From positions 1 through 64,000 of the forward strand of contig NZ_JAHXBG010000031.1 in NCBI RefSeq assembly GCF_020103725.1: a stretch of 64,000 bases of DNA, in the 5' to 3' direction. The notes beneath the pieces were generated by a model, which had not been told where the DNA came from, made no database searches, and saw nothing but the letters and a program-made list of their open reading frames with translations. Shown here in pieces: positions 1 to 64,000 of this stretch; the first letter of the stretch is position 1, and each line of letters begins with the position of its first letter. Both the position numbers and the translations under genes were made by a program. The DNA is from Hyalangium gracile (GTDB lineage: Bacteria; Myxococcota; Myxococcia; Myxococcales; Myxococcaceae).

Positions 1-98
1 ATCTGCATGACGCCCAGGATGCCGACGGAGAAGACGACCAGGGCGGCCATGGCCTCGATGAGGCTGGTGCCGCGAGGGGATGAGCGCGAACGGTTCAT
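1..98 (-). CDS. Prepilin-type N-terminal cleavage/methylation protein (PilV/GspI-like), 5' end only
   Basis: Only the first 32 or so codons lie in the window; the gene continues past base 1. The product starts MNRSRSSPRGTSLIEAMAAL, a class III signal peptide: a short basic leader, Gly, then a Thr-Ser-Leu-Ile-Glu segment with the conserved Glu5, running into a hydrophobic helix. This is the site for prepilin peptidase in type IV pilins and type II secretion pseudopilins. A TAGGAGG ribosome binding site overlaps the stop codon of the upstream gene, 14 bases away, so the two are cotranscribed. The SLIEAMAA form resembles PilV/GspI minor pilins, but the family cannot be fixed from this fragment. 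Confidence 0.8.
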   Translation of the reverse strand, partial: MNRSRSSPRGTSLIEAMAALVVFSVGILGVMQ

Positions 99-112
99 GT
101 GGACGCAACCTC

Positions 113-871
113 CTAGAAGACGACGGCGGCGCCCGCGGGCGCGGAGACGGTGAGCAGCTTGGGCGTGAAGCCCTTCTCATCCTCGGTGCTGGGAGCGAAG
201 GCGATCACGGCGCCCGAAGGCACGTTGCCCGTCATCACCTTCATGGTTCCGTCGGAGTTGAAGCGCAGCACGCCGTAGGGGCGGCCCGAGGGGCTCACAC
301 AGAAGTTGCAGCCGGCCGCCAAGTCCTGCGTGGGCTTGTTCAGCTCGGAGGGCGTGGTCTGCGGCGTGGTGAGCGGGATGGCGCTGAAGGGCGCCGGCAG
401 CGGCTTGGTGATGCGGTTGGAGTCCAGGTCCAGGAAGGCCAGCCCACCCGAGTCCATGCCCGAACTCGCCGCCAGCACCAGCTGGTCGTGGATGGTGGCG
501 TTGCGCGTCTCCAGGGTGTTGTTTGGCAGGGTGCGCGTGTAGGCCAGCACCACGTCCGGCTCCTGGGTCAGGTCCAGCGCGTTCCAGCTGATCGCGGTCC
601 CGTCATCGGGGCGCTCCAGGAGCAGGAGGCGCAGCCGGTTGTCGGGCGTCTGGTGGATGAAGATGTAGTGGGGCGAGCCGCGGCTGATGGCACGCATCTG
701 CGCGCTGTTGATCATCGCCGTCATGTCGAACACGGCGTTGTTCATCCGCGCCTTGCCCATGCCGTAGACCATGAAGGTCACGGCCAGGGCGGCCAGGATG
801 ATGAGGATGACGACCGCGGTCATCACCTCGATCAGCGTGAAGCCTCGGCGGAGTCGGGTTCGTGCGGGCAT
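113..871 (-). CDS. Pseudopilin, GspH/FimT-like
   Basis: 252 residues. The start at 871 is chosen because it has an AGGAGG site 7 bases upstream and puts the class III leader at the N-terminus: MPARTRLRRGFTLIEVMTAV, with Gly before Phe+1 and Glu+5. A longer frame to 991 has no such site. The rest looks like a minor pilin: one hydrophobic helix, then a beta-rich globular domain with 'INSAQMRAISRGSPHYIF', the pattern of GspH/FimT proteins. It would be cleaved by a PilD-type peptidase and built into a type IV pilus or type II secretion pseudopilus. It precedes another prepilin gene (98-1), so this is the edge of a minor-pilin operon. Confidence 0.82.
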   Translation of the reverse strand: MPARTRLRRGFTLIEVMTAVVILIILAALAVTFMVYGMGKARMNNAVFDMTAMINSAQMRAISRGSPHYIFIHQTPDNRLRLLLLERPDDGTAISWNALDLTQEPDVVLAYTRTLPNNTLETRNATIHDQLVLAASSGMDSGGLAFLDLDSNRITKPLPAPFSAIPLTTPQTTPSELNKPTQDLAAGCNFCVSPSGRPYGVLRFNSDGTMKVMTGNVPSGAVIAFAPSTEDEKGFTPKLLTVSAPAGAAVVF

Positions 872-1027
872 GCGAGGTCCTCCTGCGATGCCTCGCCTGT
901 CGCAAAGAGCGGGCCGGCTCGGGCCCCGTGCAAAGCTGCGGAACCACGCGTGTGGGCGCGGCGCGCCTATGCAGCCCGTTGCGGGCCGCACCTCGCAAAC
1001 TTTGCACGCCTCGGGGAGTGTCTTCCG

Positions 1028-2917
1028 CTAGACGAGCGGCGCTCCCGCCCCGCCTTGATCCTGGGAGGCGGGAGTCGTCATCCGCGCGTTGCGGCCGCGG
1101 CGCAGCAGCATGAACACCACGGGCCCGAGCGCCAGCAGCAGCTGAGGCACGAGCGAGACCGCATCCGGGTAGACGCCGAGCACCTCCACCTTGACGAAGG
1201 GGATGGGCATCAGCGGCAGCAGGGCCACCTCCTGCAGCGCGTGCAGGCCCTTGCCCAGCAGCAGCACGGCGGTGATGACGAGCACCACGGTGGACACGTT
1301 GAAGAGCGTCTTCATGGGCAGCCGGTAGCCCACGCGGTTCACGAAGAGCACCAGCGCCAGCAGCGCCACGCCGCCCGCCAGCGAGCCCCAGGCCACGCCC
1401 GCCGTCGAGTCCAGCGCCAGGCCCTGGAGGAACACCGCCGTCTCGAAGCTCTCGCGCAGCACCGCGGTGAAGGCGATGGTGAACAGGCCCAGCGTGCTGC
1501 CGCTGCCCAGCGCGCCCTGCATCTTCTGGCGCAGCTCGCCCATGAAGCGGCTCATGTTGGCGCGCGCGTTGAGCCACAGCGCCGCGTACACCAGCATGCC
1601 CACCGCCACGAGCGCGGTGACACCCTCGAGCATCTCGCGGTTGGCTCCGGCCAGCAGGCGCCGCCCGAAGAGGAAGGCCAGCGCTCCCACCACGAGCGCG
1701 GACACCCAGCCCGCGTGCACCACGCGCACCTGTCCCATCGCCTGCATCTTGCGCAGCGCCGCCAGCAGCGCTCCGACGATGATGGTGGCCTCGAAGCCCT
1801 CGCGCAGCAGGATGAAGAAGGTGAGCCAGAGCACGGACCACATGTCCGCCGCCGTGCCGCTGCCCCGCCGGGCCTGATCCAGCAGCGTCAGCAGCTCGCG
1901 CCCCTCATCCTGCAGGTGCGGGCTGTTGCGCTCGGCCGCGAGCCGGGACTTGAGGAACGCCTGCTCCAGCCTGTCCACCAGCGCCGCGTCCCGGGCGCGC
2001 AGCTTCACCTCCACGGGCTCCAGGCCGTTGAGGTAGCCCTCCAGCAGCTCGGCGCGCGCGCCCAGCATGTCGCCCGCGGCACCCTTGCGCAGCGCCTCCT
2101 CCACGTGGGTGCGCGCCACCAGCAGCGAGCGCTCCTCGTCCGCGTCCGGCAGCTTCTGCCGCAGGCACGCCAGGTTCTTATCCCCGTGCTCGGCGGCGAG
2201 ATCCGGATCCGTGGCCGTGGCCAGCCGCTCCAGGGACACGCTGGGCGGAGTGCCCTCGCACGGAGGCTGGCGCAGGGTGAAGACGAAGAAGGCGAGCGAC
2301 CAGCGCTGCTCCTCGGAGAGCGTGGGGAAGCCCGGCATCGCCGTGCCCGGCACGCCGAAGCTGATGGTGTTGAAGGCCTTGTACGGCATCAGCCCGGCCA
2401 TCGTGGCCGGGTCATGGAAGTTGGCGGGCTTGGGGTCCATCGTCTGCGCGATGGGCACGTCGCCGCGGCCATCCGCGCCGTGGCAGGCGGCGCAGGACAC
2501 CTTGAAGAGCTCCGCGCCCTGCGCGAGCTTCGGCGGCTGGCGCGGGCTGCGCGACAGGCCACCGGCGAGCACCAGATCCTCCACCAGCGCGCCGCAGTCC
2601 TTGCTGACGCCCTCTGGGTCCTTCCCCTGGTCCACCCGCGCCTTCACGTCCTGGATTCGCGGCAGGAAGCCCGCTCCGGCCGGCCCCAGCTCCCGGGCGG
2701 CTTCTGCGGCCTCGGCGATGAAGCTCTTCTGCTCGGCCAGCTCGAACTCGGACTGGGTCTCGATGGCGTTCGGGTAGTCCGCCTCCAGGTACTGGAGGAT
2801 GCCCACGAGCCGGTGCCACGTGCGGGTATCGGACGACTCGCTCCCACCCTCGGCCCCCGCGGTCAGGGGCAGTGCGAGCAGCAGCGACAACAGGGCCAGG
2901 GCACGGGTGCGGTTCAC
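1028..2917 (-). CDS. Secreted cytochrome c / FTR1-family iron permease fusion
   Basis: 629 residues from a GTG start at 2917, which begins a signal peptide (NRTRALALLSLLLALPLTAGA). A TTG at 2953 would give a longer, less signal-like N-terminus. The periplasmic part carries a class I cytochrome c domain with CAACHG at about residues 142-147 and a downstream AMPG Met ligand near 194. The C-terminal half is an FTR1 permease with several membrane helices and both iron-binding glutamate motifs, REGFE (about 372) and RESFE (about 488). FTR1 permeases import iron, usually ferric iron produced by oxidation of Fe(II); here the fused haem domain probably takes part in the electron transfer. A Fur-like dyad lies just upstream. 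Confidence 0.88.
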   Translation of the reverse strand: MNRTRALALLSLLLALPLTAGAEGGSESSDTRTWHRLVGILQYLEADYPNAIETQSEFELAEQKSFIAEAAEAARELGPAGAGFLPRIQDVKARVDQGKDPEGVSKDCGALVEDLVLAGGLSRSPRQPPKLAQGAELFKVSCAACHGADGRGDVPIAQTMDPKPANFHDPATMAGLMPYKAFNTISFGVPGTAMPGFPTLSEEQRWSLAFFVFTLRQPPCEGTPPSVSLERLATATDPDLAAEHGDKNLACLRQKLPDADEERSLLVARTHVEEALRKGAAGDMLGARAELLEGYLNGLEPVEVKLRARDAALVDRLEQAFLKSRLAAERNSPHLQDEGRELLTLLDQARRGSGTAADMWSVLWLTFFILLREGFEATIIVGALLAALRKMQAMGQVRVVHAGWVSALVVGALAFLFGRRLLAGANREMLEGVTALVAVGMLVYAALWLNARANMSRFMGELRQKMQGALGSGSTLGLFTIAFTAVLRESFETAVFLQGLALDSTAGVAWGSLAGGVALLALVLFVNRVGYRLPMKTLFNVSTVVLVITAVLLLGKGLHALQEVALLPLMPIPFVKVEVLGVYPDAVSLVPQLLLALGPVVFMLLRRGRNARMTTPASQDQGGAGAPLV

Positions 2918-2953
2918 AGGCTCACTTGTAGCAGCTTGAGGCCCGTGTCTCAA

Positions 2954-2974
2954 TTTTGAGAATCAAAGTCAAAA
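2954..2974 (-). promoter_or_regulatory. Fur-like operator candidate upstream of the iron permease
   Basis: An AT-rich island in GC-rich DNA holds the dyad TTTTGA-N9-TCAAAA, centred at 2964. Within it, 2957-2971 matches the Fur 7-1-7 consensus (TGATAAT-n-ATTATCA) at about 10 of 14 positions by eye. A second overlapping dyad, TCTCAA-TT-TTGAGA, covers 2948-2961. The site lies 37-57 bases upstream of the GTG start of the cytochrome c/FTR1 permease, where repression by an iron regulator would make sense. Regulator identity is inference. Confidence 0.45.
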
Positions 2975-3017
2975 TTCGCGAGGGTGCGGCGCATCCGTTT
3001 CTACAAGCAGGCGCGCC

Positions 3018-3506
3018 TCAGCGCTCGCGCTCGTAGGTGAGGAAGGCGTAGGGGAGGGCGTCCGCCGTGGCGGCGGGGTGGTGCTCCTCCTCGAGCAGCT
3101 TCCACGTGGAGAGGTCCACCTCTGGGAAGCGGGTGTCGCCGGGGATGTCCCGCTCGATGCGGGTGAGGTAGAGCCTGTCCAGCCGCCCCATCGTCTGCGC
3201 GTAGAGCTCCGCGCCCCCGGCGATGAAGACCTCGTCCTCGCCCTGGGCGAGTGTGAGCGCCTCGTCCACCGAGTGGGCCACCTTCACGCCCGCGGGCGCG
3301 TAGCCCGGCTGGCGCGTCACGACTATCATCGTCCGGCCTGGGAGCGGACGGCCGATGGACTCGTACGTCTTGCGGCCGAGGACGAGCGTGTGGCCCATCG
3401 TCACCCGCTTGAAGCGCGCGAGGTCCGCGGGCAGCCGCCACGGGAGCTGGTTGTTGACGCCGATCACCCGGTTGGCCGCCATGGCGACGATGGCCGACAG
3501 CTTCAT
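3018..3506 (-). CDS. folA: Dihydrofolate reductase
   Basis: 162 residues, full length for the family. It reduces dihydrofolate to tetrahydrofolate with NADPH in the cytoplasm. Recognisable features are the N-terminal '[24 protein letters not shown]' region with the substrate loop and the catalytic acidic residue after PWRLP, the cofactor segment '[12 protein letters not shown]', and '[11 protein letters not shown]'. Its ATG overlaps the TGA of thyA by 4 bases (ATGA), so the two are translationally coupled: ThyA makes dihydrofolate and FolA recycles it. Confidence 0.97.
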
Positions 3507-4297
3507 ACGGCCACGGGCGCCTTGATGGCGGGGTGCGGCTCGTAGCCCTCGAGCGTGAAGTCCTCGTACTTGAAGGCGAACAGGTCCTTCACGTCCGGGT
3601 TGAGCTTCATCCGGGGCAGCGGGCGCGGCTCACGCGAGAGCTGCGTCCGAGCCTGCTCCACGTGGTTGAGGTAGAGGTGCGCGTCGCCGATGGTGTGGAT
3701 GAACTCGTGCGGGGTGAGCCCCGTCACCTGGGCCACCATCATCGTCAGCAGCGAGTAGGAGGCGATGTTGAAGGGCAGCCCGAGGAAGATGTCCGCGCTG
3801 CGCTGGTAGAGCTGGCAGGACAGGCGCCCGTCCGCCACGTAGAACTGGAAGAGCACGTGGCAGGGCGGCAGCTTCATGGAGGGCAGGTCCGCCACGTTCC
3901 ACGCGCTGACGATGTGGCGCCGCGAGTCCGGGTTCTTGCGCAGGCCCTCGACGAGGATGCGCATCTGGTCGATGTGCTCGCCGTTGGGCGCGGACCACGA
4001 GCGCCACTGGTGCCCGTAGACGGGGCCGAGGTTGCCCTGGGCATCGGCCCACTCGTCCCAGATGGTGACGCCGTTCGCCTGGAGCGAGCGCACGCTGGTG
4101 TCACCCTGGAGCATCCACAGCAGCTCGTGGATGATGGACTTCAGGTGGAGCTTCTTGGTGGTCACCACCGGGAAGCCCTGGGTGAGATCGAACCGCAGCT
4201 GGTGGCCGAAGACGCTCAGCGTGCCGGTGCCGGTCCGGTCACTTTTCTTCGTTCCGTGCTTGAGAACGTGTTCGAGCAGCGCGAGGTAGGGTTTCAT
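3503..4297 (-). CDS. thyA: Thymidylate synthase
   Basis: 264 residues from the ATG at 4297, the same length as the E. coli enzyme. It makes dTMP from dUMP using methylenetetrahydrofolate. Family signatures include '[18 protein letters not shown]' near the N-terminus, the catalytic Cys in '[13 protein letters not shown]', the dUMP-binding '[20 protein letters not shown]' block and '[15 protein letters not shown]'. The open frame extends upstream to 4822, but that part is antisense to the adenosyltransferase gene. Only 15 bases separate this start from the divergent start at 4313, so each gene's promoter must lie inside the other gene or the pair must share a very compact promoter. Confidence 0.97.
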
Positions 4298-4312
4298 GGC
4301 AGGTTCGAGGGC

Positions 4313-4873
4313 ATGAAGATCTACACGAAGACGGGGGACGCTGGGGAAACGGGTTTGTTCGGAGGCGGGCGCGTTCCAAAAGACGACGAACGGGTCGATG
4401 CGTACGGCGAGGTGGATGAGCTGAACGCGACACTCGGGCTGGCGCGCAGCCTCTCGATGCCTCCGGACCTGGACGGGCTGCTCCAGCGCCTGCAGGACCA
4501 GCTGTTCACGGTGGGTGCGGCGCTGGCCACACCCATGGGCACCAAGGCGTCGGCGCACATCCCCACGCTCAAGCCCGAGTGGGTGGAGGCCATGGAGAAG
4601 GCCATCGACGGCTTCGAGGCCGAGCTGCCCGCCATGACACACTTCATCCTCCCCGGGGGCACCCAGGCGTCCAGCGCGCTGCACCTGGCGAGGACGGTGT
4701 GCCGGCGGGCGGAGCGGCGAGTCGTCCCGCTGCTGCGCGAGGGGAAGGTCCCCACCGAGGTGGGTGTTTTCCTCAATCGGCTCTCGGACCTGCTCTTCGT
4801 CCTGGCCCGGGTGGCCAACCACCGGGAAGGCGTCCCAGATGTGAAGTGGATACCGGAGAAGCCTCAGAAGTAG
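4313..4873 (+). CDS. Cob(I)yrinic acid a,c-diamide adenosyltransferase, PduO/MMAB type
   Basis: 186 residues. It transfers the adenosyl group of ATP to cob(I)alamin to form adenosylcobalamin. The N-terminal P-loop-like '[20 protein letters not shown]' with '[19 protein letters not shown]' identifies the PduO-type family, and the C-terminal 'CRRAERRVV...[13 protein letters not shown]' helices complete it. Adenosylcobalamin is the cofactor of methylmalonyl-CoA mutase, and a methylmalonyl-CoA epimerase gene lies about 11 kb downstream, which fits a propionyl-CoA pathway. The ATG lies 15 bases from the divergent thyA start. Confidence 0.95.
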
Positions 4874-4910
4874 CTCCTTGCGGCCCGGGGAGCGTTAGAA
4901 GAGACGTGAC

Positions 4911-5930
4911 GTGAACCCGCTCCCCACCGCCTACCTGCGCCAGCTCTCCGAGGCCGTTGGCTTCGATCTGGTCGGCTTCGCTCGCGCCGAGCCCATCCCG
5001 CCCGAGTCGCTCTTGTCGTGGATCGAGGCGGGCTACGCGGCGGACATGGACTGGATGACGGAGCGGGCGGCCGAGCGGCTCGATGTCTCCCAGCTCCTGC
5101 CGGGGGCGAAGACGGTGGTGGCCTTCGCCAACAACTACTACCGGAACGATGCGGAGGCGGAGGGCTCGCCCATCGCCCGGTACGCGCGAGGGAGGGACTA
5201 CCACTCGACGCTGCGGGACCGGATGAAGGCCTTCCGCAAGGCGGTCCAGGAGACGTACCCGGGTATCGGCACCTACGGGAGCGTGGACAGCGGCCCGCTG
5301 ATGGAGAAGGTGTGGGCGGCACGCGCGGGCCTGGGCTACGTGGGCAAGAACGGGTGCTTCATCACCGAGCCCTTTGGCTCCTGGGTGCTGCTGGCCACGG
5401 TGGTGCTGGACGCGGAGGTGGACGCCTACGGCAACGGCCCGCTGGCGGACCGGTGCGGATACTGCCGCAAGTGCCTCATGTCCTGCCCCACGGGCGCGCT
5501 GGTGGGTAACGGCCGGGTGGATGCGCGCGCGTGCCTCTCGTACCAGACGATCGAGAACCGCGAGCGCGAGGTGCCCGAGTCCTTCCGCGTGGAGATGGAC
5601 AACCTCGTCTTCGGCTGCGACATCTGCCAGGACGTGTGTCCGCTCAACCGGCGGCCCGTGTTCGCGGAGCACCCGCGCTTCGCTCCGCGCGCAGTGGCGG
5701 GCCTGGGCGTGATGGAGCTGGCCGGGCTGACCCCCGAGCAGTACCAGAAGTTCATCCCGGGCACGGCGCTGGCGCGGGCCCACTACGATGGGCTGCGGCG
5801 CAACGCCGTCTATGCGCTGGGTGCGGCGCGGGAGGCGAACGCTCGACAGCTGCTCGAAAAGCTCAGCGGGGACTCGAGCGAACTGGTACGTAGCGCCGCG
5901 CAATGGGCGCTTCGACAGCTCGTGCAGTGA
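4911..5930 (+). CDS. queG: Epoxyqueuosine reductase
   Basis: 339 residues from a GTG start. It performs the last step of queuosine synthesis, reducing the epoxide of epoxyqueuosine in tRNA with cobalamin and two [4Fe-4S] clusters. The clusters are visible as 'CGYCRKCLMSCPTGAL' and 'CDICQDVCPLN'. The upstream 'ENREREVPESFR' segment and the C-terminal HEAT-like helices ('NARQLLEKLSGDSSELVRSAAQWALRQLV') are typical of QueG. Its place behind a cobalamin adenosyltransferase gene is interesting because QueG binds cobalamin. The next gene overlaps its 3' end. Confidence 0.95.
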   Translation: MNPLPTAYLRQLSEAVGFDLVGFARAEPIPPESLLSWIEAGYAADMDWMTERAAERLDVSQLLPGAKTVVAFANNYYRNDAEAEGSPIARYARGRDYHSTLRDRMKAFRKAVQETYPGIGTYGSVDSGPLMEKVWAARAGLGYVGKNGCFITEPFGSWVLLATVVLDAEVDAYGNGPLADRCGYCRKCLMSCPTGALVGNGRVDARACLSYQTIENREREVPESFRVEMDNLVFGCDICQDVCPLNRRPVFAEHPRFAPRAVAGLGVMELAGLTPEQYQKFIPGTALARAHYDGLRRNAVYALGAAREANARQLLEKLSGDSSELVRSAAQWALRQLVQ

Positions 5931-6868
5931 GCGACGCATCACCTTCCCCGACACCGCTCGGAAGGGTTTATGCGGCGCTGCTCTTCCAGGTGCTCATCAG
6001 CGCGGGGACGTACCTGGCCGCCAAGCGGGCCATGGAGGAGCTGTCTCCCGCGACGACGATCCTCTGGCGGTTCCTGATCAGCGGGGCGATGTTCGTGCTG
6101 CTGCTCCTGGTGACGCCCGGCCCGAAGCTGCCGCCGCGCTCGGAGTGGCGGAAGACGCTATGGCTCGGGCTGCTGGCGGGCCCGGTGAACCAGCTGCTGT
6201 TCTTCACGGGGCTGGCGCGCACTCCGGCGGCGCATGGGGCGCTGCTGTACGCGATGACGCCGCTGGGCGTGTACGTGACGAGCCTCATCCAGGGCCAGGA
6301 GCGGTCCTCCGCGCGAGCGGTGGCGGGCATCGTCACGGCGTTCACGGGCGTGGTGGTGCTCCTGCTGGGCCGCGGGCTGGCCAGCGCGCGCGGTTCGCTG
6401 ATGGGGGACCTGCTCATCCTGGGCGCGGTGGTGGCGTGGGTGCTCTACACGACGGAGGGGCGTCCCTTCGCGGCGAGCCACGGGCCCATCCGGGCGACGG
6501 CGTGGAGCATGGTGGCGGCGACGCTGCTGATGCTCCCGATAGCGCCCTTCGCGCTTCAGCCCGCCCAGGTGCTGAACGCGAGCCTGGCCGCGCAGGGCTC
6601 CGTGCTGTACGTCGCGCTGCTCACCTCGGTGGTGGCGTACCTGCTCTGGTACTACGCGCTGTCCAAGGCGCCCGCGTCGAAGGTGGCCATCTTCTCCAAC
6701 CTGCAGCCGGTGGCCACGGCGCTGGCCGCCTGGGCGCTGCTGGGAGAGGAGCCGCACTGGGAGCTGGCGGTGGGCGGCGTGCTCGTCATCGTCGGCGTCC
6801 GGCTCACGCAGGGCGCGAAGGTGCAGCCTGCCCCCTCGACAGCGCCAGAGGAGCGTCCGTCCCGCTGA
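5903..6868 (+). CDS. DMT-superfamily (EamA) transporter
   Basis: 321 residues with about ten hydrophobic helices arranged as two EamA repeats, the second ending 'SNLQPVATALAAWALLGEEP', a typical EamA signature. Members export small metabolites such as amino acids or nucleobases; the substrate cannot be told from sequence. The ATG at 5903 overlaps queG by 28 bases. A GTG at 5927, which overlaps the queG stop as GTGA, is an equally plausible start. It converges on the Cys-rich protein gene with a gap of only 12 bases. Confidence 0.88.
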   Translation: MGASTARAVSDASPSPTPLGRVYAALLFQVLISAGTYLAAKRAMEELSPATTILWRFLISGAMFVLLLLVTPGPKLPPRSEWRKTLWLGLLAGPVNQLLFFTGLARTPAAHGALLYAMTPLGVYVTSLIQGQERSSARAVAGIVTAFTGVVVLLLGRGLASARGSLMGDLLILGAVVAWVLYTTEGRPFAASHGPIRATAWSMVAATLLMLPIAPFALQPAQVLNASLAAQGSVLYVALLTSVVAYLLWYYALSKAPASKVAIFSNLQPVATALAAWALLGEEPHWELAVGGVLVIVGVRLTQGAKVQPAPSTAPEERPSR

Positions 6869-6880
6869 ACTTGGGGCGCG

Positions 6881-7645
6881 TCAGTCCCCGTTGGGGTCCC
6901 ACTCGGAGATGTCCTTCTTGGGCTCGGGAGGCGGCTTCGGGCGCGGCGGCTCCACCCGGGGCGCGGGCTTCGGCGGCGGCGGTGGAGCCGGCGGCTCCTC
7001 CGCGAGCAGTGGATCCGATTCCTCCGCGGCCGTGGACGCGACCGCGGGCTCGGACTTTCCAGAGGACTTGGAGTCCGAGGGCCTGCTCGGCTCGGAGCTG
7101 TCGGTGGACTCGGGCTCCTTCGTGGGCTCGGGCTCCGGCTCGCTTGCCCGGTAGACGCCGCGGCGCGCCGTAGGCTGGGCGGGCTCGCTCGGTGTCGAGG
7201 CCGTCGCTGCCGGCTTCTTCTCCGCGGGCGAGCTCTTGCTGGCGGGCTTCTCCGAGCTGTCTTCCGAGGCGCGGTAGATACCGGAACGCGTGCCGCTGCT
7301 CGAGGAGGCCGGGGCGTCATCGCGCCACGACTTGTCGTCCTCGGAGTACCGGGCGGGCTCCTCGGGGGGCGCAGAGGGCGGCGGGGGCCCATTGTCCGGC
7401 GTGATGCCCAGGCTCTCCCGCTCCTGGAGCGCAAAGTGCCGGTCCCGACACAGGTCGTACTTCTCCTTGCAGCGCTGCAGACAGTTGCCAAGCTTGGCGT
7501 AGGTGCGCGAGCTGCTGCCGTACTCGACGGTGCAGTCCTCCCGACAGTCGGAGTTGTCGTCCTTGCAGCCGGAGGGGGCTGACGAGCCCTGAGCGAAGGC
7601 CGGCGCGGCCAGGAGGGTGAGCCACAGCAGCGGAAGTGCACGCAT
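6881..7645 (-). CDS. Secreted Cys-containing, Pro/Ser/Glu-rich protein of unknown function
   Basis: 254 residues. A clear signal peptide (MRALPLLWLTLLAAPAFAQ) is followed by a domain with six cysteines in CxxxxxxC, CxxxC and CxxxxxxC spacing (about residues 27-66). A low-complexity tail rich in Pro, Ser, Glu and Lys takes up the rest. The tail contains two copies of a short motif, SGIYRASE and RGVYRASE, and ends in a run of prolines. Six Cys suggest disulfides in the periplasm or outside the cell. No enzymatic motif was recognised. Its start faces the phosphorylase gene at 7733. Confidence 0.75.
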   Translation of the reverse strand: MRALPLLWLTLLAAPAFAQGSSAPSGCKDDNSDCREDCTVEYGSSSRTYAKLGNCLQRCKEKYDLCRDRHFALQERESLGITPDNGPPPPSAPPEEPARYSEDDKSWRDDAPASSSSGTRSGIYRASEDSSEKPASKSSPAEKKPAATASTPSEPAQPTARRGVYRASEPEPEPTKEPESTDSSEPSRPSDSKSSGKSEPAVASTAAEESDPLLAEEPPAPPPPPKPAPRVEPPRPKPPPEPKKDISEWDPNGD

Positions 7646-7732
7646 GACGGGGCGAGAAGTTAGCAGTCTTTACCCCCCTCTGGCTCGGGGGCCGCGCTAT
7701 CGTCCCCGCCACCAGCGCCGTGGAGGACACAC

Positions 7733-8620
7733 ATGGCAGGCATCCGGATGGGCATCATTGGTGGCGCCGGGCTCCTGGAGTCGCTGGCGGCCACGGGTCG
7801 GGCGGATCCGCACATCATCGAGACCCCCTTCGGACCCACCTCCGGCCCCCTCTACACCCTGGAGCTCGAGGGCGTCTCGGTGGCCGCGGTGGCGCGCCAC
7901 GGCGCCGGACACCAGTTCAGCCCCACCCGCGTCCCCTACCGGGCCAACCTCTTCGCCCTCAAGGTGCTGGGCGTCTCCCACGTCCTCGCCTACGGCATGG
8001 TGGGCAGCCTCCGCGAGCACATCCACCCGCGCCACCTCGTCATCCCGGATCAGGTCATCGACCGCACCTACCGGCGGCCCTGCACCTTCTATGACGACCT
8101 GGTGGTGCACGTGGAGATGACCTCTCCCTTCTGCGAGACGCTGCGGCACGTCCTCATCCAGGCGGCCGACGGCAACGACACCCAGCTGCACCCCCAGGGG
8201 ACGTACGTCTGCATCGAGGGCCCGGCGCTCAGCACCCGCGCCGAGAGCGTCATGTACCGCACCTGGGGCGGAGACCTGATCGGCATGACGGCGATGCCCG
8301 AGGCCAAGCTCGCTCGCGAGGCGGAGCTGCACTACGCGCTGGTCGCCGTGCCCACCGACTACGAGTCCTGGCAGCCGGCCGCCAGCTCCGACGCGGAGGC
8401 GCTCAACGCCGCCCACTTCCAGAACCGCCAGGCCGCCAACGCCCACGCGCTGTCCCTCATCCGCCGGGCCCTGCCCCGGGTGGCTGCCGCGGCCTCTCGT
8501 TGCACCTGTGACTCCGCCCTGGCGCTGGGCATCTGGTCGGATCGCCGCCGCATCTCCAACGAGGTGCGCACCCGCCTGCGCCCGCTGCTGGGCAAGTACC
8601 TGCCGCCCGAAGTCGTCTGA
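7733..8620 (+). CDS. MTAP/PNP-family nucleoside phosphorylase, likely S-methyl-5'-thioadenosine phosphorylase
   Basis: 295 residues with a TGGAGGA ribosome binding site upstream. The N-terminal 'GIIGGAGLLESL' phosphate-binding loop, 'ARHGAGHQFSPTRVPYRAN' and 'CIEGPALSTRAES' are the family signatures, with 'DLIGMTAMPEAKLAREAEL' also characteristic. The enzyme cleaves a purine nucleoside, most often methylthioadenosine, with phosphate; the Met in 'IGMTAMPEA' is the usual ribose-contacting residue. 'CTCDSALA' adds Cys near the C-terminus. The substrate assignment within the family is inferred. A hypoxanthine/guanosine-type phosphorylase is the alternative. Confidence 0.9.
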   Translation: MAGIRMGIIGGAGLLESLAATGRADPHIIETPFGPTSGPLYTLELEGVSVAAVARHGAGHQFSPTRVPYRANLFALKVLGVSHVLAYGMVGSLREHIHPRHLVIPDQVIDRTYRRPCTFYDDLVVHVEMTSPFCETLRHVLIQAADGNDTQLHPQGTYVCIEGPALSTRAESVMYRTWGGDLIGMTAMPEAKLAREAELHYALVAVPTDYESWQPAASSDAEALNAAHFQNRQAANAHALSLIRRALPRVAAAASRCTCDSALALGIWSDRRRISNEVRTRLRPLLGKYLPPEVV

Positions 8621-8644
8621 AGGACAGAAGGAGAGCAGGGGCTC

Positions 8645-8717
8645 GCTCGCTCGCCTGCTGCACCCGGGCCACCCCATCCCCACCTTGCACTCCCCAAGCC
8701 AGGGGAGGCGAGCAAGC
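8645..8717 (+). repeat. Long-range inverted repeat between mtnP-like and yihY-like genes
   Basis: GCTCGCTCGCCT at 8645-8656 pairs with AGGCGAGCAAGC at 8706-8717 (11 of 12 bases), with about 49 bases between the arms. It ends just upstream of the ribosome binding site of the YihY gene. It could fold in the transcript or be a GC-rich coincidence. Confidence 0.4.
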
Positions 8718-8729
8718 CAAGGGGGGCGG

Positions 8730-9776
8730 ATGAGGTTGTTGAGGCTCAAGTACCTGACATGGCGCGAGTTCGGCCGGCGCTTCGTGAAGGAGTTCCAGGA
8801 GGACACCGTCACGGACTGCGCCGCGCAGCTCTCGTACTACTTCCTCTTCTCGCTCTTTCCGATCCTGTTCTGCCTCGTCACGCTGGTGGCCTACCTGCCC
8901 TTCGCGCACGGGGCGGTGGAGGAGATGATGCAGCGCATCGCTCCCCTGGTGCCGGCACAGGTGATGGCGCTGCTGGACGAGCACCTGCGCTCGCTGTTGA
9001 ACCAGCCTCGGCCCAGGCTGCTCACCCTGGGCTTGGTGGTGGCGCTGTGGTCGGCCTCGCGCGGAGTGGACGCGCTGCGCAAGGCGCTCAACCTCGCCTA
9101 CGACGTGCCCGAGTCTCGCCCCATCTGGAAGACGCAGGGCGTGGCGATGCTGATGACGCTGGTGGGCACGCTGCTCATCCCCGTGTCCTTCACCGTGTTC
9201 CTGCTGGGCGGCAAGGTGGGGGAGTGGCTCGCGGAGCGGCTGCACGTCGAGACCATCTTCTATCTCGTGTGGTCCTGGCTGCGCTGGCCCTTCACGGCCG
9301 CGCTGGTGATGCTGATGCTGGCGCTCTGCTACTACGTCCTGCCGGACGTGAAGCAGCGCTTCAAGTACATCACCCCCGGCTCGGTGATTGGCACGGTGCT
9401 GTGGCTGGGCAGCACCTGGGGCTTCACCCAGTACGTGGAGCACTTCGGCAAGTACAACGTCACGTATGGCTCCATCGGCGGCGTGGTGGTGCTGCTGCTG
9501 TGGCTCTACATCACCGGCCTCATCTTCATCGTCGGCGGCGAGCTGAACGCCATCCTCGAGCATGCCTCCCGGGACGCCAGGTCCAAGGCGAAGGGCGCAC
9601 GAGCGCCGGGAGAGTCGCCGCCGCTCGAGCCGCCGCTCAAGACGCCGGGCGCGGCCAAGAGCGCCAGCAGCGCGCGCAAGACGCAGTTCGCCCGCTGGCG
9701 GTGGCGCCGGCGCGTGGCCCAGGGCAAGTCCCCCGAGCCCTCCAGCACCGAGCCTCCGAACCCCACGCTCCACTGA
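8730..9776 (+). CDS. YihY/BrkB-family inner membrane protein
   Basis: 348 residues. The N-terminal 'DTVTDCAAQLSYYFLFSLFPILFCLVTL' is the family signature, followed by an 'LWSASRGVDALRKALNLAY' segment and further helices ending 'IGGVVVLLLWLYITGLIFIVGGELNA', about six membrane spans. The C-terminal 70 residues are a hydrophilic Pro/Ala/Arg-rich cytoplasmic tail. The family was once called ribonuclease BN by mistake; its molecular function is unsettled. The start at 8730 follows a purine-rich stretch. It is followed by a rubredoxin gene. Confidence 0.9.
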   Translation: MRLLRLKYLTWREFGRRFVKEFQEDTVTDCAAQLSYYFLFSLFPILFCLVTLVAYLPFAHGAVEEMMQRIAPLVPAQVMALLDEHLRSLLNQPRPRLLTLGLVVALWSASRGVDALRKALNLAYDVPESRPIWKTQGVAMLMTLVGTLLIPVSFTVFLLGGKVGEWLAERLHVETIFYLVWSWLRWPFTAALVMLMLALCYYVLPDVKQRFKYITPGSVIGTVLWLGSTWGFTQYVEHFGKYNVTYGSIGGVVVLLLWLYITGLIFIVGGELNAILEHASRDARSKAKGARAPGESPPLEPPLKTPGAAKSASSARKTQFARWRWRRRVAQGKSPEPSSTEPPNPTLH

Positions 9777-9847
9777 GTCGTGGCGCCAGGCGCTCCCTCT
9801 TCCGGCGCGGCACCGGCTAGGATGGGGCTCCCAAGGAGACTGTCCGA

Positions 9848-10018
9848 ATGAAGAAGCGGTACCGGTGCCTCGCCTGCAGCCACGTGTACGACCCGGAGGA
9901 GGGAGACCCGGCCTCGGGCATCCCTCCCGGGACCGCCTTCGAGGATCTCCCGGCCGACTGGATCTGCCCGGACTGTGGCGCCACCAAGGCCGACTTCGAG
10001 CCGCTGGAAGAGTGGTAG
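9848..10018 (+). CDS. Rubredoxin
   Basis: 56 residues, the usual rubredoxin size. The translation begins [20 protein letters not shown] and ends '...[20 protein letters not shown]'. The two CxxC pairs (CLAC and CPDC) bind one iron in tetrahedral thiolate geometry, and the 'VYDPEEGDP' and '[16 protein letters not shown]' segments are conserved. Rubredoxin is a cytoplasmic one-electron carrier, used for example in alkane hydroxylation or in detoxifying oxygen species. It is a short gene that is easily missed. A strong hairpin follows the stop. Confidence 0.95.
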
Positions 10019-10028
10019 CCAGGGCGCT

Positions 10029-10056
10029 CGCGGGCCCACCGCCCGGTGAGCCCGCG
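10029..10056. terminator. Bidirectional terminator-like hairpin
   Basis: A near-perfect stem lies between convergent genes: CGCGGGC pairs with GCCCGCG (10029-10035 and 10050-10056), and inside it CACCG pairs with CGGTG around a 2-base loop. It starts 11 bases after the rubredoxin stop and ends 11 bases before the end of the M48 peptidase gene. It has no T tract. Confidence 0.6.
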
Positions 10057-10066
10057 CACCCGGGGC

Positions 10067-10891
10067 CTACTTCCCGCCGAGCTTCTGCTTGATGGGCGCC
10101 AGCCGATCCGCGCCCACCTCCGTGCCGCTCAGCCCGTTCTGGGCGATGTACTTCTCCAGGTGGGCGATGCGGTCCGCGTTGGTGGGGTGCGTGCTCAGCC
10201 ACTTGAGCACCCCCGGGGTGTTACCCTGCATCTGCTGGAGCTTCTGGAAGAAGGTGATGAGGCCTCGCGGATCGTAGTTCGAGCCGGCCGTGTACCTCGC
10301 GCCGTACTCGTCCGCCTCCGTCTCCTCGCTGCGGCCGTGCGCCAGCATCGCGCCGCCGCCCACCAGCTGCGCGGCGATCTGCGCCGCCGTGCCCGGATCC
10401 TTGCCCAGCGCCAGCTGGGTGATGGCCTGGATGCCGTACGCGTTCACCATCGCGCGCGCCGAGTGCCGGCCCACCACGTGGCCCGCCTCGTGCGCCAGCA
10501 CGCCCACCACCTCCGCCTCGGTGCTGGCGGCCAGCAGCAGGCCCGTGTACACGTAGAGGTAGCCGCCCGGCGTGGCGAAGGCGTTCACCGTCTTCGGATC
10601 GTTGATGACGTTGACCTTCCACTTCACGCCCTTCCGGTCCCGGTTGGCCTGCTGGAGGATGGGCGTGGCGAGCCGGTTCACGTATTCCAGGATGGCCGGA
10701 TCCTGGACGTACTGGATCTTCTCCTTCTGCTCGAGCTCCTGCTTCACCTGCAGGCCGAGCTGCTCCTCCTGCTCGTCGGTGATCAGGACATCGGCGACGG
10801 CCTTCTCCGCGGTGATGCGCTGCTTGGCACAGCCGGTGGAGAGGCCCGCCGCGACGGTGAGGCCCAGGAATACCGAGAGGATGCGCTGCAT
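10067..10891 (-). CDS. M48-family zinc metalloprotease lipoprotein (BepA/LoiP-like)
   Basis: 274 residues. The signal peptide ends in a lipobox (LSTGC, Cys at about residue 21), so the protein should be anchored in a membrane facing the periplasm. The zinc site is the HEAGH motif in 'GVLAHEAGHVVGRHSARAM' with the third ligand in 'ETEADEYGARY'. The remaining sequence follows the M48C family of periplasmic proteases involved in outer membrane quality control, such as BepA and LoiP, but without TPR repeats. It diverges from the Ku gene, across 250 bases in which I see no gene. Confidence 0.92.
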   Translation of the reverse strand: MQRILSVFLGLTVAAGLSTGCAKQRITAEKAVADVLITDEQEEQLGLQVKQELEQKEKIQYVQDPAILEYVNRLATPILQQANRDRKGVKWKVNVINDPKTVNAFATPGGYLYVYTGLLLAASTEAEVVGVLAHEAGHVVGRHSARAMVNAYGIQAITQLALGKDPGTAAQIAAQLVGGGAMLAHGRSEETEADEYGARYTAGSNYDPRGLITFFQKLQQMQGNTPGVLKWLSTHPTNADRIAHLEKYIAQNGLSGTEVGADRLAPIKQKLGGK

Positions 10892-11141
10892 AGAGACGTC
10901 TCTTCCTTTCCTGACGCTGCGTGAGAGTCGCCGGACTCGTAGTCAGAGGCCCGGGTGGCGGCAAGCATCTCGTGCCGCCCTTTCTCACGGGACGGAGGGA
11001 GGTGGCGGGTATGCAACGCTCGTCGCGGCATGCCCCCCTGGCCGTTGCCCCACCGGGGTGCCGGGCGACCCTTGTCTCTACCGGGAGCGGGATGGACGTT
11101 TGAAGCCGGCGATCCGCGCACGGACGCCAGGGAGGCCCGAG

Positions 11142-12098
11142 ATGTCACGTCCTTGCTGGGTCGGCTCACTGAGCTTCGGTCTGGTCCATGTGCCGGTGAG
11201 GCTCTACGCCGCGGTGGAGCCCAAGCAGGTCCGCTTCCATCTGCTGCACGAGGCGGACGGAGCGCGCATCCGACAGAAACGCGTGTGCTCGGTGGACGGA
11301 GAGGAGGTGCCGCTCGACGAGGTGGTGAAGGGCTACGAGCTGCGTAAGGGCCAGTACGTCGAGGTGACGCGGGGCGAGCTGGAGGCGTTCGATCCCAGGT
11401 CCAGCCGCATCATCGAGCTGGAGGACTTCGTGGAGCTCGAGGACATAGATCCTGTGTTCTACGAGGCCAACTACCACCTGGTGCCGGAGATGGGCGCGGA
11501 GCGCCAGTACGCGCTGCTCGTCACCGCGCTGGCGCGCTCCGGCCGGGTCGGCATCGGGCGGCTGGTCATGCGCCACAAGGGGCACCTGTGCGTGGTGCGC
11601 CCGTTCGGCCGGGGCCTGGCGCTCTCCACGCTGTACTACGCGGAGGAGATGATCTCCCAGGACCTGCTGCCCGAGCTGTCCGTGGTGGGGCAGCGCCCCT
11701 CCGATCAAGAGGTGGAGATGGTGCTGCGCCTCATCGAGTCGCAGTCCAACACCTTCGAGCCTCGCCGCTACCACAACACCCACCGCGAGCGGCTCCTGGC
11801 CTTCCTGGATCGGCGCGCCCGGGCCCAGGCGAAGCTCGTCGAGCCGGTGCCCCCTGCCGCCCCCGCGCCGGATGCCCAGGCCACCGCGGAGCGGATGGAG
11901 GCGTTCCGGCGAATCGAGGAGGGGATTGCCGCGCTGCGTCAGGGCGGGCGCGGAGGCGCTCGGGCGGAGCGGCGGGCTGCCTCGCAGGGGGCGCTGCGGT
12001 ACCGCCCGCAGGCGGCGCGCGAGGTCCGTAGTCGCCAGGGAGAAGGGGCGGAGCACTCCCGGTCTCGCACGGACAAGGGCGAGCGCGAGCCCACCTGA
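11142..12098 (+). CDS. ku: Ku protein, non-homologous end joining
   Basis: 318 residues from the ATG at 11142. Bacterial Ku forms a homodimeric ring that threads onto double-strand DNA ends and recruits ligase D. The N-terminal 'SRPCWVGSLSFGLVHVPVRLYAA' and 'RFHLLHEADGARIRQKRVC' motifs and the 'EVEMVLRLIESQ' helix are characteristic. The C-terminal tail is basic and low in complexity (Arg, Ala, Gln), as in many bacterial Ku proteins where it contacts DNA or LigD. No ligD lies in this window, so its partner is elsewhere. Confidence 0.95.
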   Translation: MSRPCWVGSLSFGLVHVPVRLYAAVEPKQVRFHLLHEADGARIRQKRVCSVDGEEVPLDEVVKGYELRKGQYVEVTRGELEAFDPRSSRIIELEDFVELEDIDPVFYEANYHLVPEMGAERQYALLVTALARSGRVGIGRLVMRHKGHLCVVRPFGRGLALSTLYYAEEMISQDLLPELSVVGQRPSDQEVEMVLRLIESQSNTFEPRRYHNTHRERLLAFLDRRARAQAKLVEPVPPAAPAPDAQATAERMEAFRRIEEGIAALRQGGRGGARAERRAASQGALRYRPQAAREVRSRQGEGAEHSRSRTDKGEREPT

Positions 12099-12201
12099 GC
12101 CCGAAGGTCCGGGGTCCCTCGGATTTCGACTCCCGTGCCCCGGCTCCTTACCGGGCGAGCGAGCATGCGGCGGCGGAAGGTGGCGGTTACCATGGGCCGC
12201 C

Positions 12202-13626
12202 ATGTCCGTCGCGCTCGAAAACCGCCTCGAGGTTCTTCGCTCCCACCCCCGCTTCCGTCCCGAGACCGTCGAACGCTTCGCGCGCTTCCTCGCGAACGCG
12301 TCAGATGACGCCCTGTTCCGGACCAGCCCGCTGCACTTCGCCTCGGACGAGGGCGTGCCGGAGAACGAGGCCATCGACCTGTTCCTGCGCGCCACCCACG
12401 CGGGCATCCTGGAGTTCACCTGGGGCGTGCTGTGCCCCGGGTGTGGCTCGTTCCTGACGACGCCCGCGGCGCTGCGCTCGCTCCAGAGGGAGCGTGACTG
12501 CCAGATGTGCCGCGTCAGCATCCGGGCGGAGGACGACAACATGGAGGTGGCCTTCAGCGTGGCGCCCTCCGTGCGTCGCACCCGCTTCCACCAGCCCGAG
12601 GGGCTGGATCTGCGCAGGGATCTGCTGGCGCTGATGTTCTCCCAGAGCCGCACCATCTCGGACGACATCCGCAAGACGGTGTCCGAGTCCGTCCTGGATT
12701 CGATCTCCCTGCCGCCCGGCGGTGTCCACCGCTTCACCGCGAAGCTGGAAGCTGGGAAGGCCTACTTCCTGGCCGTGCCGCTCCACCACGTGTGGTGCGA
12801 GCTGCCGGCCGTCGCCGACCGGGGCACGAGCTCCGTCGAGGCGGAGCTGATCGACGGCCGACTGCTGCCGGGCCACGTCGAGGTGCGCGCGGGCGAAGTC
12901 ACGGTGACGCTCCACAACCGCACGCCCGCCACGGCGCGGGTGGCGCTGGTGAAGTTCTGGTTCACCCAGGAGCAGATGTCCTGCGACACCAACGGGCCGC
13001 CGTCCATGCACCTGCGGCGCTACCTCAGCGGCAAGCGGCTGGTGACGCACCAGACGTTCCGCGAGCTGTTCCGCGCCGAGAGCATCCCCTCCGAGGGCGG
13101 GCTCGAGTTCAAGTCGCTGACGGTGCTCTTCACGGACCTGAAGGGCTCCACGGAGCTGTACGAGCGCATCGGCGACCTGCGCGCCTACGGGCTGGTCCGC
13201 GAGCACTTCAGCGTGCTGCGCGACATCATCGCCGAGCGGGGCGGCTCCATGGTGAAGACGATTGGCGACGCGGTGATGGCCAGCTTCGCCGAGCCCACGC
13301 CCGCGCTGGAGGCGGCCACGGCGATGACGCGCGAGGTGCGGCGGGTGGCGCGGGACGGCGCGCAGCTGCAGCTCAAGGTGGGCATGCACACCGGGCCCTG
13401 CATCGCGGTGGAGCTCAACGAGCGGCTGGACTACTTCGGCCAGACGGTGAACGTGGCCTCGCGCGTCCAGGGCGTGGCGGCCGCCGATGAGATCGCCATC
13501 ACCGAGCCGGTGTACTCGGCCCCCGGAGCCCAGGACATCATCCGCGCCGCGGCGCTGAACGCCACGCGCGAGCGGGCGCTCCTCAAGGGCGTGGAGGGCG
13601 AGACGACCGTCTACCGGCTGCGCTGA
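12202..13626 (+). CDS. Class III adenylate/guanylate cyclase with N-terminal ligand-binding-like domain
   Basis: 474 residues. The C-terminal part (about residues 310-474) is a class III cyclase domain: 'LTVLFTDLKGSTELYERIGD' carries the first metal Asp, 'GGSMVKTIGDAVMASF' the second, and 'VGMHTGPC' and 'YFGQTVNVASRVQ' follow. The N-terminal part contains a four-Cys ribbon, CPGCG and CQMC (about residues 77-110), inside a region that resembles the DUF5939-type N-terminal domain of other cyclases. It should make cAMP or cGMP in the cytoplasm, possibly in response to metal or redox state; this last point is inference. It converges with the sod gene. Confidence 0.88.
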   Translation: MSVALENRLEVLRSHPRFRPETVERFARFLANASDDALFRTSPLHFASDEGVPENEAIDLFLRATHAGILEFTWGVLCPGCGSFLTTPAALRSLQRERDCQMCRVSIRAEDDNMEVAFSVAPSVRRTRFHQPEGLDLRRDLLALMFSQSRTISDDIRKTVSESVLDSISLPPGGVHRFTAKLEAGKAYFLAVPLHHVWCELPAVADRGTSSVEAELIDGRLLPGHVEVRAGEVTVTLHNRTPATARVALVKFWFTQEQMSCDTNGPPSMHLRRYLSGKRLVTHQTFRELFRAESIPSEGGLEFKSLTVLFTDLKGSTELYERIGDLRAYGLVREHFSVLRDIIAERGGSMVKTIGDAVMASFAEPTPALEAATAMTREVRRVARDGAQLQLKVGMHTGPCIAVELNERLDYFGQTVNVASRVQGVAAADEIAITEPVYSAPGAQDIIRAAALNATRERALLKGVEGETTVYRLR

Positions 13627-13646
13627 ACCGGGGCCCTGAAAGCCGA

Positions 13647-13674
13647 AGAGGCCCCCACTCTCGCGGGAGCCTCT
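13647..13674. terminator. Terminator-like hairpin between convergent cyclase and sod genes
   Basis: AGAGGC at 13647-13652 pairs with GCCTCT at 13669-13674; inside, CCC pairs with GGG around a short loop with one mismatch. It lies about 20 bases past the cyclase stop and 36 bases past the sod stop on the other strand. There is no T tract. Confidence 0.5.
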
Positions 13675-13709
13675 CGGTACACCCGGGGGGCGGCCCGGGG
13701 GTGGGGGGA

Positions 13710-14309
13710 CTACTTCAGCCGGCCCTCGGCCGCGTCGTAGTCGATGTTGGAGAAGTACGCGTCCACGTACTTGGCGCGCTCGTTGGCCTTGTAGTCCGGC
13801 ACGAAGGCGTGCTCCCACGCGTCCATGACGATGATGGGCTTGAAGCCGGCGATGTTGTTCGTCTCGTGCAGGGTGATCCAGTGGTTGGACAGCCACCCGG
13901 TGCGCGGATCCTGGAACGTCACCGCCCAGCCGATGCCCGGCATGGTGGAGATGGCGCGGAAGTCGGCCAGCCACGTCTCGAAGGAGCCGAAGCTCTCCTC
14001 CATGGCCTTCTTCAGCTTGGCCGGAGGGGTGGCGCCGCTGCCGCCCGCCTTCAGGTTGCCGAAGTAGTACTCGTGGAGGACGACGCCGTTGTACTCGAAG
14101 CCCAGCCGACGGGTCATCTCCGCGTACATCGGGTTGGTGCCGGCTGCCTCGCCCTTGGTCGCCATGCCCGAGAGCGTCTCGGTGAGCTTGTTGGTCCGGT
14201 TGACGTAGCCCTCGTACAGCTTGAAGTGGACCTCGAGCACCGCGTCGCTGATGCCCTTGAGCCCCTTGCAGTTCGGGAACTGCATCGGCGTGTACTTCTT
14301 GTCGGCCAT
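13710..14309 (-). CDS. Fe/Mn superoxide dismutase
   Basis: 199 residues from the ATG at 14309, which has a GGGAGG site 5 to 6 bases upstream; a more distal ATG at 14321 is the alternative. It converts superoxide to oxygen and hydrogen peroxide. The metal ligands are visible: His in 'LEVHFKLYEGY', His in 'VVLHEYYFGNL', and Asp and His in 'IVMDAWEHAFVPDY'. The spacing is that of the Fe/Mn family, with a slightly unusual start (MADKKYTPMQFPNCKGL) and a Val-Pro after WEHAF where many members have Tyr-Tyr. No export signal, so it is cytoplasmic. Confidence 0.93.
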   Translation of the reverse strand: MADKKYTPMQFPNCKGLKGISDAVLEVHFKLYEGYVNRTNKLTETLSGMATKGEAAGTNPMYAEMTRRLGFEYNGVVLHEYYFGNLKAGGSGATPPAKLKKAMEESFGSFETWLADFRAISTMPGIGWAVTFQDPRTGWLSNHWITLHETNNIAGFKPIIVMDAWEHAFVPDYKANERAKYVDAYFSNIDYDAAEGRLK

Positions 14310-14339
14310 ACTGCCTCCCATGCGTGTGGAGATGATGAA

Positions 14340-14362
14340 GGCACCTCATTAGAGGAGGTGCC
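14340..14362 (-). promoter_or_regulatory. Inverted repeat in the leader of the superoxide dismutase gene
   Basis: An 8-base perfect repeat, GGCACCTC-N7-GAGGTGCC, lies 31-53 bases upstream of the sod ATG, between the divergent sod and mutM genes. It could be an operator for a redox or metal regulator, or a leader hairpin. No clear sigma-70 elements were found around it. Confidence 0.4.
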
Positions 14363-14455
14363 AGCGTTTGGCGCGCGCAACTTCTCGCGGGTGTACGCAC
14401 TTCAACAAGTAAGAAATGCGTCGGCCCCGCGCACGGTGCTATGTGCCTGGGGCGG

Positions 14456-15283
14456 ATGCCTGAGCTACCTGAGGTAGAGAGCGCCCGACGCAACCTGGAG
14501 CGTTGGTTTCACGGACACCGCGTGCTGAAGGCCGAGGCGGGTGATACCCGCATCTTCCGAGGCGCGAAGCGCAAGCAGTTCTCCGAGCTCACCGGGCGCG
14601 TCGAGTCCCTGGAGCGCCGGGGCAAGTACCTGCTGCTCACCTTCGAGGGCGGCCGGGGCCTGCTGGCCCACCTGGGCATGACGGGCAAGTTCGTCCGGCG
14701 CCGCGAGGGCCAGGTGCCGCCTCACAGCCACGCCCGCTTCCACCTGGAGGACGGCACCGTCATCCACTTCACGGACTATCGCCTCTTCGGGCGGATGGAG
14801 CCCGCGCCCGCCGCGAAGCTGCACCAGCTCGAGGCCATCCAGGCGCTCGGGAGGGATCCGGTGGCCGACGGGCTCACCGCGCAGCAGCTCCAGGAGGCGC
14901 TGGGCCGCTCCCGGATGGACCTGAAAGTCGCCCTGATGGACCAGGGGCGCATCGCGGGGCTTGGCAACATCTACGTGGCGGAGGCGCTCTTCCGCTCGGG
15001 CCTGCACCCGTCGCGCAAGCCCGCCACCCTCACGGCCGAGGAGTGGGAGCGGCTCACCCAGGCCATCCACGACACCCTTCGGTCCGCTCTCGAGCAGGAG
15101 CAGGGCGAGGAGCCGGTGTACCTGGAAGAGAATCGCTCGGAGAATCCGTTCCTGGTGTATGGCCGGGCGGGCGGGCCGTGCTCGAAGTGCCAGACGAAGG
15201 TCCAGTCCTTCACTCAGGGAGGACGCACCACGCACTTCTGCCCGAAGTGTCAACCGAAGCGCAGCAAGAGAGGGAAGCGATGA
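14456..15283 (+). CDS. mutM: Formamidopyrimidine-DNA glycosylase (Fpg)
   Basis: 275 residues starting at the ATG at 14456, so that the mature N-terminus is Pro-Glu-Leu-Pro-Glu as in all active Fpg enzymes; the N-terminal Pro is the Schiff-base nucleophile. It removes 8-oxoguanine and formamidopyrimidines and nicks the abasic site. 'HLGMTGKF', 'DYRLFGRM' and 'MDQGRIAGLGNIYVAEALF' are conserved, and the C-terminal zinc finger has CSKC and CPKC. The start next to an oxidative-defence gene (sod, divergent) fits its role. It overlaps the epimerase gene (ATGA). Confidence 0.96.
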   Translation: MPELPEVESARRNLERWFHGHRVLKAEAGDTRIFRGAKRKQFSELTGRVESLERRGKYLLLTFEGGRGLLAHLGMTGKFVRRREGQVPPHSHARFHLEDGTVIHFTDYRLFGRMEPAPAAKLHQLEAIQALGRDPVADGLTAQQLQEALGRSRMDLKVALMDQGRIAGLGNIYVAEALFRSGLHPSRKPATLTAEEWERLTQAIHDTLRSALEQEQGEEPVYLEENRSENPFLVYGRAGGPCSKCQTKVQSFTQGGRTTHFCPKCQPKRSKRGKR

Positions 15284-15696
15284 GCGTCAAAGCCAAGGGC
15301 CTCGACCACGTGGCCATCGCCGTGAAGGACCTGGACAAGGCCATCGCCCTGTACCGGGACACGCTGGGCCTGGAGCTGTCCGAGATCGAAGAGGTGCCCG
15401 AGCAGAAGGTGCGCACCGCCATCTTCGGCCACGGCAGCGGCCGCGTGGAGCTGATTTGTCCCACCTCCGCGGACACGGGCGTGGCGAAGTTCCTCGAGAA
15501 GCGGGGCGAGGGGCTGCACCACATCTGCCTCGAGGTGGAGGACATCGAGGCCTCGCTGGCGGAGCTGAAGGCGAAGGGGGCGCCGTTGATCGACGAGACG
15601 CCCAAGCCGGGCGCGGGCGGCGCGAAGGTGGCCTTCATCCACCCCAAGGGCAGCCACGGGGTGCTCGTCGAGCTGAGCCAGAAGCCCAAGCCCTAG
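15280..15696 (+). CDS. mce: Methylmalonyl-CoA epimerase (glyoxalase fold)
   Basis: 138 residues with the paired beta-alpha-beta-beta-beta modules of the VOC superfamily. 'GLDHVAIAVKDLDKAIALYRDTLGL' carries the first metal His, 'EGLHHICLEVEDIEASL' the second, and 'VELICPTS' and 'GVLVELSQ' the acidic ligands, the pattern of methylmalonyl-CoA epimerases. It interconverts the (S) and (R) forms of methylmalonyl-CoA ahead of the B12-dependent mutase. Its ATG overlaps the mutM stop. A lactoylglutathione lyase is the alternative family member, but the length and 'GEGLHHICLEVEDI' favour the epimerase. Confidence 0.85.
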   Translation: MSVKAKGLDHVAIAVKDLDKAIALYRDTLGLELSEIEEVPEQKVRTAIFGHGSGRVELICPTSADTGVAKFLEKRGEGLHHICLEVEDIEASLAELKAKGAPLIDETPKPGAGGAKVAFIHPKGSHGVLVELSQKPKP

Positions 15697-15731
15697 TGCG
15701 TTGACAGGTGGGAAGGCTGGTGTGGTTGGCG

Positions 15732-15760
15732 TTGACACCCCTCCCCCCCGTGGCTTAACT
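15732..15760 (+). promoter_or_regulatory. Sigma-70-like promoter for the outer membrane protein gene
   Basis: A perfect -35 hexamer TTGACA at 15732-15737 is followed after 17 bases by TTAACT at 15755-15760, a weak -10. The ATG lies about 52 bases further on. The 9-mer GCGTTGACA also occurs at 15698-15706, exactly 31 bases upstream of its copy at 15729-15737, about three helical turns. Confidence 0.45.
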
Positions 15761-15811
15761 CGCGCGCCCTCTGTACTCGGCCGCCCCGAGCGGTCCTGGA
15801 GAAAAGTGCCC

Positions 15812-17692
15812 ATGTCCCACGTCCTGCTGGCGGCGTTGCTCGTCGCCTCCGCCACGGCCACCGCCCAGACGTCTCCCCAGAAGACGCCGGTGCCTGAGAG
15901 CGGGACGCCCGCGTCGGCGAAGCCTGCTCCCGCTCCCCAGCCCGCGCCCACGCCGGCCACCGCCGCTCCCGTCCCCGACGCGCCCCCGCAGCCGGGGCCC
16001 GCCACCCCGCCCGCTCCCGCAGCCGCGGCCCCTGCCTCCGAGGGCGCGCTCACGCCGGAGATGCAGGCGGAGCTGGATCGCCGGCTGGAGGCCGCCCGCC
16101 AGGAGATGCGCGAGGAGATCCGCGCGCAGATGGCCACCCAGTCCCTGTCCTCCGACTGGCAGCAGGAGTTCTCCGAGGAGAAGCGCAAGCTGGAGCTGTT
16201 CACGATGGACGGCTACTTCCGCGTCCGTCCGAGCCTCTTCTACAAGTTCGACCTGGGCAAGGCGCGCGAGCGGGCGCTGTTCCCCACGCGCTCGGAGAAC
16301 GAGAACACGCAGGCGGGCGGCAACCTGCGCGTGCGGCTCGAGCCCACCTTCAACGTCTCCGAGGAGGTGCGGCTCAAGCTCCAGGTGGACCTGCTGGACA
16401 ACATCCTGCTGGGCTCCACGCCGGACTCCACCCAGAGCGGCCGGGACGTGTTCACCATCTTCTCGCAGAGCCAGAACCCACCTCCGGCGGGTACGATCCT
16501 CAAGGACTCCATCTTCGTGAAGCGGGCCTACGGCGAGGTGAGCACGCCGGTGGGCATCCTGCGCTTCGGCCGCATGGGCAGCCAGTGGGGCCTGGGCATG
16601 CTGCACAACGACGGCAACTGCCTGGACTGTGACTTCGGCGACAACGTGGACCGCATCCAGTTCGTCACCGAGCCGTTCGCCGGCTTCTACGTGACGCCGA
16701 TGGTCGACTTCAACTCCGAGGGCCTCACCAGCGAGTCCGTGGTGCCGGATCCGCAGCGCGAGTCGTTCGACTACACGAACTCGGATGACAGCCACAGCTA
16801 CGTGATCGCCATCGCGCGCCGGGACACGGACCAGCAGACCCAGGAGAAGCTGGCGAACAACCAGGGCGTGCTCAACTACGGCCTGCACTTCACCTACCGC
16901 ACCCAGCGCTGGGACACCGAGGTGACCGGCAGCCCCGTCACCTCGTTCGCCTTCGTGCCGCGCGACGCCACGCTCTACATGCCGGACCTGTGGCTGCGCT
17001 ACGAGGAGCGCCTGTTCCGCATCGAGGTGGAGCTCGCCGCCATCGCGGGCAGCATCGGCAACCGGGCGGCCACCGCCGGCGATGCGAACAACCCGGCGCA
17101 GAACCAGTCGCTGCGCGTGCTCCAGTTCGGTGGCGTGGCGCAGGGCGAGTACAAGGTGCTCAACGGCAACCTGCACCTGGGGCTCGAGCTGGGCTTCGCC
17201 TCGGGCGACAGGGCCTCGGGCTTCGGCAACTACCAGCGCGGGCGCGTCGTCAACCCGGGCGGCGAGTCCGTCGACGGGCCCCAGTACAGCTGCGATCCGG
17301 GCGGCTGCGGCGACAACGCCATCCGCAACTTCCGCTTCAACCGCGCCTACCGCGTGGACCTCATCCTCTGGCGCGAGCTGATCGGCGCCGTCACGGATGC
17401 CGCGTACATCAAGCCCACGCTGCGCTACTCGCTGGCGGACGGGTTCGATGTGTTCGGCGGCGTCGTCTACTCGCAGGCGCTCTACGCGGAGTCCACGCCG
17501 TCCACCACCAGCCGCAGCCTGGGCCTCGAGGTGGACGTGGGCGCGCGCTACGAGACCGAGGACGGCTTCGTCGCGGGCATCAACTGGGGCATCTTCTTCC
17601 CCATGGCCGGCCTGCAGGAGCCGCCGGACATCACGGCTCGGGACTTCGAGACGGCCCAGGCGATCCGCGGCACGCTCGCGGTCCGCTTCTAG
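15812..17692 (+). CDS. Predicted outer membrane beta-barrel protein (TIGR04551-like)
   Basis: 626 residues from the ATG at 15812, preceded by GGAG. A signal peptide (MSHVLLAALLVASATATAQ) leads into an Ala/Pro-rich linker, a short charged coiled-coil-like helix (about residues 85-130) and then a long beta-rich region. There, alternating hydrophobic strands such as 'GGNLRVRLEPTFNVSEEVRLKL' and 'VGILRFGRMGSQWGLGM' suggest a porin-like barrel, and the last residue is Phe (LAVRF), the usual outer-membrane signature. I believe it resembles the family of long delta-proteobacterial outer membrane proteins named TIGR04551, but that match was not tested. Function and ligand are unknown. Confidence 0.75.
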   Translation: MSHVLLAALLVASATATAQTSPQKTPVPESGTPASAKPAPAPQPAPTPATAAPVPDAPPQPGPATPPAPAAAAPASEGALTPEMQAELDRRLEAARQEMREEIRAQMATQSLSSDWQQEFSEEKRKLELFTMDGYFRVRPSLFYKFDLGKARERALFPTRSENENTQAGGNLRVRLEPTFNVSEEVRLKLQVDLLDNILLGSTPDSTQSGRDVFTIFSQSQNPPPAGTILKDSIFVKRAYGEVSTPVGILRFGRMGSQWGLGMLHNDGNCLDCDFGDNVDRIQFVTEPFAGFYVTPMVDFNSEGLTSESVVPDPQRESFDYTNSDDSHSYVIAIARRDTDQQTQEKLANNQGVLNYGLHFTYRTQRWDTEVTGSPVTSFAFVPRDATLYMPDLWLRYEERLFRIEVELAAIAGSIGNRAATAGDANNPAQNQSLRVLQFGGVAQGEYKVLNGNLHLGLELGFASGDRASGFGNYQRGRVVNPGGESVDGPQYSCDPGGCGDNAIRNFRFNRAYRVDLILWRELIGAVTDAAYIKPTLRYSLADGFDVFGGVVYSQALYAESTPSTTSRSLGLEVDVGARYETEDGFVAGINWGIFFPMAGLQEPPDITARDFETAQAIRGTLAVRF

Positions 17693-17702
17693 GGCGGCTG
17701 TC

Positions 17703-17918
17703 ATGAACCGACTGTCTCGCGGGCTGCTGGTCCTCGTGCCTGTCGTGGGCCTCCTGCTGGGGGCCTGCGGCATCAAGGGGGCTCCTCGCCCGCCGCTGCC
17801 TCCGCCACAGCCCCCGTCGGAGACGCAGCCCCCGCCCGCGCCGGAGACCCAGCCGCCGGGGCAGTCCCGGGGGCCCTTCGAGCCCGCCGGACCGGGCCCT
17901 CAGGACGCAGGTTCGTGA
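17703..17918 (+). CDS. LptM-like small lipoprotein
   Basis: 71 residues. The signal peptide ends in a lipobox (LLLGAC, Cys at about residue 23), followed by GIKGAP and a Pro-rich tail. This 'CGxKGxxxxP' start is that of LptM (YifL), a small outer membrane lipoprotein that helps the LptD lipopolysaccharide translocon mature. In many proteobacteria lptM sits directly upstream of lysA, as here, where the next start overlaps this stop by 4 bases (GTGA). Low complexity prevents a firm family assignment. Confidence 0.75.
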   Translation: MNRLSRGLLVLVPVVGLLLGACGIKGAPRPPLPPPQPPSETQPPPAPETQPPGQSRGPFEPAGPGPQDAGS

Positions 17919-19156
17919 ACCACTTCAACTATCTCCGAGGCAGCCTCCACGCGGAGGAGGTGCCCCTGTCCGCCATCGCCGAGGCGGTGGGGACGCCCAC
18001 CTACGTCTACTCCACGGCCACGCTCACCCGGCACTTCCGGGTGGTGACGGAGGCCTTCCAGGCCGTGCCGCACCTCATCTGCTACTCGGTGAAGGCCAAC
18101 AGCACGCTGGCGGTGCTGCGCCTCTTCGCGGAGGCGGGCGGCGGCTTCGACATCGTCTCCGGTGGCGAGCTGGCGCGCGTGCGCCAGGCGGGCGGAGCGC
18201 CGGACAAGACGGTGTTCGCCGGAGTGGGCAAGACGCCGGAGGAGATGGAGCAGGCGCTCGCCGCCGGCATCCTCATGTTCAACGTGGAGAGCGCCGAGGA
18301 GCTGGAGGCGCTCGATGCGGTGGGGCGGCGGCTGAAGAAGCGCGCTCCGTTCGCCCTGCGCGTGAACCCGGACGTGGATGCACGCACGCACCGCTACATC
18401 TCCACCGGGCTGAAGACGTCCAAGTTTGGCGTGCCCTTCGAGGAGGCGGTGGCGCTCTACGCCCGCGCCCGGAAGATGAAGGGCCTGGCCGCCGTGGGGC
18501 TGGACTGCCACATCGGCTCGCAGCTCACCCAGGCGGCGCCGATGAAGGCGGCGATCTCCAAGGTGGCGGGGCTGTACCGCTCGCTGAAGGAGCAGGGCTA
18601 CCCGCTCAGCTACCTGGACATCGGCGGTGGCCTGGGCATCACCTACTCGGACGAGCGGCCGCCCACGCCCGCCGAGTACGCGCGCACCGTGCTCGAGGCG
18701 GTGAAGGACACGGGCTCCACGCTCATCCTGGAGCCGGGGCGGGCGCTGGTGGGCAATGCCGGCGTGCTGCTGACGCGCGTGCTGTACCGCAAGCGCACGC
18801 CGACGAAGACGTTCGTGGTGGTGGATGTCGGCATGAACGATCTCATCCGCCCGGCGCTCTACGAGGCGCACCACGCCCTGCAGCCGGTGGTGAAGCGGCG
18901 AGGCAAGGCCGTGGAGGTGGACGTGGTCGGCCCGGTGTGTGAGTCCAGTGACGTTCTGGCCCGGGGCCGGGCGCTGGTGCTGCCCCAGCAGGGAGAGCTG
19001 TTCGCGGTGATGAGCGCCGGGGCTTACGGGATGAGCATGGCTTCCACCTATAACTCCCGCCCTCGGCCGGCGGAGGTGCTGGTGGACGGGGCCGCCTGGC
19101 GTGTCATCCGGGAGCGCGAGCGCGTCGAGGACCTCTGGCGCGGCGAGCGGGCCTGA
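17915..19156 (+). CDS. lysA: Diaminopimelate decarboxylase
   Basis: 413 residues from a GTG start. It converts meso-diaminopimelate to lysine and CO2 with pyridoxal phosphate. The PLP lysine is in 'ICYSVKANSTLAVLRLFAEAG', the glycine-rich 'YLDIGGGLGITY' binds the phosphate, and 'EPGRALVGNAGVLLTRVLY' and 'VVGPVCESSDVLARGR' (catalytic Cys) are conserved. It leads the lysA-dapA-dapB run and begins overlapping the LptM-like gene. Diaminopimelate is also a peptidoglycan precursor. Confidence 0.96.
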   Translation: MNHFNYLRGSLHAEEVPLSAIAEAVGTPTYVYSTATLTRHFRVVTEAFQAVPHLICYSVKANSTLAVLRLFAEAGGGFDIVSGGELARVRQAGGAPDKTVFAGVGKTPEEMEQALAAGILMFNVESAEELEALDAVGRRLKKRAPFALRVNPDVDARTHRYISTGLKTSKFGVPFEEAVALYARARKMKGLAAVGLDCHIGSQLTQAAPMKAAISKVAGLYRSLKEQGYPLSYLDIGGGLGITYSDERPPTPAEYARTVLEAVKDTGSTLILEPGRALVGNAGVLLTRVLYRKRTPTKTFVVVDVGMNDLIRPALYEAHHALQPVVKRRGKAVEVDVVGPVCESSDVLARGRALVLPQQGELFAVMSAGAYGMSMASTYNSRPRPAEVLVDGAAWRVIRERERVEDLWRGERA

Positions 19157-19173
19157 ACATATAAGCGGCGGTC

Positions 19174-20055
19174 ATGAAGACCTTCGAAGGCTCCATGACG
19201 GCGCTCGCCACGCCTTTCAAGAACGGGAAGCTCGACGAGGACGCCTACCGAGCGCTGGTGGATCGGCAGGTCTACGGAGGCACGAGCGTCATCCTGCCCA
19301 TTGGCACCACGGGCGAGGCGGTGACGATGACCGCCGACGAGCGGGCCCAGACGGTGAAGGTGGCGGTGGAGGCGGCGCGAGGCCGGGTGCCGGTGGTGGC
19401 GGGCGCAGGCTCCAACAGCACCGCGGAGACCATCGAGTCCGTGGGGCGCGTGCGCGAGCTGGGCGCGGATGGGGCGCTCATCGTCACGCCCTACTACAAC
19501 AAGCCCACCCAGTTCGGCCTGCTGCAGCACTTCCGGGCCATCGCCAAGGCGCACCCCGGCTTCCCGCTCATCGCCTACAACGTCCCGGGGCGCACTGGCG
19601 TGGACCTGCTGCCCGAGACGGTGATGTGGCTGTGCGACATCCCCGAGGTGGTGGCCCTGAAGGAGGCCACGGGGAACATGGCGCGCGCGGTGGATCTGGT
19701 GGAGAAGTGCGGCGACCGCATCAGCCTGCTGTCCGGGGATGACTTCACGGTGCTGCCCTTCATCGCCTGCGGCGGCAAGGGCGTCGTCTCCGTGTCCTCC
19801 AACGTGGCGCCGAGGATGATGGCGGACCTGGTGGCGGCGGCCCGCGCCGGAGACCTGGCCAAGGCGCGCGATCTGCAGGTGCAGATGAACGCGCTGCACA
19901 AGCTGCTCTTCGTCGAGTCCAACCCCATCCCGGTGAAGTGGGCGCTGCACCTGATGGGCGTCTTCGGACCGGAGATCCGGCTGCCGCTGACGCCGCTGTC
20001 CGAGCCGCAGGCGGCGAAGCTGAAGGAAGAGCTGACGCGGCTGAACCTGCTGTGA
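19174..20055 (+). CDS. dapA: 4-hydroxy-tetrahydrodipicolinate synthase
   Basis: 293 residues. It condenses pyruvate with aspartate semialdehyde, the first committed step of the diaminopimelate pathway. Signatures are '[17 protein letters not shown]', the catalytic Tyr in '[20 protein letters not shown]', and the Schiff-base Lys in '[12 protein letters not shown]'. It lies 17 bases after lysA and 20 bases before dapB in the same orientation. Confidence 0.97.
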
Positions 20056-20075
20056 GCCGTCGCCCCGAGGATTCC

Positions 20076-20888
20076 ATGCTTCAGACCGTCATCACCGGTG
20101 TCTCCGGGCGCATGGGCAGCACGCTGCTGCGGCTGGCGCGGAGCTCCTCCACCATCTCCGTCGTGGGCGCCACGGCCCGGCCAGGCAGCTCCGTGGTGGG
20201 GCAGGACGCCGGGGTGGCCGCGCGCTTGAGCGAGCCGCTCGGGCTGAAGGTGGTGGACGGGCTGGGACAGGCGCTCGACGCGGGCGCCCAGGTGGTGATC
20301 GACTTCACCCACGCGGAGGCGAGCGTGGAGCACGCGCGGCTGTGCGCGGCGCGCGGCGTGGCGATGGTGATTGGCTCCACGGGCCTCTCGGCGCAGGCGC
20401 GCGAGCAGGTGGCCACCGCGGCCCGCTCCATCCCCGTGGTGCTGGCCCCCAACACCTCGGTGGGTGTCAACGTCGTCATCCAGGTGGCGGCGGCGCTGGC
20501 TCGGGTGCTGGGCGAGGGCTTCGACGTGGAGGTGGTGGAGACGCACCACCGGATGAAGAAGGACGCGCCCTCGGGCACGGCGCTGCGGCTGGCGGAGGTG
20601 CTCGCCCAGGCGCTGGGGCGCACGAGCGAGGACCTCGTCTTCGAGCGCCACGGCCAGGTGGGGGCGCGGACGTCCAAGGAGATTGGCATCCAGGCCCTGC
20701 GCGGCGGGGACGTGGTAGGCGAGCACACGGTGTTCTTCTTCGGCGACGGGGAGCGGGTGGAGCTCACCCACCGGGCGACCAGCCGGGACCAGTTCGCCAA
20801 GGGGGCGCTCCGGGCGGCAAACTGGGTGGTGGGGCAGCGCCCCGGGCTCTACGACATGGCCGATGTGCTCGGCCTGAAGAGGACATGA
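20076..20888 (+). CDS. dapB: 4-hydroxy-tetrahydrodipicolinate reductase
   Basis: 270 residues. It reduces the DapA product with NAD(P)H. The N-terminal '[17 protein letters not shown]' is the nucleotide-binding loop and '[23 protein letters not shown]' holds the catalytic and substrate-binding residues. '[20 protein letters not shown]' completes the domain. The stop overlaps the start of the next gene (ATGA), so translation is coupled. Confidence 0.97.
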
Positions 20889-21658
20889 TGAGCGTCACAC
20901 GCTACTGCCGCTTCCTTCACGAGGGCCGTGCCTGGCACGGCCGCATCGAGGGCAATGAAGTCGTCGTCCTCAACGCCGCGCCGTGGGCCGGCGGCAAGGA
21001 GACGGGGCTGCGGCGCTCGCTGGCCACGCTCACACTGCTGGTGCCCTCCGAGGCCTCCAAGGTGGTGTGCATCGGACAGAACTACCGCAAGCACGCGGAG
21101 GAGATGGGCAAGCCCGTCCCGTCCGAGCCGCTCATCTTCATGAAGCCCTCCACCTCGCTCAACGGGCCGCGCTCGCCCATCCGCATCCCCAAGGCGAGCG
21201 AGGAGGTGCACTACGAGGCGGAGCTGGGGCTCGTCATCGGCGAGCGGCTGAAGAACGTGGACGAGGCCACCGCCGCGCGCGCCATCTGGGCGCTCACCTG
21301 CTTCAACGACGTGACGGCGCGAGACATCCAGCGCCGCGAGGTGCAGCACACCCGCGCCAAGAGCTACGACACCTTCTCCTGCGCCGGGCCGTGGGCGGTG
21401 ACGGGCCTGGCGCCGGGGGATCTGCGCATCGTGTGCCGGGTGAATGGACAGGTGCGCCAGGACAGTCGGACCTCCGACATGGTCTTCAGCCCGGCGCAGC
21501 TGGTGTCCTTCATCTCCCACATCATGACGCTCCTGCCTGGAGACCTGATAAGCACTGGAACTCCCTCGGGAGTGGGGAAGCTGGTCGCTGGGGATACGGT
21601 CGAAGTGGAGATTGAGGGAATCGGGACCCTGACCAACCCGGTTGAGATGGAGCCGTGA
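20885..21658 (+). CDS. Fumarylacetoacetate hydrolase (FAH) family protein
   Basis: 257 residues. The FAH domain has '[32 protein letters not shown]', the metal-binding glutamates in '[12 protein letters not shown]', '[11 protein letters not shown]', '[12 protein letters not shown]' and '[11 protein letters not shown]'. Members hydrolyse or decarboxylate 3-oxo or 2-oxo acids, for example acylpyruvate hydrolases and 2-hydroxyhepta-2,4-diene-dioate isomerases; the substrate cannot be set from sequence. It sits in the operon between dapB and folK, overlapping both by 4 bases, which suggests a metabolite-repair or housekeeping role, but this is inference. Confidence 0.88.
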
Positions 21659-22185
21659 GCACCGCCAACGTCTACGTCGGGCTGGGGTCCAACGAGGGAG
21701 ACCGCGAGAGCCATCTCGTCGCGGCCCTGGAGGCCCTCTCGCGCATCGATGCGGTCGCCGTGCTGCGCTGCTCCTCGCTGTACGACAGCGCGCCGGTGGG
21801 CCCCGCGCAGCCGCGCTTCCTCAACGCCGTGGTCGCGCTGGAGTGCACGCTGCCTCCGCTGAGGCTGCTGACCATCCTCCAGCGCATCGAGCAGGACCTG
21901 GGCCGCCGCCGCAATGGCCAGCGCTGGGGGCCTCGGCCCATCGACCTGGACATCCTGCTGTGGGATGGCGAGCTGGTGGCGGAGGCGAACCTCCAGGTGC
22001 CGCACCTGGAGCTGCACAAGCGCCGCTTCGCGCTCGAGCCGCTGGCGGAGCTGGCCCCCGAATTGAAGCACCCGGTGCTGGGCGCGACGGTGGAGGAGCT
22101 CCTCGCCCGCCTGGCCCCGCAGGATGTCCGCAGGCGCTCGGCCACCCAATGGCCCGAAGCGAGCCCTCTGGTGAACGAGTCATGA
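21655..22185 (+). CDS. folK: 2-amino-4-hydroxy-6-hydroxymethyldihydropteridine pyrophosphokinase
   Basis: 176 residues from a GTG start overlapping the upstream stop. It transfers pyrophosphate from ATP to hydroxymethyldihydropterin in folate synthesis. 'VYVGLGSNEGDRESHL', 'SSLYDSAPVGPAQPRFLNAV', 'LLTILQRIEQDLGRRR' and 'WGPRPIDLDILLW' are the family signatures, the last giving the magnesium-binding Asp pair. The 3' end overlaps the TPR gene (ATGA). It extends the dap operon into folate synthesis; thyA and folA lie elsewhere in the window. Confidence 0.96.
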   Translation: MSTANVYVGLGSNEGDRESHLVAALEALSRIDAVAVLRCSSLYDSAPVGPAQPRFLNAVVALECTLPPLRLLTILQRIEQDLGRRRNGQRWGPRPIDLDILLWDGELVAEANLQVPHLELHKRRFALEPLAELAPELKHPVLGATVEELLARLAPQDVRRRSATQWPEASPLVNES

Positions 22186-23660
22186 CCCTCTCTTTTGCTT
22201 TCGCGACCGCGGCCCTGCTCGCCGCCGAGCCCACCAACCTTCCGCCCAACCACCCGCCCGTCCCTCCGGGGACCACTGCCTCTCCCGCGCGGCCTGGCTC
22301 CATGCCTGAGGGGCATCCCGCGGTGCCGGGCGGCTCGGCCATGCCCTCGCAGGGCGCCCTGCCCGAGGGCCATCCGCCCATGCAGGGCAGTGGAGCCGCG
22401 CCACCGCCGCCGTCCGGGGCGCTGCCCGACGGCCACCCGCCGATGTCGGGCATGGGGCGAGCGCCGCCCAGCGCGGAGGAGCTGCTCAAGCAGCTCGACT
22501 CGACGGAGGGCCTGCGCGCGCGGGACAAGACGTTCGAGATCGCCTCCTCGCTCGGCAAGCTCTACTACACGAATGGCCGGCCCTCGGAGGCGATGGTGTA
22601 CTTCCTCCAGGCCGAGCAGAAGGCGATGGGGACGCGGACACTGTTCGTGGAGCAGCGCAAGAAGCTGGGCAAGAAGCCCGTCCCGAGCGCTCAGGAGGCC
22701 AACTGCGGCTTCACCCCGTCCACTCCGGTGGAAGAGATGGGGAAGGTGGCGGAGGAGCGGGCGAAGAAGGGGGACACCGCGGGCGCGGTGGCCTGCGCGA
22801 AGGCCGCGCTGGTGCCGGTGGTGGAGGTGGAGGTGCTGCGTGGCAACGCCCTCTACCTGACGGGTGAAAAGGCGGGCGCGCTGGTGGTGTACGAGCGGGC
22901 GCTGGACGTGGTGCCTTCCAACCAGGAGGCGCTCTTCGCGCGCTCGGCGCTGCTGTACGAGTCGAAGGGCGAGGACGTGAAGGCGCTGCAGGCGGCGCAC
23001 GAGGGCTTCGAGGCCTTCATCGCGGCGTATCCCGACTCGCCTCGGGCGGACCTGGCCAGGCAGCTCAGCAAGTTCGCGGAGGAGACGGCGAAGGCGGGCG
23101 GCCGGGAGAAGTGGAAGCAGGTGCGCGCGGAAGAGCGGCGCATCCGCCTGTCCCAGCCGAGGCCGTCGGAGCCCATGGCCATGGCACCCATGGCGGGTGC
23201 GACGGGGCCGATGGCGGGCTCGGCGGGCTCCATGGGCGGGCAGGGCCAGGATGGGCCGCCCGTGCTGACGCAGGAGATGGTGGACGCCGTCCAGAACACC
23301 GAGCGCACGCCCGAGCTGGAGGCCGGCCTGGCGAAGCTGGTGGAGGAGGGCGAGGAGAACCTGGCCAAGGGCCAGTATGACGCGGCGCTGGGGGTGTACC
23401 GGCGCGTGGTGCCCTTCCAGCCTGAGAATGGCCGCGCGAAGGCGGGCATGGCCTGGGCGCTGGTGGGGCTGGGCAGGCCCATGGCGGACCGGGTGTGGGG
23501 CGTGGCGGTGGGCTCGGATCCGGCGGCGGTGGAGAAGCTGGGCGACACGCTCATGGCCAAGGGTGACGCCAAGGGCGCCAAGGCGCTCTGGGCGAAGCTG
23601 CTCCAGTCCGTGCCGGACTACCCGAACAAGGCGGCGCTGCAGGCCAAGGCCAGCCAGTAG
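22182..23660 (+). CDS. TPR-repeat protein with Pro-rich GHPPM repeats
   Basis: 492 residues. A short signal-like start (MTLSFAFATAALLAAEP) precedes a Pro/Gly/Ala-rich linker with four related motifs, NHPPVPPG, EGHPAVPG, EGHPPMQG and DGHPPMSG (about residues 20-90). The rest is alpha-helical with several TPR-like units, such as 'GNALYLTGEKAGALVVYERALDVVPSNQEALFARSALLY' and the last 120 residues, 'NLAKGQYDAALGVYRRVVPF' onward. An Ala/Met/Gly-rich spacer separates two TPR blocks. It is probably a periplasmic scaffold. Its start overlaps the folK stop, so it belongs to the lysine/folate operon, but its task there is unknown. Confidence 0.85.
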   Translation: MTLSFAFATAALLAAEPTNLPPNHPPVPPGTTASPARPGSMPEGHPAVPGGSAMPSQGALPEGHPPMQGSGAAPPPPSGALPDGHPPMSGMGRAPPSAEELLKQLDSTEGLRARDKTFEIASSLGKLYYTNGRPSEAMVYFLQAEQKAMGTRTLFVEQRKKLGKKPVPSAQEANCGFTPSTPVEEMGKVAEERAKKGDTAGAVACAKAALVPVVEVEVLRGNALYLTGEKAGALVVYERALDVVPSNQEALFARSALLYESKGEDVKALQAAHEGFEAFIAAYPDSPRADLARQLSKFAEETAKAGGREKWKQVRAEERRIRLSQPRPSEPMAMAPMAGATGPMAGSAGSMGGQGQDGPPVLTQEMVDAVQNTERTPELEAGLAKLVEEGEENLAKGQYDAALGVYRRVVPFQPENGRAKAGMAWALVGLGRPMADRVWGVAVGSDPAAVEKLGDTLMAKGDAKGAKALWAKLLQSVPDYPNKAALQAKASQ

Positions 23661-23664
23661 GCAC

Positions 23665-23898
23665 CTAGCTCGCGAGCCGCAGCTCGGGAGGCGACAGGCG
23701 GCTCACCACGAGCTCCAGGGCCACCTGCGCGCCGAGCATCACCACCGCATCCGCCTCGGCCTCGCGGTAGGCCCGCTTGGCGGAGTGGAGCACCGTCCAC
23801 GATGCGGGACTGCCGTCCAGCTCCGTGTACGCCTTCTGCACCGCAACCTCTGCCTCTTCCAGGCGCTTCGCGAGCGCCACGCTGTTCGTCGTGTCCAT
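23665..23898 (-). CDS. Small hypothetical protein
   Basis: 77 residues, MDTTNSVALAKRLEEAEVAV onward, predicted mainly helical and amphipathic. Third codon positions are almost all G or C, which supports real coding, but no clear ribosome binding site is visible before the ATG and no family is recognised. It converges on the TPR gene with a gap of 4 bases. Its antisense frames are not more convincing. Confidence 0.55.
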   Translation of the reverse strand: MDTTNSVALAKRLEEAEVAVQKAYTELDGSPASWTVLHSAKRAYREAEADAVVMLGAQVALELVVSRLSPPELRLAS

Positions 23899-24036
23899 GG
23901 AGGCCGGGAAGTGCAGCCGGCGTGCCGGGGCAGGGCGGCGTGGCGGGCGCTGGGAGGCCTGGGCTTGACGGGGCGCGTCACCCGGAGCGTCGGGGGATGA
24001 GGCTCCCGGGCCGCTCCTGGCTTGCGAGAAGGTGAG

Positions 24037-25092
24037 TCAGAGGAACCGCGCGGACAGCAGGTCCTGCACGTCCAGCAGGCCCACGGCGCGACCCTCGGCG
24101 TCCACCACCGGGAGCTGGTCCACCCGGGCCTCGCGCATCTGGGCCGCGGCGGTGAGCACCAGCGTCTCCGGGCTCACGCACCTGGGGCGGCGGCCCATCA
24201 CCTCGCGCACCGGGGTCGTGAAGTCCGTGCGGCCCTGCTCCACCAGTCGGCGCAAGTCGCCGTCGGTGAAGATGCCCACCAGCCGCCCCTGGCGGTCCAC
24301 CACGTTGGTGGCGCCCGGTCGGCCCGGCGTCTTCGTCATGACGGCCACGGCGTCGGAGAGCTTCGCGGTGTCGCGCACCACGGGGTTGGCCGGGCCGGTA
24401 CGCATCACCTCGAAGACGCGCTGCACGGAGCGGCCGATCTTCCCGCCGGGGTGCAGCAGCGCATACTCCTCCGTCCCGAAGGTACGCGAGCGCAGCAGGG
24501 TCATCGCCAGCGCATCGCCCACCGCATGCAGCGCGGCGGTGGAGGCGGTGGGCACCAGGCCCATGGGGCACGCCTCCTCGATGCGACCGATGTCGAGCAC
24601 GACGTCCGCCCCGCGAGCCAGCGGGCTCTCCGGCTCGCCGGTGAGGGCGATGACGGGGGTGGCCAGGCGCCGGAACGAGGGCAGCAGCCGCAGCAGCTCC
24701 TCGGTGGAGCCGCTGTTGGAGAGGGCGAGGATGACGTCCCCCTTGCCCACGCGCCCCAGGTCGCCATGCACGGCCTCGGCGGGGTGGAGGAAGAACGAGC
24801 GGATGCCGGTGGAGGCGAGCGTGGCCGACAGCTTCTGGCCGATGAGGCCCGCCTTGCCCATGCCCGTCACTACCGCCTGACCCTGGCACTCGCGCAGCAG
24901 CCCGAGCGCCCGCAGGAACGAGTCTCCCAGCCGCACGCCCAGGATGGCGCGGGACTCGGCCTCGAGGACGCCCTGGGCGTAGGCGAGGGACGCCTCGGCC
25001 TCCTCGGTGCGAGGAAGTGCGCTGGCGAGGGCACGGCCGGGAAGGGCACGGAGGCGGGGCTTGTTGGCGGTGGAGCGGCGGGCGCGGGCCAT
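24037..25092 (-). CDS. kdsD: Arabinose-5-phosphate isomerase (KdsD/KpsF/GutQ family)
   Basis: 351 residues: an N-terminal SIS sugar-isomerase domain followed by two CBS domains. The SIS part has '[25 protein letters not shown]', '[14 protein letters not shown]', '[11 protein letters not shown]' and '[22 protein letters not shown]'. The CBS pair covers about residues 230-351 ('[15 protein letters not shown]' and '[27 protein letters not shown]'). It interconverts D-ribulose 5-phosphate and D-arabinose 5-phosphate for Kdo synthesis in lipopolysaccharide. A basic 40-residue extension precedes the SIS domain. It diverges from the transaldolase gene, which handles the same pentose phosphates. Confidence 0.95.
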
Positions 25093-25234
25093 GATCGCCG
25101 CTCTTCTACTCTTGGGGAGCGGCGGGCCGCCACCCTTGACGCGGTGCGGGCCATCGGTTACGCGCTCGCACGCCCGGTCCTCGGGCTGGAACGTTCACCC
25201 TGCGCACGCAGGTTTTCCCACAAAAGGGGATGAG

Positions 25235-25882
25235 ATGAAGTTCTTCATCGACACCGCGGACGTTGGAGAGATCCGCAAGGCATACGAGATGGGCTGTGTG
25301 GACGGCGTCACCACCAACCCGTCGCTGCTGGCGAAGGTCGGCCGCGGTCTCGAGGAGACCATCCGGGAGATCTGCTCCATCGTGGACGGTCCGGTGAGCG
25401 CCGAGTGCGTCTCGCTGGAGGCGCCCGCGCTCATCCAGGAGGGGCGCACGCTGGCGAAGATCCACGACAACGTGGTGGTGAAGATCCCCATGGGCGTGGA
25501 GGGCATGAAGGCGGTGAAGGCGCTGACGGCCGAGGGCATCCGGACGAACGTGACGCTGGTGTTCTCGGCCAACCAGGCGCTGCTGTGCGCCAAGGCGGGA
25601 GCCACCTACGTGTCTCCGTTCGTGGGCCGGCTGGACGACATCTCCGAGGATGGGATGGAGCTCATCTCCAACATCATCGAGATCTACCGGAACTACGACT
25701 TCACCACGCAGGTGCTGGTGGCCAGCGTGCGCAACCCCATCCACGTGCTGCAGGCGGCGCGGCTGGGCGCGGACGTGGCCACGCTGCCCTTCAGCGTCAT
25801 CAACCAGCTGGCGCAGCACCCGCTCACCGACATCGGCATCAAGAAGTTCCTGGCCGACTGGGAGAAGGTTCCCAAGAAGTAG
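25235..25882 (+). CDS. Transaldolase (TalC/MipB type) or fructose-6-phosphate aldolase
   Basis: 215 residues, the length of the small class 3 transaldolases. '[20 protein letters not shown]', '[13 protein letters not shown]', the Schiff-base Lys in '[17 protein letters not shown]' and '[13 protein letters not shown]' are the signatures. '[36 protein letters not shown]' closes the barrel. It moves a three-carbon unit between sugar phosphates in the pentose phosphate pathway. The choice between transaldolase and fructose-6-phosphate aldolase rests on one or two residues that I did not resolve; transaldolase is more common. It diverges from kdsD. Confidence 0.93.
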
Positions 25883-25909
25883 AGCGCCAGCGCAGGGGCT
25901 GGAAATGGG

Positions 25910-25945
25910 ACGGCCACCGGCTCCAGGGCGGAGCGCGGTGGCCGT
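25910..25945. terminator. Bidirectional terminator-like hairpin
   Basis: A perfect 9-base outer stem, ACGGCCACC at 25910-25918 and GGTGGCCGT at 25937-25945, encloses an inner GCTCC/GGAGC stem and a 5-base loop. It separates the convergent transaldolase (+) and Ig-like lipoprotein (-) genes. No T tract follows. Confidence 0.65.
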
Positions 25946-25971
25946 CGTGCTTCAGGCGGTGCCGCTAGGGG

Positions 25972-28176
25972 TTACTCCAGGGTGCCGGGAGCCGATGCGG
26001 CTGCGCTGGTGCCGAGCGTGGTGATGGTCACCGTCAGGACGTCCGGTACACAGGACCCGCCGCCAGTAGAGCCCTTGACCTCCGCGATGTTCACGTGGTG
26101 CTTCCAGTCGTAGAAGAGGGTCTTCCAGATACAGATTGGGGCGTCGGGAGTGCACTCCTGGTTGTTGGAGGCGTTGACCCGCAGCCTTTCGATACCAAAG
26201 CCGTAGCCATCCAGCATCGTGCCACTGATCCGGACGCTCCCCTTGGCCGCGCTGTGGCTGATGCCGTACTGGCTGTTCGCCAGCTGAGGCCGGTTGAAGT
26301 AGTCGTCGAAGAAGAACGTATTGACGAACCAGCCCTGGTTCCGAGGCACGCAGCCCCAGGGGTTGGGGAGCAGGTAGCTGTTGTAGCTGACCGGGAAGCC
26401 CGAGTAGAGGATGTAGGTTGCGGTCCAGATGGAAGTGTCGTTGTCCCACCTCCCATTGGGGCCGTTCCACTGACCATCGGCAGGGGCTTCGTCGATATAC
26501 GTTTCGCCCAGATCCCAGACGCCGTTGTCGTTTGAATCGACCAGGGGCTCGCCCTGGTCGATGAACTGCTCTCCGGAATCCCACTGACCGTTGTTGTTGG
26601 TATCCGAGAAGTACTCTTCGCCTCGCAGGTAGGCGATGACCGTGACGAGGCTGTCACGAGGGTTCTTGAGGACACTGCCTTCCGTGGCGGAAGGCTCCTC
26701 CTGCCGAGGCTGCGGATACTGATTGGGATCCGCGGGAAGGGGAGTGACGTTCAGGGGGAAGGGCGTGCCGCCCGTGGTATTGAAGAGCACCTCACCCGTG
26801 CCTTCGAGATCATTGTTGCCAGTGGGCGAGTAGGCCTTGGTCGCGACGGAGTTGGGGATGTTGCCGGCCTCGACCTTGAAGTTCACCGTGGTTCCGGTCC
26901 CCACGGGGTTGTTGTAGCGGTCCACCACCTTCACGTCGCAGCCGATGCTGAAGGGGCGAGGCTGGCCAGGAGAGGTGGACGCGCGGGTCCCGATGTTGGC
27001 CAGGTCACACCGGAGGTTGAAGCCCTGGTTGGACACCTTCGCTCCACGGATGCCGATGTTGGGGCTGTCCACCTCGACGCGGCCCTGGATGGCGACGGCA
27101 TGCACCACGATGGCGCCAATGGTCGGTCCCGAGGACACGATCGCCGTCGCGATGCCCTGGGGGTTGGTGACGGCGGAGGGCGACACGGTGGTGCCCGTAG
27201 GCGGGTTCGGAATGCTGAAGGTCACCGGGATGCCCGCGACCGGCTGACTCGTCGAGTCCACCACCTTGAACGAGACCTGGGCCTGCTCGTTGAAGCCCGA
27301 GCCCTTCACTCCCATGATGGTGCACGTCACGCCGCCGCACGTGGTCGTCGTGTGGGTGATCTGCTGGATGTTGGTGATCTTCACCGCCACGCTCGCCTGA
27401 GCGCCTGACGCCGTGTGACGGGCGCGAACCGTCGCGTTACCCGTCGGCCCGCTCTCCACGAGCCGCACCATCGCCTTGCCCGCACCGTCCGTGCTCGCCT
27501 GGACGGACTGCGCCGGGGTATCGCTGGCGTTCACCTGGAGGCCGCCGAAGTTCGTATCGAAGGTGATGGACTCCCCCGGCTTCGGGGCGTTGTTGGTCCC
27601 GGTCAGCGTGGCGGTGATCTCCGCGTAGTCGCCCACGCTGGTGAAGACCGAGGTCTTGGAGCTGGCCACCGTCAGCTTCGTGCCACCGTCACCCGAGCCG
27701 CTGCCGCCATCGGGGTTGCCCGAGCCGCCGTCCGGGTTGCCCGAGCCGCCGTCCGGGTTGCCCGAGCCACCGTCCGGCGTGGTGCTGGAGCCGACCGTCA
27801 GGGTGACGGCCCCGGTGGCCGTGCCCCACGTACCGTCGATGCGCACGTTGCCCGCGCACTTCGGGTCCGCGGCCTTGTCGCAGGTGAAGCTCGTCGTCGC
27901 CTTGCCGTTGGCGAGCGTCACCGTCTCCTCAGCGGCGCTGTTACCCAGCGCGCCCGCCGCCGCCTTCAGCGTGACGGTCCCCGTGCCGTTCGAGCCGTCG
28001 CCATTCGTCGCGGTGATCGTGATCGTCGAAGCCTGCCCCTGGTTGCCGATCTGCCGGGGGGCTGCGGACAGGAGGAGCTCCGGCTCATCTTCGGTCGGCT
28101 CGCCACCGCCGCAGGCGGCGATGATACCCAGCGCGACCGCCAGGGCGGCGCCCAGGCGCCAAATCGGACGTTGCAT
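25972..28176 (-). CDS. Large secreted Ig-like-domain lipoprotein
   Basis: 734 residues. A signal peptide with lipobox (GIIAAC, Cys at about 22) is followed by bacterial Ig-like (invasin/Big_1-type) segments, for example 'ITATNGDGSNGTGTVTLKAAAGAL', 'TATLTGTNNAPKPGESITFDTNFGGLQVN' and 'VVDSTSQPVAGIPVTFSIPNPPTG'. Between the first two lies a tandem NPDGGSG linker, seen in DNA as a 21-base repeat. Near residues 520-560 are two EF-hand-like loops, 'DTNNNGQWDSGE' and 'DSNDNGVWDLGE', likely calcium sites. The final 180 residues are unique, with scattered Cys. It should be a surface or periplasmic structural or adhesive protein. Confidence 0.85.
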   Translation of the reverse strand: MQRPIWRLGAALAVALGIIAACGGGEPTEDEPELLLSAAPRQIGNQGQASTITITATNGDGSNGTGTVTLKAAAGALGNSAAEETVTLANGKATTSFTCDKAADPKCAGNVRIDGTWGTATGAVTLTVGSSTTPDGGSGNPDGGSGNPDGGSGNPDGGSGSGDGGTKLTVASSKTSVFTSVGDYAEITATLTGTNNAPKPGESITFDTNFGGLQVNASDTPAQSVQASTDGAGKAMVRLVESGPTGNATVRARHTASGAQASVAVKITNIQQITHTTTTCGGVTCTIMGVKGSGFNEQAQVSFKVVDSTSQPVAGIPVTFSIPNPPTGTTVSPSAVTNPQGIATAIVSSGPTIGAIVVHAVAIQGRVEVDSPNIGIRGAKVSNQGFNLRCDLANIGTRASTSPGQPRPFSIGCDVKVVDRYNNPVGTGTTVNFKVEAGNIPNSVATKAYSPTGNNDLEGTGEVLFNTTGGTPFPLNVTPLPADPNQYPQPRQEEPSATEGSVLKNPRDSLVTVIAYLRGEEYFSDTNNNGQWDSGEQFIDQGEPLVDSNDNGVWDLGETYIDEAPADGQWNGPNGRWDNDTSIWTATYILYSGFPVSYNSYLLPNPWGCVPRNQGWFVNTFFFDDYFNRPQLANSQYGISHSAAKGSVRISGTMLDGYGFGIERLRVNASNNQECTPDAPICIWKTLFYDWKHHVNIAEVKGSTGGGSCVPDVLTVTITTLGTSAAASAPGTLE
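27709..27776 (-). repeat. 21-base tandem repeat encoding NPDGGSG
   Basis: About three consecutive near-identical 21-base units inside the Ig-like lipoprotein gene encode repeated Asn-Pro-Asp-Gly-Gly-Ser-Gly. Such repeats are prone to slip in copy number and form a flexible linker between the first Ig domain and the next. Confidence 0.85.
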
Positions 28177-28280
28177 AATCTCAGAACTCCTGATGATAGA
28201 GAGTGGAGCAGCAGTATTTTCGACGGTTCGCCGTTCGTCAAAGCGGCGATATTCCGCCTATCCCCACTCGGCGAGGAACC

Positions 28281-29417
28281 ATGGACTTCCAGCTCACGGA
28301 CTCTCAGCGCGCCCTCCAGGAGACTGCGCGCAAATACGCTCGCGAGGTCATCCGCCCCAAGGCCGCCCACTATGATGAGACGGCAGAATTCCCCCGGGAG
28401 CTGATCTCCGCCGCTCACGAGCTGGGCCTCGTGAACCTGGGCGCTCCCGCCGAGTATGGCGGCTCGGGGCTCACCCACCTGGAGCAGGTCATCGTCTGCG
28501 AGGAGCTGGCCTGGGGCTGCTCGGGCGTGGCCACCTCGCTCTACGTGAACGACCTGGCCAACCTGCCCATCCTCCTGGCCGGCACCGAGGACCAGAAGAA
28601 GCGGCTGCTCACGCACTTCGGCGAGCGCCCCAAGCTGGCCGCCTTCTGCCTCACCGAGCCCGCCGCCGGCTCGGACGTGGCCGGCATGAGCACCACCGCC
28701 CGCCGCGAGGGGGACCACTACGTCCTCAACGGCTCCAAGTGCTTCATCAGCAACGGCGGCTACGCCGAGCAGTTCACCGTCTTCGCCACGCTCGACAAGA
28801 GCAAGCGCCACAAGGGCATCTCCTGCTTCGTCGTCGAGGGCAAGCCCGCCGGGCTCACCATCGGCAAGCACGAGAACAAGATGGGCCAGCGCGCCAGCAA
28901 CACCGTCTCGCTCACCTTCGACGAGGTGCGCGTGCCGGTGGCCAACCGCGTCGGCGAGGAGGGCGAGGGCTTCCGCATCGCCATGGAGACGCTGGACAAC
29001 AGCCGCCCCGTCACCGCCAGCTTCTCGGTGGGCATCGCTCGCGCCGCGCTCGAGCACAGCCTGGAGTACAGCTCGCAGCGCCAGACGTTCGGCAAGCCCA
29101 TCCGCGAGCACCAGGGCATCCAGTTCATGCTCGCCGACATGGGCATGAACATCCAGGCCGCGCGCCTGCTGGTGCACCAGAGCGCCTGGCTGCTCGACAG
29201 CGGCCAGAAGAACACCCTGGTCTCCAGCTACGCCAAGTGCTTCGCCGCCGACATGGCCATGAAGGTCACCACCGACGCCGTCCAGGTGTACGGCGGCTAC
29301 GGCTACATCAAGGACTACCCCGTCGAGAAGCTGATGCGCGACGCCAAGCTCATCCAGGTCTACGAGGGCACCAGCCAGGTCCAGCGCATCGTCATCGCTC
29401 GGGAACTGTTCAAGTAG
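28281..29417 (+). CDS. Acyl-CoA dehydrogenase
   Basis: 378 residues with ATG at 28281. It oxidises an acyl-CoA to the enoyl-CoA and passes electrons to ETF, whose genes follow. Signatures are 'AAFCLTEPAAGSDVAGM' (FAD contact), 'GSKCFISNGGYAEQFTVF', and 'DAVQVYGGYGYIKDYPVEKLMRDAKLIQVYEGTSQVQ', which contains the catalytic Glu in YEGTS. Chain-length preference cannot be told; the family includes short-chain and butyryl-CoA enzymes. It diverges from the Ig-like lipoprotein and leads the etf operon. Confidence 0.95.
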   Translation: MDFQLTDSQRALQETARKYAREVIRPKAAHYDETAEFPRELISAAHELGLVNLGAPAEYGGSGLTHLEQVIVCEELAWGCSGVATSLYVNDLANLPILLAGTEDQKKRLLTHFGERPKLAAFCLTEPAAGSDVAGMSTTARREGDHYVLNGSKCFISNGGYAEQFTVFATLDKSKRHKGISCFVVEGKPAGLTIGKHENKMGQRASNTVSLTFDEVRVPVANRVGEEGEGFRIAMETLDNSRPVTASFSVGIARAALEHSLEYSSQRQTFGKPIREHQGIQFMLADMGMNIQAARLLVHQSAWLLDSGQKNTLVSSYAKCFAADMAMKVTTDAVQVYGGYGYIKDYPVEKLMRDAKLIQVYEGTSQVQRIVIARELFK

Positions 29418-29450
29418 AAAAGTTAATCTTCGGTTCCCGTCGGATTCCCG

Positions 29451-29480
29451 TTGCTCCGGCGGGAGGCGGATGCCTATTAC
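29451..29480 (+). promoter_or_regulatory. Weak sigma-70-like promoter candidate before etfB
   Basis: TTGCTC at 29451-29456 and TATTAC at 29475-29480 are spaced by 18 bases, about 57 bases before the etfB start. Each hexamer matches only part of the consensus; the acyl-CoA dehydrogenase gene upstream may simply read through. Confidence 0.25.
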
Positions 29481-29536
29481 TCCAGGCTGCTCGCGCGGTG
29501 CGTCAACATCCCGCGCGCCCAAGGAGAAGGACCGCC

Positions 29537-30334
29537 GTGAAGATCCTCGTCACCGCCAAGCGCGTGGAAGACCCCGAGTCGAAGATCAAGGTGAAGCCGG
29601 ATGGCTCGGGCATCGTTCAGGAAGGGCTGAAGTACAAGATCAACCCCTTCGACGAGATCGCCGTGGAGGAAGGCCTGCGGCTGGTGGCCAAGCACGGCGG
29701 CGAAGTGGTGGTGGTGTCCATCGGCGGCAAGGAGGTGCAGGAGCAGCTGCGGCACGCCCTGGCCATGGGCGCCCACCGCGCCGTGTGGGTCAACCACACC
29801 GGGCCGCTGGATCAGCTGGGCATCGCCGGGCTGCTCCAGAAGGTGGCCGAGAAGGAGAAGCCGGACATCGTCGTGCTGGGCAAGCAGTCCATCGACGATG
29901 ACCAGAACCAGGTGGGCCAGTACCTGGCCGAGTTCCTGGGCTGGAGCCAGGCCACGTTCGCCTCCAAGGTGGAGTCGCTCGAGAGCGAGCAGGAGAAGAA
30001 CAAGGTGCCCGCGCTGGCCGTGGGCGCCGACGGCAAGTCGGTGCGCGTGGTGCGCGAGGTGGACAACGGGCTGGCCACGCTGGAGTGCGCGCTGCCGGCC
30101 GTCGTCACCACGGACCTGCGCCTGAACCTGCCGCGCTACGCCAGCCTGCCCGGCATCATGAAGGCCAAGAGCAAGCCCATCGAGGAGCTGACGCCGCAGA
30201 AGCTGGGCGTGGACGTCGCTCCGAAGATCCAGGTGCTGAAGATGTCCTCGCCCCCGCCGCGCAAGGCCGGCATCAAGGTGCCGGACGTCGCCACGCTGGT
30301 GGACAAGCTGCGCAACGAGGCCAAGGTCGTCTAG
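29537..30334 (+). CDS. etfB: Electron transfer flavoprotein beta subunit
   Basis: 265 residues from a GTG start preceded by AAGGAGAAGG. ETF takes electrons from acyl-CoA dehydrogenases and hands them to the membrane quinone pool. 'ILVTAKRVEDPESKIKVKPDGSGI', 'KYKINPFDEIAVEEGLRL', 'GKQSIDDDQNQVGQYLAEFLGW' and 'LPAVVTTDLRLNLPRYASLPGIMKAKSKPIEEL' are the beta-subunit signatures, the third carrying AMP-binding residues. etfA follows 39 bases later. Confidence 0.97.
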   Translation: MKILVTAKRVEDPESKIKVKPDGSGIVQEGLKYKINPFDEIAVEEGLRLVAKHGGEVVVVSIGGKEVQEQLRHALAMGAHRAVWVNHTGPLDQLGIAGLLQKVAEKEKPDIVVLGKQSIDDDQNQVGQYLAEFLGWSQATFASKVESLESEQEKNKVPALAVGADGKSVRVVREVDNGLATLECALPAVVTTDLRLNLPRYASLPGIMKAKSKPIEELTPQKLGVDVAPKIQVLKMSSPPPRKAGIKVPDVATLVDKLRNEAKVV

Positions 30335-30373
30335 GCCCGATCCTTCAACTGCTTCGAGACTCTGGAGTCCAAG

Positions 30374-31339
30374 ATGCCGACCATTCTCATCGTCGCCGAG
30401 CAGCAGCCGGACGGAAACCTGCGCAAGGCCTCCCTCAACGCCGTCTCCGCGGGCCGCGCCCTGGCCGAGAAGGCGGGTGCCGAGCTGCACCTGGTGCTGC
30501 TGTCCAAGGATCCCTCCAAGGTGGCCGAGGAGCTCAAGGGCCTGGGCGTGAAGGCGGTGCACACCGCCGCCGCGCCCGAGCTCGAGCACTACCTGGCCGA
30601 GGTGTACACGCCCGTCATCGCCGGCCTGGTGCAGGAGCTGAAGGCCGACTACGTGGGCATGGCGTCCACCGCCATGGGCAAGGACCTGATGCCCCGCGTG
30701 GCCGCTCGCCTGAAGGCCGCCATGGCCACCGACGTGATGGCCTTCAATGGCAGCGGGGCGGATGTCACCTTCACCCGTCCCATGTGGGCCGGTAACGTCT
30801 TCGCCGAGGTGAAGCTCACCACGCCGGTGAAGGTGTTCACCCTGCGCGCCACCGAGTTCCCCGCGGCCCAGGGCGGTCAGCCCGCCGCCGAGGTGAAGAC
30901 GTTCTCGCCGAAGCTCGAGGCTTCCAAGACGAAGTTCGTCGACTTCAAGGAAGTGAAGAGCGCGCGTCCGGAGCTGACCGAGGCCCGCGTGGTCGTCTCC
31001 GGCGGCCGCGGCACCAAGGGCGACTTCAAGGAGATCGAGGCCCTGGCCGATGAGCTGGGCGCGGCGGTGGGCGCCTCCCGCGCGGTGTGCGACGCGGGCT
31101 GGGTGCCCAACGACCTGCAGGTGGGCCAGACGGGCAAGGTGGTCGCTCCGCAGCTCTACATCGCGGCGGGCATCAGCGGCGCCATCCAGCACCTGGCCGG
31201 CATGAAGAGCTCGAAGACCATCGTGGCCATCAACAAGGACCCCGAGGCTCCCATCTTCCAGGTGGCCGACTACGGCCTGGTGGCGGACCTCTTCAAGGTC
31301 CTCCCCGAGCTGCGCCAGGCGCTGCATTCGCTGAAGTAG
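30374..31339 (+). CDS. etfA: Electron transfer flavoprotein alpha subunit
   Basis: 321 residues. The C-terminal FAD domain is clear: '[97 protein letters not shown]'-type sequence, with GASRAV and the [10 protein letters not shown] segment as flavin contacts. It forms a heterodimer with EtfB. A strong hairpin follows the stop. Confidence 0.97.
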
Positions 31340-31370
31340 CGCTCGGGCTCCGCATTCGGGGCCTGGAGCG

Positions 31371-31407
31371 GAGGGGCGGTGGCGAGACAGGACTCGCGCC
31401 GCCCCTC
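31371..31407. terminator. Bidirectional terminator-like hairpin
   Basis: A perfect 9-base outer stem (GAGGGGCGG at 31371-31379 and CCGCCCCTC at 31399-31407) encloses an inner GCGAG/CTCGC stem and a 6-base loop. It lies between the convergent etfA and Coa1-like genes and is the strongest hairpin noted in the window. Confidence 0.75.
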
Positions 31408-31419
31408 TGTCGTTGCGGG

Positions 31420-31950
31420 CTACAGGTTGAGGTCCGGCTTGCCCTCTTCGTCCTTCGGCCCGTCCTCGGGCGTCGGCGGTGGCGCATCGGGCGTGGGCGG
31501 CGCCAGCTCCCGCCGTGTCCCACCGCCCACCTTGTCCATCAAATCGATGGGCGGCTGTCCGGGCACCTCCACCTGGAGCACCTGGTAGGTCCAATCCTCG
31601 GCGCTCTTGGTCGCCTCGACGTGGAGCAGGCCGGCGGCCTTGGAGCCCTGAAGGGGGATGCCGAACCGGGCGCTGCTCTGGCCGTTGATGTACTGGACGG
31701 AGGTCTGCCAGTCCGAGCCCTCCTGGATGGGCGTGCCGAGCGTGGCCTGCACCTCCGAGTCCGAGGTGGCGATGGCCACGGCATTCACGGCCGCCGGGTT
31801 CTTCTTCGCGGCGGTGAAGCCCGTGAAGACGGCGATGGCGCCGAAGCACATGCACGAGGCCACGATGCCCAGGCACCCCACGGGCACCGCCCACTTCCAG
31901 TTCCGGCTCCACCAGCTGGGCTGTGGCGCCATGTTGCCTTCCGGCGTCAT
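31420..31950 (-). CDS. Coa1-like (cytochrome oxidase assembly protein 1) membrane protein
   Basis: 176 residues from the ATG at 31950, which has GGAGGGG 6 bases upstream. A single membrane span follows a short Trp-rich N-terminus ('SWWSRNWKWAVPVGCLGIVA...CFGAIAVFTGF'). The next 90 residues form a domain with 'VNAVAIATSDSEVQATLGTPI' and 'SVQYINGQSSARFGIPLQGSKAAGLLHVEATK', resembling the Coa1 fold. The C-terminus is a Pro/Asp-rich tail. In mitochondria Coa1 helps assemble cytochrome oxidase; in bacteria similar proteins are widespread and mostly uncharacterised. The assignment is by eye. Confidence 0.7.
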   Translation of the reverse strand: MTPEGNMAPQPSWWSRNWKWAVPVGCLGIVASCMCFGAIAVFTGFTAAKKNPAAVNAVAIATSDSEVQATLGTPIQEGSDWQTSVQYINGQSSARFGIPLQGSKAAGLLHVEATKSAEDWTYQVLQVEVPGQPPIDLMDKVGGGTRRELAPPTPDAPPPTPEDGPKDEEGKPDLNL

Positions 31951-32092
31951 GTCTGCCCCTCCAAGGCTCGGCCCACCGTGACGGGGAGGGCGCGGCACCC
32001 GTCATATGCGGTTCCCGGGAAGCCACCCAGCGCCTTGTTCAGGGGGCAGGCGAGGGGCTGACGATTGGTGCGGACCGAGGGGAGGGGGTAGC

Positions 32093-32503
32093 ATGGCCGC
32101 GTACTTCATGAGCCTGGGGGCCCCTGGCCGGAGGGCGAGCCGCCGGGAGATGGCCGTGGCTGCATTCCTTCCCAAGAATGGACGCGAGCGGCTCGCGGGC
32201 GCGGGCGCGGACGTGCTACGCGCGGTACCCCGGATCCACCCGGACGCTGGCGTGCAACGTGTGTCGGGGAAGCTGAAGGCGGCAGGGCCCGATGACTTCA
32301 TGCACCACTTCGAGGACGAGCAGCGCCAGGTCTCCGAGGTGGCCGAGCGCATCGTGGAACTGGTGGACGGACGGCGGACGGTGGCCGACATCGTGGCGGT
32401 GCTGTGCGAGGAGTTCGAGGTGGAGCCGGAGGCGTGCCGTGAGGACACGGTCGCCTTCGTGAGACTCCTCGTGGAGAAGAAGGTGCTGGTGCTCGGCTCG
32501 TGA
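32093..32503 (+). CDS. PqqD-like protein (RiPP recognition element fold)
   Basis: 136 residues from the ATG at 32093, preceded by GGGGAGGGGG. The C-terminal 90 residues read as a PqqD-type winged-helix: 'VPRIHPDAGVQRVSGKLKAAG' then 'EVAERIVELVDGRRTVADIVAVLCEEFEV...CREDTVAFVRLLVEKKVLVL', the helix-turn pattern of leader-peptide-binding domains. In RiPP systems such proteins bind a precursor leader and bring it to a modifying enzyme. An unusual 40-residue N-terminal extension precedes the domain. The end overlaps the frame of the giant lipoprotein gene, so the two are probably cotranscribed. See the linked findings on the 46-aa peptide. Confidence 0.8.
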   Translation: MAAYFMSLGAPGRRASRREMAVAAFLPKNGRERLAGAGADVLRAVPRIHPDAGVQRVSGKLKAAGPDDFMHHFEDEQRQVSEVAERIVELVDGRRTVADIVAVLCEEFEVEPEACREDTVAFVRLLVEKKVLVLGS

Positions 32504-32565
32504 GGGCCGGGCACTCAGGCCGTGAGCGGCGGGCCGCTGGAGCCCGCCGAGAGGGTGAGAGACGT

Positions 32566-35500
32566 ATGCGCCGAGCGGTATGGCAGTGGCTGCTGGTGGG
32601 CTTCGCCCTGGTGTGGGGCGCCTCGGGGTGTAACTGCGGCGAGCCGCCCGTCGAGTCTCAGCTCGAGGTGGCCTTCGATCGGCCCAAGGACGGCGATCGG
32701 CTGTCGGCGGTGGACGACGCGGATCCCGCCACGGACGGCTTCCAGTACGAGGTGGTCGCGGTGGCGCGCGACACGGCGGACCGGCCGCTGAAGCTGGCCA
32801 GCGCGAAGCTGGAGGTGCGCGGGCCCAACGAGCAGACGTGGAACGCGGGGCCGGAGGCCGTCATCGACGGGGCCACGGTGCGCTTCCCGGGCACGCTGCT
32901 GCAGCCGCGCACCAACCTGCTGCAGGTGACGGTGGAGGAGGCAGGCTCGCGCCGCACGGCCACCCAGCGCATCAGCGTGACGGTCGCCCCCGAGCCGCCG
33001 TCCGTCGATCTCACCCAGCCCGCCGAGGGCCAGGTGCTGCGCGAGAAGGATGACGCGGATCCAGACACCGCGGGCTACCAGCTCCACTTCTCCCTGCGCA
33101 GCTCCGGGCTGGCCGGGAAGGCAGGCACGCTCTACTGCGAGAACGCGTGCGGCGTGCCGCCCACGGACTTCACCGTGAACAGCAGCGGGCTGACGCAGGT
33201 GTCGGTGACGCTGACGCAGTCCGCGTGCGAGGCCCAGCAGGCCGCGTGCTACGCGGTGGTACGCAACGGCACCCAGGAGGTGACGTCCAGCAAGCGCAAC
33301 ATCCAGCTGGACACGGTGGCTCCGCGCGTGGAGCTGGCTTCGCCCGTGGCGCCCGTGACTTCCACGACCTTCAAGGTGGAGGCCACCGTGGGCTGCACCG
33401 AGCCCGGTGTGGTGGCGACCCTCTCGCGAGAGGGCATGCCGGACATGCCCGCTCAGGTGGTAGGCCGTGGCGTGACGTTCCCCGCCGTCACCGTGCCGAC
33501 GGATGGGCAGTACACCTTCACGCTGCGCGTGGCCGACGAGGGGGGCAACGTCACCACCCGGCAGATCCCCGTCACCGTGGCGAGTACCCCTCCCACCCTC
33601 AAGCTCGTCGTGCCGAAGACGATCACCTCGGACACCGTGGATGGGCGGCTCGACAACGGCCTGCAGGCGACCGTGAGCGTGCAGGCGGACTCGCTGCCCG
33701 TCGGTACGGAGGTCCGGCTCTTCACCTCCGTCAACAGCCAGTTCGCTCGCCCGCAGCGGGCCGTGACGGCGACGGTGGGTGGCAACCGCGTGGCCACCTT
33801 CACCGCGCAGCTCGCCGAGGGGACCAACCCCGTGCAGGCCTGCGTGAGCAACGCCGCCGGCCTGGAGCAGTGCGCGGCCGAGTCCGTCACCGTCTCCACG
33901 AGCCGACCCGTCTGCCGCATCATCACTCCGCTCGCGGGTGCCCTCACTCGCACCTCGCCCACGGAGGTGCAGGTGGAGTCGGGGGCCGGCCCCGTCACCG
34001 TGGTGGCGTATGACCTGGACGGCATGGAGCGGGGCCGCGTCAGTGGGACGGCGTCCTCTGGCTCGGCGCGGGTGTCGATGCCGCTGGCGGCGGACGGTGA
34101 GTACCGCCTGGTGGCTTCCTGCCCCGGTGGGGGAACCAGCCAGGCGCTCTCCCTGGGCGTGGATACCACGGCTCCGGCGCTGTCGTTCAACGTGCATGGG
34201 CTGCCCACCGGGCAGACCACGCTGGGGCCCGAGCTGAACGATTCCTCCCTGAGCCCGGGCATCCAGGTCTCCCTGGATGTGACGACCGAGCCGCGCGCTT
34301 CGGTGCTCGCCACGGGCTGTGGCATGACGGTGGGGGTGGCCGGGCAGGCGGATGCGAGCGGCGCCCTCCTGCTGCGAGATGTCTCCGTGCCGGACAGCGG
34401 GACGTGTGAGCTGCGGCTGACCTCCACGGATCCCGCCGGGAATGTCACCACGACGACCCAGGCCCTGACGCTGGTCTTCGCTGGCAGCTCGCTGCGCTTC
34501 GTGTCACCCCAGGCCGGGCGCTACCTGGGCGCGACGGACGGGGTGATCCGGGATGACGGAGGGCTGCTGGTGTCCGTGGGCCTGGAGGTGGGGGCCACCG
34601 CGGCGGGAACCCTCCGCTTGCTGCGAGGTACGACGGAGATCGCCTCCTTGCCCGTGGCGGCCAACGAGACGCGGAAGACCTTCACGAACGTCGCCCTGGA
34701 GGATGGCGCCAACGTGCTGCGCGCCGAGCTCACCGGCCCCGGAGGCACGGTCGCCTGCGCGACCATCCTCCTGCTGGTCGACACCGAGCCGGGGAACATC
34801 ACCCTGATCATCCCGACGACCGCGCCCGACCCTTACAAGGTCAGCCTGGATGCGGCACCGGCGCTGAGTGGCATCCAGGCCCAGCTTCAGTACAGCGCGC
34901 CCAACCGCTCGCCGAGCGCCGTCGTGGACATCTGCACGAGCGTGGCGCTCGTCCAGGGCGCTACCCCCTGTCGCGATGGGTCGGGCTGGTTCACTCTCGC
35001 CGCGAACGTTCCCCCCTCCGTCCCGAACTTCACCTATCCCGACGGCCGGTACGCGCTGAAGGCCGTGCTCGATGATGGGGCCATCTCCGTCTCCCAGGAA
35101 GTCACCCTCAGGGTGGACAGCGTCGAGCCCGTGGTCCGCTCCGTGGAGCTGCTCGGAGATACCAACGGTGACAAGCGACTGAACGCGGAGGAGCTCCCTA
35201 CCGGAGCACCTCAGCTCCAGGTCGCCGTGGACGGCCTGGAGGATGGGAGTCCGGTGCAGGTGCGCGACCTGGAAAACCGGAATGTGATCTACGGCGAGGG
35301 CCGCGCCTCGGGCGGCCGAGCCACCGTCTCGCTGACGGCCATGCCGACGGGAGTGGCGGACGACTATTCCGTCGTCGTCACCGTGACGGACGCCGCGGGC
35401 AACCAGAACCGGGTGGACAATGACACGGTGTTCTACCCGCTCAATACGGCGGCCCGCTTCTCGTTCGTCCTCGATCGCGTGTTGCCTGTCCTGGTGCTGA

Positions 35501-38370
35501 CCTCGCCCACGCGGACCTCGCTAGGGAAGGCGGACGACGCATCGACCGCCGGTGGCTTCCAGCTCAGCGTCACCGTCAACACCGCCGCGGACGTGGGGAC
35601 GGGAGGCGTCCACATGGAGCTGTCGCCCGCTGGCGAGGTCGTGGACCTCACCCCGGCCTCGCTCGTCGCCAGACACGACTTCACCCTGCCGGAGACGGGG
35701 AAGGTGACGTACACGCTGACGGTCACCGCCACGGACACCTCGGGCAACCGCAGCGCCGCCGTGGTTCGCACCCTCACCGTGGACCAGGAGTCGCCGACCG
35801 TCACACTGGTGACGCCTACCGAGGGCACCTACGACAGCACCGAGGTGCCCGTTCAGGTGGACGTGGGCGGAGGGGACGTCGGCTCGGTGAGCGTCTTCTC
35901 GCAGGTGGGCTCGAGCGCCCTGGTGCTCATCGGCAACCTGCCCGTCGTGTCGGGGGTTGCGCAGGGCACCCTCAACTTCCCCATCGGGCTGCAGACGGTC
36001 TCGGTGCAGGCCAGCGACGCCGCGGGAAACACGGCCAGCGACTCGGAGCCGAACGTGGAGGTGCGCCAGGCCGGCTGCGACATCACCCTCACCGCTCCGG
36101 CCTCCGCGGTGGCCACGCTGCTCGCGAAGGATGACCAGGATCCGTCGACTCCGGGCTTGCAGTACCGCGTGAAGGGCAACAGCCAGTCATGCCGTGGCGC
36201 GGTGGTGTCGCTCTATCGAGGGACCTCCACCACGCCCGAGGCCACCACGACGGTGGACCCGGTGACGGCGGGCTTCTTGTTCGATGTGACGCTCGCGGAC
36301 GGCGAGCAGACGCGCCTCACCGTGGAGATCATCAACGTCTCCTCCATCCGCACCATCGACTACGCGGACGTGACGGTGGACATCACCCCGCCGCTCATCA
36401 CCTCCATCTCGCCGACCCCGACGACGCTCTACTTCGTGGCCAGCTCCAATGCGTACCTCTTCCCGACGCCCGCTCCCGATCGGGTGGTGGATGGCTCTCC
36501 GGGGCGGGATGCCGACGCGACCTTCACCCTCACCGTGGCCCAGGGCGTCGGGAGCAAGGTCCAGGCCTTCTACCGCGGCGTTCCCGTGTCGGCGGAGCGC
36601 CCCGTCGTGCTTGATCCGGAGACGCTGCCTGTCCCGGTGACGCTGCCCCACGACACCGTGGGCACGCTCGAGCTGCGCGTGCAGGACGCCTCGGGGAACG
36701 TGGCGCTCCATACCGTGGCGGCCACCGTGGACGTGATTCCGCCCACGGCTCCGACGGTGTCCCGGACGCTGGTGGCGGGGCAGGAGCGCGCGGCGAAGGT
36801 CAACGTGAGCTGGACCGCCAGCGGGGATGATGAGCTCTCGGGGATGCCCGCGGGCTATGACCTGCGCTGGACCGTCAACGCCCAGCTCAAGAACGGCATC
36901 ACGGACGAGAACGCGTTCGCCAGCCCGAAGGTGAAGCAGGAGACGGGCAGCCTCCTGCCGGCCACCTCCACGAGCTACGAGCTGACGCTGCCGCCCCTGG
37001 CCAGCTACTCCATCCAGCTGCGGCCGCGAGACGAGGTGGGCAACTACCCGCCGTTCCAGGTGGCGGACTCGGCGCTCATCCCCAACTTCTGGACCACCAA
37101 GACGCTGAACAACCCCGGCGCCTCGACCGCCAGCTACGGCCTCTACATCACCTCGCGTGGAGACCTGAACGCGGACGGCTTCGATGACCTGGTGGTGGGG
37201 GCGTCCTTCGGCACTCCTGGAGCGGCCTACATCTATTACGGCTCGAACAACCCGCAGGTCGAGAACCGCCAGGATCTGACGCTGCCCGAGGGGGGCAACC
37301 AGTTCTATGGAGGAGACTTCGACGTCGGCGACGCCGGCAATCCCACGGCGGACCGGGTGCAGGACCTGCTGATCAGCGCGCGCGGCTATTCGAGCACCAG
37401 CGGGAGGGCCTTCCTCTACTTCGGGCGCAAGGGCACGACGGTGGACACCACGGGCGCCATCGAGTTCCGCCTCCCCACCAGCATCAACAACGCCTCCCTG
37501 GGCGGGACGGCGAAGATGATTGGCGACATCACGGGCGACGGGCTGCAGGAGATCATCCTCAGCTCGCACGGCGAGAACCCACCCAAGGCGTACATGTTCT
37601 ATGGGCGCTCACCGGACGAGTGGCGCGCCCTGGGAAGCGGCTGCAACGCCAGCTCGGCCTGCGTGGTCCCCGCGAGCAGCGCGAACAAGATTTTCTCCGC
37701 GCCCGCGGGCACCTCCTTCTTTGGAAGGAATCGCGGCTATGTCCGGCTCGGGGACATCACGGGTGACGGGGTCACGGACTTCACCATCCCCTCGTCCCAC
37801 GAGACGCAGAACAAGGTCTATGTGTACTCGGGAGCCACCGTGCGCTCGTTGCCTGGGAGCGCGGTCTCCATCTCCGATGCGCTCCAGGTGCTCAGCCAGC
37901 CTACTGGGGCCACGGCGACCAACGGCTTCGGTACCGAGGCCGCCGGAGGAGTGGATCTGGCCGGCGGACCGGGGCTCGACCTCGTGGTGAGCATGGCGGT
38001 CGAGAACAAGGTGTTCGTGTACCGGGATGGGAACGCGCAGGGCTTCACGACGTCCCCGCTGCTCATCCTGGGCGGAAGCCGGTTCGGCACGGCCCTGGCG
38101 CGCGGTGACCTGAACGGTGACGGTCGTCCGGACATCGCGATCGGGCAGAACCTCCAGCCGGGAGGTTCCGCGTACGTCTTCTACAACCGCGGGGTGCCCG
38201 GGGCGGAGTTCGACACGGTGGCGGAAGACGGCTTCTTCCAGTCCAAGCTGGAGTCCAACAGCTCGTTTGGCATCAGCCTGAGCATCCTGGACTACAATGG
38301 GGACGGAAAACCCGATCTGGCCGTGGGAGACCATCAATCGAGTCCGGCACGCGTCGTGGTGTACTATTAG
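32566..38370 (+). CDS. Giant lipoprotein with Ig-like domains and C-terminal FG-GAP beta-propeller
   Basis: 1934 residues from the ATG at 32566; the signal peptide ends in a lipobox (GASGC, Cys about 22). Residues about 30-1400 are strings of Ig/cadherin-like domains ('TNPVQACVSNAAGLEQCAAESVTVS', 'TSTDPAGNVTTTTQALTL'). A recurring DDxDPxTxGxQ motif marks some domain starts (about 45, 160, 990 and 1188), and an EF-hand-like 'DTNGDKRLNAEE' occurs near 866. A fibronectin III-like domain precedes the last 410 residues, which hold about seven FG-GAP/VCBS blades such as 'GDLNADGFDDLVVGAS', 'GDITGDGLQEIILSS', 'GDLNGDGRPDIAIGQ' and 'DYNGDGKPDLAVGD', the calcium-binding loops of an integrin-like propeller. 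It should be on the cell surface. It lies between the PqqD-like gene and the small peptide gene. Confidence 0.88.
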   Translation: MRRAVWQWLLVGFALVWGASGCNCGEPPVESQLEVAFDRPKDGDRLSAVDDADPATDGFQYEVVAVARDTADRPLKLASAKLEVRGPNEQTWNAGPEAVIDGATVRFPGTLLQPRTNLLQVTVEEAGSRRTATQRISVTVAPEPPSVDLTQPAEGQVLREKDDADPDTAGYQLHFSLRSSGLAGKAGTLYCENACGVPPTDFTVNSSGLTQVSVTLTQSACEAQQAACYAVVRNGTQEVTSSKRNIQLDTVAPRVELASPVAPVTSTTFKVEATVGCTEPGVVATLSREGMPDMPAQVVGRGVTFPAVTVPTDGQYTFTLRVADEGGNVTTRQIPVTVASTPPTLKLVVPKTITSDTVDGRLDNGLQATVSVQADSLPVGTEVRLFTSVNSQFARPQRAVTATVGGNRVATFTAQLAEGTNPVQACVSNAAGLEQCAAESVTVSTSRPVCRIITPLAGALTRTSPTEVQVESGAGPVTVVAYDLDGMERGRVSGTASSGSARVSMPLAADGEYRLVASCPGGGTSQALSLGVDTTAPALSFNVHGLPTGQTTLGPELNDSSLSPGIQVSLDVTTEPRASVLATGCGMTVGVAGQADASGALLLRDVSVPDSGTCELRLTSTDPAGNVTTTTQALTLVFAGSSLRFVSPQAGRYLGATDGVIRDDGGLLVSVGLEVGATAAGTLRLLRGTTEIASLPVAANETRKTFTNVALEDGANVLRAELTGPGGTVACATILLLVDTEPGNITLIIPTTAPDPYKVSLDAAPALSGIQAQLQYSAPNRSPSAVVDICTSVALVQGATPCRDGSGWFTLAANVPPSVPNFTYPDGRYALKAVLDDGAISVSQEVTLRVDSVEPVVRSVELLGDTNGDKRLNAEELPTGAPQLQVAVDGLEDGSPVQVRDLENRNVIYGEGRASGGRATVSLTAMPTGVADDYSVVVTVTDAAGNQNRVDNDTVFYPLNTAARFSFVLDRVLPVLVLTSPTRTSLGKADDASTAGGFQLSVTVNTAADVGTGGVHMELSPAGEVVDLTPASLVARHDFTLPETGKVTYTLTVTATDTSGNRSAAVVRTLTVDQESPTVTLVTPTEGTYDSTEVPVQVDVGGGDVGSVSVFSQVGSSALVLIGNLPVVSGVAQGTLNFPIGLQTVSVQASDAAGNTASDSEPNVEVRQAGCDITLTAPASAVATLLAKDDQDPSTPGLQYRVKGNSQSCRGAVVSLYRGTSTTPEATTTVDPVTAGFLFDVTLADGEQTRLTVEIINVSSIRTIDYADVTVDITPPLITSISPTPTTLYFVASSNAYLFPTPAPDRVVDGSPGRDADATFTLTVAQGVGSKVQAFYRGVPVSAERPVVLDPETLPVPVTLPHDTVGTLELRVQDASGNVALHTVAATVDVIPPTAPTVSRTLVAGQERAAKVNVSWTASGDDELSGMPAGYDLRWTVNAQLKNGITDENAFASPKVKQETGSLLPATSTSYELTLPPLASYSIQLRPRDEVGNYPPFQVADSALIPNFWTTKTLNNPGASTASYGLYITSRGDLNADGFDDLVVGASFGTPGAAYIYYGSNNPQVENRQDLTLPEGGNQFYGGDFDVGDAGNPTADRVQDLLISARGYSSTSGRAFLYFGRKGTTVDTTGAIEFRLPTSINNASLGGTAKMIGDITGDGLQEIILSSHGENPPKAYMFYGRSPDEWRALGSGCNASSACVVPASSANKIFSAPAGTSFFGRNRGYVRLGDITGDGVTDFTIPSSHETQNKVYVYSGATVRSLPGSAVSISDALQVLSQPTGATATNGFGTEAAGGVDLAGGPGLDLVVSMAVENKVFVYRDGNAQGFTTSPLLILGGSRFGTALARGDLNGDGRPDIAIGQNLQPGGSAYVFYNRGVPGAEFDTVAEDGFFQSKLESNSSFGISLSILDYNGDGKPDLAVGDHQSSPARVVVYY

Positions 38371-38379
38371 AGGGGAGCC

Positions 38380-38520
38380 ATGACGACGGCGCAGCCGAAA
38401 CCAGCCGGGAAGAAGAAGGTCTACGTGCCACCCCAGGTGCGCTCGGAGAAGATCCTCGTGCCCGATCTCTTCCAGCCGAGCTGCTTCGTCGATCCCGAGA
38501 ACCCCCCGAACTGCCTGTAG
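38380..38520 (+). CDS. 46-residue peptide, candidate RiPP-like precursor
   Basis: A short frame with a clear AGGGGAG site 5 bases before its ATG, starting 9 bases after the giant lipoprotein gene. The leader-like part has a basic KKK run and 'VYVPPQVRSEKILVPDLF', in which Tyr15-x-x-Pro18-x-Val matches the YxxP motif that recognition elements read in lasso-peptide leaders. The last 15 residues, QPSCFVDPENPPNCL, hold two Cys separated by 10 residues and several Pro and Asn. No signal peptide. The next gene begins 14 bases later. Role as a precursor is inferred from size, the YxxP motif and neighbours (PqqD-like, HprK-like, peptidase). A free regulatory or structural peptide is the alternative. 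Confidence 0.7.
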   Translation: MTTAQPKPAGKKKVYVPPQVRSEKILVPDLFQPSCFVDPENPPNCL

Positions 38521-38534
38521 GCTTCGGAGCTCGA

Positions 38535-39293
38535 ATGCGGCTGCTGCGCTTCGGTGACTGGAGCGTGGGAGTGGATGAGGAGCTCCTGACCCGGGCCGGC
38601 GAGCGGTGCACGCTGGCTCCCTTCCTGGCGCCTTCCGAGGGCTCCGTCCGGCTGCGGTTGAGGGCCAGGACGGTGCCGGCGGGGCAGGGGGCTCCGCTCG
38701 ATCCCCGCAACCCGTCCGGGGCTCGCTTCCAGGTGCAAGGGGACGTGGTGGACGTGGAGCCCCCGCGCGCGGAGCTCGACACCGAGCTGGCCCTGCGCGT
38801 GGGCATGCAGCTCGCCACGCTCCGGCAGGGCGGCCTGCTGCTGCACGCGGCGGGCGTGTCCTTCCAGGGGCGTGGCGTGGTCGCCATCGGGCCGAGCGGG
38901 GCCGGTAAGTCCACGTGGACGCGGCTGTGCGCCCGGGCCGCCGGGGCGGACGTGCTCTCGGATGAGGTGGTGGCGCTCCTTCCGGACGGGTGGGCGGAGG
39001 GCAGCCCGTTCTGCTCGGACCTGGATCTCCCCTCCACCCTGGCGCGAGCACGGCTGGTGGCGGTGCTCCTGCTGCGCAAGGGCCCGGAGGAGCGGATGGA
39101 GGAGGTATCCGCCGACGAGGCCATCCCGGCGCTGATGGGGCAGGTGTTCCGGCCGCTCCCGGGGGAGGCCACTCCGGGAGACATCCTCCAGCGCCTGGCC
39201 GGCATCTCCGAGAAGGTTGCCCTGAGACGTTTCGTCTTCCGCAAGCATGAGGCCGCGGCGGGCTTCGTGCGAGAGTGGCTCGATGGCCAGTAG
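38535..39293 (+). CDS. HprK-like P-loop kinase
   Basis: 252 residues. The central part has 'GGLLLHAAGVSFQGRGVVAIGPSGAGKSTWTRL' (Walker A GPSGAGKS at 119-126) and 'GADVLSDEVVALLPDG' (Walker-B-like at about 141-146), the pattern of HPr kinase/phosphorylase relatives. The N-terminal 100 residues are beta-rich and not recognised. Related proteins occur in lasso-peptide clusters, where one phosphorylates the C-terminal Ser of the precursor, and in the HPr-rel-A systems with PqqD relatives. The stop overlaps the next gene by 11 bases. Substrate is unknown; the upstream 46-aa peptide is the obvious candidate, although it lacks a C-terminal Ser. Confidence 0.85.
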   Translation: MRLLRFGDWSVGVDEELLTRAGERCTLAPFLAPSEGSVRLRLRARTVPAGQGAPLDPRNPSGARFQVQGDVVDVEPPRAELDTELALRVGMQLATLRQGGLLLHAAGVSFQGRGVVAIGPSGAGKSTWTRLCARAAGADVLSDEVVALLPDGWAEGSPFCSDLDLPSTLARARLVAVLLLRKGPEERMEEVSADEAIPALMGQVFRPLPGEATPGDILQRLAGISEKVALRRFVFRKHEAAAGFVREWLDGQ

Positions 39294-40248
39294 GCATCCC
39301 ACGGATCTGGCGGCGCTCGTCGAGGCGACACCTCCCGGCCGGCAGCTCTGGCTGCGAGGCGCGGGGCGGAGCCTGTATCCGCTGCTGCGGAGCGGAGACT
39401 CGGTCCGGGTGCTGCGGTGCGAGCCGGAGGCGCTCGTCCGAGGGGACATGGCGCTCGTGAGGGTGGGGCGCAAGCTCGTCGCGCACGTGGTGGTCTCCAC
39501 CCAGCCCGTGCTGACGGCTTCCCTGCTCGGCGGGAAGGATCCGGTGGGCGAGCCGCTCGGGCGCATCACCGCGCTGCGTCGGGGGCCCCTGCTCCTTCCG
39601 CTGCCCCGGCTGGCGAGCCCTTCGCTCTTCCTGGGGCAGCGGCTCCTGTCCCGGCTGTGGACGCGTCCCCAGGCCCGCTCGGTCTTCCGGCGACTTCGGG
39701 ACTTCTCCGTGTCCGGATGGTCCCGCCCGCTGCGGCAGCGGTGGCTCGGGAAGCTCGAGGTCCGGCTGCTCCGGGAGGAGGACCTGGACGCGCTCCTCGT
39801 GTTCGCGGGAGAGCGGCTGCTGGTGCCCTCGAGCTTCCTGCGCCAGCAGCTCCTGGACCGCTGGACGCGCCAGGAGGGGATGCTGGGCGCGGCGGTGGGC
39901 GCCTTCGATCCGAGGGGGCGGCTGCACGGCTTCGCGTACATGGATGACTACCGCCAGGAGGGCCTGCAGCTGGAGGGGCTCTGGGTGCGCTCGCTGGTGG
40001 TGGCGCCGAGGGCTCGCCGGATGGGCCTCGCCTTCCGGATCATCCACTGCCTCCTGGAGGAGGCCCGGCGGCAGGGGGCCGATCGGCTCTTCGCGGACAT
40101 CGACGACGACAACATGGCCTCGCTGAGGACGTTCCGGAGGGCCGGCTTCAAGGACTCCTCCGCCGAGCTCACCCGGCGAGTGAACTCGGAGTGGAGCGCC
40201 TCGGGCGGGCTCAAGCCCCTGGTCGTCGTGGAGCGCGCGCTGGATTGA
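39283..40248 (+). CDS. Fusion: S24/S26-like peptidase domain + GNAT acetyltransferase
   Basis: 321 residues from the ATG at 39283, overlapping the kinase gene. Residues 20-110 look like an S24/S26 peptidase module: 'GAGRSLYPLLRSGDSVRVLR' gives the GxSxxPxLxxGDxVxV signature with catalytic Ser30, and 'LVRGDMALVRVGRKLVAHVVV' follows, but the usual Lys general base cannot be placed firmly. Residues about 155-300 form a GNAT domain with the acetyl-CoA loop 'LVVAPRARRMGLAFRIIHCLL' and 'DDDNMASLRTFRRAGF'. Peptidase and acetyltransferase would fit leader removal and N-terminal capping of the peptide; this pairing is inference. Peptidase fold without proteolysis is the alternative. Confidence 0.78.
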   Translation: MASRHPTDLAALVEATPPGRQLWLRGAGRSLYPLLRSGDSVRVLRCEPEALVRGDMALVRVGRKLVAHVVVSTQPVLTASLLGGKDPVGEPLGRITALRRGPLLLPLPRLASPSLFLGQRLLSRLWTRPQARSVFRRLRDFSVSGWSRPLRQRWLGKLEVRLLREEDLDALLVFAGERLLVPSSFLRQQLLDRWTRQEGMLGAAVGAFDPRGRLHGFAYMDDYRQEGLQLEGLWVRSLVVAPRARRMGLAFRIIHCLLEEARRQGADRLFADIDDDNMASLRTFRRAGFKDSSAELTRRVNSEWSASGGLKPLVVVERALD

Positions 40249-40318
40249 GGCTCAGGGGGATTGCGCGAAGCGGACGGGTAGGCCAAAAGCTCCGCTCCGG
40301 ATTCGCATCGAGGCCCCG

Positions 40319-41233
40319 TTGTCCGAGACAGAAGCCCCCTCAGAGCGCCAGGGCCGCCTCCGCGCGGACGGAGCGCTGGTGCTCCTCACCGTGCTGTGGG
40401 GTACGACCTTCGTGGTGGTGAAGGACGCGCTGTCGCATGGAGACCCCTTCACGTTCCTCTCGCTTCGCTTCGGCGTGGGGGCCTCGGTGCTCAGCGTGCT
40501 GGCCGGGCGCCAGCTGTTCTCCCCGACTCACCTGCGGCGCGGGGCCGTGCTCGGTGTCTTTCTCTTCCTGGGCTTCGCGCTGCAGACGGTGGGGCTGACG
40601 GACACCACGCCCTCCCGCTCGGCGTTCATCACCGGGATGTACGTGCTGCTGGTGCCGCTGGTGATGCTGGCGCTCTTCCGGCGGGTGCCGCGCGTCTCCT
40701 CGCTGGTGGGCGTGGTGCTCTCGGCGATGGGGCTCTACTACCTCACGGGGGCCGAGGTGGGCTCGGAGCGGCTCTCCACGGGAGATCTGCTCACGCTGGG
40801 GTGTGCGGTGGCGTACGCCTTCCACATCGCCTTCACGGATCGCTATGCGCCCCGGGAGGGTGTCCAGGCCCTGGTGGCGGTGCAGCTGTGGGTGGTGACG
40901 CTGCTGTCGGTGGCATGCCTGCCCTTCGTGGAGGTGCGGGTGCAGTGGGCGCCGGCCTTCATCGGGGCCGTGCTCTTCTGTGGGGTGTTCGCCAGCGCCA
41001 TGGCGCTCAGCGTGCAGACGTGGGCCCAGGCGCGGACGACGGCCGTGCGCGCGGCCATCATCTACTCGCTGGAGCCCGTGTTCGCCGCGGGCTTCTCCCT
41101 GGTGCTGGGCTACGAGAAGCTCGGAGTGCGCGAGTGGGTGGGCGGTGGGCTCATCATCCTGGGCGTGCTGGTGGCGGAGCTCGGCTCCGCGCTGTGGGTG
41201 CGGTGGCGCGCGCGGGAGGCGGCCCAGGTGTGA
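40319..41233 (+). CDS. DMT-superfamily (EamA) transporter
   Basis: 304 residues from a TTG start; no ATG suits the first helix better. About ten hydrophobic helices form two EamA repeats, the first with 'VLLTVLWGTTFVVVKDALSHGDPFTFLSLRFG' and the second ending 'AAIIYSLEPVFAAGFSLVLGYEKLG', both typical. Substrate is unknown. It follows the peptide-kinase-peptidase group by 70 bases on the same strand, so a link to export of a peptide product is possible, but EamA proteins normally carry small metabolites. Confidence 0.88.
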   Translation: MSETEAPSERQGRLRADGALVLLTVLWGTTFVVVKDALSHGDPFTFLSLRFGVGASVLSVLAGRQLFSPTHLRRGAVLGVFLFLGFALQTVGLTDTTPSRSAFITGMYVLLVPLVMLALFRRVPRVSSLVGVVLSAMGLYYLTGAEVGSERLSTGDLLTLGCAVAYAFHIAFTDRYAPREGVQALVAVQLWVVTLLSVACLPFVEVRVQWAPAFIGAVLFCGVFASAMALSVQTWAQARTTAVRAAIIYSLEPVFAAGFSLVLGYEKLGVREWVGGGLIILGVLVAELGSALWVRWRAREAAQV

Positions 41234-41346
41234 GGCGGACGTGGACGGCGGGCGCGAGAGGGAGCCTGGGTGCTGGGGCGACGGGCGGACGGGCGGTACA
41301 TTGACGACACACGGTGTCGGGGGCGCGTTATAGGGGGAGCTTCCGC

Positions 41347-42324
41347 ATGAGCGTCGAGCTGAGGCGAAATGGACTGCACCTGACGGGGACCCCGCTGTCG
41401 CTGGACGCGACGCGCAAGACACCCCTGTCCTTCGTGAGCCACGGCCACACCGACCACATCGCGCGTCACGAGCGGACCATCTCCACGGCGGCCACGCTGC
41501 GCTTCATGACGCACCGGCTGGGGCCGGTGGGCTCTCCGCTCGCGGTGCCGTACAACCAGATCTTCGAGCTGGGCTCGCTGTCGCTGGAGCTGCTGTCGGC
41601 GGGGCACATCCTGGGCAGTGCCCAGCTGCGCGTCATCCGCCGGGATGGAAAGCGCATCGTTTATACCGGGGACCTGAACGTGGTGCCCTCGCTGACGGCC
41701 GAGCCCGTGCAGGTGGCCGAGTGCGACACGCTGGTCATCGAGGCCACGTTCGGCCATCCGCGCTACCGCTTCCCTCCCAAGGAGGAGGTGCTGGCGCAGG
41801 TGGAGGCGTGGGTACGCCAGCAGCTCGAGCGGGGGGCCTTCCCGGTGCTGCTCGGCTACCCGCTGGGCAAGAGCCAGGAGGCGATGAAGTACCTGTCGGG
41901 CCGGGGCTTCGGGCTGGTGGCGCATGCGTCCATCCTCGAGGTGACGGAGCTCTACGCGGAGCTGGGAGTGCCCATCGGGCCGGTGCGGCGCTTCGACGGC
42001 AAGCTGGAGCCGGGCGAGGTGCTCTTCTTCCCTCCGCACCTGTCGCGCGCGGGAGGGCTGTCCGGGCTGTGGCCGCGAGCAACGGCGGTGCTCACGGGCT
42101 GGGCGCTGGATCCGGGCGCGGCGTACCGCTACGGGGCGCAGGTGGCGTTCCCGGTGTCGGACCACGCGGACTGCCCGTCGCTCGTGAAGTACGTGAAGGC
42201 CACGGGAGCGCGCGAGGTGCTCACCCACCACGGCTTCAAGAAGGAGCTGGCGCAGGTGCTCCGGGACAAGGGCATCGACGCGAGGGAGCTCGGGGGCAAG
42301 CCGCAGCAGCTCGCGCTCTTCTGA
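41347..42324 (+). CDS. MBL-fold exonuclease-like protein (SNM1/CPSF-type)
   Basis: 325 residues with GGGGGAG ahead of the start. The metal motif is HGHTDH in 'PLSFVSHGHTDHIARHE', then 'LLSAGHILGSAQLRVI', 'RIVYTGDLNVVPS' and 'VFPVSDHADCPSLVKYV', and 'EVLTHHG' near the end. This set is found in the beta-lactamase-fold RNA and DNA nucleases (Artemis, SNM1, CPSF). The substrate is unknown. A MOSC gene follows 10 bases later. Confidence 0.88.
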   Translation: MSVELRRNGLHLTGTPLSLDATRKTPLSFVSHGHTDHIARHERTISTAATLRFMTHRLGPVGSPLAVPYNQIFELGSLSLELLSAGHILGSAQLRVIRRDGKRIVYTGDLNVVPSLTAEPVQVAECDTLVIEATFGHPRYRFPPKEEVLAQVEAWVRQQLERGAFPVLLGYPLGKSQEAMKYLSGRGFGLVAHASILEVTELYAELGVPIGPVRRFDGKLEPGEVLFFPPHLSRAGGLSGLWPRATAVLTGWALDPGAAYRYGAQVAFPVSDHADCPSLVKYVKATGAREVLTHHGFKKELAQVLRDKGIDARELGGKPQQLALF

Positions 42325-42334
42325 GGAGGGAGCC

Positions 42335-42943
42335 ATGGGCACGCAGCTCACCGGACGCACCGTTCGCGTCCTCATCGGTCCCGAGCCGAAGAACCTCGTC
42401 ACGCGGGACATGCCCGAGGTGAAGGTGAGCTTCGAGGGCTTCGTGGGAGACAGGCACGCGGGGCTGGTCCGGCCGGCGAGCGTGCACACGCCGTGGTTTC
42501 CCCGAGGGGCGCTGGTGCGCAACACGCGTCAGGTGTCCATCGTGTCCACGGAGGAGCTGGAGCTCGTCGCGGAGGCGCTGGGAGTGCCGCAGGTGCTGGC
42601 GGCCTGGCTGGGAGCCAACCTGGAGCTGGCGGGGGTGCCGCACCTGACGCGGCTGCCGTCGGGCACGCGGCTCTTCTTTCCCGAGGATGCCACGCTGGTG
42701 GTGGACGCGGAGAACGAGCCGTGCCGGAAGGCGGGCAGGGCGCTGGAGGCGCACTACACGGGGCGAGAGGGGCTCGCGAGCCGCTTCGTGAAGGCAGCGC
42801 ACCAGCGGCGCGGGCTGGTGGGCTGGGTGGAGCGGCCCGGCATCATCCGCCCGGGAGACAAGGTGAAGGTGACGCTGCCTCCGACGGTGACGTACTCCGT
42901 GCCCCCTGAGCCTGGCGCCAGCGGTTCCGCGTCGAGGGAGTAG
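42335..42943 (+). CDS. MOSC-domain protein
   Basis: 202 residues. 'GFVGDRHAGLVRPASVHTPWFPRGALVRNTRQVSIVSTEELELVAEALG' and 'NLELAGVPHLTRLPSGTRLFF' are MOSC signatures, and the sulfur-carrying Cys is probably in 'VDAENEPCRKAGRALE'. MOSC domains handle sulfur for molybdenum-cofactor enzymes or reduce N-hydroxylated compounds. The exact reaction is not evident. It follows the MBL-fold gene closely, but the tie is unclear. Confidence 0.88.
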   Translation: MGTQLTGRTVRVLIGPEPKNLVTRDMPEVKVSFEGFVGDRHAGLVRPASVHTPWFPRGALVRNTRQVSIVSTEELELVAEALGVPQVLAAWLGANLELAGVPHLTRLPSGTRLFFPEDATLVVDAENEPCRKAGRALEAHYTGREGLASRFVKAAHQRRGLVGWVERPGIIRPGDKVKVTLPPTVTYSVPPEPGASGSASRE

Positions 42944-43053
42944 AGCGGCACCGTCTCCCGTGCGGGACTGTGAACGCGTGGCGCGGACACCTGGGTTGTG
43001 GTGGCTCCCTGCGTGGGAGCGTTGGCCCGAGTTGTGCTCTGGCGTTCCAGGGC

Positions 43054-44106
43054 ATGTCTGGACCCCATGACCTCTTCGTGCGCTTCACCTTCGGCCAGCC
43101 CGAGCGGGCCGCGGCCGAGCTGCGCGCGGTCCTGCCTCCACACGTGGTGTCCGGGGTGGAGTGGTCCACGTTGAAGCGGGAGCCGAGCTCCGTGGTGGAT
43201 CCCGAGCTGCGGGAGACCGAGAGCGACCTGCTCTTCTCGGCCCGGTTCTCGGGTGGGAGGCCACTGCTCTTCTATGTCCTGCTGGAGCATCAGTCATCGG
43301 TGGACCGATGGATGGCCCTGCGCATGCTCCGCTACGTGGTGCGCCAGTTGGAGCACTGGAGGAAGGAGCACCCAGGCAGCGCGCTGCTCCCCGTCATCAT
43401 TCCCCTGGTCCTGTACCACGGGCCGGGTGGTGGCTGGAGTGCCCCGCGCAGAATGGAAGAGCTCTTCGATGTGCCCGGCGAAGGGGAGGTGCTCGAGGGC
43501 TGGAACGCACTCGTCCCCCGCTTCGAGTACCTGCTGGATGACCTGACGACCGAGCGTGAAGAGTCGCTCCTCGCGCGCCCTGGGCCGCCTGTGGTGCGGC
43601 TTTCCCTGTTGGCGCTGGTCTATGGCCGTTCCGAAGACCTTGTGCAGCGGCTGCCGGGCTGGGCGGCGCTGGTTGCTCAGGTACATTCCTCCCCAAACGG
43701 TGTTGATGATCTGAATGTCGTCTTCCACTACCTGCTGCGTGTGGCGGACGATGCTGCGCAGGACGCCACGGTAGGTATGTTAAAATCAGCAGTAGGTGCA
43801 CAGCGGGCGGAGGAACTGATGACGACCTGGTTCGACAAGCACTTCGAGCACTGGCGTCAGAAGGTCAGACTCGAGGCGCAGGCCGAGGGTAGGGCTGAGG
43901 GGAAGGCTGAGGGGAAGGCTGAGGGAGAGGCCAAAGGGAAAGCCGAGTCCGTGCTCCGGATTCTGGCTGCGAGGGGTATCCCTGTCGACGAGCAGAGTCG
44001 GCAGCGCATCCTGTCGTGCAAGGACCTGGAGACCCTCGATCGGTGGTTCGATGAGGCCCTGAAGGCCACGAGTTTGGCGGATGTCCTGGAGGACCTGGCG
44101 CAGTGA
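43054..44106 (+). CDS. Rpn-family recombination-promoting nuclease/putative transposase
   Basis: 350 residues from the ATG at 43054, whose 'SGPHDLFVRFTFGQPERAAAELRAVLP' start matches the family; a GTG at 42970 is less likely. The PD-(D/E)xK-like core is 'ESDLLFSARF...PLLFYVLLEHQSSVDRWMALRMLRYV', giving Asp, Glu and Gln in the right order. 'PVIIPLVLYHG' is also conserved. Near the C-terminus is a Lys/Glu/Gly/Ala repeat (EGKAEGKAEGEAKGKAE), a common feature of Rpn proteins. Rpn nucleases can raise recombination and have been linked to phage defence. No terminal repeats flank it, so it is not an insertion sequence. Confidence 0.85.
   Translation: MSGPHDLFVRFTFGQPERAAAELRAVLPPHVVSGVEWSTLKREPSSVVDPELRETESDLLFSARFSGGRPLLFYVLLEHQSSVDRWMALRMLRYVVRQLEHWRKEHPGSALLPVIIPLVLYHGPGGGWSAPRRMEELFDVPGEGEVLEGWNALVPRFEYLLDDLTTEREESLLARPGPPVVRLSLLALVYGRSEDLVQRLPGWAALVAQVHSSPNGVDDLNVVFHYLLRVADDAAQDATVGMLKSAVGAQRAEELMTTWFDKHFEHWRQKVRLEAQAEGRAEGKAEGKAEGEAKGKAESVLRILAARGIPVDEQSRQRILSCKDLETLDRWFDEALKATSLADVLEDLAQ
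43882..43947 (+). repeat. 12-base tandem repeat encoding (A)EGK
   Basis: A run of about five imperfect 12-base units near the 3' end of the Rpn gene encodes an Ala-Glu-Gly-Lys-like repeat. Copy number of such repeats often changes. Confidence 0.8.
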
Positions 44107-44118
44107 GCAGCCTCCGGC

Positions 44119-44349
44119 TCACTTGGGGCCTGGGACGTTCGACCAGAAGACGTACGACACCAGGAGCCACACCGGGAGCAGCAGGACGAAGGGAGTGACC
44201 GTGGCCTTGGAGAACCAGCGGAAGAAGCGACCGCTGGAGATCCGGTACACGCCATTCACCAGCGCGAGCCCCACCGTGTAGGGCACGGCGCTGAGGGCCC
44301 ACGCCGCCAGCCCGCTCCCCGCATACAGGAGGGCATCTTCCAGGACCAT
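44119..44349 (-). CDS. Small membrane protein of unknown function
   Basis: 76 residues with two hydrophobic helices ('LLYAGSGLAAWALSAVPYTVGLALV' and 'TVTPFVLLLPVWLLVSYVFW') separated by a short basic loop. Third positions are almost all G or C, supporting coding. It starts 22 bases after the stop of the pentapeptide-repeat gene on the same strand and probably shares its transcript. No family was recognised. Confidence 0.65.
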   Translation of the reverse strand: MVLEDALLYAGSGLAAWALSAVPYTVGLALVNGVYRISSGRFFRWFSKATVTPFVLLLPVWLLVSYVFWSNVPGPK

Positions 44350-44371
44350 CAGCCCTCCCGCTCGCGCCCGC

Positions 44372-45832
44372 TCACTCCATCGTCGACTGGACGATGAGCT
44401 TCTCCTTGCCGCACACGTCGCAGCGCAGGTGGACGAAGAGATCCTCCTCGCTGTCCTCGGGCACCTCGCCCTCGGGCACGCCCAGCTCCGTCTTCGCCAG
44501 CGCCGCCACCTTCGTCGGGATGTCCGCCGCCTTCAGCGCCTGCACGTACGTCATCTCCCGGTCGTGGCACTCGCGCGTCTCCGGTCCGGTGAGCCACTGC
44601 GGCTCCATCCCCTCCGGCAGCCGGCTCACCAGCTCCAGGTTCGCCACCGACTCGGCCAGGTACGCCAGCCGCCGCAGCCGCGCCTCGTCCGGCAGCGCCG
44701 CGAACACCTGGAAGCCCTCGAACAGCGCGTTGCGGTCCTCCGCCGTCGCCAGCTGCGCCAGCTCCATCGCCGGCTCGGCCGAGTCCAGGGCCTCCTCCCA
44801 GTTGTTCTCCGGGTTGAAGCCCGCCTCCAGCAGCGCCGTGTACAGCTGCGTCGCCGCCAGCCGCCGCCGCGCCTCCTGCAGGTGCTCCACCACCTCGTGC
44901 GTCAGCCGCAGCTCCAGCAGCGCGCCCGTCACCCGCGGGTCGATCGAGCCCGTCAGGTCATCCACCTCCACCTCCGCCCGCAGCGCGTCCTTCAGCACCT
45001 TCGCCGCCGAGAACCGGAACTGGGGCAGCACGCCCACCTCGCGCAGGTACATGGCCGCCGCCGCCGCGTCCTTCCCACCCATCCGCAGCGACTTCTGCGC
45101 CCGCTCCACCGCTCCCGGGTCCGCCGCCGGCTTCTTGTTCTCCAGCCGAGACTTCACCGCCTCGCGGTACATGGCCTCCAGCGAAGAGCCCGGCGGCAGG
45201 CGCTGCGGCACCAGCGGCCTCAGCCCCGGCACGTCCAGCACCCACACCGGCGGCGCCGCCTGACGCTTCAGCGCCCGGAAGAACAGGGCGCCCGGCGTGT
45301 CCTGCGGCTTGAACGGGGGCAGCTCCTCCCCGATGGGGCCCATCACCGCCGCCGCGGCCGAGCCCAGCGCCTTCTCCCGCTGCTCGCGCGTGAACGCGGT
45401 AATCCCCTGCGCCGGAGGTGGCGGCGGGGGAGGGGCCTCCTCACCGTCCAGGCCCACCACCCGGTCCATGTCCACGTCCTCCATCTCGAGGTCGTCCAGC
45501 CCCTTGGCCCCGGTGAAGTCGCAGCGCAACAGCTTCAGCTTCTCGAAGGTGGCCCCCTCGAGGTTGGCGCCGCGGAAGTCACAGTCCTGTAGCCGTCCCC
45601 CGTGGAAGTAGGAGTTGGACAGGTCTGAGTCGCGGAAGTTGATCTTGGAGAGGTCGCAGCGTTCCCACTCCGAACCCACGAGCCCCAAGCCCGACAGGTC
45701 CGCGTTGGCGGAGAAGAGCTGGGTGAACGTGGCACCGGTGTGGTCGCTCGGCACCTGACCGGCCTTGCGGAGCTTGTTCCACTCGGCCGAACCATTCTGG
45801 AGAAGCTTCTCGATACTGGGAGCCTTCGGCAT
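44372..45832 (-). CDS. Pentapeptide-repeat protein with C-terminal Cys pair
   Basis: 486 residues from the ATG at 45832. Residues about 30-110 are a pentapeptide-repeat segment ('ADLSGLGLVGSEWERCDLSKINFRDSDLSNSYFHGGRLQDCDFRGANLEGATFEKLKLLRCDF'-type sequence with A(D/N)LXX spacing), which folds as a right-handed beta-helix. After a Pro-rich linker comes a long alpha-helical region of unknown family, then 'LRCDVCGKEKLIV' (CxxC) close to the end. Pentapeptide proteins such as MfpA mimic DNA in binding gyrase, but most have unknown roles. Its start faces the RluA gene (43 bases between starts). Confidence 0.82.
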   Translation of the reverse strand: MPKAPSIEKLLQNGSAEWNKLRKAGQVPSDHTGATFTQLFSANADLSGLGLVGSEWERCDLSKINFRDSDLSNSYFHGGRLQDCDFRGANLEGATFEKLKLLRCDFTGAKGLDDLEMEDVDMDRVVGLDGEEAPPPPPPPAQGITAFTREQREKALGSAAAAVMGPIGEELPPFKPQDTPGALFFRALKRQAAPPVWVLDVPGLRPLVPQRLPPGSSLEAMYREAVKSRLENKKPAADPGAVERAQKSLRMGGKDAAAAAMYLREVGVLPQFRFSAAKVLKDALRAEVEVDDLTGSIDPRVTGALLELRLTHEVVEHLQEARRRLAATQLYTALLEAGFNPENNWEEALDSAEPAMELAQLATAEDRNALFEGFQVFAALPDEARLRRLAYLAESVANLELVSRLPEGMEPQWLTGPETRECHDREMTYVQALKAADIPTKVAALAKTELGVPEGEVPEDSEEDLFVHLRCDVCGKEKLIVQSTME

Positions 45833-45875
45833 GGACCGGCCATTATTCGTATGGTCTGGTCCCGGCGCAAAACAA

Positions 45876-46841
45876 ATGATCGAGTACCGAATCGAAGAGG
45901 ACAGTACGGGCATGCGGCTGGACAAGTACCTCCGCAAGCGCCTGGCCTCCGTCCCCACCAGCCACCTCTTCAAGATGATCCGGGTGAAGAAGGTCCGGGT
46001 GAACGGCAAGAGGGCCCAGCCCGAGCAGCTCCTGGCCGCCGGTGACGTCATCACCATCCGCGGCGACGAGAAGCAGCTCACCGGCCCCAGCCCCTCCGGG
46101 CCCCGCCCCCCTCCGCCACCACCCCCCGTGGACCCCAGCGAGCTGGTCATCCTCCTGGAGGACGACTGGATGATGGCCGTGGACAAGCCCAGCGGCATGG
46201 CCGTCCACACCGGCAGCGGCATCACCGGCGGCACCCTGGTGGACTATGTGCGCGCCTACCTGGGGCCCAAGGCCGTCCGCAATGACTTCACCGCCTCGCC
46301 CGCCCACCGGCTGGACCGCGAGACGTCCGGCGTCATCCTGGTCGCCAAGCGCCGGCCCGCAATGGTCCACTTCACAGAAGTTTTCACCGAGGGTAAAGCC
46401 CGCAAGCGCTACCTCACCCTGGTGAAGGGGAAGATGTCCAAGGACTCGGGTGTCATCGACCTACCACTCTCCGAGCACCAGCAGACGGCCGAGTCCAAGG
46501 CCCGTCGAGGGGTGAACATGCAGGAGGCACTCACCCGATGGAAGGTCATCCGGCAGTCGAGCGAGGTGGCGCTGCTCTCCTGCTCCATCGAGACCGGGCG
46601 CACTCATCAGATAAGAAGGCACCTGGCCGCAGTAGGCCACCCCGTTGCCGGGGACCGGAAGTATGGTGACTTTGGCTTCAACCGGGACGTGCGGGCCCGG
46701 TGGGGCTTGAAACGTTTGTTCCTGCACGCCGAGCGCATCGAATTTCCTCACCCCCAACACGGCGGGAAGGTGACGGTGGAGGCGAGGTTGCCTCCAGAGC
46801 TGAAGGACATACTCAAACGAGCTGCGCTGGAACCGTCATGA
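45876..46841 (+). CDS. RluA-family pseudouridine synthase
   Basis: 321 residues from the ATG at 45876; an in-frame ATG at 45831 is further upstream but has no better site. An N-terminal S4-like RNA-binding part ('MRLDKYLRKRLASVPTSHLFKMIRVKKVRVNGKRA') is followed by a Pro-rich linker and the catalytic domain, with the Asp in 'AHRLDRETSGVILVAK' and 'IETGRTHQIRRHLAAVGHPVAGDRKYGD'. It isomerises uridine to pseudouridine in 23S rRNA; RluC/RluD-type is most likely. Its 3' end overlaps the PBP1A start (ATGA). Confidence 0.92.
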   Translation: MIEYRIEEDSTGMRLDKYLRKRLASVPTSHLFKMIRVKKVRVNGKRAQPEQLLAAGDVITIRGDEKQLTGPSPSGPRPPPPPPPVDPSELVILLEDDWMMAVDKPSGMAVHTGSGITGGTLVDYVRAYLGPKAVRNDFTASPAHRLDRETSGVILVAKRRPAMVHFTEVFTEGKARKRYLTLVKGKMSKDSGVIDLPLSEHQQTAESKARRGVNMQEALTRWKVIRQSSEVALLSCSIETGRTHQIRRHLAAVGHPVAGDRKYGDFGFNRDVRARWGLKRLFLHAERIEFPHPQHGGKVTVEARLPPELKDILKRAALEPS

Positions 46842-49492
46842 AGACTCCCGAACCGAAGACTGACCGCAGCCGCTCCAAGCTCGTGCTCGACGGGGTGAAG
46901 AAGCGCCCCTGGTGGGTGTTCCCCCTCAAGCTCGCGGGCTGGATGGCCCTCACCGGCGCCACGGCGGGAGTCGTAGCCGTGGTGGCGGTGTACTACATCT
47001 TCTCGCCAGGGCTGCCCGCCATCCCCAAGGTGGACGAGTACTGGCCGCCCATCGTCAGCGAGGTGTACACGGACGACGCGGTGCTGGCCGGCGAGTTCTA
47101 CAACCAGCGGCGCAAGGTGGTGCCCTACGAGCGCATCCCCAAGCGGCTGGTGCAGGCGTTCATCGCCAGCGAGGACTCCAGCTTCTTCGACCACATGGGC
47201 GTGGACATCCTGGGCACCGCGCGCGCCGTGACGAAGACGGTGGGCACCAAGCTGGGGCTGCGCAGCGGCGGCGTGCAGGGCGGTTCCACCCTGACGCAGC
47301 AGACGGCGAAGGCGGTGCTGATTGCCGCCGAGGGCTACAAGGAGGCCACCGCGAAGACGCCCAAGCGGAAGATCCGCGAGGCGCTGCTGGCCCGGCGCCT
47401 GGAGGCGGCGCTGACCAAGGAGGAGATCCTCTACCTCTACCTGAACAACGTCTTCCTCGGGCACCACAGCTACGGCGTGCAGAGCGCGGCGGAGAACTAC
47501 TACCGCAAGGACGTGAAGGACCTGACGCTGGGAGAGATGACGCTCATTGCTGGCCTGCCCCAGGCGCCCAGCCGCTACTCGCCCTTCCTGCGGCCCGAGG
47601 CGGCCAAGAAGCGCCGCTCCTACGTGCTGCGCCGCATGCTCGAGGAGGGGATGATTACCCGCGAGGAGCACGACACCGCCAACGCCGAGCCGGTGAAGGT
47701 GTATCCGGTGGAGGACGTGTTCCACGAGTTCGCCCCGTACTTCGTCGAGCAGGCCCGCCGCGACATCGTCGAGCGCTACGGCAACCCGGCGCTGCTGGAC
47801 CAGGGCCTGAAGATCTTCACCACCATGGACAGCGAGCGTCAGCGCGCGGCCCAGGAGGCGGTGCTCACCGGACTGCTGGAGCTGGACAAGCGCCAGGGCT
47901 GGCGCGGCGCCCTGATGAACCTGCCCACGGAGGAGGAGCGCAAGGCCTTCGTCGAGCGCGCCAGGAAGGCCATGGGCAACGAGGAGCTGGTCCTCAACCG
48001 CTTCTACGTGGCGCTGGTGACGAAGCTCGACGACGACGGCAAGGGCGCCGACATCCAGGTGGGGCCGCACGCCGGCCGGCTGCCGCTGCTCGGCATGCAC
48101 TGGGCGCGCAAGGTGAACCCCGAGTCCTACTACTCGCCGGGGGCGATGATCTCGCACGTGAAGAAGGCCATCGCCGTGGGCGACCTGGTCGTCGTGCGCC
48201 ACGTGCTGAAGAAGGACCTCACGGACGACAAGGAGCAGTGGGACAAGAAGCTGGCCGAGGCCATCCCCGCCGACGAGGCGGTGCCGCTGGACGAGAAGCA
48301 GCAGGTGCCGGGCTCGCTGTCGCCCGGGCCCATGAAGTCCAACAGCACCGGCCCGAAGATCTTCCGGCTGGAGCAGGTGCCCGAGCCACAGAGCGCGCTC
48401 GTCTCCATCGATCCGCACCGGCAGTACCTCACCGCCATGGTGGGCGGGTACGACTTCGACGACAACGAGTTCAACCGCGCCTTCCAGGCATGCCGTCAGC
48501 CGGGCAGCTCCTACAAGCCGCTGGTGTACTCGGCGGCCATCGAGAAGCTCAACTGGACGGAGGCCACCGTCATCGTGGACTCGCCCATCGTCGAGCACGA
48601 TCCGGACACCAAGGTGGCCTGGAAGCCGGAGAACTACACCGAGGAGTTCGTGGGCGACGTGCTGCTGCGCAACGCCATGATCAACTCGATGAACATCCCC
48701 GCGGTGAAGACGTTCGGCGCGGTGGGCACCAAGAACATGGCCGAGTGGGCCCGCACCCTGGGCCTGTCCACGCCCATGAACATGGACTTCTCCGCCGCGC
48801 TCGGCTCCTCGTGCGTCTACCCGGTGGAGCTGGCGCAGGTGTACGCCACCTTCAACCGCTACGGCCGCAAGAAGCCCACCTACTTCATCCGCAAGATCGA
48901 GGACCGCTTCGGGCGCACGCTCGAGGACCACACCGCGTTCGATGACCCGTGGGCGCCGCTGCAGGACCGCGTGGCCGCCAGCTACGCGCGGCTGTTCGAG
49001 CCGGGCGAACAGGTGATGAGCCCCGAGACGGGCTTCATCACCACGCACCTGATGCGCGGCGTGGTGCTGGAGGGCACCGGCGGCCCGGCTCAGCGCCTGG
49101 GCAAGCCGTCCGCGGGCAAGACGGGCACCACCAACGACTCGTTCGACACGTGGTTCTCCGGCTTCACGCGCGACTTGGTGACGGTGGCGTGGGTGGGCTA
49201 CGACCTGAACCCGCACCCGCTCAACCGCTTCGAGACGGGTGGCCGCGCCGCGCTCCCCATCTGGCTGGACTACATGAAGAAGGCCCTCGCCGAGCGGCCC
49301 CAGGGCGAGTTCGTCCCCTGGCAGAGCATGGAGATCGTTCGCCTGCCCATCGACAACAAGACGGGGAAGATCGCCTCCGAGAGCTCCAAGAACATGAAGG
49401 TCATGTTCTTCAAGAAGGGGACGGAGCCGAAGGAAGTGGCCCCGCAGAAGGGCCAGATCGACGAGCAGCAGTTCCTGATGGGCCAGCAGTAG
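46838..49492 (+). CDS. Penicillin-binding protein 1A (bifunctional transglycosylase/transpeptidase)
   Basis: 884 residues from the ATG at 46838, which overlaps the RluA stop. An N-terminal membrane helix (about residues 25-50) is followed by a GT51 glycosyltransferase domain with 'SEDSSFFDHMGVDI' and 'GGSTLTQQTAK', and by a transpeptidase with SSYK ('RQPGSSYKPLVYSAAIEKL'), SMN ('MINSMNIPAVKTFG') and KTGT ('SAGKTGTTNDSFDTW'). A roughly 170-residue segment (about 360-530), partly charged, lies between the two and probably is the OB-like insert. It builds and crosslinks peptidoglycan in the periplasm. Confidence 0.94.
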   Translation: MKTPEPKTDRSRSKLVLDGVKKRPWWVFPLKLAGWMALTGATAGVVAVVAVYYIFSPGLPAIPKVDEYWPPIVSEVYTDDAVLAGEFYNQRRKVVPYERIPKRLVQAFIASEDSSFFDHMGVDILGTARAVTKTVGTKLGLRSGGVQGGSTLTQQTAKAVLIAAEGYKEATAKTPKRKIREALLARRLEAALTKEEILYLYLNNVFLGHHSYGVQSAAENYYRKDVKDLTLGEMTLIAGLPQAPSRYSPFLRPEAAKKRRSYVLRRMLEEGMITREEHDTANAEPVKVYPVEDVFHEFAPYFVEQARRDIVERYGNPALLDQGLKIFTTMDSERQRAAQEAVLTGLLELDKRQGWRGALMNLPTEEERKAFVERARKAMGNEELVLNRFYVALVTKLDDDGKGADIQVGPHAGRLPLLGMHWARKVNPESYYSPGAMISHVKKAIAVGDLVVVRHVLKKDLTDDKEQWDKKLAEAIPADEAVPLDEKQQVPGSLSPGPMKSNSTGPKIFRLEQVPEPQSALVSIDPHRQYLTAMVGGYDFDDNEFNRAFQACRQPGSSYKPLVYSAAIEKLNWTEATVIVDSPIVEHDPDTKVAWKPENYTEEFVGDVLLRNAMINSMNIPAVKTFGAVGTKNMAEWARTLGLSTPMNMDFSAALGSSCVYPVELAQVYATFNRYGRKKPTYFIRKIEDRFGRTLEDHTAFDDPWAPLQDRVAASYARLFEPGEQVMSPETGFITTHLMRGVVLEGTGGPAQRLGKPSAGKTGTTNDSFDTWFSGFTRDLVTVAWVGYDLNPHPLNRFETGGRAALPIWLDYMKKALAERPQGEFVPWQSMEIVRLPIDNKTGKIASESSKNMKVMFFKKGTEPKEVAPQKGQIDEQQFLMGQQ

Positions 49493-49496
49493 CCCC

Positions 49497-49530
49497 GGCC
49501 CTCCGCCTGGGGGCCCCGGAGGACGGGGCC
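49497..49530. terminator. Imperfect terminator-like hairpin
   Basis: GGCC and CTCCG on the left pair with CGGAG and GGCC on the right, with a small bulge, between the convergent PBP1A (+) and SDR (-) genes. There is no T tract. Confidence 0.4.
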
Positions 49531-49531
49531 C

Positions 49532-50293
49532 TCAGCGCACCCGGCGCGCGATCGCGTCGAAGAGCGGGTTCGGCATCGCCGTCACCACCTTCATCAGCGC
49601 GCTCGTCTGCCACGGGAAGGCGAACACCGGCACCCCGCGCGTGATGGCCCTGGCCATCCGGTCCACCGCGTCCTCCGTCTCCAGCAGGAAGGGCATGGGG
49701 TGGCGGTTGGGCGCCGTCATCTCGCTCTTCACGAAGCCCGGCTGGATGCAGGTGACGCGCACGCCGGTGCCCTGCAGGTCCACGCGCAGGCTCTCCAGGA
49801 AGGTGGTGAAGAACGCCTTGGAGCCGGAGTAGGCGGCGTTCTGCGGCAGCCCCCGGAAGCCCGCCAGGCTGGAGACGCCCACCAGGTGGCCGCGCTGGCG
49901 CTCCACCATCCGTGGCAGCACCGCGCCCAGCGTGGCCGCCGCCCCGGTGACGTTCACGTCGATGATCTGCTTCACGCGCTCCCAGTTGAAGCGCTTGCCG
50001 TCCGTCGGCAGCCCCACGCCGGCGTTGGCCACCACCAGCTCCAGCCCGCCGCAGTCCGCGTCGATGCGCTGGATGCGCGCGATCGTCTCGTCCGTCCTGG
50101 AGACGTCCAGCTCCAGGGGCTCCAGGTTGCCGCCCGCCGCGCGGGCCTCCTCTGCCAGGGCCTGGAGGTGCTCGCGCCGCCTCGCCGCGGCGAACACGCG
50201 CGCGCCCCGCTTCGCGAACCACAAGGCCAGTCCCCGCCCCAGGCCGCTCGAGGCTCCGGTGATCAGTGCCGTGCCGTACCTGCTCTCCGCCAT
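49532..50293 (-). CDS. Short-chain dehydrogenase/reductase
   Basis: 253 residues. The nucleotide motif is 'TALITGASSGLGRGLALWFAKRG', then 'NAGVG' and the catalytic YxxxK in 'AAYSGSKAFF', with the Ser in 'GVSSLAG'. The C-terminus extends past the Rossmann fold. Such enzymes oxidise or reduce alcohols or ketones with NAD(P)H; substrate unknown. It lies downstream of a serine hydrolase in the same direction, separated by 15 bases. Confidence 0.9.
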   Translation of the reverse strand: MAESRYGTALITGASSGLGRGLALWFAKRGARVFAAARRREHLQALAEEARAAGGNLEPLELDVSRTDETIARIQRIDADCGGLELVVANAGVGLPTDGKRFNWERVKQIIDVNVTGAAATLGAVLPRMVERQRGHLVGVSSLAGFRGLPQNAAYSGSKAFFTTFLESLRVDLQGTGVRVTCIQPGFVKSEMTAPNRHPMPFLLETEDAVDRMARAITRGVPVFAFPWQTSALMKVVTAMPNPLFDAIARRVR

Positions 50294-50308
50294 CGGTGCT
50301 CTCCCGCG

Positions 50309-51802
50309 TCAGCGCCGTTCGAACTCGCCCAGGTCCTGTACCACTCCGCGCGTGGGATTGCCCTGCGCGTCGAGGTGGAAGGTGACCAGCGCCGTGCCCA
50401 GCGCCTCGTTCTTCCACTTCACCCGGAAGGTGTCGTGGTGCCAGTGCTCGGCCTCGCCCTCCCACCCGGCGAAGCCCACCCGCAGCCGGCCCTTGTCCGC
50501 CGAGACGGTGAGCTCTCCCAGCAGCGGCCGGGAGTAGGTGCCCGCGTAGCGCTCCAGCGGCAGGCTGGGGCGCGTGCCCGTCATGCGCGCGGCCTCCTGG
50601 GCCTGCTCGGCCTCCTTCTGCTTCTTGCGGTACTCCAGCGAGACTTCCAGCCGTAGCTTGTTCCAGTCCTTCACCGGCGCGCCCAGGTAGCTGTCCACCA
50701 CCCGGTACACCAGGGCCTCGGGGAAGGACGTTCGCGGCCCGTTGGTGAGGACGATGACGCCCAGGGCCTCCTCGGGCAGCAGCGCGGCCGAGCACGTCAT
50801 CCCGTCCATGCCCCCGGTGTTCCACACCATCCACCGGCCCCGGTGGTCCTTCAGCAGCCAGCCCAGGCCGTGGGCGTCCAGGTGGCTCTCCGGGAAGAGC
50901 CGGCGGGTCAGCGCGTCGCGGCGCAGCGGCATCTGCGGCGTGTGCAGCTCCTCCACCACCTCCGGGCTGAGCACCCGCTTGCCCTCCAGCGTGCCCTTGC
51001 CGAGCAGCATCAGCAGCCAGCGCGCCAGGTCCCGCGCGTTGGAGTGAATGGCCGCCGCCGGGCCTACCGCACTGCCGTCCATCCAGCGAGCGGGCCTCGG
51101 CTCTCCCGTCCTGTCCACGTGCGGCGTCGCCACGTTGCTCAGCGCCGCCAGCTCCTCCACGTGCGTGCCCGTGGAGCTCATCCCCAGTGGCTCGAAGAGG
51201 CGCTTGCGCACGAGGCTGTCCCAGCTCATCCCCGCTCGCGCCGCCGCGGCCTCGCCCGCCACCAGGTACATCACGTTCGAGTACGTCACCGTGCCGCGCA
51301 GCCCCGCCTGCTGCTCCAGGTGGCGCAGCCGGGCGATGATGTCCTTGCGCGTGTACTTCGTCCCGTACCACAGCGCCTCCGCGTCCTCCTTCACGCCGCT
51401 GCGGTGCGAGAGCACGTCCCGCAGCGTCAGCTCCCGCGTCACGTAGGGGTCGGCCAGCGCGAAGCCCGGCAGGTGCTCGGTGACGGGGTCGTCCCAGCCC
51501 AGCTGCTTCGCGTCCACCAGCAGCCCTACCGCCGCCGAGGTGAAGCCCTTCGTGAGCGAGCCGATGGCGAACACGGTGCGCTCATCCACCGGGGCGGGCT
51601 TGCCCACCTCGCGCACGCCGAAGCCTCGGGCCAGCACCACCTTCCCGTCCTTCACCACCGCGATCGACACGCCGGGGACCTTCCAGTCCCGCATGGCCTG
51701 GGTGACGTAGGGCGCCAGGTCCGCCAGTGGCGCGGGCTCGGCCGGGGGCGCGGCGGCGAGCACGGTGATGGGCAGCAGGGAGACGAGCGCGGCGAGCATC
51801 AT
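50309..51802 (-). CDS. Secreted class C beta-lactamase-related serine hydrolase
   Basis: 497 residues. The signal peptide is 'MMLAALVSLLPITVLAA'. The catalytic domain (about residues 25-370) has SxxK in 'FAIGSLTKGFTSAAVGLLV', the YxN in 'VTYSNVMYLVAGEAAA' and an NTGGM segment in place of the HxG/KTG box. The last 110 residues, 'LPLERYAGTYSRPLLGELTVSADKG' onward, are a lipocalin-like domain (DUF3471 type). The family includes esterases and D-aminopeptidases as well as beta-lactamases. It is periplasmic. Confidence 0.88.
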   Translation of the reverse strand: MMLAALVSLLPITVLAAAPPAEPAPLADLAPYVTQAMRDWKVPGVSIAVVKDGKVVLARGFGVREVGKPAPVDERTVFAIGSLTKGFTSAAVGLLVDAKQLGWDDPVTEHLPGFALADPYVTRELTLRDVLSHRSGVKEDAEALWYGTKYTRKDIIARLRHLEQQAGLRGTVTYSNVMYLVAGEAAAARAGMSWDSLVRKRLFEPLGMSSTGTHVEELAALSNVATPHVDRTGEPRPARWMDGSAVGPAAAIHSNARDLARWLLMLLGKGTLEGKRVLSPEVVEELHTPQMPLRRDALTRRLFPESHLDAHGLGWLLKDHRGRWMVWNTGGMDGMTCSAALLPEEALGVIVLTNGPRTSFPEALVYRVVDSYLGAPVKDWNKLRLEVSLEYRKKQKEAEQAQEAARMTGTRPSLPLERYAGTYSRPLLGELTVSADKGRLRVGFAGWEGEAEHWHHDTFRVKWKNEALGTALVTFHLDAQGNPTRGVVQDLGEFERR

Positions 51803-51835
51803 GGCTCCCGACGCTGAGCCAGCGTCCGCCCTCCG

Positions 51836-53761
51836 TCAAGCCGTGGGCGAGGCCAGCGGCAGCTCCACCTCGAAGGTGGCGCCATGGCCCGGCTCGCTGG
51901 AGGCCCGGATGCTGCCTCCGAACGCCTCCACGAGGTGCCGCGTCAGGTAGAGCCCCAGCCCCAGCCCGCCGAAGTGCTCCGCGGAGACCGCGCGCTCGAA
52001 GCGGTCGAAGATGCGCGGCAGGTGCTCCGGCGAGATGCCGATGCCCTCGTCCGCCACCGTGAGGCGGGCCCCGTTGGCCACCCGCTCGACCAGGATGTGC
52101 ACGGTGTGGCCGGCGCCGTACTTCAGCGCGTTGCTGAGCAGGCTGCTCACCACCTGCTCCAGCCGGATGCGATCCCAGTGCCCCACGACGGGCCCGTCGG
52201 CCCGGACCTCCAGCGGCGTGTGCGTGCGCAGCGCCTGGCCCGCGAAGCGGCTCACCACCTCATGCACCAGCGCCGAGAGGTCCAGGTGCTCCAGGTCCAG
52301 CTCGAGCCGGCCCACCTCGAGCCGGGACACGTCCAGCAGGCTCTCCGCCAGCGTGGACAGCCGCTTGCACTGGCGCTGGAGCACGGTGACGTGCTCCTTC
52401 ATGCGCGCGGCATCCACCTGGGCGCTGTGCCGCTCCAGCTCGCGCTTGAGCGTCTGCAGGCGGAGGTTCAGCGGGGTGAGCGGCGTCTTCAGCTCGTGCG
52501 AGGCGACGGCCAGGAACTCGTCCCGCAGCCGCACCGCCTCGCGCGAGGCGCTGTAGAGCAGAGCGTTGTCCACCGCCAGCGCCGCCCGGGCCGCCAGCTC
52601 CATGGCCAGCCGCAGGTCCGCCTTGCGGTAGTGCCGGTGCGAGCCGGAGTACGCGAAGGTGATGGCCCCCAGGGTCCGCCCTCGCGCCTGCAGGGGCGCC
52701 ACGAGGTACGACTCGAGCTCCAGGGCACGCAGGGCGCGCAGGTGCTCCGCGTCTCGCGCCGCCCGAGGCAGCTTCGTCGGCGGGACGATCTCCCTCAATT
52801 CCGGCTGGCCGTCGCGGATGACCCGGCCAGGGCCGTAGGCGTCTTCCAGGCGAGCGGGCCAGCGGTGCTCCAGCTCCCAGGCCAGCGCGGCCTTCTCCGG
52901 CGCCCGGTGCCCCACCGCCAGCCGGCGGATCGTCCCGTCCTCCTCGAGGATGTCCACCGTGCAGAGGTCCGCCACCACGGGCACCGCGAGCCGGGCCACC
53001 TGGTCGAGCGTCGCGCGGAAGTCGAGCGAGGCCGAGAGTGCCTGGCTGGCCCGGGCGATGAACCGGGCCTTGCGCTCGGCCCGCCGTGTCCTGCGCCGCA
53101 GCCGCAGCGTCTCCACGGCGGTGACGACCCGGCGCGCGAGCTCCTCGGCTACCTCCAGCTCCTGGAGCCCGTAGGGCGCCTCGGGCTCGCTGCGGCCCAG
53201 CAGGAACATGCCCAGCACGCGCCGACGTCCCCTCAGCGGCACCAGCAGCACCGAGCGGGGCTTGAACTCCTCCAGGCCCGCGAGCGGCTCCGGCAGCGTG
53301 GCCACCTGCCGGCGGATCTCCACCGGGTAGTTCGCGAAGAGCCGGGCCACGCCCGTCTGCAGCACGTCGAGCAGCGGGTTGCAGGCCGTGTCCGAGCGGG
53401 AGTGGCTCCCCAGGGCGCGCAGCTGGGCCTCACGGTCAGGATCCTGATGGAGCGCCGCCACCCTCCGCAGCCTCCCGCGGGGGCCCGCCAGGTCCACGAG
53501 GCAGAAGCTGGCCAGGCCCTGCGCGGTGCACAGGCGTGCCACATCCCGCAGCAGGCGCCGCAGGCCGCTCCGTCGCTGGGTGAGCAGGCGTCCGGCCGCC
53601 GACAGGAACTGGAGGGAATGAAACGGGGTGGGGCTGTGAGACAGGCGCTCCTCTTCGTGCGACCCGCGTGTCACGAGGGCCTCCAGAGGCTCATGGTGCG
53701 TACCCCTCTCGCGCCCGTCTCTGGAGCCGTTCATCAGGAGGCTGGAGCTGTTCGTATCCAT
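51836..53761 (-). CDS. Sensor histidine kinase with two GAF-like domains
   Basis: 641 residues. Two GAF-like regions (about 60-210 and 245-395) are followed by a HisKA helix with the phosphorylated His in 'LAVASHELKTPLTPLNLRLQTLK' and a HATPase_c domain with 'SNALKYGAG', 'VADEGIGIS' and 'GGLGLGLYLTRHLVEA'. No membrane helix is evident, so it is probably cytoplasmic and senses a small molecule through its GAF domains. The response regulator gene (53986) diverges from it across 224 bases; no other regulator is nearby, so the two are likely partners. Confidence 0.93.
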   Translation of the reverse strand: MDTNSSSLLMNGSRDGRERGTHHEPLEALVTRGSHEEERLSHSPTPFHSLQFLSAAGRLLTQRRSGLRRLLRDVARLCTAQGLASFCLVDLAGPRGRLRRVAALHQDPDREAQLRALGSHSRSDTACNPLLDVLQTGVARLFANYPVEIRRQVATLPEPLAGLEEFKPRSVLLVPLRGRRRVLGMFLLGRSEPEAPYGLQELEVAEELARRVVTAVETLRLRRRTRRAERKARFIARASQALSASLDFRATLDQVARLAVPVVADLCTVDILEEDGTIRRLAVGHRAPEKAALAWELEHRWPARLEDAYGPGRVIRDGQPELREIVPPTKLPRAARDAEHLRALRALELESYLVAPLQARGRTLGAITFAYSGSHRHYRKADLRLAMELAARAALAVDNALLYSASREAVRLRDEFLAVASHELKTPLTPLNLRLQTLKRELERHSAQVDAARMKEHVTVLQRQCKRLSTLAESLLDVSRLEVGRLELDLEHLDLSALVHEVVSRFAGQALRTHTPLEVRADGPVVGHWDRIRLEQVVSSLLSNALKYGAGHTVHILVERVANGARLTVADEGIGISPEHLPRIFDRFERAVSAEHFGGLGLGLYLTRHLVEAFGGSIRASSEPGHGATFEVELPLASPTA

Positions 53762-53985
53762 GGATTCGAGCGGTCAAGAGAGGCCTACCCCTCTTAGGTA
53801 AGTCCTCTTGTACGAACGTGCTGCATGGTCAGGACCGCGTGCTCCCGCCGCGGCGCCTGCTCCGCTTATTCCCCGTCGCGTGGGTCTGCCTCGCTCGGTC
53901 TCCCGTCGAGCGCCGGGCGTCTTCCCCTGGTGGCCGCCCTCGCGGGGCGTCAGCACCCTGAGGGAAGGGGAGGAGGAGAGAGGCC

Positions 53986-54384
<399 letters not shown>

Positions 54385-54403
54385 GGCGGGCGGGCCCCGC
54401 GGC

Positions 54404-55432
54404 TCAGAGCCGGGGCCAGTAGGGCTTCAGCGCCTGCCGGCTCCGGGCCAGCGCGTGCATCGCGTCCGACGTCGTCTCCCCGTCGGGGAACGAGTCTCCC
54501 CGGCCCGCGAGCACCTCCACGCAGGCATGCACGGACTGCGAGAGGCCCTCCAGCGAGTACCCGCCCTCCAGCAGGAGCACCAGCTTGCCTCCGCAGACGC
54601 TCTCGGCCAGCGAGCGCATCGCCGCGCACATCGCCGCGAAGCCTCGCTCGGTGAGCATCATCCCCCCGATGGGATCGCTCCGGTGCGCATCGAACCCCGC
54701 CGAGACGAGCACCAGCTGCGGCCGGAACTCCTCCGCGATGGGCAGGAACAGGTCCTGGAAGATGGCCGCGTAGTCCGCGTCCGTGGCGCCTCCCGGGATG
54801 CCGCAGTTGACGGTGAAGCCCGCGCCCGCGCCCGCGCCCACCTCGTGCGACGCGCCCGTGCCCGGGTAGTACGGGTACTGGTGCACCGACTGGTAGAGCA
54901 CGTCCCGCCGCTCCCAGAAGGCCGCCTGGGTGCCGTTGCCGTGGTGCACGTCCCAGTCGAGCACCAGCACCCGCTCGGCCCCGTGCCGGCGCGCCGTCTC
55001 CGAAGCGATGGCCACGTTGTTGAAGAGGCAGAAGCCCATGGCCCTCCCGGGCTCGGCGTGGTGCCCGGGGGGGCGCACCAGCGCGAAGGCATTGCGCGCC
55101 CGGCCCGCCATCACCTCGTCCACCGCCTGCACCGCCGCCCCCGCGGCCAGCACCGCCGCGTCATAGCTGTCCGGCGAGGCATGGGTGTCCGGATCAATCT
55201 CCGCGAAGTCCCCCGCGATGCCCAGCAGGTACTTGCGCAGCTCCGGTGTGTGCACGGAGGCCAGCTCCGCCTCCGTCGCCGAGCGCGGCTGTCCTACCTG
55301 CGTCCCCTCTATCGGCGCGCGGGCCAGCACCGAGAGGATGCTCCGCAGCCGGGCCGGGCTCTCCGGGTGGCGGGGGCCGGGATCATGCTTCAGGAACAGG
55401 GGGTCGGTCAGCAGCAGGGTGGGGGGCGTCAT
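54404..55432 (-). CDS. Histone deacetylase family amidohydrolase
   Basis: 342 residues from the ATG at 55432, which has AGGAG 8 to 9 bases upstream; a GTG at 55441 is less likely. Zinc and catalytic motifs are 'VRPPGHHAEPGRAMGFCLFNNVAIA', 'VLVLDWDVHHGNGTQAAF', 'LVLVSAGFDAHRSDPIGGMML' and 'LLLEGGYSLEGLS', all in place. Bacterial members deacetylate acetylpolyamines or acetoin-related proteins. The substrate is unknown. It diverges from the chemoreceptor gene across 148 bases. Confidence 0.93.
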   Translation of the reverse strand: MTPPTLLLTDPLFLKHDPGPRHPESPARLRSILSVLARAPIEGTQVGQPRSATEAELASVHTPELRKYLLGIAGDFAEIDPDTHASPDSYDAAVLAAGAAVQAVDEVMAGRARNAFALVRPPGHHAEPGRAMGFCLFNNVAIASETARRHGAERVLVLDWDVHHGNGTQAAFWERRDVLYQSVHQYPYYPGTGASHEVGAGAGAGFTVNCGIPGGATDADYAAIFQDLFLPIAEEFRPQLVLVSAGFDAHRSDPIGGMMLTERGFAAMCAAMRSLAESVCGGKLVLLLEGGYSLEGLSQSVHACVEVLAGRGDSFPDGETTSDAMHALARSRQALKPYWPRL

Positions 55433-55580
55433 CCGGCACACTCCTGGGCGGAGAGGCTAGGACCTACTCCCCCCGTGCACCAGAATCCACGGTGATCCCG
55501 GATTCTTCCGGTCGTGAGGGGAGGAAACGACCTTCCCGTTCCTTGCCCTTTGTTGGATTCCCTCCTTTGATGGCGTCGCC

Positions 55581-57632
55581 TTGGCTCGTCGCTTCCAGAA
55601 ATTCGGTCTTCGAGGAGTTCTCTTCGGGTTCTTCACCGCGGCTCAGGCCATCCTCTTCCTGGCGCTGTCGTTCGTGGTGCCGGACTGGGTGAAGGAGTTC
55701 CTGGACACGCGGCTCGCCGTGCACGGGCACGCGAAGGCCCAGGAGATTGCCCGTGTCATCGCCACGGAGGGGCTGTCCGTCCAGCCGGGGGATCCCCTGC
55801 GGGCGGTGCTCGACCCCATGCGCCGGGACGATGACTTCAAGTTCGCCGTCATCGTCAACAAGGAGGGCCAGCGCGCCGCCACCGTGGGCAGCCCGCCGGG
55901 CGACCTCGACGCCATGGCCACCCGCTTCGTCCGGGAGGGGATGCCCGCCGAGCTCGACCTGGAGAGCGGGGATCGGCTCATCACCGAGCCGCTGGAGGGG
56001 GACAGGGGGTGGGTGCTGGTGGGGCTGAACTTCTCCGCCATCAACAAGGCGGTGTACGCGCTGCGGCTGAAGGTGCTGGGCGTGTTCGGCGTGGGGATGC
56101 TGCTGTTCCTGCCCCTGTTCATCTTCGTCACCCGGGCGCTCATCCTCCAGCCGCTGGACGCGATGATGTCCATGGCGCGCCGGCTGGCGGAGTCGGACCT
56201 CACCGGCCGGGTGGAGGTGGTGACGCAGGACGAGCTGGGCAAGCTCGCCGAGGCGCTCAACCGCATCGCCCAGAGCTGGCGCGAGACGCTGGGCCGGGTG
56301 CGCGGCGTGTCCGAGGGCCTGGCCGGCGTCATCGAGCAGATCTCCCGCACCGGCACCACCGTCTCCTCTGGGGCGGGCACCGTCCAGGCGCGCGTGGAGG
56401 AGACCTCCTCCTCCATGGTGGAGATGCTGGCGAGCCTGCGCGGCATCGCCGACAACGTGGAGGTGCTCTACCAGAGCGCCGAGCAGAGCAGCTCCTCCAT
56501 CGTGGAGATGGCCGCCACCAACGACGAGGTGGCCGAGAACGTCCAGTCCATGGCCGCCAGCGTGGAGGAGACCACCAGCGCCATCGAGGAGATGTCCTTC
56601 TCCATCCGCGAGGTGGCCACCAACATCTCCGCGCTGTCCTCCTCCACGGAGGAGACATCCACCTCCATCAAGCGGATGGACTCCTCCATCGGCCAGGTGG
56701 AGACGAACGCCAACGAGACGGCGCGCCTGTCCGAGCAGGTGTCCGAGGACGCCCAGTCCGGCGTGGAGTCGCTGCAGAAGACGCTCACGGGCATCGACCG
56801 CATCAAGGAGACGAGCCGCACCGCCGCCGGCGTCATCGAGAGCCTGGGCAAGCGCATCTCGGACATCGGCAACATCCTCAACGTCATCGACGACGTGGCC
56901 GAGCAGACGAACCTGCTGGCGCTCAACGCCGCCATCATCGCCGCCCAGGCGGGCGAGCATGGCAAGGGCTTCGCGGTGGTGGCCGAGGAGATCAAGGACC
57001 TGGCCGAGCGCACCGGCGCGTCCACCAAGGAGATCGCCGACCTCATCCGCAGCATCCAGGACGAGAGCCGCAACGCGGTGGCGGTGATGAACCAGGGCGT
57101 GCGCAACGTGGAGGAGGGCGTGCAGCTGGGCCGCGAGGCGGAAGGGGCGCTGTGGAAGATCAACGACAGCGCCCAGAAGGCCACGCAGATGGTGAAGGCG
57201 ATTGCCCGCGCCACGGTGGAGCAGGCCCGCGGCAGCCGGCAGGTGACGACGGCCATCCAGCGCATCTCCGAGACGGTGTCGATGATCTCCAAGGCCTCCA
57301 ACGAGCAGGCCAAGGGCAGCGATCAGATCATCAAGAGCGCCGAGCGGATGAAGGCCATCACCGCGCACGTGCAGCGCAGCAGCCAGGAGCAGACGCAGGG
57401 CAGCAAGCAGATCACCCGCTCCATCGAGAGCATCAACGAGATGGTCACCCACCTCAACCGCGCCCAGAAGGAGCAGACCAAGGGCAGCGAGCAGGTGCTC
57501 AAGGCCGTGGAGACCATCAAGGGCGTGTCCGAGCACCAGACGCGCTCCGTCAAGCAGCTCGAGGAGGCGATCGACCACCTGCAGAAGCAGGCCGAGGTGC
57601 TGCGAGGCGAGGTGCGCCGCTTCCGCGTGTGA
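55581..57632 (+). CDS. Methyl-accepting chemotaxis protein
   Basis: 683 residues from a TTG start. Two membrane helices (about 10-32 and 156-180) flank a roughly 120-residue periplasmic domain; then a HAMP domain ('[28 protein letters not shown]'), and a long signalling coiled coil. Its tip, '[40 protein letters not shown]', matches the CheA/CheW contact region but has Ile where most receptors have Glu (AAIIAA rather than AAIEAA). Glu/Gln-rich methylation segments flank it. No che genes are adjacent, so it is an orphan receptor here. Confidence 0.93.
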
Positions 57633-57693
57633 GTTCGGGGTCGGCCGCACCCACAGTGCGCCGCCGGGCCATGGGTGCTAGGAATGCACCTGC

Positions 57694-58968
57694 ATGTCGT
57701 CCAAGCCAGTCTCCGAGCGCGCCGTCATCTTCCTGATCGGGGCGGTCCAGTTCGTCAACATCCTCGACTTCGTGATGGTGATGCCGCTGGCGCCCTACTA
57801 CTCGGGGGCGCTGGGGATCGACTCGGCGCACACCGGCATCATCGCGGGCAGCTACACCGCGTCGGCGAGCATCGCCGGGCTGCTGGGCGGCTACTTCCTG
57901 GACAGGTATGACCGGCGCAAGGCGCTGGCCGTCTCCATGCTGGGGCTGGTGGTGGCCACGGCGGCGGGCGGCCTGGCCACGGGGCTGCACTCGCTGATCG
58001 TCGCCCGTGTGTGCGCGGGCATCTTCGGCGGCCCCGCCACCTCGCTGGCGCTGGCCATCATCGCGGACATCATCCCCTCGGAGCGGCGGGGCAAGGCGAT
58101 GGGCGCCGTGATGGGCGCCTTGTCGGTGGCGCAGGTGATGGGGGTGCCCCTGTCGCTGAAGGCGGCGGACCTGGCCGGCTGGCGCGCGCCCTTCCTGGGG
58201 GTGGCGGCCATGGGGCTGCTGGTGGTGCTGGGCGCCATCTTCTTCCTGCCGCCGGTGCGCGGCCACCTGGAGAAGGGGACTCGGGCCGAGCACCCGGTGG
58301 GCGTGTGGGAGCTGCTGGGCCGCAAGGACGTGCAGCTGTCCTACCTGATGTCCGCGCTGGTGATGATGAGCGGCTTCATCCTCATCCCCAACATCCCCGC
58401 CTACGTGGTGCACAACCTGGGCTACCCGCGCGAGCAGCTGTGGAACCTCTACCTGGTGGGCGGCGTGGTGGGCTTCGTGACGCTGCGCCTGGCGGGCTCG
58501 CGGGTGGACAAGATGGGCGCCTTCCGGGTGGGCACCGCGGGGGTGCTGCTGGGCATGGCGCTCACCTACATCGGCTTCGTGAGCTACCCGGTGTGGTTCC
58601 CCATCCACGGCATCTTCATCGGCTTCATGGTGGCCATGGGCATGCGCAACGTGGCCTACAACACCCTCACCTCGAAGGTGCCGGAGAACGCCGTGCGCGC
58701 GCGCTTCCTGTCGCTGCAGTCGGCCATCTCCCACATGGCCTCGGCGCTGGCCTCGGCCGTCCTGGCGCCCATGCTCCTGACCACCCTGCCGGACGAGAGC
58801 CTGGCGGGCATCGACCACGTGGCGGAGGTCTCCATCGTCCTGGCCATGGCCATCCCGCCCCTGCTCTACGTCGTCGAGCGTCGCGTCCGGGCCCAGGCCG
58901 CGGCCCGGTCCACCCCACCCCTGGCGGGGACCCCAGCCCTGGCGTCCTCGGGCTCCGGAGACCCCTAG
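57694..58968 (+). CDS. MFS transporter
   Basis: 424 residues with about twelve hydrophobic helices. 'YFLDRYDRRKALAVSMLGLVV' is the loop 2-3 signature (DRxxRR-like) of the major facilitator superfamily, and 'GAVMGALSVAQVMGVPLSLKAADLAGWRAPFLGVAA' is a motif C-like segment, suggesting an antiporter of the drug-efflux type. The C-terminus is Ala/Pro-rich. Substrate unknown. It starts 61 bases after the chemoreceptor gene and has no partner enzyme nearby. Confidence 0.9.
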   Translation: MSSKPVSERAVIFLIGAVQFVNILDFVMVMPLAPYYSGALGIDSAHTGIIAGSYTASASIAGLLGGYFLDRYDRRKALAVSMLGLVVATAAGGLATGLHSLIVARVCAGIFGGPATSLALAIIADIIPSERRGKAMGAVMGALSVAQVMGVPLSLKAADLAGWRAPFLGVAAMGLLVVLGAIFFLPPVRGHLEKGTRAEHPVGVWELLGRKDVQLSYLMSALVMMSGFILIPNIPAYVVHNLGYPREQLWNLYLVGGVVGFVTLRLAGSRVDKMGAFRVGTAGVLLGMALTYIGFVSYPVWFPIHGIFIGFMVAMGMRNVAYNTLTSKVPENAVRARFLSLQSAISHMASALASAVLAPMLLTTLPDESLAGIDHVAEVSIVLAMAIPPLLYVVERRVRAQAAARSTPPLAGTPALASSGSGDP

Positions 58969-59097
58969 GCTGGCGCCCCGAGCAGCTTCCGGCCGGGCAG
59001 GGACTGTGCTGGACGGACGCTGGCGAGCGCCTCCCCGTTGCGCTGGACGCCCCATGGCGCGATAACCCCGAGACGTCTTCCCGCGGAGCTGTCCTAC

Positions 59098-59703
59098 ATG
59101 TTCAACATCGGCGCAGGCGAGATGGTGTTCATCCTGATAGCCGCGCTGCTCGTGCTGGGGCCGAAGCGGCTTCCGGAACTGGCTCGCGGCATCGGTCGGT
59201 TCCTGCGCGAGTTCCGGAGGCAGACGGACGAGGTTCGCGGCGTGGTGGTGCGCGAGTTCTACCAGATGGATCAGGAGATCCAGCGCGAGCCCACCCCGGC
59301 GGCTCCGCCTCCGTCGACTCCCGCGCCGCACGAGCTGAGCCCGCCCATCCAGCCCTCGCTGCCGCTGCCCCCGGACATGTCCCTGGGGCTTGAGCACGCG
59401 TCCCATCCCCACCCTGCGCCGGACGGCGCGGCGCTGGGGGCGGCGGCCCAGGCCGGTGGCCCGGTGGCTCCGGAGGGCACTCCGGGAGCGCCTGTCGGCG
59501 GCCCGGTGCCTCCGGCTGGCAACGCGGTGGCTCCAGCTGGCAACGCGGTAGCCCCGGTTGGCAACACGGTGGCCGCGGCTGGCATCCCGGTGGGGGCGCC
59601 GCCGGCCAGCACGGGTGGGGCAGGCTCGGAGGACGAGGAGCCCCTGCCGCGGTTTGATCCCATCCCGGGCACGGTGGCCCGAAACGCACCGAAGCAGAGC
59701 TAG
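59098..59703 (+). CDS. tatB: Twin-arginine translocase subunit TatB/TatA-like with Pro/Ala/Gly-rich tail
   Basis: 201 residues. The start 'MFNIGAGEMVFILIAALLVLGPKRLPELARGIGRFLREFRRQTDEV' is the TatA/B pattern: a short membrane helix, the FGPKxLP hinge (here LGPKRLP) and an amphipathic helix. Immediate tatC (2 bases later) and the Glu8 favour TatB. The remaining 130 residues are a low-complexity Pro/Ala/Gly tail with a repeated A/V-G-N-A/T-V-A-P unit, absent from typical TatB. It forms the twin-arginine export pathway with TatC. The tail is probably disordered. Confidence 0.88.
   Translation: MFNIGAGEMVFILIAALLVLGPKRLPELARGIGRFLREFRRQTDEVRGVVVREFYQMDQEIQREPTPAAPPPSTPAPHELSPPIQPSLPLPPDMSLGLEHASHPHPAPDGAALGAAAQAGGPVAPEGTPGAPVGGPVPPAGNAVAPAGNAVAPVGNTVAAAGIPVGAPPASTGGAGSEDEEPLPRFDPIPGTVARNAPKQS
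59515..59598 (+). repeat. 21-base tandem repeat in tatB
   Basis: About four imperfect 21-base units near the 3' end of tatB encode AGNAVAP, AGNAVAP, VGNTVAA and AGIPVGA. They form part of the low-complexity tail. Confidence 0.75.
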
Positions 59704-59705
59704 CC

Positions 59706-60944
59706 TTGGATCCATCCCACTCGGAACCCGAACTGCGCATGTCGCTGGCGGAGCACCTCACGGAGCTCCGCTCGCGCCTGCTGAAGTGCACCATCGCGGT
59801 GCTCGTCCTGGGCGCGGCCTCCCTGGTCTTCGCCCGGCCCATCTTCGGGCTGCTGATGAAGCCGGTGCTGGAGGCGCTGCCCGCCGGAGGGCGCTCGCTC
59901 GTCTACACCTCGGGCATCGAAGAGATCAACGTCCTGATGAAGGTGGGCCTGTACTGCGGCCTCTTCCTCACGACGCCCGTCATCCTCTGGCAGATCTGGG
60001 GCTTCGTGTCGCCGGGGCTGTACCCGGAGGAGCGCCGCTACGCCTCGCCCTTCGTCTTCCTGGGCTCGGTGGCCTTCATCGCGGGCGCGCTGTTCTGCTA
60101 CCTGGCCATCCTCCCGTCCATGTTCCAGTTCCTCCTGAACGAGACGGACTCCACCGCGCTGGGGACGCAGCTGGACACCGCGAAGCTGCGCACGGAGGAC
60201 GCGATGCGCTTCCTGCGGATAGGAGACGCGGAGCGTGCGGGGCAGCTCGCCCGGGAGGTGAGCACGAGCCTGCAGGCCACGGGTGAGTCGCAGCTGGTGA
60301 ACCCCGAGGTGGTGCCCTCCGAGGCGGTGGAGATGTCCGCGCGCCTGGAGGGGCTGGGGCAGCTGCTGGACGCGGCGGCGGAGGGCTTCGGCGCTCCGGC
60401 GCGGCTGGTGCTGCGCCAGGCGGTGGAGAAGCGGGTGGTGGCGGTGGAGGCGTTCGGCCGCCAGGACTTCGCGGCCGCCGCCACGGCGATGGATGAGGCG
60501 GCCAGCCTGCTGGCCGGTGTGGCTCCCACGCGCACCGAGGAGCTGGCGGGGATGTGGAAGCTCCAGAAGGGGCTGGCGGCGGGGCATGCGCGGCACGAGG
60601 CGCTGAGCTGGACCAGGCCCATGCTCACCATGAACGAGCAGCTGTCGCTGGTGCTGGTGCTCATCCTGGCCTTCGGCGTCATCTTCGAGCTGCCGCTGGT
60701 GATGGCGCTGCTGGGCATCGTGGGCGTGGTGCAGAGCAAGTGGCTGTTCCGCTACCAGCGCCACGCCTTCGTGGTGTGCATCATCCTCGCGGCGCTGCTC
60801 ACGCCGACAGGTGACGTGGTGAACCTGTCGCTGATGGCTGGCCCGATGTTGATGTGCTACGAGCTGGGCGTGCTGGCGGTGTGGATGATCGAGCGGAGGC
60901 GGGCGCGCAACGAGGCCTCCACGAGCATCACTCCCTCGCCATGA
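59706..60944 (+). CDS. tatC: Sec-independent translocase TatC with large periplasmic insertion
   Basis: 412 residues from a TTG start 2 bases after tatB; an ATG at 59739 ('MSLAEHLTELRSRLLK', the usual TatC start) is an alternative. Six helices are present: about 26-44, 73-100, 112-143, 308-343, 352-369 and 372-395, with the conserved 'LAEHLTELRSRL', 'PVILWQIWGFVSPGLYPEERRY' and 'FGVIFELPLVMALLGI' segments. Between helices 3 and 4, where TatC normally has a short loop, lies an extra helical segment of about 160 residues (145-305, bases 60138-60620). TatC binds twin-arginine signal peptides. The function of the insertion is unknown. Confidence 0.9.
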   Translation: MDPSHSEPELRMSLAEHLTELRSRLLKCTIAVLVLGAASLVFARPIFGLLMKPVLEALPAGGRSLVYTSGIEEINVLMKVGLYCGLFLTTPVILWQIWGFVSPGLYPEERRYASPFVFLGSVAFIAGALFCYLAILPSMFQFLLNETDSTALGTQLDTAKLRTEDAMRFLRIGDAERAGQLAREVSTSLQATGESQLVNPEVVPSEAVEMSARLEGLGQLLDAAAEGFGAPARLVLRQAVEKRVVAVEAFGRQDFAAAATAMDEAASLLAGVAPTRTEELAGMWKLQKGLAAGHARHEALSWTRPMLTMNEQLSLVLVLILAFGVIFELPLVMALLGIVGVVQSKWLFRYQRHAFVVCIILAALLTPTGDVVNLSLMAGPMLMCYELGVLAVWMIERRRARNEASTSITPSP

Positions 60945-62050
60945 AACAGCTGACGCCTCCACGCAGGCGCCTGGTGGTGAATCTTCGCTACCTCCGGGCC
61001 CTCACCAAGCGCTTCCGCACGACGCTGATGCTGACGGCGGCGCTGTTCCTGGGCGCGCCGCCCGTGTACCAGTGGCGGTGCCTGGCGCCGGGCGGAGAGC
61101 ACGTGAGCGCGGGCAAGGCGCTGCAGCACGTGTACTTCCTGCTGTTCGGTCAGCCCTCGCTGGACTGCGGGGATGACTGGGTGGCCATCCTCTTCAACAT
61201 CCTCATCCCCCCGGTGGGCATCGCCCTGGTGGTGGATGGCGTGGTGCGCTTTGCCTACCTGTTCTTCGCCAAGCACAAGAGCGACAAGGAGTGGATCGAA
61301 GTGATTGCCGAGACGATGAAGGGCCACGTCATCGTGTGCGGGGCGGGCCGGGTGGGGTACCGGGTGGTGGATCAGCTGCGCGCCATGGGCAAGGACGTGG
61401 TGACGGTGGAGAAGCGCGCGGACGGGGCCTTCGTGGGGGTGCTGCGCGACGAGCAGGTGCCGCTGCTCATCGACGACATCCGCAGCCCGCAGTGCCTGCC
61501 GCGCATGAACGTGAAGGCGGCCTCGGCCATCGTCTGCGCCACGGACGACGATCTGGCCAACCTGAACATCGCCCTGGACGCGCGGCGGCTCAACCCCAAC
61601 ATCCGGGTGGTCATCCGCCTGTTCGATGACGACCTGGTGGCCAAGGTGCGGGACACGTTCAAGGCGGAGGCGCTCTCCAGCTCCTCGCTGGCGGCGCCGG
61701 CCATGGCGCTGGCGGCGCTGGATCCGCGCATCGTCCACTCGTTCCGGATCGGCGGGCACCTGATGGTGGTGTCCATCTTCGAGGCGCGCACGGGGCTTCC
61801 GGGCATCACCATCTCCGAGATGCGCGATCGCTTCGGGGCGCTGGCGCTGGCGCTGCGCCGGGGGCACGAGGAGAAGCTCCACCCGAACGGTGATCAGCGC
61901 ATCCAGCCGGGGGACCTGCTCACGGTCCAGGCGGAGTATCCGGACTATCGCCGGCTGCGGGCCTTCACGGGCGAGTCCCAGCCGCCCATCTGGTCGGACA
62001 ACGAGTACGCCCTGCCGTCCGGGCCGCCGCGTATGACGGGGACCGACTGA
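60941..62050 (+). CDS. TrkA-N (RCK) domain protein with degenerate channel-like membrane part
   Basis: 369 residues; the ATG overlaps the tatC stop (ATGA). Two or so membrane helices (about 27-45 and 85-110) surround a segment where a potassium channel would have its TxGYG filter, but the sequence there is 'LFGQPSLDCGDDW', so the pore signature is missing. Residues about 120-250 are a Rossmann RCK/TrkA-N domain ('HVIVCGAGRVGYRVVDQLRAMGKDVVTVEK') and the C-terminal 90 resemble TrkA-C. It may be a regulatory subunit or an altered channel. NAD(H) binding is likely. Coupled to the tat genes by overlap. Confidence 0.8.
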   Translation: MKQLTPPRRRLVVNLRYLRALTKRFRTTLMLTAALFLGAPPVYQWRCLAPGGEHVSAGKALQHVYFLLFGQPSLDCGDDWVAILFNILIPPVGIALVVDGVVRFAYLFFAKHKSDKEWIEVIAETMKGHVIVCGAGRVGYRVVDQLRAMGKDVVTVEKRADGAFVGVLRDEQVPLLIDDIRSPQCLPRMNVKAASAIVCATDDDLANLNIALDARRLNPNIRVVIRLFDDDLVAKVRDTFKAEALSSSSLAAPAMALAALDPRIVHSFRIGGHLMVVSIFEARTGLPGITISEMRDRFGALALALRRGHEEKLHPNGDQRIQPGDLLTVQAEYPDYRRLRAFTGESQPPIWSDNEYALPSGPPRMTGTD

Positions 62051-62141
62051 GCGCGTAGCGAGCGGGGCTGGCGGGGCTCGGACGGTTGTCGGCTGTCGGT
62101 GCGAGCGCGTAAGAAGGGCGGTCGTTTCAGGAGACCGCACC

Positions 62142-63059
62142 ATGCTTCGCATTGCTCCCTTTGTGTTGCTCGCGCTCGTCGCGGGCTGTGCCTCCGTCCA
62201 GCGTCCGGCTCGAGCGCAGGTGACGCTGACCACCGCCGGGGATCCGCGGGTGGGCACGTACGTGTCCTCTCCGTGGTCGTTCAGCACCTCTTCGTACTGG
62301 ATCGAAGGGCCCGAGGGGCTCATCCTCATCGACGCGCAGTTCCTGCCCTCGGAGGCCGAGGAGTTCGTGAGCTGGGCCGAGCAGGTGACGGGGAAGAAGG
62401 CGGTGATGGCCATCGTGCTGCACCCCAACCCGGACAAGTTCAACGGCACGAACATGCTGCGGAAGCGCGGCATCCAGGTGGTGACGAGCGAGCAGGTGCG
62501 CACGCACATCCCGCACGTCCACAAGATCCGGACGGAGTCGTTCTTCGATCGCTACAAGCCGGACTACCCCACGGAGCTGCCGCTGCCGGACAGCTTCGGG
62601 TCGGCCACGACGGAGCTGAGCGCGGGAGGCGTGACGGTGAAGGCCCACGTGATGGGCCCGGGCTGCAGCGAGGGCCACGTGGTGGTCGAGTTCGAGGGGC
62701 ACCTGTTCCCGGGAGACCTGGTGGCGAACGACTCGCACAGCTGGCTGGAGATCGGGAAGCCGGATGAGTGGCTCAGGCGCGTGGACGAGATGAAGGCGCT
62801 GAAGCCGAAGTACGTGCACCCGGGCCGTGGGCCCTCGGGGGGCGCGGGGCTGCTGGACATGGAGCGCGCGTACCTGGAGCGCGTCATCGCCGAGGTGGCG
62901 GCGGAGAAGCCGCAGGGCGCTCCGAACAAGGAGGCCCTGGAGCGCATCCGCTCGAGGATCCTGGCGGCCTACCCTGGGATGCGGTTCGAGGTGTTCCTGG
63001 GCATCGGGCTGCCGGCCGAGTGGGAGCGACAGGCTCGGGCCGCCAGCTCGGCGCAGTAG
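62142..63059 (+). CDS. Lipoprotein with MBL fold and degenerate metal motif
   Basis: 305 residues. The signal peptide ends in a lipobox (VAGC, Cys about 16). The MBL pattern is present ('YWIEGPEGLILIDAQFLPSEAEEF', 'HVMGPGCSEGHVVVEFEGHLFPGDLV', 'PKYVHPGRGPSGG'), but the first metal motif, usually HxHxDH, reads 'VLHPNPDKFNG', so the second His and the last His are lost. It could bind one metal, or none. The role is unknown; family members hydrolyse lactones, phosphoesters or beta-lactams. It should face the periplasm or the surface. Confidence 0.82.
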   Translation: MLRIAPFVLLALVAGCASVQRPARAQVTLTTAGDPRVGTYVSSPWSFSTSSYWIEGPEGLILIDAQFLPSEAEEFVSWAEQVTGKKAVMAIVLHPNPDKFNGTNMLRKRGIQVVTSEQVRTHIPHVHKIRTESFFDRYKPDYPTELPLPDSFGSATTELSAGGVTVKAHVMGPGCSEGHVVVEFEGHLFPGDLVANDSHSWLEIGKPDEWLRRVDEMKALKPKYVHPGRGPSGGAGLLDMERAYLERVIAEVAAEKPQGAPNKEALERIRSRILAAYPGMRFEVFLGIGLPAEWERQARAASSAQ

Positions 63060-63102
63060 GTCTCAGTCCTCGAGAGAAGAGGACCCCCGGTGGGTCGACA
63101 CT

Positions 63103-63140
63103 TGTACCGAACTGGTATGACAGGCAGACCAGTTCGTACA
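63103..63140. promoter_or_regulatory. Long inverted repeat between the MBL lipoprotein gene and the ada-like gene
   Basis: TGTAC-c-GAACTGGT (63103-63116) and ACCAGTTC-GTACA (63128-63140) form a 13-base dyad with one unpaired base and an 11-base spacer. The inner arms contain TGGT/ACCA, a layout seen in operators of GntR-type and some other dimeric regulators. It lies 44 bases past the MBL stop and 111 bases before the next start. There is no T tract, so an operator is as likely as a terminator. Confidence 0.55.
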
Positions 63141-63251
63141 GCTCGCGCCGGCCAGGGGCTCCTTCACGATGTGGGGTGAGCGCAAGAACCGGGTTGTCCG
63201 GGGGCGGCGCTGGCTTTACGGATGAGGCATCCTCCTCGGAGCCTTCGAGCC

Positions 63252-64000
63252 ATGGCCACCAGCGACTACGCCCGGATCGAGCGCGCGATCCACTTCCTCG
63301 ACACACGTGGACAGCAGCAGCCCGCCCTCGCCGAGGTCGCCGCCCACGTGGGGCTGAGTCCCTTCCACTTCCAGCGCCTGTTCACGCGCTGGGCCGGCAT
63401 CAGCCCCAAGCGCTTCCTCCAGTTCCAGACGATGGCGCACGCCCGGCAGCTCCTCGCCGAGCGCCGCAGCCTGCTCGACGCGACCTATGACGCGGGGCTG
63501 TCCAGCGGCGGGCGCCTCCATGACCTCTTCGTCACCTTGACGGCGATGACGCCGGGCGAGTTCAAGCAGGGCGGGGCGGGCCTGACGCTCCGGTACGGGG
63601 TGCATGCCTCCCCCTTAGGGGACTACCTGCTCGCCGTCTGTGAGCGCGGCATCTGCGCGCTGAGGTTCCTCACGGGAACCTCTCCGGACGAGATCGTGGC
63701 GGAGCTTCGGGCCGAGTGGCCGCGCGCCACGCTGGTGCAGACTGCCGAGGCCACGCGTCCTTACGCCGAGCGCATCTTCCCCGAGCGGAAGCCGAGCAAG
63801 CTCCAGCCGCTCAGCCTCCTGGTGAAGGGGACGAACTTCCAGCTCAAGGTCTGGGAGGCGCTTCTGCGCATCCCCACGGGAGCGGTGGCCACCTACGAGG
63901 ACATCGCCCAGGCGGTCGAGTCACCGCGAGCCGTCCGGGCGGTAGGCTCCGCGGTGGGCGGCAACCCCATCGCGCTCCTCATCCCGTGTCACCGCGTCAT
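63252..64000 (+). CDS. AraC-type HTH / O6-alkylguanine-DNA alkyltransferase fusion, 3' end missing
   Basis: Translation runs from the ATG at 63252 to the window end (249 codons) without a stop. Residues about 3-105 are an AraC-like HTH: 'IERAIHFLDTRGQQQPALAEVAAHVGLSPFHFQRLFTRWAG' and 'AGLSSGGRLHDLFV'. Residues about 115-249 are a methyltransferase domain with 'GTNFQLKVWEALLRIPTGAVATYEDIAQAV' and the acceptor Cys in 'NPIALLIPCHRVI' at the very end. This is the Ada arrangement without its N-terminal AdaA zinc-Cys domain. It repairs O6-alkylguanine by transferring the alkyl group to the Cys, and may also regulate genes. Confidence 0.9.
   Translation, partial: MATSDYARIERAIHFLDTRGQQQPALAEVAAHVGLSPFHFQRLFTRWAGISPKRFLQFQTMAHARQLLAERRSLLDATYDAGLSSGGRLHDLFVTLTAMTPGEFKQGGAGLTLRYGVHASPLGDYLLAVCERGICALRFLTGTSPDEIVAELRAEWPRATLVQTAEATRPYAERIFPERKPSKLQPLSLLVKGTNFQLKVWEALLRIPTGAVATYEDIAQAVESPRAVRAVGSAVGGNPIALLIPCHRV

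Follow-up and report, generated by a model that had tools for sequence, protein, structure and literature searches.

Gene organization of the locus

The window (the whole stretch of DNA analysed here, 64,000 nucleotides from Hyalangium gracile) contains a candidate system of five ORFs, all of which lie on the + strand at the positions given beforehand, according to the window ORF list. The first (32093..32503, +) is predicted to encode a PqqD-like (RRE) leader-binding protein that scores above the Pfam PqqD cut-off (50.9 vs. 23.4 bits; E 1.9e-13). The gene may in fact begin downstream of 32093, because its conserved domain starts only at ~32210 (profile match from there on, 2e-44). After 62 bases follows the gene of a giant secreted lipoprotein of 1934 aa (32566..38370, +; Pfam FG-GAP 1e-25, Big_13 2.4e-14), which comprises a signal with a lipobox-like ASGC (read by eye), Ig-like repeats, and a C-terminal FG-GAP beta-propeller, and in which Pfam found no domain for inward signalling. 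A single-copy gene for a 46-aa precursor peptide (38380..38520, +) begins 9 bases further on; 14 bases separate it from the gene of an HprK-like kinase (38535..39293, +), which overlaps a last gene that fuses an S24/S26-like domain (39283..39690, end approximate, +) to a GNAT acetyltransferase domain (39754..40248, start approximate, +; Pfam Acetyltransf_1 2.2e-11). The layout described in the earlier note, with same-strand genes of which the last ones nearly touch or overlap, is therefore real. Its start for the last gene (39247) is probably wrong: the nearest relative (L031) begins at the residue matching ATG 39283, and from there an 11-base overlap with the kinase gene remains. A small gene (31420..31950, − strand) between etfA and the block was found in most loci, whether or not they have the block. 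No exporter for the peptide, cytoplasmic signalling partner, or immunity-like gene was recognised at the locus.

The precursor peptide is divided into a putative leader (residues 1-31, ending ...KKKVYVPPQVRSEKILVPDLF; 38380..38472, +) and a putative core, QPSCFVDPENPPNCL (38473..38517, +), with two Cys and, as its third residue, a Ser (codon 38479-38481). The cleavage site between them was inferred from the Tyr(-17) leader spacing of lasso peptide work (PMC10368454), applied to a comparison of 43 peptides. The leader is constant, with the motif YxPPxVRSE, and both Cys are invariant in an alignment of 20 peptides. Two or more Cys occur in the core of all 15 unique type A-E peptides; at the lasso-leader spacing, Ser or Thr occupies core position 2-3 in 15/15 of these and in 4/9 basal system I peptides. 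The core patterns differ by type (DPE..C in A, CxPxC in B, CDPxxDPRPxC in C). Genera were coded g1-g26 with groups given beforehand, and types A-D were named only after kinase identities and peptides were seen. As the window peptide alone recovered 14 of the 22 known loci as a query, it was replaced by a profile of the 20 peptides, which misses those of L050 and L051. This profile gave one match per genome in 25 of 96 genomes and a second copy in none, and no orphan peptide modules were found elsewhere in the 25 matching genomes.

The kinase and comparison with lasso peptide clusters

In alignment A1 (29 sequences), the lasso-kinase residues H104, G119, G122, G124, K125, S126, and D143 are invariant, within the invariant stretches G119xS121G122xG124K125S126T127 and D143E144; the second Asp of the lasso-kinase set (H, GxxGxGKS, and an Asp pair), for which BsfK served as comparison (PMC10368454), is Glu144 in all. 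NCBIfam matches of the window kinase were far under cut-off (HprK_rel_B 2.4e-6, HprK_rel_A 8.4e-6). When the kinase alignment was searched as a profile against the PDB, mostly P-loop matches came up, along with HPr kinase (1jb1) at E 0.014; this last match covers kinase positions 103-148, a segment spanning His104 to Glu144. Single-sequence structure predictions had mean pLDDT values of 34.3 (kinase) and 33.8 (S24-GNAT) and were set aside for fold searches. In the bsf system, as PMC10368454 reports, BsfK phosphorylates core Ser3, the PqqD-like BsfB1 speeds phosphorylation, phosphorylation still took place with Ala at the YxxPxL residues, and the cluster has at its border an FG-GAP repeat protein, presumed by the authors to be uninvolved.

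Like the phosphorylated lasso clusters (paeninodin; bsf of Bradymonas sediminis; pseudomycoidin), our locus has a PqqD-type leader binder, a YxxP leader of equal spacing, and an HprK-like kinase with the matching residue set, apart from the last Asp, which is Glu here. It differs from them in its S24/S26-like putative protease, its two-Cys core, and the exchange of types between genera (see below). A lasso system whose cyclase and B2 protease genes lie at other places in the genome would explain leader spacing, PqqD, and kinase, and contig C5 does carry a full-length asparagine-synthase relative, which could be just an ordinary asparagine synthetase. Against this, a search of the own genome for the B2 leader peptidase (PF13471) gave no match at E 0.001, and none of the five own-genome asparagine-synthase matches (PF00733; on C2, C5, C9, and C15) falls on the window's contig (C31). 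As a rule, lasso peptides carry a small residue at core position 1; in our peptides this position is Q, T, A, S, or D, with the YxxP motif present at the -17 spacing. We regard a lasso system as highly improbable.

Conservation of the gene set

PqqD-like gene, Ig/FG-GAP lipoprotein, YxxP peptide, HprK-like kinase, and S24/S26-like gene co-occur in 22/22 loci, i.e., the window and the 21 loci of the family whose kinases match best after the window's own (L031-L051), from 22 genomes and 10 genera. In every one of them all five genes are linked and the peptide has a conserved frame, so neither of the outcomes that the earlier note named as refuting it (unlinked genes or a lost peptide frame) was seen. 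Among the next nine kinase matches (L052-L060), the full set was present in two, PqqD and FG-GAP genes accompanied a kinase a few kb off in four, and the kinase stood alone within the stretch fetched in three. The flanking genes etfA, EamA, and MBL mark the same chromosomal site in 18/22 loci, and at this etf locus the genes for PqqD, lipoprotein, peptide, and kinase come and go together. The carriers of the gene set appear to be myxobacteria. We found no description of a PqqD/kinase/FG-GAP peptide system in the literature searched (titles/abstracts, open-licence PMC).

The earlier proposal that the five genes form one RiPP-kind system holds insofar as there is a conserved unit, and the giant lipoprotein, which it had counted in the group, is retained with the other components in all 22 loci. 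The unit needs to be redrawn as PqqD, lipoprotein, peptide, kinase, and the S24 half, as the GNAT half is separable. The latter was not found by Pfam in L038, L046, and L049 (nor was S24 in L038 and L049), and the last gene has only 145 aa in L038. Judging from this distribution, the GNAT half probably has a separate function.

Relatives in other families of the phylum were represented by five outgroup loci, picked for a gene of ~350 aa at that place. A nucleotidyltransferase identity for this gene was ruled out by Pfam, which found Radical_SAM in 5/5 genes scanned and SPASM in 3/5. In outgroup L115, lipoprotein, peptide, and kinase genes are adjacent as well. Nine system I genomes were searched, and none has a radical SAM match on the contig of the kinase gene at a distance of up to 60 kb. 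With a five-sequence radical SAM profile (20 genomes searched), the best match was 1.1e-34 in the own genome and up to 4.0e-47 in the family, and 2.0e-106 to 1.6e-71 in five of eight order-level genomes (others 2.1e-26, 1.4e-19, and none). As the own-genome match trails those of these five, there is no clear radical SAM orthologue acting in trans. The absence of lasso cyclase and radical SAM enzymes, as noted earlier for the window, is thus confirmed for asparagine synthase on its contig and has to be qualified for radical SAM, which the outgroup relatives do carry.

SynChlorMet and HPr-rel-A cassettes combine an HprK-like kinase with a PqqD-like protein (NCBIfam ScmC/ScmD and HprK_rel_A/PqqD_rel_X). 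Our system resembles them in this pairing and in the radical SAM of its outgroup members, but it differs in having no match to such an enzyme near the kinase in the nine system I genomes and in the low scores of the window proteins relative to the cut-offs (HprK_rel 25-27/200, ScmC 17.5/125, ScmD 20.8/100 bits).

Loss of the Ser-His dyad without the block

The S24/S26 assignment made earlier for the fusion is weak for the window itself (S24 profile 11.2 bits vs. cut-off 23.3) and solid for the system II relative L065 (44.2 bits). Ser30 (39370-39372) and His68 (39484-39486) are both present in 19/19 genes adjoining the block, a count that leaves out L044, L050, and L051, of which the last two do show Ser and His. 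S24/S26 peptidases pair a catalytic Ser with Lys, for which His is able to stand in, as in ER-type signal peptidase. Where the PqqD-to-kinase block is missing, the S24-GNAT gene stays and keeps its full length, yet Ser or His or both are lost in 31/41 genes (vs. 0/19 with the block), with the dyad intact in 10/41. Block absence was seen as a gap in 40 of these 41 loci; L159 was counted although its contig breaks off shortly before the gene, and G023 (a 112-residue S24 fragment) was excluded. An independent-pairs test of dyad vs. block was underpowered (3 pairs only, median p 0.5).

Exchange of matched types across genera

Comparison of trees and identities shows that the kinase, the peptide core, and most of the lipoprotein are exchanged between genera as one set, while the flanking genes follow the genus; such a pattern would suit a recognition or signalling system. 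All trees leave out L044, L050, and L051, and the AU set also leaves out L040 and L046, so that 17 of the 22 loci were compared (16 where a component was missing). The genus clade g1+g8 was kept by the flanks (98/96), PqqD (91/93), S24-GNAT (95/98), and the FG-GAP N-terminus (92/93) but was rejected by the kinase (AU 4.8e-87) and the FG-GAP C-terminus (1.4e-5). The g3 clade was likewise rejected by kinase (2.0e-6) and FG-GAP C-terminus (8.2e-7). The last 460 lipoprotein residues gave a tree by types A/B/C in which genus clades were rejected, and the peptide cores sort into the same types as kinase and lipoprotein. The PqqD tree placed genus over type B with modest support; for g3 its support was weak (53/32), and type C was not rejected (0.076). 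In the FG-GAP N-terminus tree, type C was grouped and g3 weakly rejected (0.031).

Identities gave a similar picture. Between loci of the same genus and different type, etfA, MBL, and PqqD share 93, 89, and 79%, vs. 45% for the kinase and 46% for the FG-GAP C-terminus. Different genera of the same type share 87% in etfA, 66% in EamA, 64% in the kinase, and 54% in the FG-GAP C-terminus; when both genus and type differ, kinase and FG-GAP C-terminus fall to 44 and 43%. The S24 gene of g3 diverges too: for this gene, loci of different type within genus g1/g3 share 59% on average (34-80).

The upstream boundary of the exchange in L047 lies at about residue 260 of the lipoprotein, where sliding identity to the window protein per 100 columns runs 82, 89, 76, 58, and then 29-51. 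By this measure, nucleotide comparison, and the N-terminus tree, approximately residues 1-260 (32566..33345, +) are genus-bound in the L047 exchange, and the tree of the last 460 residues marks the remaining Ig repeats and propeller (33346..38370, +) as the exchangeable part. Downstream, two exchanges that arose independently (L047; L042/L043) end no more than ~200 bases from the kinase/S24 junction. No natural recombinant with a lipoprotein type uncoupled from the core and kinase type was found among the 17 rows compared. Such exchange across genera, which the earlier note had missed, moves the likely function from surface display of one product, as had been suggested for the lipoprotein, to matched specificity.

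Because the three genes adjoin, any one of lipoprotein, peptide, and kinase could be the selected gene, with the others carried along. One such case is that the lipoprotein alone is under diversifying selection (as an adhesin or a phage/predator receptor), while peptide and kinase hitchhike by adjacency and mature or regulate it. The size of the lipoprotein, which makes it much the largest target, and the contiguity of the three genes, also found in outgroup L115, would favour this. In both independent exchanges, however, the downstream boundary lies past peptide and kinase, and even the short peptide cores are type-specific, which makes this explanation rather unlikely in our view.

Polymorphic toxins exchange gene tips, which resembles the allele exchange seen here behind a constant N-terminus. 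A modified two-Cys peptide acting as a bacteriocin-like weapon, with kinase or lipoprotein for immunity or delivery, would fit this, but there was no second peptide copy in 96 genomes (with a profile that misses the L050 and L051 peptides) and no recognisable immunity-like gene at the locus. Ten of the family's system I genomes have a second kinase match, and the four inspected (G006, G015, G043, G079) belong to a paralogous system II. We consider a toxin system distinctly unlikely. An even less probable option is a phosphopeptide RiPP natural product lacking a matched receptor, where diversity is product diversity only. PqqD, kinase, YxxP leader, and the radical SAM of the outgroups agree with it, as does the tailoring of lasso peptides by HprK-like kinases (PMC8498205); it leaves unexplained why most of a surface lipoprotein of 1934 residues is exchanged along with them, and why the chromosomal site is the same in 18/22 loci.

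Proposed function and related recognition systems

These comparisons lead us to favour, with slightly less than an even chance of being right, a RiPP-like phosphopeptide system with matched specificity. The PqqD-like protein would bind the constant leader (YxPPxVRSE), the HprK-like kinase would phosphorylate Ser/Thr at core position 2-3, and the S24/S26-like protein, as a cytoplasmic Ser-His protease, would cleave the precursor near residue 31. Freed of its leader, the two-Cys core would then exit the cell via an unlinked exporter and be bound by the co-varying surface Ig/FG-GAP lipoprotein, so that cells of the same type might recognise it. We propose that PqqD and S24 serve the constant leader, and that kinase and lipoprotein match the variable core. 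This would amount to a pherotype-like cassette (comQ-comX-5' comP), with constant processing and variable modifier, ligand, and receptor. Several observations speak against this reading: neither an exporter nor a cytoplasmic signalling partner was recognised at the locus, the lipoprotein shows no domain for inward signalling, the supposedly constant S24, PqqD, and FG-GAP N-terminal parts also vary in g3 and type C, 10/41 genes lacking the block retain the dyad, only 4/9 basal peptides have Ser/Thr at core 2-3, and bsf phosphorylation persists with Ala at the YxxPxL residues.

As at the comQXP(A) pherotype locus of Bacillus, a putative modifier, a peptide, and a putative receptor part co-vary here between constant flanks; PMC6334282 describes joint variation of modifying enzyme, peptide, and receptor part, and a single system per genome. 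Our locus differs in that no histidine kinase or response regulator is present, an HprK-like kinase replaces the prenyltransferase, and a giant lipoprotein is encoded; the comparison also sets species and genera here against strains in Bacillus. Another polymorphic surface protein is TraA, the self-recognition receptor of myxobacteria (PMC6372800), whose recognition is homotypic (PMC6626042), which differs from the scheme proposed here. TraA is not known to have a peptide or kinase partner.

A more specific and somewhat doubtful extension is a myxobacterial self-recognition code, in which a matched peptide/kinase/lipoprotein cassette would read kin through a phosphorylated two-Cys RiPP released by an S24/S26-type class of leader protease unlisted for RiPPs. 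The main text of a RiPP leader protease review (PMC10885120) was without signal peptidase, S24, S26, or LexA in a term search. If true, a polymorphic recognition locus would be added to a model group for bacterial multicellularity, HprK-like peptide kinases would gain a role beyond lasso peptides, and RiPP leader proteases a further class. Natural type exchange makes specificity directly testable via swapped types. New here are the cross-genus matched types, the dyad decay without the block, and the Ser/Thr at core 2-3 in types A-E.

The paralogous system II has a different propeller protein. Because its peptides are nearly invariant, polymorphism is not general to this kind of system.

A conserved five-gene locus in the window and its relatives

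The five open reading frames proposed for positions 32093-40248 in the earlier note were borne out, all on the plus strand and tightly packed. They comprise a PqqD-like gene (Pfam, 1.9e-13), a 1934-aa lipoprotein with an FG-GAP match (1e-25) and Ig-like domains, a 46-aa YxxP peptide, an HprK-like kinase, and a gene with a GNAT match (2.2e-11) and a sub-threshold S24 match. By Pfam the kinase showed P-loop matches only; its nearest NCBIfam relatives were HprK-related kinases B (2.4e-6) and A (8.4e-6), both far under the cut-offs, and it was single copy in its own genome (E 0.001). A small minus-strand gene (31420-31950), which probably encodes a membrane protein, lies between etfA and the PqqD-to-kinase genes (hereafter, the block) and is kept in most loci, whether they have the block or not.

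The window kinase, used as query, matched 80 of 96 family genomes (E 0.001), and a profile of 29 kinases matched 116/195 genomes of the phylum (1e-15). Stretches of up to 20 kb were taken around 40 family and 20 outgroup matches, and the window plus the 21 best other kinase matches (L031-L051) formed a core sample of 22 genomes in 10 genera. When the suggested synteny check was run, the PqqD-like gene, FG-GAP protein, kinase, S24-like domain and peptide were found together in all 22 core loci. The YxxP frame (WxxP in L051) lay directly 3' of the FG-GAP gene in each of them; a stricter peptide pattern flagged 20/22. Unlike in the window, the S24 gene of L050 is upstream of the kinase. The etfA, EamA-like and MBL-fold flanks were all found in 18/22. 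Among the next nine loci (L052-L060), two had the full set, four had PqqD and FG-GAP genes with a kinase some kb off, and three had the kinase alone within the stretch fetched. Genomes G032-G035 (genus group g7) and G001 were without a kinase match (1e-15) and without an S24-GNAT match (1e-8).

Exchange of kinase, peptide and lipoprotein types across genera

Locus L047, from the window's genus, was 93% (etfA), 84% (PqqD), 78% (S24-GNAT), 80% (EamA) and 91% (MBL) identical to the window, and just 43% identical in the kinase and in the FG-GAP C-terminus. Compared with L045, from another genus, its kinase was 67% and its FG-GAP C-terminus 58% identical. In the flank tree, genus groups g1 and g3 each stayed together (supports 99/97 and 100/99). 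The kinase tree instead resolved type A (g1, g8 and one g19; 98/97), type B (three g3 with L047; 100/100) and type C (two g3 with two g5; 100/99), and the FG-GAP C-terminus tree recovered the same types (A 96/99, B 100/99, C 100/100); both regions rejected the genus clades (AU test). Type B was rejected by the flanks (1.4e-6), PqqD (0.0087), S24-GNAT (0.0014) and residues 1-240 of the FG-GAP protein (6.3e-44). The flanks (2.6e-66) and S24-GNAT (0.010) also rejected type C, whereas PqqD did not (0.076) and the FG-GAP N-terminus grouped it (98/99), so this exchange extended further upstream. The picture is not entirely clean, however: the FG-GAP N-terminus weakly rejected g3 (0.031), PqqD weakly supported it (53/32), and the S24 of g3 is divergent in itself.

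In L047 the exchange starts upstream at about residue 260 of the lipoprotein, and its downstream boundary is at most ~200 bases from where the kinase gene ends; the same downstream limit was seen when L042/L043 were compared with L037 and L039/L041. Peptide-core motifs were common to members of one type across genera.

The S24 dyad decays where the block is absent

The last gene has an S24 relative in 80/96 genomes, some genera matching by the S24 half only. We read 41 loci with the S24-GNAT gene, from g6 (15/16 genomes) and g19 (26/27). In 40 of these (the contig ends in L159) etfA ends 767-924 bases upstream, so that the PqqD, FG-GAP, peptide and kinase genes are all absent together. Beside the block, Ser30 and His68, the dyad of the S24/S26-like domain, were retained in 19/19 genes; without it, both were retained in 10/41, with Ser replaced by Cys (13), Asp (8) or Gly (6) and His by Gln (24) or Arg (4). 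These were the most decayed of the 22 S24 columns invariant beside the block (14/41 and 13/41 kept; next 26/41), while 9 of the 11 corresponding GNAT columns remained invariant. The tree requires at least 7 Ser and at least 4 His changes, and none on branches with the block at all tips; branch sums were 7.9 (all-block), 3.4 (block-less) and 4.2 (mixed) substitutions per column. The probability of all 7 changes landing on the shorter part is ~0.30^7 = 2e-4, a rough hand estimate that excludes mixed branches. A strict test on independent block changes had 3 pairs only and was not significant (median p 0.5). One g19 genome with the block (G079, locus L037) has both residues intact.

With regard to the GNAT half, Pfam found none in L038 (a 145-aa gene), L046 or L049, where block and dyad are intact; the L049 gene still aligns along part of the GNAT stretch, so its GNAT is eroded rather than absent. 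The earlier view of the five genes as one system holds for the S24 half of the last gene; the GNAT half is separable. The simplest reading of these sequence comparisons is that the S24 half would serve the block and the GNAT half another role. A second S24-GNAT relative (L147, G014:C35, g5; 331 aa, 39% identical) lies off the etf locus, without the block.

Paralogous system II and outgroup relatives

A paralogue, system II, was read in L061-L067, L069 and L070 (five genera), between genes that we take, from their sequence, to be hisS-like and miaA-like. Its usual order is S24-like gene, PqqD, small lipoprotein, secreted protein of ~1020 aa, peptide and kinase. The secreted protein ends C-terminally in a beta-propeller (in L065, PQQ_2 at 1.2e-10, over the cut-off, and ACSF4 propeller at 3.6e-11, under it). 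The peptide has two Cys and, in 7/9 loci, carries YxPPAILWEQPFVALAQ; it is nearly invariant in seven of the nine. There are therefore two systems in which an HprK-like kinase and a YxPP peptide accompany a large secreted protein with a propeller.

In other families of the phylum, a radical SAM gene stood beside PqqD and kinase in 5/5 genes scanned (L105, L109, L111, L114 and L120, picked because each had a ~350-aa gene), with a YxxP peptide in all but L114; this supports the RiPP nature of this kind of system. L115, of the same class, has an etfA fragment, PqqD, an Ig/FG-GAP giant, a Cys-less peptide and the kinase, in that order. A C25-type peptidase gene adjoins PqqD in L105 and L110.

Peptide, novelty and proposed mechanism

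A profile of 20 peptides had one match each in 25/96 genomes, 20 being its own members and four of the other five weak; a second peptide of this kind was found in none of the 96. Lasso leaders are described with Tyr at -17 of the core (PMC10368454), and by that spacing the putative window core is QPSCFVDPENPPNCL. Ser/Thr occurs at core position 2 or 3 in 15/15 unique type A-E, 8/8 system II, 5/7 outgroup and 4/9 basal system I peptides, and at least two Cys further on in 15/15, 8/8, 5/7 and 9/9, respectively.

The lasso test found no B2 protease in the window's own genome and, extending the earlier remark that no lasso cyclase is nearby, no cyclase on its contig; both set the system apart from lasso clusters. 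Family cut-offs were not reached for HPr-rel-A or SynChlorMet. The variation follows the same pattern as comQXP pherotypes, as described for those (PMC6334282), but comQXP signalling parts are lacking. Searches of open-licence PMC literature turned up, by title and abstract, no description of this PqqD/kinase/FG-GAP peptide system. On these grounds we call it a new form within the known kinase-containing PqqD peptide systems; more boldly, it is possible that it is a new recognition system.

Everything beyond the exchange and dyad evidence we infer as a chain in which the leader would be bound, the peptide phosphorylated, the leader removed, and the product exported and recognised. The precedent is bsf, the phosphorylated lasso cluster of Bradymonas sediminis, whose kinase is reported to phosphorylate core Ser3, a step accelerated by the PqqD-like protein (PMC10368454). 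According to the same account, phosphorylation persists after Ala exchanges at Tyr(-17) and Leu(-12) and after double and triple exchanges with Pro(-14), the triple one impairing leader removal (PMC10368454), so the motif by itself is no proof of phosphorylation here. The bsf cluster is also bordered by an FG-GAP repeat protein, which its authors presumed not to be involved (PMC10368454); this may be the same partnership as in the window.
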